A DNA stretch of 26,617 nucleotides, from IMG/VR virus record IMGVR_UViG_3300031631_000017, positions 1 to 26,617 of that record. One strand, given 5' to 3'. The DNA comes from a virus. The notes below the pieces were generated by a model. That model ran no database searches. It was not told where the DNA came from and worked only from the letters and a program-made list of their open reading frames with translations. Positions 1-26,617 of this stretch are shown in pieces; within the stretch, counting starts at the first letter, position 1, and the number at the start of each line of letters is the position of its first letter. The position numbers and the translations under genes were made by a program.

Positions 1-1
1 T

Positions 2-133
2 CAACAAGTAGGTTTTGAATTTGATGAAAGTTACTACAACAACATAGCTAAGTCTGTTTGTGCTTTAATGGTTATATTAGGAGTCTTTGAAAGTAGAAGT
101 AAGACACCTAAATTCAATGACAAAGAAAAATGA
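2..133 (+). CDS. C-terminal part of a small membrane protein, possibly holin
   Basis: The gene enters from the left edge, so only about 43 C-terminal residues are visible. They include a short hydrophobic stretch (around ALMVILGV) followed by a charged tail rich in Lys, Asp and Glu. This layout, a last membrane segment ending in LG[IV] and then a polar tail, recalls phiLC3-type phage holins. The characteristic DPTTKG motif of that family is absent, so the resemblance is weak. It overlaps the next gene by 4 bases (ATGA) and lies just upstream of an Rz1-like lipoprotein, a position that fits a lysis gene. The function is inferred from context, and the 5' part is needed to settle it. Confidence 0.55.
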   Translation, partial: QQVGFEFDESYYNNIAKSVCALMVILGVFESRSKTPKFNDKEK

Positions 134-297
134 ATATATTAGACATATGCAAAGACAGCCTTCGAAAAGCTAATCAAATAATAATAGATTTAGAATCCAA
201 ACTAAAAAACATGGAATCCAAAATTGAAGATCTTAATAATAATAGTAATGATAGTAGTAACATTGATACTTCTGACGAGTTGTCAGAGCGTAAGTGA
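130..297 (+). CDS. Short coiled-coil protein in Rz position
   Basis: This 55-residue protein starts at the ATG of an ATGA overlap with the preceding gene. Residues about 15-37 are helical with leucine/isoleucine spacing typical of a coiled coil (IIIDLESKLKNMESKIEDL). The tail is Asn/Ser/Asp-rich. It lacks the N-terminal membrane anchor of a classical Rz i-spanin. Its 3' half overlaps, in another frame, the Rz1-like lipoprotein gene at 224-409, which is the gene geometry of Rz/Rz1 pairs. It could be an unusual spanin partner or simply an unrelated small protein whose end is reused. The reading frame is well supported by overlap and position, the function is not. Confidence 0.5.
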   Translation: MNILDICKDSLRKANQIIIDLESKLKNMESKIEDLNNNSNDSSNIDTSDELSERK

Positions 298-409
298 GAA
301 AGAATACTTTTCAGATGGTCAGTTAATGCGATCCTACGAAAGGTCAGGATCTCCGAATTGGTCAGACAATAAGAACATATCAGTTCCAATTTCAGGAGTA
401 GGGATTTAG
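224..409 (+). CDS. Rz1-like outer-membrane lipoprotein (o-spanin candidate)
   Basis: This 61-residue protein has a Lys at position 2, a long hydrophobic segment and the lipobox LTSC with Cys20. It should therefore be lipidated by signal peptidase II and anchored in a membrane, leaving a mature chain of about 42 residues. The start chosen is TTG at 224, because the in-frame ATG at 248 would remove the positively charged N-terminus. It begins inside the preceding gene in the +1 frame and runs past its end, as Rz1 does inside Rz in many phages of Gram-negative hosts. The mature part is not proline-rich like lambda Rz1. No good ribosome binding site is visible before the TTG, so translation may depend on coupling to the overlapping gene. 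Confidence 0.62.
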   Translation: MKILIIIVMIVVTLILLTSCQSVSEKEYFSDGQLMRSYERSGSPNWSDNKNISVPISGVGI

Positions 410-411
410 TA

Positions 412-516
412 AAATTCTAAGTTCCTATTGTTGCAGAAAAGCCTTTACTGTCAGGTTAAATTCCTGAAACAGTAAGAGCAATAGATAAGCAAGATATACT
501 TATCTAATTAGAATTT
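412..516 (+). ncRNA. Structured three-way-junction RNA element
   Basis: Nested inverted repeats predict a compact fold. P1 is a perfect 9-bp stem (412-420 with 508-516). P2 is 425-430 with 479-484 and encloses a second hairpin (445-451 with 469-475, continued by 452-455 with 463-466, 7-base loop). P3 is 485-489 with 499-503 and can gain two pairs by competing with P2 for bases 483-484. It begins 2 bases after the lipoprotein stop and is followed at once by the terminator at 519-547, so on the + strand it would be the 3' end of the lysis transcript or a stand-alone RNA. Strand is uncertain because inverted repeats fold on both strands. It is not a tRNA: no canonical T-loop or anticodon arm could be found. 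Confidence 0.4.
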
Positions 517-664
517 ACGCCAATCTCATAACGGATTGGCTTTTTTTATCCTCCCGGATGTTAATAATATGATTGGCGCATTTACTACATACAACCATTC
601 CATTCTCGGCAAACCATTTCTCAATGTCCTTCATGTTCTTCATTCCACACATCTTGCAAGTCAT
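515..664 (-). CDS. Small zinc-ribbon protein on the opposite strand
   Basis: Reading the - strand gives a 49-residue protein that opens MTCKMCGMK and has a second Cys pair, CSKC, at residues 26-29. Two CxxC pairs about 20 residues apart are the usual signature of a small zinc ribbon. A strong ribosome binding site (GGAG with a 7-base spacer) precedes the ATG, and a good sigma70-like promoter lies further upstream at 709-737. It is the only convincing - strand gene in the window. Its last codons overlap the terminator of the + strand lysis region and its stop codon abuts the structured element. The role is unknown; proteins of this type often bind nucleic acid or a host protein. Confidence 0.72.
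   Translation of the reverse strand: MTCKMCGMKNMKDIEKWFAENGMVVCSKCANHIINIREDKKSQSVMRLA
519..547 (+). terminator. Intrinsic terminator after lysis region
   Basis: A 7-bp stem (gccaatc at 519-525 with gattggc at 534-540) with an 8-base loop is followed directly by seven T residues. It would end + strand transcription from the lysis genes and the structured element. The same bases code for the C-terminus of the convergent - strand gene. Confidence 0.85.
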
Positions 665-708
665 GATATTACTCCTTTTTAAATTAAACTATATCTTATC
701 TTACTAAC

Positions 709-737
709 ATTTTAGCCTATTCTAATAACATACTCAA
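709..737 (-). promoter_or_regulatory. Promoter for the - strand zinc-ribbon gene
   Basis: On the - strand TTGAGT (737-732) and TAAAAT (714-709) are separated by exactly 17 bases. The start of transcription would fall about 35-40 bases upstream of the ATG at 664. It is paired divergently with the + strand promoter at 789-817. Confidence 0.55.
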
Positions 738-788
738 TAGTAAAATAAAGAAAACTAAAGAAAAAAGTAAAACAAATTAAATAAACCA

Positions 789-817
789 TTGATAAAAACG
801 AAAAGCAAATATATATT
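789..817 (+). promoter_or_regulatory. Promoter for the RHH / Imm-5-like operon
   Basis: TTGATA (789-794) and TATATT (812-817) are separated by 17 bases, and the first gene begins 22 bases downstream of the -10 box. The same hexamers with the same spacing occur at 17431-17459, so this may be the phage's or host's preferred sigma70-type sequence. Confidence 0.62.
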
Positions 818-838
818 GATTATATGGAAGGAGGGAGG

Positions 839-1000
839 ATGAAGCAATATAAGTCAAAGACGGATTATACTACTATCGAGGTGTCGAAAGACATCAACAA
901 CAGAATTAAAGAAATATTAAAGGAAAAGAAAGGACTTAAAAAAAGACATTATACTAATTCACTATTAATATCAGCACTAAAAGCGAAAAAATTATGGTAA
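839..1000 (+). CDS. Small ribbon-helix-helix (Arc/CopG-like) DNA-binding protein
   Basis: This 53-residue protein has the layout of a ribbon-helix-helix regulator: a short strand (about TTIEVSKDI, residues 11-19), a helix (NNRIKEILKEKKG) and a second helix (TNSLLISALKAKKL). RHH proteins dimerise and insert the paired strands into the DNA major groove, usually as repressors of their own operon. The start lies just after a very purine-rich SD tract; the spacing from AAGGAGG is short (4 bases) but no better start exists. It is the first gene after the 789-817 promoter and is followed by the Imm-5-like gene, whose SD overlaps its stop codon. It probably autoregulates this pair and possibly the divergent gene. 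Confidence 0.65.
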   Translation: MKQYKSKTDYTTIEVSKDINNRIKEILKEKKGLKKRHYTNSLLISALKAKKLW

Positions 1001-1009
1001 GGAGTTAAT

Positions 1010-1588
1010 ATGAAAATAACGAGAGAATTTTTAAAAAGTAAAAATCCATGTACCGATGGGTATAAATGGTGGTGTGAAAATTGCGAAGGTTTAAGTAATA
1101 GAGATCAAATATTAAAACTTGCAGAAGATCATAATGACTGGGCCAATTGGCTAATTGTTAGGATTATGACATATAAACAATATGTATCTTATGCTGTATA
1201 TAGTACTGAATTGGTAATTGATATTTTTGAAAAGAAATATCCTAATGATAAAAGACCAAGATTAGCAATTGAAGCAGCAAAAAAATGCATAGATAATCCT
1301 TCAAAAGAAAACAAAGCTTCTGCTTCTGCTGCTTCTGCTGCTTCTGCTGCTTCTGCTTCTGCTTCTGCTGCTTATTCTGCTGCTGCTTCTGCTGCTTATG
1401 CTGCTGCTGCTTCTTATGATGCTTCTGCTGCTTCTGCTGCTTATGCTTCTGCTGCTTATGCTGCTTCTGCTGCTGCTTCTGCTGCTTATGCTGCTGCTGC
1501 TTCTTATGATGCTGCTTATGATGCAAAAAAAGAAATCCAGACTAAAATTATTAATTATGGACTAGAATTAATAAATCTAACGAATTAA
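1010..1588 (+). CDS. Imm-5-like protein with Ala/Ser/Tyr repeat tract
   Basis: The 192-residue protein has an N-terminal part with WWCEN and DHNDWANWL, then the stretch IDIFEKKYPNDKRPRLAIEA typical of the Imm-5-like family of putative immunity proteins, in which F-x-x-x-[YF]-P-x-D-x-R-P is conserved. Residues about 103-172 are a low-complexity tract of Ala, Ser, Tyr and Asp, where family members also carry Ala-rich helices. The SD TAAGGAG sits 5 bases before the ATG and overlaps the stop of the RHH gene, so the two are co-translated. Family members are annotated as immunity proteins from genomic context in toxin loci; in a phage the partner is unknown. It might act in superinfection exclusion or as an antidote, but that is inference. 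No toxin gene is evident beside it. Confidence 0.7.
   Translation: MKITREFLKSKNPCTDGYKWWCENCEGLSNRDQILKLAEDHNDWANWLIVRIMTYKQYVSYAVYSTELVIDIFEKKYPNDKRPRLAIEAAKKCIDNPSKENKASASAASAASAASASASAAYSAAASAAYAAAASYDASAASAAYASAAYAASAAASAAYAAAASYDAAYDAKKEIQTKIINYGLELINLTN
1316..1525 (+). repeat. GCT/TCT/TAT codon repeat tract inside the Imm-5-like gene
   Basis: About 70 codons are drawn almost only from GCT, TCT, TAT and GAT, one codon per amino acid. Within it a perfect 48-base direct repeat occurs at 1376-1423 and 1466-1513 (encoding SAAASAAYAAAASYDA), 90 bases apart. The tract is therefore likely to change length by slippage or recombination while keeping the frame. Confidence 0.9.
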
Positions 1589-1614
1589 AACAAAACTTAA
1601 AAAAGGATATGAGA

Positions 1615-1755
1615 ATGAAGAAAAATAAAAAGAGTAATCAAGTTCACACCTCAATTACTCTATATAACAATCGAGCAGTAAGGACCGTAACAAATGAAAC
1701 TATCAAATTCAACCCTAATCCCTGTCTCTATGAATTTATCATAGAACAGGCCTAA
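1615..1755 (+). CDS. Hypothetical small basic protein
   Basis: The 46-residue protein begins with a Lys/Asn cluster (MKKNKKSN) and continues as a short, possibly beta-rich sequence (HTSITLYNNRAV). An upstream in-frame ATG at 1609 exists, but the start at 1615 gives better spacing from the AAAGG. The next gene starts 15 bases after its stop with a strong SD. No family is recognised. Coding status rests on position, SD and continuity of the gene row, so it is moderately supported. Confidence 0.5.
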   Translation: MKKNKKSNQVHTSITLYNNRAVRTVTNETIKFNPNPCLYEFIIEQA

Positions 1756-1770
1756 TTCAAGGAGTCAATC

Positions 1771-1944
1771 ATGGCTACATGCGAAAAGTGCGGAGACTAC
1801 TACATTACTATTACGGAAGTCTGGATATCGGACGATGGTGAAATCCTTTGCAGAAGATGCGCTGACTATATCTCATCTCCATCTATCAACGCCAACAGGC
1901 TGCGGAGTCAACCAGTTTTTGACAAACATGCGAGGGTGATATGA
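1771..1944 (+). CDS. Small zinc-ribbon protein
   Basis: The 57-residue protein has CEKC at residues 4-7 and CRRC at residues 27-30, two Cys pairs that would hold one zinc ion. The start is well set by AAGGAG six bases upstream. Its stop overlaps the next ATG as ATGA. The C-terminal third is polar without a clear fold. It is one of several Cys-pair mini-proteins in this genome; function unknown, nucleic-acid or protein binding possible. Confidence 0.7.
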   Translation: MATCEKCGDYYITITEVWISDDGEILCRRCADYISSPSINANRLRSQPVFDKHARVI

Positions 1945-2105
1945 TGAAATCAAAATCATTTACCTGCGAGGATTGGACGGCTGAACTAGGATTTCTTACT
2001 CTAAAACTAGCCATATCAAGGCTTAATTTCAGAAGCAAACTACAAAGGTCCGGCGTTAATTACGTCCTCACGGATCAAAGGTCAAGGAACGAGGCAATAT
2101 TATGA
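1941..2105 (+). CDS. Hypothetical small protein
   Basis: The 54-residue protein starts at an ATGATG pair overlapping the previous stop; the second ATG (1944) has the better distance from GAGGG. It has an amphipathic middle (AELGFLTLKLAISRLNFRSK) and a polar end, and only one Cys. Its own stop overlaps the next start as ATGA, so both neighbours support the frame. No family is recognised. Confidence 0.5.
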   Translation: MMKSKSFTCEDWTAELGFLTLKLAISRLNFRSKLQRSGVNYVLTDQRSRNEAIL

Positions 2106-2266
2106 CCGATAATCAGAAGAATAAACTTATCGAGGCACTGGCATATAAGGTGTGCGATGAAGTGTGCAGCGATTGCCCACATACTGATGATAAGTGTCCA
2201 GGGTGTGTCTATTTCTCATCGGCAACTCTAATCGAAGATACCAAAAAAATATTAAATATAGTATAG
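2102..2266 (+). CDS. Small Cys-cluster protein
   Basis: The 54-residue protein carries six Cys in a run of about 20 residues (CDEVCSDCPHTDDKCPGC). This dense cluster suggests a compact metal site rather than a classical ribbon. GAGG lies 7 bases before the ATG, which overlaps the preceding stop. It precedes the recT-like gene by 12 bases and is probably in its operon. Function unknown. Confidence 0.62.
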   Translation: MTDNQKNKLIEALAYKVCDEVCSDCPHTDDKCPGCVYFSSATLIEDTKKILNIV

Positions 2267-2278
2267 GAGTGGAGATAA

Positions 2279-3076
2279 ATGAATAACGAATTAGTGAAAT
2301 TAGAAAAACTACCAATTAAATCTATGTCAGAAATGGCAGAATTGGGAACAATGTTAGCTAAATCCGGTATGTTTGGAGCAAAAAACCCAGCGGAAGGATT
2401 AGTTATTGCTACAACATGTTTTCAGGAAAACATGAGCCTGATGCAATTTATCAGTACATATCATATCATTCAAGGCAAGCCTGCAATGAAAGCAGATGCA
2501 ATGCTTGCTAATTTTATCGGCAAAGGCGGAAAAGTCAATTGGATTACAACAGATAACACTATAGCAAAAGCAGAGTTTACAGCTCCAAATGGATCTATAC
2601 TTATAGAAACATTTTCAATAGAAGATGCTAGAATTGCAGGATTAGATAAAAAGGATAATTGGATCAAATATACTAAATCTATGTTAAGATCTAGATGTAT
2701 TAGTTCTGCATTAAGAGCAATCTATCCTATATCAACTAATTGTGTTTATACGCCTGAAGAAGTTGAAAACATCACTAATGAAATCAACGTGACTCCGCAA
2801 AAAACACCTGAACCGATGAAAAAAGAATCAATAAAAGAAACGATAAAGGAGGCTGCAATAAGTGCTTTTCCTAAAAGCGAACCTGATCCGTTTGATATTC
2901 AAATTGAAGTTTATACTAAATGTCCTCTGCCAGGGAAATTATTTGATGTTAAATGGGAAAATATGCCTTTAGAAAGTTTAAGGATAGCAGAGAAGATGAA
3001 GCATGAAACATTAATGGCCGGCCATTACCAATCGATTCACGAAGCAATAAACAAAATAGAAGGAATACCATTCTAA
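2279..3076 (+). CDS. recT: RecT-family single-strand annealing protein
   Basis: The 265-residue protein matches the RecT pattern: an early segment on active amount/window (MAELGTMLAKSGMFGAKNPAEGLV), then SLMQFISTYHIIQGKPAMKADAMLA, in which the 'G+P' and 'k.dam' positions are typical, and later YTKSMLRSRCISSALRAIYP with conserved basic residues. RecT proteins anneal complementary single strands during recombination-dependent replication. The last 90 residues are more divergent and polar. SD GGAG lies about 5-10 bases before the ATG. Its stop overlaps the next ATG by one base (TAATG). A dedicated 5'-3' exonuclease such as RecE is not visible; the ERCC4-type nuclease and RecD2-like helicase downstream may supply the partner activities. 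Confidence 0.85.
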   Translation: MNNELVKLEKLPIKSMSEMAELGTMLAKSGMFGAKNPAEGLVIATTCFQENMSLMQFISTYHIIQGKPAMKADAMLANFIGKGGKVNWITTDNTIAKAEFTAPNGSILIETFSIEDARIAGLDKKDNWIKYTKSMLRSRCISSALRAIYPISTNCVYTPEEVENITNEINVTPQKTPEPMKKESIKETIKEAAISAFPKSEPDPFDIQIEVYTKCPLPGKLFDVKWENMPLESLRIAEKMKHETLMAGHYQSIHEAINKIEGIPF

Positions 3077-3747
3077 TGGAAATTATAAAATTTAATCCTA
3101 CTGATCTAATTAAAGAAAACTGGATCACGCAAAAAGAAACCGCACTGGCAAAAGCTCTTGACATCAAAGCAGTTAATTCAGACGATGACCTTGAAAACTC
3201 AGGATCTATACAGTCAGGAATCAATAAACTTATTAAAGCATTAGGCAGAGAGAGATTGAACTGTACAAGACCGATCGACACATTAAAAAAAGAAATCACT
3301 AATTTAGAAAAGAAAGAGATTAAAGAGCTTAACATCGAATTAAACAGGCTCAAATCATTAAACAATGAATACGCAACTAAACTTATGCGTGAACAACAGG
3401 AGGCTAGAAGAATAGCCGAAGAGAAAGCAAGGGCAGAAGCAGAAAAAGCAGCGGCTGAACAAATATCCCTTGAACAACAAGCTAAAGATATATTTGGGGA
3501 AGATGCAGAGGTTATTGATCAACCTATAGAGATAACGGTAGAACTTCCAAAAGTTGAAAAACCAAAAACAACAGCAAATAAATTTGTTGAAACATGGAAT
3601 GTTGAAGTAGTAAATAATGCAGAAATTCCACGACAATTTTTAGAGGTTAATATATCGAAATTAAAACAGTTTGTCAAAATGGATAAAGGTCAAACAATTA
3701 TTCCAGGAACAAAAGTATATAAAACAATAAGCGTACAATCAAAATAA
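3076..3747 (+). CDS. Phage coiled-coil protein of the recombination module
   Basis: The 223-residue protein has a long central coiled coil (residues about 55-135, rich in Glu, Lys, Arg, Ala) and a C-terminal domain ending in IIPGTKVYKTISV. That ending, with a preceding W-x-[VF]-E-V segment, is seen in phage proteins often encoded beside RecT or Erf genes; their function is not established. It is translationally coupled to recT (TAATG). It could load or scaffold the annealing protein, which is inference from gene order. Confidence 0.55.
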   Translation: MEIIKFNPTDLIKENWITQKETALAKALDIKAVNSDDDLENSGSIQSGINKLIKALGRERLNCTRPIDTLKKEITNLEKKEIKELNIELNRLKSLNNEYATKLMREQQEARRIAEEKARAEAEKAAAEQISLEQQAKDIFGEDAEVIDQPIEITVELPKVEKPKTTANKFVETWNVEVVNNAEIPRQFLEVNISKLKQFVKMDKGQTIIPGTKVYKTISVQSK

Positions 3748-3765
3748 TAATATAAGGAAAATAAA

Positions 3766-4233
3766 ATGAGTGAAATGAATCTAAACATAGTAGGAACAAG
3801 TCAGGTAACAGTAAAAGAATCTTTCGTATCAGAAACAAATACTTATGAAGATTCAATTTTTGAAATTGTAATCGTAGTCCAAGATAATATCGGAACGCAA
3901 AAGCACTGGATAGGATCATGTAGTAGTAATTATGGCCGTGGCACTTTTTCAGATCGTACACAAACTCAAATAACCTTGCAAAAATTAGCTGAGCTTGGGT
4001 TGAAAGATAATGATATAGAAAGGCTTGATTCTCTGGTTGGAGTTACGACAACAGCAACAACAAAAGCCAGCCAGTGCGGGAAATATATTAATATTTCGTA
4101 TCTTGGTGGAGGAGGAAACAAACCTAAAGCGATGAAAAAAGATAGGGTTGCTGAGTTAGCTCAACAAATCAAGGATACAAATATTCCTCCAGTATCCGCA
4201 GAAGTAGTTTCACCAACAAATCCATTCTTGTAA
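3766..4233 (+). CDS. Candidate phage single-strand DNA-binding protein
   Basis: The 155-residue protein has a predominantly beta N-terminal two thirds (VTVKESFVSETNTYEDS, FEIVIVVQD, YINISYLGGGG) and a flexible end finishing in NPFL. The order strands, short helix (LQKLAELGLKDNDIERLDSLVG), then more strands fits an OB-fold-like ssDNA-binding protein, and the hydrophobic C-terminal tip recalls SSB tails, though it is not acidic. The location between recT-like and nuclease/helicase genes agrees. SD AAGGA lies 9 bases before the ATG. No diagnostic motif is present, so the name is an inference. Confidence 0.45.
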   Translation: MSEMNLNIVGTSQVTVKESFVSETNTYEDSIFEIVIVVQDNIGTQKHWIGSCSSNYGRGTFSDRTQTQITLQKLAELGLKDNDIERLDSLVGVTTTATTKASQCGKYINISYLGGGGNKPKAMKKDRVAELAQQIKDTNIPPVSAEVVSPTNPFL

Positions 4234-4243
4234 TAGGTTAAAC

Positions 4244-4696
4244 ATGAAAATTATACAGGATTCACGAGAGCAAACTCCATGGACATTTCCTGAATGGGTT
4301 ACTGTTCAAATTCAAAAACTAGATGCTGGGGATTATGCTCTTATAGATGATCCTAATTTCAGTATTGAACGTAAATCCTGTAGTGATTTTCTTGGTACTA
4401 TCAGTACAGGATGGAATAGATTCTGTAGAGAAATAGAACGAATGAAATTATATGTAGCCAAACTGGTAATCGTTGAAGGTGATATAATTAGTTTTTATTA
4501 CACCGAATTAGATGGGGAAATAATATCTCCGAATCATCAAAACTATAGATTATCACCGAAGTTTATCACTAAGCGCATAGCACAATTGAGCTTAATGGGT
4601 GTTTCAATTTTGTTTTGCCATGATGCAGAAATTTCCAGTGCGGTTGCATATAAGATCTTAGAGGAGCGGAATAATGATATTAAACGTAAAGATTAA
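4244..4696 (+). CDS. ERCC4/XPF-type nuclease
   Basis: The 150-residue protein carries the ERCC4 nuclease signature: D6-x-R-E-Q at the N-terminus, G-D at residues 29-30 and E-R-K at 42-44 followed by D. These acidic residues and Lys bind the metal that cuts branched or flapped DNA. No HhH2 domain follows, so it is a stand-alone catalytic domain, as often found in phages where it can resolve recombination intermediates. The start has only a weak SD. It overlaps the next gene by 23 bases, and that gene's SD (GAGGAG) lies within its last codons. Together with RecT it fits a recombination module. Confidence 0.85.
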   Translation: MKIIQDSREQTPWTFPEWVTVQIQKLDAGDYALIDDPNFSIERKSCSDFLGTISTGWNRFCREIERMKLYVAKLVIVEGDIISFYYTELDGEIISPNHQNYRLSPKFITKRIAQLSLMGVSILFCHDAEISSAVAYKILEERNNDIKRKD

Positions 4697-5519
4697 AAGA
4701 ATTTTATACCCGCAACAGGAGTTTAATTCTGATGAAGATACTTGGTATATACTTTCCACAGATCAAGGAATTTGTAAAGGTAAAGTTTATTTCAGACCTA
4801 AAGAATATCAAGAATTAAGCCTTGATGGTGATTGGACTTTGTATAAAGGAGAAAAGCAATTCTCATTTCAATCGAGCCAAAGTGATATACCTAAAGACTT
4901 AAAAACATATTTATTTTATGCTTGCGAAATTACACCGGGATTAGGTGAAAAAACAGCTCAAAAAATATGGGATGAATTAGGTGAAAGTTGGACCGAAAGA
5001 CTTTCTGAATGTTTAAAAGATAAAAAACTGGTAGCATTACAGGAAGTAATTCAATTATTGGAAAATGACAAGAATAAAACCGCTGTTATAACTTTTCTTA
5101 AAAATATTGGATCTACTACTAATATGGCTTTATCTGCTTGGGAAAAATGGGAAGATAAAACAATTGGAATTGTTCAGAATAATTGTTACAAATTGGCTGA
5201 ATTACCACATTATGGATTTACTCATATTGACCAAAAAATTAGAAAGTTTTTTGATATAAGCGATTCAGATGAAAGGCGAATCGAAGCAGCTATTTTGTAT
5301 AGCATAAAAATCATTGCAAATGGTAGCACGTTAGTATCGTGGGAAGAATTAAAAGAGTGTATTATTAAAAATGGAATACCTGTTAATTTAGCAGCAAAAC
5401 AAACCAAAAAGATGTTTAATGAAAACAATTTAATAGGATTTGACGACACTAGAGAGGTTGCGCTGTTCCGGCATTATAGAGACGAAAACATTATAAGGAG
5501 TTATATAAATGCAGGATGA
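4674..5519 (+). CDS. RecD2-like N-terminal (HhH) domain protein
   Basis: The 281-residue protein looks like the front half of RecD2. Residues about 80-105 hold a helix-hairpin-helix (ITPGLGEKTAQKIWDELGE), and NNCYKLAELPHYGF followed by DERRIEAAILYSIKIIANG matches the segment that in RecD2 comes just before the helicase core (NPY.La.. GF ..Ri.aai.y.l). The N-terminal 60 residues could be the small OB-like domain. It ends where the ATPase would begin, and the next gene, overlapping by 11 bases, supplies that ATPase. The pair therefore looks like a RecD2 made from two chains. It should act with the helicase as a DNA-end or fork-handling subunit. A sequencing frameshift is unlikely because the second gene has its own strong SD and ATG. 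Confidence 0.72.
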   Translation: MILNVKIKRILYPQQEFNSDEDTWYILSTDQGICKGKVYFRPKEYQELSLDGDWTLYKGEKQFSFQSSQSDIPKDLKTYLFYACEITPGLGEKTAQKIWDELGESWTERLSECLKDKKLVALQEVIQLLENDKNKTAVITFLKNIGSTTNMALSAWEKWEDKTIGIVQNNCYKLAELPHYGFTHIDQKIRKFFDISDSDERRIEAAILYSIKIIANGSTLVSWEELKECIIKNGIPVNLAAKQTKKMFNENNLIGFDDTREVALFRHYRDENIIRSYINAG

Positions 5520-6666
5520 AATACAACTGGATGAATCACAACAAAATGCAGTAGAATTCTGCAAAAATAATAAAATAGTTGCGCTTACTTCACCCGCAGG
5601 CCATGGTAAAACTTTTCTAATTGGACATATTGCCAGGGAACTTAAAAAACAAGGTGAGTCTGTTGAACTCTGTTCATTTACGGGAAGAGCATCAAGTAGA
5701 ATAACTGAGGAAACAGGATTTAAGTCAAGCACTATACACAGTATGCTACAATATAGGGGAACTCACTTTTCTAGGAATACACTTGAGGGAATATCTATTA
5801 TATGCGATGAATCTTCAATGTTATCAAGTTGCTTACTTGCTGAGATAATCAAGCGCAATCCATCAAGATTAATACTTGCCGGAGATGTAGCTCAGTTATT
5901 ACCTATAGAAGAGGGGCAACCGTTCCACGATATAATTAATTTATACCCTGAAATGGTTGCTGAACTTACAACATCACATAGGGCCAAGGAGGCAATATAT
6001 AAGGCTGCAACAGAAATAAGACACGGCCAAATTCCAAAAAACTTAAAAAGCGAAGGAGAATTATTTACATGTATTAATACTGGAAACCCACAAAAGACAC
6101 ATGATTATATTTTAAGGCTGATAAAAAGTGAGTTTCTCAATTTAGCCAACACAATAATACTATGTCCAAGAAACGGAAAACAGTGTAAGGATACAAAGGA
6201 ATTTCCACCGGCCACGATCAATAAATTAAATATTGACATAAAGAAAATTGTCAATCCAAGTGAAGATCGTATATCTGAAAACGACAAAATAATGTGTACT
6301 AAAAACTTGTCGGAAGATAATTTATTCAATGGCACGTTAGGAACTGCCGTAATTAACGATGGAGTTTTTAATTTTCTGAAAGATGATGGGGTTATGGTCC
6401 CGTTATCCAAAGCGAAAATAAAACACATTCAGCTAGCCTACTGCATAACTACTCACAAGTTTCAGGGATCTCAGTCAGATAATATAATTTTTGTATGCCT
6501 GGAAAGAGATAGCTATTCACTATTAAACAGGCCTATGATTTACACGGCAATAACCAGAGCAAAAAAGAAATGTATTGTTATTGGCGAAATGCAAGCAATG
6601 AAAAGAGCAATAAATATTGTACCAAAAAAAAGAACTGTATTGCAGAAATTAAGTGAGGATAATTGA
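5509..6666 (+). CDS. RecD2-like SF1B helicase, ATPase half
   Basis: The 385-residue protein contains the RecD-type helicase motifs in order: motif I SPAGHGKT with K34, motif Ia SFTGRAS, motif II DESSM at 100-104, motif III LAGDVAQLLP, then the UvrD-like C-terminal motif V (THKFQGSQSDN) and motif VI (YTAITRAKK). The first Gly of Walker A is replaced by Ser. It would move 5'-3' on single strands. SD AAGGAG lies before the ATG inside the previous gene. The amino-terminal domains normally fused to this part of RecD2 are encoded by the preceding gene. Its stop overlaps the next ATG by one base. Confidence 0.86.
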   Translation: MQDEIQLDESQQNAVEFCKNNKIVALTSPAGHGKTFLIGHIARELKKQGESVELCSFTGRASSRITEETGFKSSTIHSMLQYRGTHFSRNTLEGISIICDESSMLSSCLLAEIIKRNPSRLILAGDVAQLLPIEEGQPFHDIINLYPEMVAELTTSHRAKEAIYKAATEIRHGQIPKNLKSEGELFTCINTGNPQKTHDYILRLIKSEFLNLANTIILCPRNGKQCKDTKEFPPATINKLNIDIKKIVNPSEDRISENDKIMCTKNLSEDNLFNGTLGTAVINDGVFNFLKDDGVMVPLSKAKIKHIQLAYCITTHKFQGSQSDNIIFVCLERDSYSLLNRPMIYTAITRAKKKCIVIGEMQAMKRAINIVPKKRTVLQKLSEDN

Positions 6667-8984
6667 TGAATTTTTACTCATATAAAGAAATAAAGGAAAT
6701 TGGCAATTGTTTAAATTTTATTAAAATATTAGGTATTAATCCTGTATCAGGTAATTCTTTTAATATACCTTGGAGAAGTGGAAGTGATTCAGGAGCATTA
6801 AGTATAAATGAAAAAGGTTGGACGGATTTTGTTACAGACGAAAAAGGTTCAATAATTGATTTATGTGCAAAAATTAAGTTTGGTGGAGACATTATCCAAT
6901 CTCAGGAATTTTTAGGACAACACTATAATTTAAAACCAGTAAACATAAAAAGAAAAGCCGTAAAACAGCAAACACGATTTCAATCGTTATTAGATAAAGA
7001 CTACAAAGTTATCAGTCAGTACGATTACAAAAAGGACGGAAAATGTGTTCATTCAGTTGTCAGAATGGAACATAAAACATTAAAAAAAGAATTTGTGCAG
7101 CGAACACCTGACGGATGGGGAATTAAAGACATTGAACCTATTCTGTTTAATTATGATCAGATAGCAGAATCAAACTACGTTATTATTGTTGAAGGAGAAA
7201 AAGATGCAGAAAAAATAATAAGTATTGGACTTGTTGCAACGACTGTATGCGGTGGATCTAAGAAATGGCGCAAAGAATACAACGAAGTTCTGCGGAAAAA
7301 GGATGTTGTCATACTGCCAGACAACGATAATCCCGGCAACGAACACGCTTTATTGATTACGCAAGAATTAAATGGCATTGCTGAAAGTGTAAAAATTGTT
7401 AAAACAAGCGATAAACCTAAAGGAGATGTTTCCGATTATTTAATGGACCATTCAAAAGATGAGTTGATAGAATTAATCAAAAATACTCCAAAACTTACTA
7501 ACGAATCAACTGAACTATACACAAAAGAAGTAGCAAAAAAAGCAAACCAATACGATTTCAGCAATTACATTACAATTAAAGAAACAGATGATAACGGAAA
7601 GACAAAAGATAAAAAAATAGCAAAAACATTAAATCAATTAATAAAAGAAGTCCGCAATAGATTTTTAGGTTTTCCGAAATTGATCGGTGAGGAATTATTC
7701 GATTATAATAAAGATACCAAAAAGATACAATATATATATAATGTATCGGAGTTATTCGCATGGATGCAGTCAAAAAGCAATAAATGTACAGACTGGGCGA
7801 AGTTTGATAGTGCTGTTTCAAAGTCAGAGTTATTCAGTGCGTTAAAATCTGACTCTGAAAAATTTGAGGGATTTTCATATGTTCCTGATCTTCCACCACA
7901 ACCATACATATATTATCTACCAGTAGTCCTTCCTCCGCCTCATCCTGAACATAGATATTTTGAAGATTTTATGTTACATTTTAATCCAGCAACTACAGAA
8001 GATTTAGTGATGCTGAAAACTCTGTTTGCTGCTCCGTTATGTTCTAATGCTTCAAAACCACTATGGATTATTGACTCATCAAAAGCGCAGGAGTCTGGAA
8101 AATCAACAATAGCGTATATGTTAGCTGAATTGTATGGATTAACACTGGAATCGAAATCAGTTTTATCAATAGATTTTGAAGATATCCGTAATAATGAAAG
8201 TGAATTAAAAAAACGATTAGTTTCAAATTCTGCAAGTCAAAAACGGATAGTACTAATTGATAATGTAGAGGGTGTTTTTAAAAGTCCTTTTCTTGCAGGA
8301 CTAACAACAGCTAACACTATTTCGGGTCGTCCAGTATATGGCAGAGGGGAAACGACAATAAGAAATAGATTCAATTATATTATTACTGCTAATAGTGCAA
8401 TGCTTGACACAGACCTTATAAGCAGATCATATTTTATCAATCTTGCATCATCAGAGAAAAGCAAATATTGGAAATCTACTGTATTAAAAGATATTCAGAA
8501 AAATAGATTCAACATACTTTCAGACATCCAAGACATAATAAAAAATAATACAACAGAATATCCAACAGCAACAAGATTTCCTGAATTTGAGTCAACTGTA
8601 TTAGCTCCAATGTGTGATAATTTTAAACAATATAATTCTATATTTCAACATCTAATGGATAAGAAATCAGAAGCTGATTATAGCTCTGACCAGTGTAATA
8701 TCATTGAAGATAAGATTATGACAGAACTAAGATTATTAGGATTAAGACCTGGTAGCAAAAATATATTTATTCGTTCACCAGTTTTTAATTTATGGTTTCC
8801 ACATTTTAAAACATATCCTACACAAATTATAAAAAATCATATTAAAAAAGATAAATTTGTTTATTTATCTGATAAAAGAATCAAGGATAATTATAGTCGC
8901 AGGGGATTGTTTTGGAATGCTAATAATGATGATGAAGGGTACATAATAATTGACATAAAAGGTGAAAAAATAGCCTTAATTTGA
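6666..8984 (+). CDS. TOPRIM primase / ATPase (helicase-like) fusion
   Basis: The 772-residue protein has three parts. Residues 1-75 resemble the CHC2-type primase front (FNIPWRSG, GALSINEKGWTDFVTDEKGSIIDL) but without the zinc Cys/His set. Residues about 170-270 are a TOPRIM domain: IIVEGEKD with E176 and ILPDNDNPG with D219 and D221, the metal ligands for primer synthesis. Residues about 395-620 are a P-loop ATPase: QESGKST with K479, Walker B VLIDNVE with D532, and YIITANSAMLDTDLISRS as sensor and arginine region, resembling SF3/AAA+ virus helicases. The ATG at 6666 is preferred over TTG at 6663. It probably primes and opens the phage replication fork; the iteron region lies immediately downstream. 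Confidence 0.82.
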   Translation: MNFYSYKEIKEIGNCLNFIKILGINPVSGNSFNIPWRSGSDSGALSINEKGWTDFVTDEKGSIIDLCAKIKFGGDIIQSQEFLGQHYNLKPVNIKRKAVKQQTRFQSLLDKDYKVISQYDYKKDGKCVHSVVRMEHKTLKKEFVQRTPDGWGIKDIEPILFNYDQIAESNYVIIVEGEKDAEKIISIGLVATTVCGGSKKWRKEYNEVLRKKDVVILPDNDNPGNEHALLITQELNGIAESVKIVKTSDKPKGDVSDYLMDHSKDELIELIKNTPKLTNESTELYTKEVAKKANQYDFSNYITIKETDDNGKTKDKKIAKTLNQLIKEVRNRFLGFPKLIGEELFDYNKDTKKIQYIYNVSELFAWMQSKSNKCTDWAKFDSAVSKSELFSALKSDSEKFEGFSYVPDLPPQPYIYYLPVVLPPPHPEHRYFEDFMLHFNPATTEDLVMLKTLFAAPLCSNASKPLWIIDSSKAQESGKSTIAYMLAELYGLTLESKSVLSIDFEDIRNNESELKKRLVSNSASQKRIVLIDNVEGVFKSPFLAGLTTANTISGRPVYGRGETTIRNRFNYIITANSAMLDTDLISRSYFINLASSEKSKYWKSTVLKDIQKNRFNILSDIQDIIKNNTTEYPTATRFPEFESTVLAPMCDNFKQYNSIFQHLMDKKSEADYSSDQCNIIEDKIMTELRLLGLRPGSKNIFIRSPVFNLWFPHFKTYPTQIIKNHIKKDKFVYLSDKRIKDNYSRRGLFWNANNDDEGYIIIDIKGEKIALI

Positions 8985-9001
8985 TATGGATAAAATAAGA
9001 A

Positions 9002-9260
9002 GATGTGGCAAAAAACTAAAGAAAAGTACCTAAAAAACAAAAAACAAATGTTGGGAAAAGATGTGGCAATGTGTCAAAAAGTAAAAAGATGTGTCTTGTG
9101 TCAATTATGTGTCATATATAAGTCTTTAATAGTTATCTCTTTTTACACATTGCCACATTTGCCACATATATTTAAACATTGGATATAGTAATAATAAATA
9201 TAGTAAAAATGGTATATATATAAAGTCCTATGGGGGGTATATAGGGGAAGAGGTGGCAAG
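9002..9260. other. Iteron-rich AT-rich region, candidate replication origin
   Basis: Eight or more short repeats related to GATGTGKCAA fill this gene-free stretch. ATGTGGCAA is at 9003-9011 and 9061-9069; TGTGTCA variants start near 9070, 9090, 9097 and 9108; the inverted form TTGCCACAT is at 9150-9158 and again directly after at 9159-9167; GGTGGCAAG is near 9252. AT-rich DNA follows. Repeats in both orientations beside a primase/helicase gene are typical of initiator-bound origins. No known DnaA-box array is apparent. The role is inferred. Confidence 0.5.
9061..9158. repeat. Long inverted repeat within the candidate origin
   Basis: The left arm (9061-9074) and right arm (9145-9158) are perfect 14-bp complements. 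After one unpaired C (9075) the pairing continues for six more base pairs (9076-9081 with 9139-9144). The loop of 57 bases holds three of the TGTGTC-type repeats. It could extrude as a cruciform or fold in RNA. No T-run follows, so it is not a plain terminator. Confidence 0.85.
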
Positions 9261-9303
9261 TGACTATTAAAATTAATATATAATAATTATCGGAGGTTCT
9301 AAA

Positions 9304-9422
9304 ATGCCAAGAATTAAATATTCAAAAATGTTCTACCTGATGAGCCAGGACTTGACAAAAATGAATATGAACAACATCCGAACGTAATAAGAAAAGTAAG
9401 ACCTAGAAGGGTGGAGGAATGA
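9304..9422 (+). CDS. Small basic protein read through an apparent -1 frameshift
   Basis: An ATG at 9304 with a good SD (CGGAGG) opens a frame that ends early at 9387 (27 residues). If the ribosome slips back one base in the A5 run at 9324-9328, translation instead enters a frame of protein-like composition and ends at 9422, giving 39 residues (MPRIKYSK, then NVLPDEPGLDKNEYEQHPNV and a basic tail). That second stop overlaps the next start codon as ATGA, exactly like the other junctions in this gene row, while the short frame leaves a 31-base gap. The second frame has no start of its own after its upstream stop. The cause may be a base lost from the A run, a natural decay, or programmed slippage. 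Confidence 0.5.
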
Positions 9423-9754
9423 AACGAATCTACTACATAGCAGGACCAATGACAGGAATACCAAACTACAACAGAACTGCCTTTTATCGGGCAGAACTAG
9501 ACCTTAAGCGAAGATTTAGCGATAGTGTGATACTTAACCCAGCTATTCATCCAGATGGATTAGAACACGCTGAATACATGATGCTGTGCCGTCCAATGGT
9601 TGAGATCGCAACTCATCTGTACATGCTGCGAGGATGGGAGAATTCAAAAGGGGCAAATATAGAGTATCGATGGGCATTAAATTATAATAAAGTAATCGAG
9701 CAAGAAACAGGAAAATTAAGCGATTCCAACGGCCTGACAGCAATATTAACGTAA
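9419..9754 (+). CDS. DUF4406 protein (deoxyribosyltransferase-like fold)
   Basis: The 111-residue protein has the DUF4406 pattern: YIAGPMTGIPNYNRTAF at the N-terminus, LNPAIHPDGLEHAEYM in the middle, then CRPMVEIATHLYMLRGWENSKGA and a final helix with E and A. The fold resembles nucleoside 2-deoxyribosyltransferases, and the GPMTG and GxxxSxGAxxE parts line the presumed nucleotide pocket. The substrate is not known; phage members are often near replication or accessory genes. GGAGG lies five bases before the ATG. The start overlaps the stop of the frameshifted gene upstream. A role in nucleotide or NAD metabolism is inferred only from the fold. Confidence 0.85.
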   Translation: MKRIYYIAGPMTGIPNYNRTAFYRAELDLKRRFSDSVILNPAIHPDGLEHAEYMMLCRPMVEIATHLYMLRGWENSKGANIEYRWALNYNKVIEQETGKLSDSNGLTAILT

Positions 9755-9813
9755 AAGACGTGTAAAGATACTAACCAGCTCTCAGGAGCTTTAAAATTAA
9801 AGGAAATTGAAAG

Positions 9814-9975
9814 ATGAATACAAAGATTACAATCAGTTGGGATGTACCAGAGTGCAATAATTGTGGAGTGCAAGGTGATTTAATAATCGATATGAGCGAT
9901 TCAGATATCAGACATGTTTGGTGCAAAGAGTGCGGCACAAGATTAGATCCAAGAAGCGAAAGGGAATCAACATGA
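9814..9975 (+). CDS. Small zinc-ribbon protein
   Basis: The 53-residue protein has CNNCG at residues 14-18 and CKECG at 37-41, a canonical zinc ribbon with two CxxCG knuckles. AAAGGA lies about 11 bases upstream of the ATG. A small hairpin (agctc/gagct) sits between the DUF4406 stop and the SD. Its stop overlaps the next start as ATGA. Ribbons of this size often bind nucleic acid; function unknown. Confidence 0.68.
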   Translation: MNTKITISWDVPECNNCGVQGDLIIDMSDSDIRHVWCKECGTRLDPRSEREST

Positions 9976-10136
9976 ACAAACGAAACACAAAAAGAGTAAA
10001 AGACCACTGCGCATCACAGGCAAAATGTAGAGACTGCATCCTGGATAATTATTGCAGAGAAGGAGTCCTAAAGTTTAAGGACATGAAAAAACCTCGTCAC
10101 ATAGACCTTAAGAATCTACCGAAGGTGACTAAATGA
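9972..10136 (+). CDS. Small Cys-rich basic protein
   Basis: The 54-residue protein has CASQAKCRDCILDNYC between residues 13 and 28, four Cys in a short span, within an otherwise Lys/Arg-rich chain. The start was set at 9972 because it gives an ATGA overlap with the previous gene; the longer frame upstream lies inside that gene. GGGAA lies just before. Stop and next start overlap as ATGA. A zinc-bound nucleic-acid-binding protein is possible. Confidence 0.62.
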   Translation: MNKRNTKRVKDHCASQAKCRDCILDNYCREGVLKFKDMKKPRHIDLKNLPKVTK

Positions 10137-10318
10137 AAACATTCAACAAACTATCAGTGCCGGAAGTCGATAAAAATATATTTGAAGTAGAGGTTCAGGA
10201 AATGATGTGCGAAATAGTGATATCAGAAGAAGATTGCACAGGTTTAGAATGTGACTATTGCATCTATTTTTACCGTAATCTTGAAGAATTTAAAAAGTGG
10301 TTAAAGGAGTCGAAATGA
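10133..10318 (+). CDS. Hypothetical acidic Cys-containing protein
   Basis: The 61-residue protein is acidic (Glu-rich) with four Cys (residues about 26, 35, 40 and 43, the last two as CDYC). The C-terminal YFYRNLEEFKKWLKES is a likely helix. It is joined to both neighbours by ATGA overlaps. No family is recognised; the Cys pattern suggests a metal site but is not diagnostic. Confidence 0.6.
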   Translation: MKTFNKLSVPEVDKNIFEVEVQEMMCEIVISEEDCTGLECDYCIYFYRNLEEFKKWLKESK

Positions 10319-10467
10319 CCGACATTAAAAAAAATTATGTGTGTCCATCCTGCGAGACAGAGACTTACCATTTGATATGCCGGGAGTGTAGAAAGCAAGG
10401 CAAAATGATTCCAACGTTCAGCAAGCAGCATTATTATCAGTCAATAGAAAGGATCAGGAGAGTATGA
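10315..10467 (+). CDS. Small zinc-ribbon protein
   Basis: The 50-residue protein has CPSC at residues 10-13 and CREC at 23-26, followed by a basic tail (IERIRRV). AAAGGAG lies 5-10 bases upstream in the previous gene and its ATG overlaps that gene's stop. Its stop again overlaps the next start. Another member of the Cys-pair mini-protein group of this phage; role unknown. Confidence 0.65.
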   Translation: MTDIKKNYVCPSCETETYHLICRECRKQGKMIPTFSKQHYYQSIERIRRV

Positions 10468-10799
10468 ATGAACGATTTCAACACATGGGTGAGGGCCTAT
10501 CAAGACCATCATCAACAGCACATATGAGAAAGGGAATGATAGCACCGAGATCTACATCAATCCCTGAGGAAGACCATCGAGAAATGATATATCTTAGGAA
10601 TATCCTCGGGGAAAAAGCCAAATTGATAGCAAAACATTACGGTTTACACATAGGCAGGATATATGATATAACGACAGGTGGAAGGCTTAGACCATATCTG
10701 CATAAAGACCCTGAATATAAAGAACTCAAAGAGGAAATGGAATCAATCGGATTTCCTGCGAAATGGGAAAATATGAAACTAAAATTGGAGGATTGGTAA
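10464..10799 (+). CDS. Hypothetical protein with possible HTH
   Basis: The 111-residue protein has a polar, Arg/Ser-rich first 35 residues and then a helical part. Residues about 47-70 (LGEKAKLIAKHYGLHIGRIYDI) could form a helix-turn-helix in which IAKHYGLHIGRIYDI is the recognition unit, like the 'which-codes-to-bind' HTH of small phage regulators. The end is acidic and Trp-containing. AGGAG precedes the start, which overlaps the previous stop as ATGA. No named family is recognised, so DNA binding is a guess from the pattern. Confidence 0.55.
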   Translation: MNERFQHMGEGLSRPSSTAHMRKGMIAPRSTSIPEEDHREMIYLRNILGEKAKLIAKHYGLHIGRIYDITTGGRLRPYLHKDPEYKELKEEMESIGFPAKWENMKLKLEDW

Positions 10800-10800
10800 T

Positions 10801-10953
10801 ATGAAAAAATACAGGGTTGTAAAGACAGATGATGGAAAAGAAACTTACGCAACAGGTGTTATAGACCTATTTCAAGCGGAGAAGGTCCTTGAATACTTGG
10901 GGCAGTATGTCAGAACAGTAACATACAAAATAGTGGAGGCAAAATATTTATGA
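10801..10953 (+). CDS. Hypothetical small protein
   Basis: The 50-residue protein begins MKKYRVVKTDDGKETYATG, an alternating pattern suggesting two beta strands, and continues with a helix (LFQAEKVLEYLGQ) and a final strand (TVTYKIVEAKYL). This beta-beta-alpha-beta layout is compact and protein-like, but no family is recognised. GGAGG lies 8 bases before the start. Stop and next start overlap as ATGA. Confidence 0.58.
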   Translation: MKKYRVVKTDDGKETYATGVIDLFQAEKVLEYLGQYVRTVTYKIVEAKYL

Positions 10954-11147
10954 AACCAAGTGTAACACATGTATGGGATAACCTAGATGAGATAATAGAT
11001 CAGCAGATAAAACGTATCAAAGTGTTAGAGAGAGCCTTAGAAGATCTACATAAAGAGTTTCTGTCTTCAAGTATTGTTTTTTATGACAGAGGACTCGAAA
11101 AGAGGATTAAAAAAGCTGAACAGGAGATAGAAAATGAAAAAGTATAA
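10950..11147 (+). CDS. Small coiled-coil protein, IKVLERAL type
   Basis: The 65-residue protein is almost all helix, with heptad-like spacing around IIDQQIKRIKVLERALEDLHKEF and again near KRIKKAEQEIENEK. The segment IKVLERALE recurs in the protein at 11545-11982, with clear DNA similarity, so the two share an origin. GGAGG lies upstream in the preceding gene. The next gene starts 14 bases before its stop and borrows GGAG from its codons as SD. Function unknown; it may be a small oligomerising partner. Confidence 0.62.
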   Translation: MKPSVTHVWDNLDEIIDQQIKRIKVLERALEDLHKEFLSSSIVFYDRGLEKRIKKAEQEIENEKV

Positions 11148-11403
11148 TAAAAGGTTATGGCTAAATGATGATTTAAGTTCTTATACTGGCTCAGTGGCGG
11201 CGTATTCAGGGAAAGTAAATTGGGGTGGGGAAAAAAGAAAAGCTAGTTTTTTAGAAATAGCTGATTGCCAATCCAAAGTTAAGATTCATAGCGGTAAACA
11301 AAATAATGGGAAAAAATATATTAAAAAGCTAAAAAAGCTTAGAACTTTTATTGATAATTTTATAAGTTTTTTAGAAAAAAAAGAATTAGGAGATAGGCAA
11401 TGA
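11134..11403 (+). CDS. Hypothetical basic protein
   Basis: The 89-residue protein is Lys-rich with a Gly/Ser-rich front (SSYTGSVAAYSGKVNWGG) and a helical tail (IKKLKKLRTFIDNFISFLEKK). GGAG lies 7 bases before the ATG, within the preceding gene. Its stop overlaps the next start as ATGA. No family is recognised. Confidence 0.55.
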   Translation: MKKYNKRLWLNDDLSSYTGSVAAYSGKVNWGGEKRKASFLEIADCQSKVKIHSGKQNNGKKYIKKLKKLRTFIDNFISFLEKKELGDRQ

Positions 11404-11564
11404 GTGATAAAATAAAACCATTGGAAGAACATTCTATAATCAATGGAAATGGTGACTGCTGTGGAATGTATCAGCCATCAACGTTGGAAATAATGTTCAA
11501 GATCAATGAAATAATTGAGAGACTTAATGACGAGGAAATTAAAAATGAACAGAAACACCCATGA
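11400..11564 (+). CDS. Hypothetical small protein
   Basis: The 54-residue protein has a paired CC at residues 20-21 (GDCCGMYQPSTLE) and a helical C-terminal half (MFKINEIIERLNDEEIKNE). AGGAG lies upstream and the ATG overlaps the preceding stop. The following gene starts inside its end. No family is recognised. Confidence 0.52.
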   Translation: MSDKIKPLEEHSIINGNGDCCGMYQPSTLEIMFKINEIIERLNDEEIKNEQKHP

Positions 11565-11982
11565 AGAATGTCAAAAGAAAATTAGTAGGCTTTATCTAGC
11601 TAACCAAGATCTTGCTAGAGAAAATTCTAAAATCTTTAAGCTTTTAGAGCAAGCTGAAAATATCATCAGACTCCGAGAGAAGGAAAAATATCATTTGGTG
11701 AAGACTTTAGACTTAATGAAATTTTTTGGAATAGATACAGTTTCATTTATGCAATCAGCTAGAAAGGAGATAGAAAATGAAAAAATATGTTCTGTTTTTC
11801 ACACAAAAGGTGATTTGCAAAGGCTTTGTGAAGTGAAAGATGAACGTATCAAAGTCTTAGAAAGAGCATTGGAGCTCGTTGAATGTTACGATATGGATTT
11901 TAACAAAAAAACTGTTATCGCAATAGCTAAAGAGGAGATTAAAAAGGAAGAACATAACAGCTCTAAGGAGCTAAAAACGTGA
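11545..11982 (+). CDS. Coiled-coil protein, apparent fusion of two paralogous pieces
   Basis: The 145-residue protein is a long helix with heptad patterns over residues 1-50 and 90-135. Its centre reads ARKEIENEK, matching the end of the protein at 10950-11147, and about 25 residues later comes ERIKVLERAL, matching that protein's middle. At DNA level 19 identical bases (11766-11784 and 11123-11141) include a fossil SD and ATG that here lie out of frame. The gene thus looks like the end of one small coiled-coil gene joined to the start of another. The ATG at 11545 is preferred to the upstream TTG at 11515. It overlaps the previous gene by 20 bases. Function unknown. Confidence 0.6.
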   Translation: MNRNTHEECQKKISRLYLANQDLARENSKIFKLLEQAENIIRLREKEKYHLVKTLDLMKFFGIDTVSFMQSARKEIENEKICSVFHTKGDLQRLCEVKDERIKVLERALELVECYDMDFNKKTVIAIAKEEIKKEEHNSSKELKT

Positions 11983-12209
11983 AAGGCTTAAAGATGAATA
12001 ATAGACCAGTACAAACCTATACTTGGAAACGATTAGAAGATGATAATTATAGTAGTCGAGTCAAAGATGAAATTGGAACATTTCTGAGTTTTGGCTGTGA
12101 TTATATCGAGTATGAAACAGGTATAGGCAATTTTTCAACAGCTATAATCGAGCTAGATGATGGAATAGTAAGAAATATAGCGGTTGATGATATTGATTTT
12201 TTAGATTAG
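11979..12209 (+). CDS. Hypothetical acidic protein
   Basis: The 76-residue protein starts at GTG 11979, which has AAGGAG 8 bases upstream and overlaps the previous stop as GTGA; an internal ATG at 11994 is the alternative. The sequence is beta-rich and acidic at the end (AIIELDDGIVRNIAVDDIDFLD), like small SH3-like phage proteins. The SD itself lies in a small hairpin (agctc/gagct), which could modulate translation. No family is recognised. Confidence 0.58.
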   Translation: MKGLKMNNRPVQTYTWKRLEDDNYSSRVKDEIGTFLSFGCDYIEYETGIGNFSTAIIELDDGIVRNIAVDDIDFLD

Positions 12210-12238
12210 GATATTAACCATCAAACAGGAGATAGTAA

Positions 12239-12451
12239 ATGAAAATTAAAGACAAAAGATTAAAAAAGATGGTGGATGTATCAGAAGTAAATTGTCCAAT
12301 GTACAAATGTTATTGGGCCAGGCCTGACCCAGGGTCTTTCACCCAAGGTCAAGGTTATAAGTTTCGCTCTAACGAGTGGCTATGTGGAAACAGGGAAATT
12401 CGTGGTTGTCCTAATGAACCTAAACTAAGGAAGGCTACAAATGAAAAATAA
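12239..12451 (+). CDS. Small Cys-containing protein
   Basis: The 70-residue protein has four Cys (about residues 19, 24, 49 and 57: CPMYKC ... CGNREIRGC) separated by an aromatic/Gly stretch. That spacing could hold a zinc ion. AGGAG lies 7 bases before the ATG. It starts 29 bases after the previous stop, one of the few real gaps in this row. No family is recognised. Confidence 0.62.
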   Translation: MKIKDKRLKKMVDVSEVNCPMYKCYWARPDPGSFTQGQGYKFRSNEWLCGNREIRGCPNEPKLRKATNEK

Positions 12452-12468
12452 AAAAGAAAGAAACTATA

Positions 12469-12627
12469 ATGAATAGTCATTTCAGACACCTGATGCAGTG
12501 CCTAGAGTTCAACCGTAATCATCTGGATATTGATGAGATAGATCAACTGATTCAACAGCTAGAAGATATGAAAAACCCACATCCAAATAAGAGTAAACAT
12601 TACTTTAACAGAACGAGGAATCTATGA
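12469..12627 (+). CDS. Hypothetical small helical protein
   Basis: The 52-residue protein is polar and helical in the middle (DIDEIDQLIQQLEDMKN) with a basic, His/Asn-rich end. The SD is weak (AAGAAAG). Its stop overlaps the start of the membrane protein that follows as ATGA, which supports the frame. No family is recognised. Confidence 0.48.
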   Translation: MNSHFRHLMQCLEFNRNHLDIDEIDQLIQQLEDMKNPHPNKSKHYFNRTRNL

Positions 12628-12836
12628 TGATAATATTAATAATTATAATAGTGATATTGATTATAACTCAAATAGCAATATTAATGCAAAACCTCTCAAA
12701 CAAGGCAGACATTGATATGATATTCGAAGTGGCAATGAGCAGAGATTCAACGCTGAATGAACGGATAAGGAAACTAGAAGGTAAGAATCTATGCGAGTGT
12801 AAAGGGCACAACCTGATGGAGGATATCAACCATTAA
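12624..12836 (+). CDS. Small single-pass membrane protein
   Basis: The 70-residue protein begins with about 20 hydrophobic residues (MIILIIIIVILIITQIAIL), a clear transmembrane helix with few charges before it, followed by a helical tail with charged residues and a short CEC near the end. The N-terminus is probably outside or the segment is a signal anchor; orientation is not certain. GAGG precedes the ATGATG start. It could act at the host membrane, for example in exclusion or as a holin-like protein, but the accessory position gives no proof. Confidence 0.62.
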   Translation: MMIILIIIIVILIITQIAILMQNLSNKADIDMIFEVAMSRDSTLNERIRKLEGKNLCECKGHNLMEDINH

Positions 12837-12909
12837 TATACCCAATGCCAGCAACTACGTCAAGACCTGAACCACCTAAAGAAGATTAACGAATGCACAC
12901 GGAGCGAGG

Positions 12910-13107
12910 ATGACAAGCAAGCAACTCAAGATGATAAGATCAAGCGTGAACATGTTCCAGGATGACTTCGCTCAATTTCTCAATGTATCGATAGCAAGCG
13001 TCAAGGGATGGGAACGTGGAAAGAATCCTATACCACGCAAACGTGCAAGGATGATAAGGCGTAGAGTGAAGATATCAGGCGTTAAGATTTATGGAAGGGG
13101 ATTATGA
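12910..13107 (+). CDS. Cro/CI-like helix-turn-helix protein
   Basis: The 65-residue protein holds one HTH_XRE-type domain: LKMIRSSVNMFQDDFAQFLNVSIASVKGWERGK, where DFAQFLNVS is the first helix with turn and IASVKGWERG the recognition helix and its typical W-E-x-G-K ending, like antitoxin-type HTH proteins. The tail is very basic. It would bind operator DNA as a dimer. GAGCGAGG lies just upstream. Its stop overlaps the HNH-AP2 gene start as ATGA. Candidate target sites cannot be pinned down here. Confidence 0.78.
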   Translation: MTSKQLKMIRSSVNMFQDDFAQFLNVSIASVKGWERGKNPIPRKRARMIRRRVKISGVKIYGRGL

Positions 13108-13676
13108 AAGAATGTAAAAGAAAAGAATGGGTTATTCGTGGGGATTATGCTTATTTATACATTGGTCATAACAATGAATATGAAATAATAATAGATCAAG
13201 AATATGTTGATATGATAGAAGAATACAGAAATAAAGGTTTTCGTATACAGATAAAGAAACTACAACATACGAACTATATAAGATTAAGAAATACAAAAGA
13301 TAAAACAAGGTTAAACTTTCATCGATTAATACTATTTGGATCAAAGTATAAAGAAAATAGTTTAGTTGTAGATCATATAAATCATAACGGATTAGATAAC
13401 CGAAAAGTAAATATAAGAGCTTGTACACGATCCGAAAACGCTAGAAATAATAAGGGTAATAAAAACCGAAAAAACAAATACAAAGGGGTTTGTTATGATA
13501 AGCAAGGAAACAGGGAAAAAAATTACAGGGCATACACAAGAGTAAAGGGGGAAAGAATATGGTTAGGATATTACTTAACGCCTGAACTTGCTTCAGATGC
13601 TTATGATAAATATGTGATAGATAACTTTGGAGAGTATGCTTTAACAAACAAGGCAATGAATAATATATCAGTATAG
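13104..13676 (+). CDS. HNH homing endonuclease with AP2 DNA-binding domain
   Basis: The 190-residue protein has an HNH core, FHRLI with H73, VVDHINHNGLDNRKVNIRACT with D90-H91 and N98-R100, then an AP2-type domain (KYKGVCYDKQGNREKNYRA ... WLGYYLTPELASDAYD). HNH-AP2 proteins are free-standing homing enzymes that cut a phage site and so spread their gene. It is the last gene of the small-gene row and stands beside the methyltransferase and terminase genes. GGGGATT lies before the start; the overlap with the HTH gene suggests it may share its translation. A 103-base gap with complementary segments follows. Confidence 0.85.
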   Translation: MKECKRKEWVIRGDYAYLYIGHNNEYEIIIDQEYVDMIEEYRNKGFRIQIKKLQHTNYIRLRNTKDKTRLNFHRLILFGSKYKENSLVVDHINHNGLDNRKVNIRACTRSENARNNKGNKNRKNKYKGVCYDKQGNREKNYRAYTRVKGERIWLGYYLTPELASDAYDKYVIDNFGEYALTNKAMNNISV

Positions 13677-13683
13677 GGGGCGT

Positions 13684-13720
13684 ATTAGGTACTCTCCAGC
13701 CTAATTTTTTTGGATTAGGC
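13684..13720 (+). promoter_or_regulatory. Three complementary segments with internal T-run
   Basis: ATTAGG (13684-13689), CCTAAT (13700-13705) and ATTAGG (13714-13719) can pair two ways. The first and second form a 6-bp stem directly followed by about seven T residues, a weak terminator. The second and third form a 7-bp hairpin (gcctaat/attaggc) with the T-run in its loop. Either fold could control how much transcript reaches the methyltransferase and terminase genes. Confidence 0.4.
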
Positions 13721-13779
13721 ACATAAAGGGAAACCCTGAATTTCTATATAGTTACCGTAACAAAAAGGACTTACACATA

Positions 13780-14925
13780 ATGAAGTGGAAAACAGAACAG
13801 AGAAAACTGAAAGATTTAATACCGTATGAACATAATCCTAGGAATCTAACAGATAAGCAAAGGGAGGATTTAACAGCGAGTTTCAAGAAATTTGATTTGG
13901 TGGAATTACCTGCAATCAATACTGATAATCAGTTACTTGCCGGGCATCAGCGGTTGAAGATAATGCTTGAACTGTACGGTGCGGACCATGAGATAGATGT
14001 GCGTGTGCCGGGTGAGAAGTTAACCGAGGCTGAATGCCAGGAGTATAACATCAGGAGCAATAAAAATACAGGTGAATGGAACTTCGATGTATTGGAGGAT
14101 GCGTTTGATTTTGATGATTTGGTTGAATGGGGTTTCAGTGAGGATGAGTTGGATTTTGAGATTACCAGCGATTGTGAAGTAACAGAAGATGAAGCTCCTG
14201 GTATACCTGAGACTCCAAAAACTGAGTTGGGTAGAATATATCAACTTGGGAATCATAGATTGATGTGTGGGGATAGTACGGATTCAGACCAAGTGGCAAA
14301 GTTGATGAATGGCGAAAAGGCTGATATGGTTTTTACTGACCCTCCGTATAATATAGATTATAAAACAGTAAGTGATAAAAGAGACAAGATAGCAAATGAT
14401 AAAATGAGTGATATAGATTTTTCAGATTTCTTAACCAGATCACTTATGCCATGCGATACTATGTATGTTTGTTGTTCTTGGCAATATTCTCATCTCTTCA
14501 AGGCATCTATGGAGGCGATAGGATGCAAGCCGAAAGCAATGATTATTTGGGATAAAGTAAATCCAGCACAATATTTAGATAAGTATTATAAGCAACATGA
14601 ATTAATTTTTTATTATGGTTTATTTGGAGGACAAAAAACATTGAGGGGAGATGTATGGGAATTAAAAAGACAGAGAAATACGGTACATCCAACAATGAAA
14701 CCTATAGAATTAATTGCTATGGCTCTTCAAGATCAAAGTGATAAAAAAATTATTTATGATGGTTTCGGTGGTAGCGGCTCAACCCTAATCGCCTGTGAGC
14801 AAACAAACCGCCAATGTCGAATGATGGAGTTAGATCCGAAATATTGTGATGTAATAGTCCAACGGTACTGCAACCTCAAAAATATTGATTCTGCGGAGGT
14901 ATTCGAAACGGGGATAGCTGAATGA
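13780..14925 (+). CDS. ParB-like / beta-class DNA methyltransferase
   Basis: The 381-residue protein starts with a ParB/sulfiredoxin-like domain (LIPYEHNPRNL, LLAGHQRLK) and continues with a methyltransferase of the DPPY type: TDPPY at 186-190 binds the target base and FGGSGST at 329-335 binds S-adenosylmethionine. The DPPY motif comes before the FxGxG motif, so it is a beta-class N6-adenine or N4-cytosine enzyme. Such ParB-MTase fusions are common in phages and modify phage DNA against restriction. No restriction gene is visible nearby. AAGGA lies about 12 bases before the ATG. Its stop overlaps the terS start as ATGA, which is unusual, since packaging signals often lie there. Confidence 0.88.
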   Translation: MKWKTEQRKLKDLIPYEHNPRNLTDKQREDLTASFKKFDLVELPAINTDNQLLAGHQRLKIMLELYGADHEIDVRVPGEKLTEAECQEYNIRSNKNTGEWNFDVLEDAFDFDDLVEWGFSEDELDFEITSDCEVTEDEAPGIPETPKTELGRIYQLGNHRLMCGDSTDSDQVAKLMNGEKADMVFTDPPYNIDYKTVSDKRDKIANDKMSDIDFSDFLTRSLMPCDTMYVCCSWQYSHLFKASMEAIGCKPKAMIIWDKVNPAQYLDKYYKQHELIFYYGLFGGQKTLRGDVWELKRQRNTVHPTMKPIELIAMALQDQSDKKIIYDGFGGSGSTLIACEQTNRQCRMMELDPKYCDVIVQRYCNLKNIDSAEVFETGIAE

Positions 14926-15263
14926 ATAAAAAACAAATCAAGGAAAAGAAAAAGGAATTTATTGAGGTATTCAGATCAACGGCAACAAATCTAAGTCAGA
15001 CCTGTTCTAAATTACAGATAAGTAAATCAAATTTTTATGATTGGTATCATAACGATGAGATATTCAGAAAGGCTGTTGATGAAGTCAGGGAGGGGATGAT
15101 AGACTTTGCGGAGTCTATGCTCTTTCAGAATATCAAGAACGGCGATAACACAGCTATTATATTTTATCTAAAAACGATGGGGCGACACAGGGGATACGTT
15201 GAATATCAACGACTGCCTTCTGATTTTGGAAATTCTCAACCACAGGAGAAATTGAATGAGTGA
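14922..15263 (+). CDS. terS: Terminase small subunit
   Basis: The 113-residue protein has an HTH (TCSKLQISKSNFYDWYHND, residues about 27-45) and then a helical part (AESMLFQNIKNGDNTAIIFYLKTMGRHRG) typical of short TerS proteins, in which the HTH reads the packaging site and the second part holds the oligomer. It overlaps the methyltransferase gene and the large terminase gene (8 bases). SD is weak and coupling to the upstream gene is likely. Position just before terL supports the name. Confidence 0.82.
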   Translation: MNKKQIKEKKKEFIEVFRSTATNLSQTCSKLQISKSNFYDWYHNDEIFRKAVDEVREGMIDFAESMLFQNIKNGDNTAIIFYLKTMGRHRGYVEYQRLPSDFGNSQPQEKLNE

Positions 15264-17343
15264 TAAATCAAAAGGTTATTATTCCAAGTTTTTAGATTTG
15301 AACAAGGGCAGTGGAGAAGTCAAACCGCAGGGGATGACCTGGACCGAACAGAAAAGAGCATTTGTTAATAAAAAGAGAGAGCTTGAAAGGGATATTGGAG
15401 ACATCCCTGCAGTAGTCAATCCTGAACGAAGATTAAATTGTTCAAAGGATCTTGCTTTATTTTTGAAAACATATTTACGCAACTCGTTCTATCTTCCTTG
15501 GAGTAATGACCATTTGAAAATTATCAAGAAAACTGAAACAGCGATATTTCATGGAGGACTATTTGCTTTGGCCATGCCTCGTGGTTCAGGGAAAACTACA
15601 GTTGTTGAAGGCTCTGTATTATTTGCAGCATTGTATGGGTACAGGAAATATATTGTTCCGATCAGTGCCAATGCTGCATCTGCTGAATCAATACTCAGCA
15701 GTATTAAAGTTGAACTTGAATCTAATGAGATGATATCGGAAGATTTTCCAGAGGTAAGTTATCCGGTAATGGCCCTAAAGGGCGTGGCCTTAAAAGCTAA
15801 AGCGCAAACGGTGAATGGAGAACGAACACATATTGAATGGACAAAAACAAAAATAATACTTCCGGCAATCCCTGGCAGTGCATCCAGCGAGGTAATAATT
15901 CACACAAAAGGATTAATGGGCCATTTACGAGGGCTAAAATATAAAACAACAAACGGTGATGTGATAAGGCCTGATTTTTTCTTTGCGGATGATCCACAGG
16001 ATGATGAGGTTGCAGCAAGTCCGAGCCAGTGCGATAAGCGAGAAGCATTAATTAATGGTGCGGTGTTAGGATTAGCAGGCCATAAAAAAAAGATAGCCGG
16101 GATAATGCCATGTACAATTATTAATCGGGATGACCTAGCAGCACGAATGTTGAATCAGATCAAGAACCCAGACTGGCAGGGGGAAGTTTGTAAATTAATT
16201 TATCAATGGCCTGATGCACAGGAAACACTCTGGAAAGAATATGAAGAGATCAGAAAAGTAAGCATCCTTGAAGGAAACCGAGGGATTGAAGCAACTGAGT
16301 TCTACAAGCAGAATAAAGAAGAGATGGACAGGGGGTCGATTGTAGGGTGGGAGCATAGAAAGTACGACCATGAACTAAGTGCGCTTCAACACGCTGAAAA
16401 TCTATTATTAGAACGAGGTGAATCAGCGTTCTATGCAGAGTTTCAAAATGATCCGATTGCGAAGATAGTTTCATTGTATGAATTGAGTGTTGATCTTGTT
16501 TGTTCCAGGGTCAATCATTATCCGAGATTTCAAGTTCCGCCTGAAACTCATTTTCTCACAGTTGGAATTGACATTAATGTCAACGAGAGAGGGATTAATT
16601 ATGTCGTTAATGCTGTATGTAATGACATGACTTCTTACGTTGTCGATTATGGAAGATATCCTGAAGTGGGGCATGTATGGAAATCAACAGATGGAAATGG
16701 TATATCAGAGTCACAGGCTATTCATGCTGCAATATCTAATGTATGTGATCTTATTATCAACAGAAAAGAGTATATAAGAAATGGCGACAAAAAAAGGATT
16801 GACGGAATACTGATTGACTGCGGTTATATGACAGGTTCAGTAATTGGAGGGTGTAAACACGTAAGCCAAACGATGGGCATACCTACAATGCCGAGTAGGG
16901 GAAGAGGAGGCAAGAGTTACAAACAAACAAAGTTAGTGGGAAAGGCAGGCGAAAACTTCCACAAAACGGAATGGGCAAAATACAAGTCAAATGTAATTGT
17001 TCACAATACGGACATATTGAAAATGCAGGTTCAGAAAGCATTCCTACTGAAACCGTCAGCACCTGGAAGTATTTCACTGTACGGCAAAGATCCGGTGAGG
17101 CACAAACATTATGCTGAGAATATCTGTTGCGAGGTGTTAAGCGAATTTGTGCGAGGAGATATAAATGATTATTACGCTTGGAGCTACCGGCCCGGATACG
17201 TTAATGATTTACTTGATGCTCAGATAATCGCAACAGTAGCAGCGGGATTATGTGGGGCAAGTATCACAGGAGGGGAAGCATCATGGAGAAGCAAGCCAAA
17301 ACCTCCGCCAAAAAAGGCAAAAGGCAAAGCTAGTTATGGATAA
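15256..17343 (+). CDS. terL: Terminase large subunit
   Basis: The 695-residue protein has the packaging motor motifs: Walker A PRGSGKTT with K113, an acidic Walker B DFFFADDPQ near 240-248, and the RNaseH-type nuclease acids, D439 in TVGIDINV and D521 in ILIDCGY, with a third candidate Asp in NDLLDAQII near the end. The N-terminal ATPase pumps DNA and the nuclease cuts it. It is longer than many TerL proteins (about 450-600). The C-terminal end is Lys/Pro-rich. GGAG lies before the ATG. A strong terminator follows 22 bases after the stop, so head genes beyond depend on another promoter or antitermination. Confidence 0.92.
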   Translation: MSDKSKGYYSKFLDLNKGSGEVKPQGMTWTEQKRAFVNKKRELERDIGDIPAVVNPERRLNCSKDLALFLKTYLRNSFYLPWSNDHLKIIKKTETAIFHGGLFALAMPRGSGKTTVVEGSVLFAALYGYRKYIVPISANAASAESILSSIKVELESNEMISEDFPEVSYPVMALKGVALKAKAQTVNGERTHIEWTKTKIILPAIPGSASSEVIIHTKGLMGHLRGLKYKTTNGDVIRPDFFFADDPQDDEVAASPSQCDKREALINGAVLGLAGHKKKIAGIMPCTIINRDDLAARMLNQIKNPDWQGEVCKLIYQWPDAQETLWKEYEEIRKVSILEGNRGIEATEFYKQNKEEMDRGSIVGWEHRKYDHELSALQHAENLLLERGESAFYAEFQNDPIAKIVSLYELSVDLVCSRVNHYPRFQVPPETHFLTVGIDINVNERGINYVVNAVCNDMTSYVVDYGRYPEVGHVWKSTDGNGISESQAIHAAISNVCDLIINRKEYIRNGDKKRIDGILIDCGYMTGSVIGGCKHVSQTMGIPTMPSRGRGGKSYKQTKLVGKAGENFHKTEWAKYKSNVIVHNTDILKMQVQKAFLLKPSAPGSISLYGKDPVRHKHYAENICCEVLSEFVRGDINDYYAWSYRPGYVNDLLDAQIIATVAAGLCGASITGGEASWRSKPKPPPKKAKGKASYG

Positions 17344-17364
17344 ATGAAAAAATTAACGATCAAT

Positions 17365-17399
17365 GCGGTGTAATTTCACGATTACATCGCTTTTTTTTT
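17365..17399 (+). terminator. Strong intrinsic terminator after terL
   Basis: A 10-bp stem with one G-T pair (17365-17374 with 17381-17390), a 6-base loop and a run of nine T residues. It should stop transcription of the MTase-terminase operon. Confidence 0.92.
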
Positions 17400-17430
17400 G
17401 CCTTTTTTATAACTTTATTGCTTTTAGTAC

Positions 17431-17459
17431 TTGATATAGTCCGCAAATAGGACTATATT
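17431..17459 (+). promoter_or_regulatory. Promoter with overlapping operator palindrome
   Basis: TTGATA (17431-17436) and TATATT (17454-17459) are 17 bases apart. A 9-bp inverted repeat, ATATAGTCC (17434-17442) with GGACTATAT (17450-17458) around a 7-base centre, fills the space from -35 to -10. A dimeric repressor bound there would block RNA polymerase. The HTH protein at 17696-17914 is the obvious candidate. The copy at 789-817 has the same hexamers but no such palindrome. Confidence 0.75.
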
Positions 17460-17504
17460 ATAAGTAACAAGAGAGAGATAAACTAAACATAAAGGATTAA
17501 GACT

Positions 17505-17687
17505 ATGAAAAAGATAACAACATTAAAAGAAGCCAAAACAAAATATATTAATATGAAAAAATATCAGGTTAAAAAGAGAATTGAGATTGCCAATTTATTA
17601 GATTGTGACGGAGATTGGGCAGATATCATCAATGAAATTAAAAGGTTGAAGATTAAAAGAACTTCAATCCTAAATAGTGATATTTAA
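17505..17687 (+). CDS. Hypothetical basic protein of the moron-like cassette
   Basis: The 60-residue protein is Lys-rich and helical (TLKEAKTKYINMKKYQVKKRIEIANLL, then DWADIINEIKRLKIKRTS). It is the first gene after the operator-promoter, with AAAGGA 8 bases before the ATG, and is followed 8 bases later by the HTH gene. No family is recognised. It may be a small regulatory or host-interacting protein carried by the cassette. Confidence 0.58.
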   Translation: MKKITTLKEAKTKYINMKKYQVKKRIEIANLLDCDGDWADIINEIKRLKIKRTSILNSDI

Positions 17688-17695
17688 TTTTTAGA

Positions 17696-17914
17696 ATGGA
17701 TAAAAACAACATGAACGAACCACTAAAAAACTTAGATCACTTCCTAAAAAAATGGGGGTGGTCTCATTATCGCTTTTCAAAAGAAAGCGGCGTCCCGAAA
17801 CAAACTATATCTGGCTGGTATTGTAGGGGGAAAGGCAGAGGATTGAATTTGTTAAACTCTTATCTGAAAGAGTTAGATTTTCGGTTGACGATTGAAAAAG
17901 AACAGGATAAATAA
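17696..17914 (+). CDS. Cro/CI-like HTH protein of the cassette
   Basis: The 72-residue protein has an HTH_XRE-like core: HFLKKWGWSHYRFSKESGVPKQTISGWYCRGKG, where RFSKESGVPKQTISGW matches the helix-turn-helix pattern. The tail is helical and could dimerise. It has a poor SD at 17696 and an internal ATG at 17711, so the exact start is uncertain. It is likely to bind the palindrome at 17434-17458 and control its own operon. A terminator follows. Confidence 0.72.
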   Translation: MDKNNMNEPLKNLDHFLKKWGWSHYRFSKESGVPKQTISGWYCRGKGRGLNLLNSYLKELDFRLTIEKEQDK

Positions 17915-17948
17915 TAAAAGGGGCGTAAGAACCCGCCGAAGTTAAAGC

Positions 17949-17985
17949 GCGAATTGATAGAATTAACTATTGATTCGCTTTTTTT
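17949..17985 (+). terminator. Terminator closing the moron-like cassette
   Basis: A 12-bp stem with two G-T pairs (17949-17960 with 17967-17978), loop aattaa, then seven T residues. It ends the 17505-17914 transcript, so the cassette is a complete promoter-genes-terminator unit. Confidence 0.85.
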
Positions 17986-18033
17986 GTGTCCTAAAATCTC
18001 GTTTCGTACCTAATTTTTATCCCTGAGTGCTAT

Positions 18034-18062
18034 TTGTATAACCCATTTTTAGGGTTTAATGT
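18034..18062 (+). promoter_or_regulatory. Weak possible promoter before the head genes
   Basis: TTGTAT (18034-18039) and TAATGT (18057-18062) are 17 bases apart and the spacer holds a short dyad (aaccc/gggtt). Match to consensus is poor. Some promoter or antitermination is needed here because a terminator lies 50 bases upstream and the head genes follow. Confidence 0.25.
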
Positions 18063-18105
18063 AATTATAGGCCTATTTTTCTATCAATTTATTTCAGGTA
18101 AAACT

Positions 18106-18297
18106 ATGGTTACGAAAAGAAAAGCTAAAACAACAGCAAAAAAGCCTGTAAAAATCATACTACCTACATTCCCATGCCCCTTATGCGGCAATATCTCCAC
18201 ACACATTTCCAAAATTAAAAATAGACCTGACAGAAAAAAATATTACATAATCTGCAATGAATGCAAAAAAGATTCAATCGTACATATAAGGTTATAA
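18106..18297 (+). CDS. Small zinc-ribbon protein before the head genes
   Basis: The 63-residue protein has a basic front (TKRKAKTTAKKP), CPLC at residues 24-27 and CNEC near 50-53, so one zinc site. The ATG at 18106 is preferred over an upstream TTG (18034), which would read through the spacer region. The SD is weak. It lies directly before the gpW-like gene with a 4-base gap, and may be a late gene of unknown role. Confidence 0.6.
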   Translation: MVTKRKAKTTAKKPVKIILPTFPCPLCGNISTHISKIKNRPDRKKYYIICNECKKDSIVHIRL

Positions 18298-18301
18298 GAA
18301 T

Positions 18302-18517
18302 ATGGCAAAAACTACAACAGCATTACTTGATGAAGTACAGGACGCTATAACAGCGGTCCTGAATAATCAGTCATATACTCTTGATGGTAGATCAGTAACA
18401 AGGGCGAGTTTATCGGCGCTCACAATTCGAGAAGAAACATTAATTGCAAGATTGAATAGAGAGAATAACACGACACGTCCGAGAGTATCTCAATCTAATA
18501 TGTCCGGTTATAATTAA
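18302..18517 (+). CDS. gpW-like head-tail joining protein
   Basis: The 71-residue protein (LDEVQDAITAVLNNQ, then YTLDGRSVTRASLSALTIREETLIARLNREN) has the length and helix-strand-helix order of lambda gpW, in which a mid-chain GR[RS]V-x-[FR]... turn is followed by a long helix. gpW closes the filled head and prepares it for the tail. Its location between terL and portal is that of lambda W. Sequence identity cannot be measured here, so the name rests on pattern and order. Confidence 0.72.
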   Translation: MAKTTTALLDEVQDAITAVLNNQSYTLDGRSVTRASLSALTIREETLIARLNRENNTTRPRVSQSNMSGYN

Positions 18518-18540
18518 TCAACAATAAACTGGGATTGTTA

Positions 18541-20010
18541 ATGGCACAAAAATTAAAAACATCAGCGACATTATTAGATAATTCTAATCATCTGATAACG
18601 AAGTTTGGATATAACGCGGTTGAACATAATCCGTCAAGGAAACGTCCGAGGACTTCAATTAAGTCAGAAGAAGAGGAATTAAAACCTTACGCAAGACAAA
18701 AATTAGTTGCGACAACGAAAGATCAGATCCGTAACATAACATTAGTTTCATGGATGGTCCGTAAACATCTTGACTATGTAACTCAATTCTCATTTCATCC
18801 AATGACAGGTGACGAAAAACTTAACGATACTCTTGACTGGCTATGGCTAAATTGGGGCAGAAAAGATAACTGTGATATTGCGGGCCGTCATTCAATTAAG
18901 CGAATGGTCAGATTATTTGAAGCCTCAAAAGTCACTGACGGGGATTCAGGACTGTATAAGTTGAGTTCAGGAATGTTACAGGGAATTGAAGGGTCATCAA
19001 TCGCAAAGCCTTATAATTCCAAATTTACCAAAAATGTAAATGAAAACGGATTAGTAATTAATCGGTATGGCAGAGTTTCAGGGTATGCAGTTACGAGAGA
19101 AGAGAAAGCCAGAACGCTATTAGATAAGATTGTTCCCGCGAAATCAATGATTTTTGATGGATATTTTACCCGATTCAATCAAACTAGGGGAGTAAGTCCG
19201 CTTACATCAGCAATTAATCTGTATCAAGACTTAGTGGAATCATGGGAATATCAGTTAATCAAAGCAAAAATGCACGCAATGTTCGGGGTTGCTATTCATT
19301 CAGATTCGAGTCAAACAGAAGCGTCAGGATTTGACGAGTTAGATATATCAACAGGGAATGCTGGAACATCAGCAACAGTATCAAACGGCGGTTATAAATT
19401 TGATTTGAAGCCAGGATTAAAACTTGAACTCGAACAAGGCGACAAAATAGACACAATCGAAAGCAAAACACCGAGCGCAGAATTTAGAGACTACACAGAA
19501 TTAATGGTAAGAATTGGATTACTTGCATTAGATATTCCTTATTCGTTCTATGACAGCCGGCAAGCTAGCTATTCAGCAATGAAACAGGACAGAGTTGAAT
19601 ATGAAACAAGTTCACGCACAAAAAAAGAATCAAATCATGATGTCTATATGCAAATTGGCGAATGGAAAATTCAGCAATGGAGAGATGAAGGCTTACTGAA
19701 CGGTGCACCTGACGTAATTAAATTTGCATTCAGGGCAGCGGGCCGTCCGTGGATTGAAGAAGTTAAGGAAATTGACGCAGCAATCAAGCGTATAGATTCA
19801 GGATTATCAAGCAGAACAAGAGAAGCAATAATCCACGGTGACAGTTTCAAAGAAATACTGGCAGAATTAGAAGAAGAAAAAAATATGATTCAAAAATCAG
19901 GCGTAAATATAGTTTCAGGAATGCCGGGGCAGACAACGATTGATGAAAGAGATGCAACAGTTGAAAAAACCGAAACTGAAACAAAGGAGAAAAAAAATGG
20001 CGAAGAATGA
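18541..20010 (+). CDS. Portal protein (lambda gpB type)
   Basis: The 489-residue protein has the features of lambda-type portals: an early RNITLVSWMVRKHLDYV helix, and a late RDYTELMVRIGLLALDIPYSFYDSRQASYSAMKQDRVE with the conserved S-A-x-R-x..E/R pattern. It forms the ring through which DNA passes. The start is ATG 18541, not the TTG 6 bases earlier. The last residues are highly charged (EKTETETKEKKNG). Its end overlaps the protease start by 14 bases with AAAGGAG as SD inside its codons. Confidence 0.86.
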   Translation: MAQKLKTSATLLDNSNHLITKFGYNAVEHNPSRKRPRTSIKSEEEELKPYARQKLVATTKDQIRNITLVSWMVRKHLDYVTQFSFHPMTGDEKLNDTLDWLWLNWGRKDNCDIAGRHSIKRMVRLFEASKVTDGDSGLYKLSSGMLQGIEGSSIAKPYNSKFTKNVNENGLVINRYGRVSGYAVTREEKARTLLDKIVPAKSMIFDGYFTRFNQTRGVSPLTSAINLYQDLVESWEYQLIKAKMHAMFGVAIHSDSSQTEASGFDELDISTGNAGTSATVSNGGYKFDLKPGLKLELEQGDKIDTIESKTPSAEFRDYTELMVRIGLLALDIPYSFYDSRQASYSAMKQDRVEYETSSRTKKESNHDVYMQIGEWKIQQWRDEGLLNGAPDVIKFAFRAAGRPWIEEVKEIDAAIKRIDSGLSSRTREAIIHGDSFKEILAELEEEKNMIQKSGVNIVSGMPGQTTIDERDATVEKTETETKEKKNGEE

Positions 20011-21133
20011 TAAATGGTTAATGACCTCAACTTTGTTTGGAGTGAAACCATCCAATATCAATATGGAAAAGGGTATTATTGAGGGTGTATCAACTACCAC
20101 ATTAGGAATAGCATTAGGTCATGGCGTATGGTTGGATTCGGAATTTATAGACAATACCGTTGACCAGGGGAATTCATATAAACAAGGGTTAAAAGTTCGC
20201 TTCGGTCATCCAAATATGTCAAGTACTGCACTTGGAACATTTTTAGGCCGGTTAAAAAATTTCAGACGTGTAGGGGATCAGGCTAAAGCGGATCTATTTT
20301 TAAGCAATTCAGCGAAAGAAGCTCCAGGCGGTGATTTATATAATTATGTTCTAAGTCTTGCAGATGAAGATGATACTGCATTCGGTATGTCAATTGTATT
20401 TGAGCAGGGCGAGCATTATCAACTTGATAAGGACGGCAAAAAAATATACGAAGGATTCACTACAAAAAACAAGACATTTATTGAACTTAAAAAATTATTA
20501 GCTTGCGACTTCGTGGATGATCCCGCAGCTAATCCGAATGGTGTTTTCTCCGCTTTCAATCGTATGACTATGGCTTCACAGGTAACAGAGTTTCTTGATA
20601 CACATCCTGAAGTTCTAAAAATAATTGATGAACAACCTGAAATAATGGAACAATTCAAAATACGATATAATCAATATAAACTTAGAAAAGGCAGTAAAAT
20701 GATAGACAAAAAAACAATAGAAGTAGAAGATGAATCTCTCGAATCGGGTAATACTGCGGATGTAGTAGTGCCAGTAGTGCCAGAAACCAAAACAGAACTA
20801 TCAACCGTCACCGTTCCAACTGAAATTGTAACTCCTAATGAACTTGAATCATTCCAATTAATGGCAGATGCCGAGGGTTATGAATTCGCAAAAGAGCATT
20901 ACGGAAAATCAGATATTGAAATTTTGACACTAAAAAATGAACAACTCAAAAAAGAAAATGAAGATCTAAAACTTAGTGCAGGAGCAGAGCCTGTTGCATT
21001 CAGCGAAGAAGAATCAGAACAGGATATTGTTTCAATCGTAGACGCATTAAAATCAGAAGGTATGAGTGCATCAACAGCATGGAGCAAGGCAATAAAAGAA
21101 AATCCTGAACTACATAAAAAATATATCAAATAA
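19997..21133 (+). CDS. Prohead protease with scaffold C-terminal half
   Basis: The 378-residue protein has an N-terminal protease part: VRFGHPNM with H71, then ADLFLSNSAKEAPGGDLYNYV and AFGMSIVF with S132, matching the His/Ser layout of HK97-type prohead proteases. Residues about 235 onward are acidic, coiled-coil-rich (LKNEQLKKENEDLKLS) and look like scaffold. The start is ATG 19997 with AAAGGAG; an earlier TTG frame start lies within the portal gene and has no SD. Protease and scaffold in one gene with an internal start is the lambda C/Nu3 layout. Confidence 0.8.
   Translation: MAKNDKWLMTSTLFGVKPSNINMEKGIIEGVSTTTLGIALGHGVWLDSEFIDNTVDQGNSYKQGLKVRFGHPNMSSTALGTFLGRLKNFRRVGDQAKADLFLSNSAKEAPGGDLYNYVLSLADEDDTAFGMSIVFEQGEHYQLDKDGKKIYEGFTTKNKTFIELKKLLACDFVDDPAANPNGVFSAFNRMTMASQVTEFLDTHPEVLKIIDEQPEIMEQFKIRYNQYKLRKGSKMIDKKTIEVEDESLESGNTADVVVPVVPETKTELSTVTVPTEIVTPNELESFQLMADAEGYEFAKEHYGKSDIEILTLKNEQLKKENEDLKLSAGAEPVAFSEEESEQDIVSIVDALKSEGMSASTAWSKAIKENPELHKKYIK
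20699..21133 (+). CDS. Internal-start scaffold protein (Nu3-like)
   Basis: An in-frame ATG at residue 235 of the protease gene has AAAAGG 7 bases upstream and begins the acidic, coiled-coil half (MIDKKTIEVEDES). Starting here would give a 144-residue scaffold, close in size to lambda Nu3. The site lies exactly at the change from protease to scaffold-like composition. Expression from it is inferred from the SD and the lambda parallel. Confidence 0.55.
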   Translation: MIDKKTIEVEDESLESGNTADVVVPVVPETKTELSTVTVPTEIVTPNELESFQLMADAEGYEFAKEHYGKSDIEILTLKNEQLKKENEDLKLSAGAEPVAFSEEESEQDIVSIVDALKSEGMSASTAWSKAIKENPELHKKYIK

Positions 21134-21144
21134 GGAATTTAATA

Positions 21145-21819
21145 ATGAATGGATTCACAGATAAACATAAATCATTTACAACCGGCGCAACTGCATTGAC
21201 AGCAAACGTGGTTGTTAAACTTTCATCCGGGTTGCTCGTTGTAGCAGGCGCAGGCGAAGATTCAGTTGGTGTGACAATGGTAGCATCAGCAATAGGTGCA
21301 CAATGCGCAGTTAAATTGTGGAATGATAGCGGAACTTTTCTAGTAACAGCCGCCGCCGCATATGCGACTGAATTAGATGTATATCCAGCAGCCGCTGGTA
21401 AAGTATCTACGACTGTCTCAGGGAAATCACTTGGTAGACTTGCAGAGTTAGCAAGTGCAGATGGTGATTTAGTGGAGATTTCAAAAGTATCAGGTAGCGG
21501 AGAAGCTGCAACAGTTGCACATATTTCAGATCCAGCAGCAATGGCAAATCCAACAACATCAGGAACAGCAGTTCCAACAGATTATACAGCTCCAACAGCC
21601 GCACAATCAACACCTGTTACAAGTAATGCAGCAACAGACCTTGACGATGCAGCCGCAGCTCTTGCGACATTGGTTGACGAAGTAACAGCCATGGAAGTAG
21701 AATTATCTGCCGCAGTTGCCGATATAGCCGCAGCTAAAACAGCAGTAGACCTCAACAATGGCGTAATCGATTCAATACTTGCAGCTCTTGAGGGCGCAGG
21801 AATTGTTGCAGCTAGTTAA
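21145..21819 (+). CDS. Head decoration / head-fibre-like protein
   Basis: The 224-residue protein has a beta-rich N-terminal part (FTTGATALTANVVVKL, GEDSVGVTM, CAVKLW) like DUF2190/decorator folds. A Thr/Pro/Ala linker near residue 130-165 is followed by an Ala-rich helical part (DDAAAALATLVDEVTAMEV) resembling trimeric head-fibre ends. Its place between scaffold and major capsid matches lambda D. It would stabilise the expanded shell and may project a helical bundle. GGAATTT before the ATG is a weak SD. Confidence 0.65.
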   Translation: MNGFTDKHKSFTTGATALTANVVVKLSSGLLVVAGAGEDSVGVTMVASAIGAQCAVKLWNDSGTFLVTAAAAYATELDVYPAAAGKVSTTVSGKSLGRLAELASADGDLVEISKVSGSGEAATVAHISDPAAMANPTTSGTAVPTDYTAPTAAQSTPVTSNAATDLDDAAAALATLVDEVTAMEVELSAAVADIAAAKTAVDLNNGVIDSILAALEGAGIVAAS

Positions 21820-21851
21820 ATAAAAATAAATAATAAAAGGATTTATATATT

Positions 21852-22796
21852 ATGCAAGTATCAAGCACAGCAACAATTCGTCCTGATCTACAAGATGCAG
21901 TCGGCGAATATGCAACTAATATTAATAGTCAGTTTATGGCCTTGGATATTCTTCCAATCGCTAATTCTGAATTTCAGTCAGGCACTTTTGGAAGACTCCC
22001 AATCGAAAATATAACAGACGTATCTAATGCTGGATCAAGAGCACCAGGATCAGGATATAATCGTCAAGAAGCAAAAATAGAAACAGATAATTTTTCATGT
22101 GAAGAGTTTGGTTTTGAACAGGCCGTTGATGATGGCGAAGCTAAACGCATGGGAATTTATTTCAATGCGGAATTAGCTGCTGCTCAGATCAATGAATTTA
22201 GATTGCGCAGAGCACAGGAAGTTAGAGCAGCAGCTCTTCTTTTTAGCACATCTAATTTTTCAGGATATACAGCAGGCGTTTCAACTGAATGGTCAAGTGC
22301 TTCAGGCGTGGCTTATAGTGATATCCAAGATACACTTTTAACATTGAAACAAAATGTTGGCGGAGCAGTTGATGGTGAAATCTGTTTAGCATGTTCGGAG
22401 AAAGTATTCCGCAACATCTATCAGCAGACAGAATTCAAAGGTATGCGTGCTGGTGGAACTGGTGGAGCATTCGATAAAGTAGCTCCAAGTGGCGCAGAAG
22501 TAGCTCATATCTTAGGTCTTGATCAAGTGTTCTTTTCAGCTGCACAAAATTCATCTGTAGATGTCTGGGATGACGAATATGCATTACTTTTTATCCGTAA
22601 TCAGTCTCCTATGCTTTCCGCCTCATTGCAGTTAGGCCGTTCTTTCTTATGGACACAGGATTCAGGCAGTCCAGCAGTTATTGAGTCTTACAGAGACGAA
22701 GCAGTAAGAAGCAATATCATAAGAGCTAGACAGTACATAGACGAGAAAGTATTCACATACTCAGCAGGGTACTTGTTTCAAAACATTACAGCATAA
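21852..22796 (+). CDS. Major capsid protein
   Basis: The 314-residue protein begins with a short N-arm, has LPIANSEFQSGTFGRLPIEN and EAKIETDNFSCEEFGFEQAVDD, a long helix (INEFRLRRAQEVRAAALLF), and GEICLACSEKVFRNIYQQ, then ends with DEAVRSNIIRARQYIDEKV. This is the pattern of HK97-fold capsids of the lambda gpE / DUF type in phages. It sits between decorator and connector genes. AAAAGGA lies before the ATG. A terminator follows 30 bases after the stop. Confidence 0.85.
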   Translation: MQVSSTATIRPDLQDAVGEYATNINSQFMALDILPIANSEFQSGTFGRLPIENITDVSNAGSRAPGSGYNRQEAKIETDNFSCEEFGFEQAVDDGEAKRMGIYFNAELAAAQINEFRLRRAQEVRAAALLFSTSNFSGYTAGVSTEWSSASGVAYSDIQDTLLTLKQNVGGAVDGEICLACSEKVFRNIYQQTEFKGMRAGGTGGAFDKVAPSGAEVAHILGLDQVFFSAAQNSSVDVWDDEYALLFIRNQSPMLSASLQLGRSFLWTQDSGSPAVIESYRDEAVRSNIIRARQYIDEKVFTYSAGYLFQNITA

Positions 22797-22826
22797 GTAG
22801 ATATAACAAATAAAACAAGATTGACA

Positions 22827-22855
22827 TAGTGGGCGTAAAAAACCCACTATTTTTT
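22827..22855 (+). terminator. Terminator after the major capsid gene
   Basis: A 7-bp stem TAGTGGG (22827-22833) with CCCACTA (22843-22849), a 9-base loop and six T residues. It would lower transcription of tail genes relative to capsid. Confidence 0.82.
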
Positions 22856-22862
22856 AAAAATT

Positions 22863-23183
22863 ATGCCATTAGACTTAACACAATTATCAGTAGATTTAGA
22901 TTTTATAATCGCAGACCTTCCATCAACGGTTACGATATCCGGAACTGACTACTCATGCACAAAGACCAAGCTGAAAAGAGAGTTTGATTATACTGCGTTC
23001 GGTCTTGATAATGATTACGAGTTCAGCATAATCCTAAATATTAATGATCTATCTTCAATCCCTGATACACATTCACTTGTCACAATATCGAGTGTTGAAT
23101 ATAGAATATTAAGAAAAGAATCAGACTCCGCAAATCAGAAACTTGAATTGTTTATGGGGGGTAAATATGCCAAAACTAATTAA
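22863..23183 (+). CDS. Head-tail connector (gpFII-like)
   Basis: The 106-residue protein has a beta pattern with VTISGTDYSCTKTKLKREFDY, FSIILNINDL and HSLVTISSVEYRILRKESD. The last part, a conserved [IV]-x-Y-R-[IV] strand followed by a charged turn and another strand, is usual in small head-completion proteins. Location directly after the capsid gene supports this. It starts 8 bases after the terminator T-run, so its SD is poor or absent, and it overlaps the next gene by 17 bases. Confidence 0.62.
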   Translation: MPLDLTQLSVDLDFIIADLPSTVTISGTDYSCTKTKLKREFDYTAFGLDNDYEFSIILNINDLSSIPDTHSLVTISSVEYRILRKESDSANQKLELFMGGKYAKTN

Positions 23184-23790
23184 CCCTAAAATTGAGTTTA
23201 CGGACGCATCAAAGTTATCTTTTGAACAAGCTATACTCTTAGTCGGCACTACTATGAATCGCAGTCTTCCGAGCATGTTAAAACTGTCAGCCGTTGCATT
23301 CGCAAGGTCTGCAGCCATCAGAACTCCACAAGCAAAAAAGAATAGAAAATTCAAAGCGATAAGTGAAAAGAAAGAACGCATATTATGGGAGTATGGTATT
23401 AGATTTCGTATTCAGAAATTCGACAAAACCTTAAAAAAATTCAAATGGGTATATGCGAAAAACGATAACGAAAAAATCAAAAAAGCTCTGATAAAGAATA
23501 GAGGATTTTATAAGTTTGTGTGGAAAATGATGTTACCGAAATTAGGTGCATCAACAGGCAAAGGGTTAATGAATTCTAAATCAACATCCTACGCTCAAAG
23601 ATCTCAACGGGTTACTAATAGAAGTCATCAGAAGAACGAACCTTATATATTATTAACTAATAGAAGAGGTGAAATGCGTAAGATTGCTCCTGGAATAGTT
23701 CCTCACGCCATGAACAAAGCTAAAAGCGGAATGGTGAAATATATGAATAAGACTATGAAACGTAGATTAGAACGGGCAATGGGGAAATAA
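23167..23790 (+). CDS. Tail completion / minor tail protein (gpZ-like)
   Basis: The 207-residue protein is basic and helical, with LPSMLKLSAVAFARSAAIRTPQ near residue 40, a fit to gpZ/HK97 gp10-type proteins that begin with a helix and an 'a..rTP' segment. The end (KSGMVKYMNKTMKRRLERAM) is a basic helix. The ATG at 23167 is preferred, since the TTG at 23143 lies well inside the previous gene. GGGGG lies upstream. The next gene starts on the base after its stop. Confidence 0.62.
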   Translation: MPKLINPKIEFTDASKLSFEQAILLVGTTMNRSLPSMLKLSAVAFARSAAIRTPQAKKNRKFKAISEKKERILWEYGIRFRIQKFDKTLKKFKWVYAKNDNEKIKKALIKNRGFYKFVWKMMLPKLGASTGKGLMNSKSTSYAQRSQRVTNRSHQKNEPYILLTNRRGEMRKIAPGIVPHAMNKAKSGMVKYMNKTMKRRLERAMGK

Positions 23791-24222
23791 ATGGCTATTG
23801 ATATAGAAGATAAAATTGAATCTGCATGGATAGCGATAATTGAAGCTAATACTTATATATCTGATAATTCAATCCCGGTCCGAAGATATCACGATAATAC
23901 GGAAGATATAAATTCTGATATAGCTGTTATTGTTAATGTCAATCCTGTAACTCAGCAATTCCCATCAAGTACGCTTTGGGAGTCATCAGTAGAATTGATG
24001 GCAGTTACATATCTGATTGATGATAAGGACCAGGGTAAACTTAAATTACTATATAAACAGGTACTAGAAATTGCAACTAATACAACAATGTCAGAATTAA
24101 CAGTAGCGGGAGATATAACATTCAACGGGACAACTCAACTTGATCCTAATGAAAAGATGTATGATGAAGAAGGCAGATTCCAAACAATAATTACTAATAT
24201 AAAATGTCACGTACAAACATAA
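23791..24222 (+). CDS. Tail terminator protein (gpU-like)
   Basis: The 143-residue protein has an N-terminal helix (IEDKIESAWIAIIEANTYI) and a following beta part (SIPVRRYHD, IAVIVNVNPV, SSVELMAVTYL, TIITNIKCHVQT), a layout seen in lambda gpU-type tail terminators that cap the tube. It sits between the gpZ-like and tail-tube genes, as U does. GGGGAAATAA lies just before the ATG. Confidence 0.62.
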   Translation: MAIDIEDKIESAWIAIIEANTYISDNSIPVRRYHDNTEDINSDIAVIVNVNPVTQQFPSSTLWESSVELMAVTYLIDDKDQGKLKLLYKQVLEIATNTTMSELTVAGDITFNGTTQLDPNEKMYDEEGRFQTIITNIKCHVQT

Positions 24223-24238
24223 TAAGGAGATAAACATC

Positions 24239-24586
24239 ATGGCTGTATATCCATTCGGAGCAGTTGGAGCGACTAACGTAGCAGAAGGAACGTGGGGTTT
24301 CCTTCAGAGTTTCTCAGAAGATTTAAGCGCAGACGAAGCAACAGCACAAAACGCAATGGGCGATGTTGGAGCACAAACAATATTTAATGAAGTCACAGAA
24401 GTATCATGTGAATATGTATATGATTCCGCAACCACAGCACCAGCACCAGGTGATTTAATTGTCGTGGGTGCTACAGATAAATATACTGTAATGTCCGTGG
24501 GGAAAGCAGAAACAAACACAGAATACAAAAAATTATCAGTCACAATGAAACGTTATACAGCAGTAGGAATACCGGCTAACGCATAG
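24239..24586 (+). CDS. Tail tube protein candidate
   Basis: The 115-residue protein is beta-rich with many Ala and Gly (GLVQ-like start, VTEVSCEYVYDS, LIVVGATDKYTVMSV, KKLSVTMKRY). Length is short for a tube protein but similar short ones exist in other siphoviruses. Position V between U-like and G-like genes is the main argument. AAGGAG lies 10 bases upstream of the ATG. Confidence 0.55.
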   Translation: MAVYPFGAVGATNVAEGTWGFLQSFSEDLSADEATAQNAMGDVGAQTIFNEVTEVSCEYVYDSATTAPAPGDLIVVGATDKYTVMSVGKAETNTEYKKLSVTMKRYTAVGIPANA

Positions 24587-24597
24587 GATTATTAATT

Positions 24598-25089
24598 ATG
24601 GAAATTCTTGAATTACAATCAACAGAAGAACGTGACGAGGAAACACTACACGGATTAGGCGCAAACCTGATTATTAATGGTGTTGAGTTTCCACCTCCTG
24701 CAACTGCAGTATTATCATTGTTAGAGATTGTAGAAAGTCCGTTCATTATTGGATTTGAAAATGTAGATGATATTAAAACAAAGCATATTAACGAAGCATT
24801 GTATATATTGAAGGAAAGAGAAAATGCAGTTGATTCACTTTTCGGACTTGTTAGGTTTGAAAAAATAGCTAATAAAAGTCCTGAATTTTTTGAGAAATAT
24901 CTAAAATCAACGGTGTATGCAGACTTTGAAAAAAAGGTTTTCAAGTTTGCTGAATCTCTCGGAACTTTCAATTCATTAGAAGTTATTATTCAGATTCAGG
25001 AATATCTTAATATATGTTTTAATGCGCTCGATATGTTACCGAAAACAGACAATACAGACAGTTCAAAAAAAAAAGAAACTTTGATTTAG
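24598..25089 (+). CDS. Tail assembly chaperone (gpG-like)
   Basis: The 163-residue protein is mostly helical, with FPPPATAVLSLLEIVESPFI and KHINEALYILKERENAVDSLF, and ends in KKKETLI. It lies between tail tube and tape-measure genes, the place of lambda G. Ten A residues near the end (25065-25074) precede the stop and make a slip site for a longer product. gpG coats the tape measure during tail assembly. Confidence 0.75.
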   Translation: MEILELQSTEERDEETLHGLGANLIINGVEFPPPATAVLSLLEIVESPFIIGFENVDDIKTKHINEALYILKERENAVDSLFGLVRFEKIANKSPEFFEKYLKSTVYADFEKKVFKFAESLGTFNSLEVIIQIQEYLNICFNALDMLPKTDNTDSSKKKETLI

Positions 25090-25286
25090 AGTGGATCGCT
25101 TCAATAGTTGCAACGTGTAGAAAGGTTACAACGTTGTCAGAGTTCGACATTAAGTGGAGGACACCATTCACTATGACAGGATTCTATACCGTCCAGATGA
25201 TGAAGCAGAACGGCACAAAAGGGATTGAACGTAAAAAGAATTATGCAGACATAATAAAGGGATTAAAGAACAATGTCAACGGCTAA
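24598..25286 (+). CDS. gpGT-like frameshift product
   Basis: Slipping back one base in the A10 run at 25065-25074 takes the ribosome past the gpG stop into a frame that continues to a stop at 25284-25286. The added part (RNFDLEWIASIVATCR ... KWRTPFTMTGFYTVQMM) is about 70 residues, protein-like, and has the helical/aromatic character of gpT extensions. The new stop lies beyond the tape-measure start at 25273, a 14-base overlap. Frameshifted G/GT pairs are conserved across long-tailed phages. Confidence 0.8.
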
Positions 25287-26617
25287 TCTGAATGCAAAAA
25301 TAACAGCAAACGCAAAACAATTTCATTCGCAAATGGGCAAGGTTAAGAACTCAACAAAATCTGTTGGCAAGATCTTTGCTGGTTTGGGGGCTGCATTATC
25401 TGTAGGACTTGCTGTAAGGCAGATTTCTAATTTTATAGATAAGCTGGACGAGATTGGTAAAAAATCCAAGTCCATGCAGATCACTACTGATGAATTTCAA
25501 CAGATGTCATTTGCTGCTGAAAGATCAGGACTCAGCATTGAGAATGTCGAATCATCTATGCGTAAGATGTCAAAGACGATTGAAGATGCAAGAGACGGGT
25601 TAAGCACTGCCAAAAGAGCATTAGAAAAGTTAGGATTAACCGCTGCTGATTTCGATGGGAAGGGTACTGCTGAAAGTTTTAAACTTGTCATCCACGCTAT
25701 ATCCTTAATGGAAAGTGGCAATAGAAAAGCAGCCGTATCTCAGGAATTATTGGGAAGATCCGGCAGTAAATTATTACCTATGATGGAAGATTATGTTGCA
25801 CTAACCAATGAGGCATCAAACCTGGGATTAATCTCACCTGAAGAAATAGAAGCTGCGGAACAACTCAAAGACTCATTCAAAAACTTCCAAATTCAACTAA
25901 TGGCTATTCTTGGAAATTCTGGATTAATGTCATTCCTAAATACAACATTAGAAGCATTCAAAAAGATAGCGGAGTATGTTGAAGATATAAACAACCTTAT
26001 AAACTTTGGAAACACAAATGCAGAACAAAGGGCAGCAGGTGGAACTGGTCCAGGCTTTGATAAGTCATTCCTTAACTTAATAGGTGAGAGATTAAGTGAT
26101 GCTGTCACGTTTGGATTAGCGGCAGATCTTCGGGATTCTATGGGTTACGGAGATCAAACATCAACAGCTCCGATAAACCAATCAGATATAAACGAAGCAT
26201 CTAAGGAATTAAAGATCAACGAAAAAGAAAAACTCGATATTATTATCGCTCAAGGTCAGCAAATGGTGAAAGATGCGCTTATAAGAGGTAGACAAGCAAA
26301 CATACAAAGTGAAGAAAACAAAAAAGCAAAAGCATCTAAATTAAAAGATGCAGAGGCAGAAGATAAAAAACTTGATTCAATAAGATTACAAACCGACATA
26401 TTAAAAGCTAGACTAAATTTAGATGAACGAGGATTTCAAATAAAGAAATTTGAATTAGAGTTGGCTGATAAGATCAAAAACACTGAAAGTGCAAAGGCAA
26501 AAGAATTGTTAAAACAGCAAGGAATAGTTGCTAAAACTCTTTTAATGAAAGAATTGGACGCTGATAATGTAGGGAAAGATGAATTGGGGTCAAATGGGAA
26601 AATTGCTCCCGAAGAAA
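25273..26617 (+). CDS. Tape-measure protein, N-terminal part
   Basis: The frame runs open from ATG 25273 to the edge, 448 residues. It starts with a short helical segment (KQFHSQMGKVKNSTKSVG), then a hydrophobic/Gly stretch (IFAGLGAALSVGLAV), and TTDEFQQMSFAAERSG, the pattern of tape-measure N-termini. Residues about 330-430 are a long charged coiled coil. It sets tail length and goes into the host with the DNA. The start overlaps the gpGT end. The C-terminal part is outside. Confidence 0.9.
   Translation, partial: MSTANLNAKITANAKQFHSQMGKVKNSTKSVGKIFAGLGAALSVGLAVRQISNFIDKLDEIGKKSKSMQITTDEFQQMSFAAERSGLSIENVESSMRKMSKTIEDARDGLSTAKRALEKLGLTAADFDGKGTAESFKLVIHAISLMESGNRKAAVSQELLGRSGSKLLPMMEDYVALTNEASNLGLISPEEIEAAEQLKDSFKNFQIQLMAILGNSGLMSFLNTTLEAFKKIAEYVEDINNLINFGNTNAEQRAAGGTGPGFDKSFLNLIGERLSDAVTFGLAADLRDSMGYGDQTSTAPINQSDINEASKELKINEKEKLDIIIAQGQQMVKDALIRGRQANIQSEENKKAKASKLKDAEAEDKKLDSIRLQTDILKARLNLDERGFQIKKFELELADKIKNTESAKAKELLKQQGIVAKTLLMKELDADNVGKDELGSNGKIAPEE

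Follow-up and report, generated by a model that had tools for sequence, protein, structure and literature searches.

A candidate structured mRNA 3′ end in the gap between two convergent phage genes

The DNA analyzed here (the window) is an entire virus record of 26,617 bases, and the gap between two of its convergent stop codons, TAG at 407–409 (plus strand) and TAA at 517–515 (minus strand), is filled by a compact, hairpin-rich element. On balance, the mRNA carrying the upstream lipoprotein-like gene is read as ending in this structured element, with hairpins and a terminator serving a protective and terminating role; it is probably a late phage mRNA 3′ end in a convergent gap that travels with the upstream gene. 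Inverted repeats, a stop-codon hairpin (H0) that outcompetes the outer stem P1, a terminator, and a like layout in one other phage (G003) were all found computationally, and from the sequence we infer transcription, the relevant strand, and the protective role. Among the roles suggested in the initial annotation, the best fit is a structured 3′ end for the upstream mRNA, followed at once by a terminator, once the label of lysis mRNA is set aside.

In the proposed mechanism, the plus-strand transcript would fold into one local hairpin after another (H0 at the stop codon, then P2 and P3), and transcription would stop at 541–547, ahead of the convergent genes. The hairpins probably shield the mRNA 3′ end against 3′-to-5′ exonucleases; being palindromic, they may in addition slow polymerases that come along the opposite strand. 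In favor of the plus-strand reading, a plus-strand terminator stands behind the element in both phages despite differing sequence; against it, the minus strand also folds well, there is a single relative, and a related phage (G001) has no such hairpins. The element is ordinary in kind and its function putative. If the hairpin string protects or times a late phage mRNA, it would represent a small 3′-end module that moves with its gene between otherwise different phages.

Table 1. Positions of the element's predicted structures and of the flanking open reading frames in the window
Feature	Position	Strand	Remarks
Upstream ORF, 61 aa	224–409	+	stop TAG 407–409; travels with the element
H0, 13-bp hairpin	397–429 (397–409/417–429)	+	spans the upstream ORF's stop codon; excludes P1
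P1 arms	412–420 and 508–516 (412–516)		forms in the excised piece; lost on plus in context
P2 hairpin	441–479	+	same bases as hairpin HB on minus
P3 hairpin	482–506	+	same bases as hairpin HA on minus
Predicted intrinsic terminator	519–547	+	8-bp stem 519–540 plus T7
Four-way junction (alternative)	412–516	−	P1, HA 506–482, HB 479–441, HC 439–422
Convergent ORF, 49 aa, zinc-ribbon-like	515–664	−	two CxxC pairs; good ribosome-binding site

Stems, terminator and folding in context

Both the stems and the terminator are genuine and exceed what chance would give. The arms of P1 form an inverted repeat of exactly matching 9 bp, as the initial annotation had claimed, and inverted repeats of at least 9 bp with a span of at least 80 arose in 15 of 2,000 dinucleotide shuffles. 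The P2 and P3 hairpins are both present (the P3 stem pairs 482–489 with 499–506), and an outer P2 stem (425–432/477–484) overlaps the first bases of P3 in the way described. For 412–547, the folding energy lies far below that of shuffled sequence on both strands (−38.2 kcal/mol, z −5.27 on plus; −42.2 kcal/mol, z −5.80 on minus), and none of 200 shuffles did as well in either case, in keeping with the dense pairing reported for this stretch; for 410–518, none of 1,000 shuffles equaled its energy on either strand. On the plus strand, the element ranks with sites at 9041 and 17361 as one of the window's most structured stretches given its GC content. The former belongs to a long inverted repeat at 9040–9170, just behind a primase-like gene, with several ATGTGTC and TGTGGCAA repeats (z −4.85 on plus), a possible iteron-bearing replication origin or regulator site. 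The latter lies in 17347–17470, after the terminase gene, where a terminator-like hairpin with nine T is followed by the palindrome ATATAGTCC-GCAAATA-GGACTATAT.

The terminator stands directly behind the element, as had been noted, within the minus-strand 49-aa ORF. Its G+C-containing hairpin is followed by a T run, the hallmark of an intrinsic terminator, and no other terminator-like site was found on the plus strand within 1–1800. By a d'Aubenton-type formula with a cut-off of 0, it scores 18.5 in the window, and its counterpart in G003 scores 28.7.

H0, absent from the initial description, is strand-specific in its stability (−14.1 kcal/mol, z −4.86 on plus; −3.5, z −0.65 on minus). The predicted plus-strand fold of 398–547 consists of four separate hairpins, namely H0, P2, P3, and the terminator (z −5.74); the 150-nt counterpart in G003 forms the same four plus a 2-bp one (−43.0, z −4.89). 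P1 is lost from the plus strand in context because H0 uses its left arm: with at least 30 nt of upstream and at least 35 nt of downstream sequence, the predicted probability of P1 is 0.0 in both phages. Forcing P1 costs 4.1 (window) and 5.8 kcal/mol (G003) with 11 upstream nt, and 8.8 (window) and 9.7 kcal/mol (G003) with 31. The three-way junction proposed initially is therefore predicted for the cut-out piece only, and 31 upstream nt suffice for H0 to displace P1. Even for the excised plus-strand piece, two renderings of the proposed fold reach −15.8 and −22.0 versus −27.1 for the minimum free energy (MFE) fold, and the outer P2 stem has a probability of 0.16 there (0.69 in the excised relative). 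The accompanying idea of two states in competition between P2 and P3 finds no support once upstream sequence is included in folding. By these predictions, the three-way junction appears to be mostly an effect of folding an excised piece, a case in which such folding misleads, with 31 extra upstream bases swapping a junction for a stop-codon hairpin.

A single relative and the linkage to the upstream gene

G003 (IMGVR_UViG_3300031741_000225, locus L279; 27,513 bases) was found with an 18-base pattern that gave five matches; it is the one true relative, and the other four have only 19 bases in common. Window positions 319–517 match the end of the G003 contig at 95%. Two differences lie in the upstream ORF (T358C and G403A), both synonymous as worked out from the frame, and the last 29 residues are identical; the others are T410A, T446C, T461C, C470T, G476A, A477G, and G478A. 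G403A and T410A strengthen H0 in G003 (core −9.2 to −11.5 kcal/mol); the P2 hairpin is weak there in longer plus-strand contexts (0.14–0.25), which speaks against a strictly conserved fold. Homology ends at 517, a single base beyond P1. From there on, G003 carries a same-strand terminator of different sequence, and its convergent side is an unrelated operon end, with no zinc-ribbon gene found beside the element. With the upstream ORF kept and the neighborhood on the convergent side replaced by unrelated sequence, the element belongs with the former and not with the convergent gene. The suggestion that it is tied to the convergent gene does not hold, given the unrelated neighbor in G003, and a 3′ UTR of the zinc-ribbon gene was rejected on the same ground.

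The two phages otherwise differ, apart from a shared small-gene block. Five other small proteins are common to both (38–80% identity), whereas G003 showed no match to the terminase of the window. The block (window 10326–12458 and L284 10478–11639 of G003) has 74–91% DNA identity in rearranged order.

The upstream ORF contains LLTSC, which we take to be a lipobox-like motif. None of the three small plus-strand proteins preceding the element had a confident match in protein family searches. The best PHROG match of the upstream ORF is Cor superinfection exclusion, a weak one (E 0.0044) that is perhaps due to the signal peptide alone. Its match to the Rz-like spanin family is at E 0.38 only, and the ORF may not encode a spanin. 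Elsewhere in the window, an ORF at 1010–1588 has a long Ala/Ser-rich repeat tract and matches the Imm-5 like immunity family of Pfam by a narrow margin above the cut-off (26.6 versus 25 bits).

The element falls into no Rfam family. There were no Rfam matches at gathering score across the window and, up to E 10 on 380–600, six weak ones far under their cut-offs (best E 0.66); no tRNA or tmRNA was found. Searches of phage and plasmid DNA returned nothing at E 1e-5, and the short matches admitted by a limit of E 10 were put down to chance. Scans of viral contigs with terminase, zinc-ribbon, and one DNA pattern gave nothing usable, and the loci obtained through helicase, RecT, and capsid scans were all without the element. 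A pattern search of genome contigs yielded 110 stretches with no convincing alignment outside the pattern, which were taken as chance, and 100 of them scored with a minus-strand model (R1) gave a best E of 0.33. One 27-bp match in 369 genomes of one class was dropped, as it lies inside a cellular gene. With R1, nothing was found at E ≤1 in 96 sources; a set of 72 returned just the two members plus the opposite strand of the window itself (0.21); a set of 100 gave four matches between 0.33 and 0.97, regarded as chance; and among 38 whole virus records, one match, G003, the known positive. A plus-strand model (R2) found only the two members in 98 sources. While R1 left out loci L266–L275 and some overlapping pieces, BLAST and nhmmer covered 279 loci; these held one other copy, in G003 beside the same ORF, and there was no second copy in the window record.

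G001 is related to the window phage by its capsid (74%) and terminase (52%). A small lipoprotein-like ORF at its late-gene end is 27% identical over 55 residues to the upstream ORF, which is not significant (E 0.18), and behind it are a promoter-like site and no such hairpins; no terminator-like site was found there. The promoter, strong and sigma-70-like (TTGACA-17-TATACT; L032 5452–5424, minus), directly follows this late lipoprotein ORF. The element is rare and no fixed part of this phage group. A literature search found no description of such an element, which is weak evidence.

Strand and alternative explanations

Predicted energies are as good for the minus strand as for the plus strand, which makes the strand assignment tentative. 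On minus, 398–547 reaches −43.6 (z −5.68), and its G003 counterpart −46.9 (z −6.26). Consensus folds of the two sequences have three one-sided kept changes, no two-sided ones, and none broken on each strand, so that covariation could not be used to choose between them; six changes fall inside 412–516, from one relative only. With fixed structures, pairs lost in one sequence number two for the minus four-way fold, two for the plus MFE fold, and one for a fold like that first proposed. The terminator, the linkage to the plus-strand ORF, and the strand-specific H0 favor plus.

The minus strand could instead yield a structured RNA (516–412) with a cloverleaf-like four-way junction, acting as the 3′ UTR of the convergent transcript or as an antisense RNA to the plus-strand mRNA end. 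This fold is the most stable one of the excised 105 nt, with a shape common to both phages (−31.9 kcal/mol, z −5.85 in the window; −32.9, z −5.27 in G003), its consensus energy is lower (−29.8 versus −22.0 for plus), and HA and HB have probabilities of at least 0.89 in every context tried in both phages. However, P1 and HC, at 0.66–0.83 within flanking sequence in the window, vanish in that of G003 (≤0.01), the two phages have different convergent genes, any promoter for such an RNA is putative, and H0 favors plus; we consider this explanation unlikely. Slightly less probable is a two-way terminator zone, in which the plus terminator ends the late operon, HB followed by TTTTCT ends the convergent transcripts, and P1 and HC are by-products. 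Convergent genes flank the gap in both phages, HB with TTTTCT is the top-scoring minus candidate in each, no other terminator was found between the convergent gene and the ORF, and terminators of convergent genes are often bidirectional according to PMC7566282. Yet HB scores −19.6 (window) and −17.2 (G003) by the formula used above, under its cut-off of 0, and its T tract is short, so that HB-TTTTCT may help to stop the opposing operon, though the case for it is weak.

Because H0 and the P1-closed junction are mutually exclusive, a ribosome that completes translation of the upstream gene could flip the 3′ end from one fold to the other. That this exclusion amounts to a ribosome-driven switch in an exchanged, gene-linked RNA, or else that the minus four-way fold is an antisense RNA of a class outside Rfam, seems improbable to us. 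An element acting at the DNA level, whether a small inverted-repeat mobile element, a recombination site, or a protein-binding palindrome, would suit the near-equal folding of the two strands and the end of G003 homology one base beyond P1. It is the least probable of these explanations: the only copy outside the window among the loci fetched adjoins the same ORF, inspection by eye showed no target-site duplication aligned with the P1 arms, and no integrase was found among the window proteins scanned. A miniature inverted-repeat mobile element was rejected, as no dispersed copies were found in the window record, the 279 loci or the 38 virus records.

Comparison with known systems

The element resembles the intrinsic (Rho-independent) terminators of phage operons in having an 8-bp hairpin and seven T behind the 3′ UTR of the last gene, but differs from them in packing three further hairpins between stop codon and terminator. 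Bidirectional terminators between convergent genes are described in PMC7566282 and PMC11347151; compared with these, the element is alike in its place, a hairpin-rich gap between convergent stop codons, whereas its plus terminator is without a T tract on the other strand and the candidate on minus is a weak hairpin of its own. Bacterial sRNAs in Rfam (STnc430, OmrA-B, VqmR, and others) fall below gathering score here, yet share with the element their length, A/U-richness, and terminator end.
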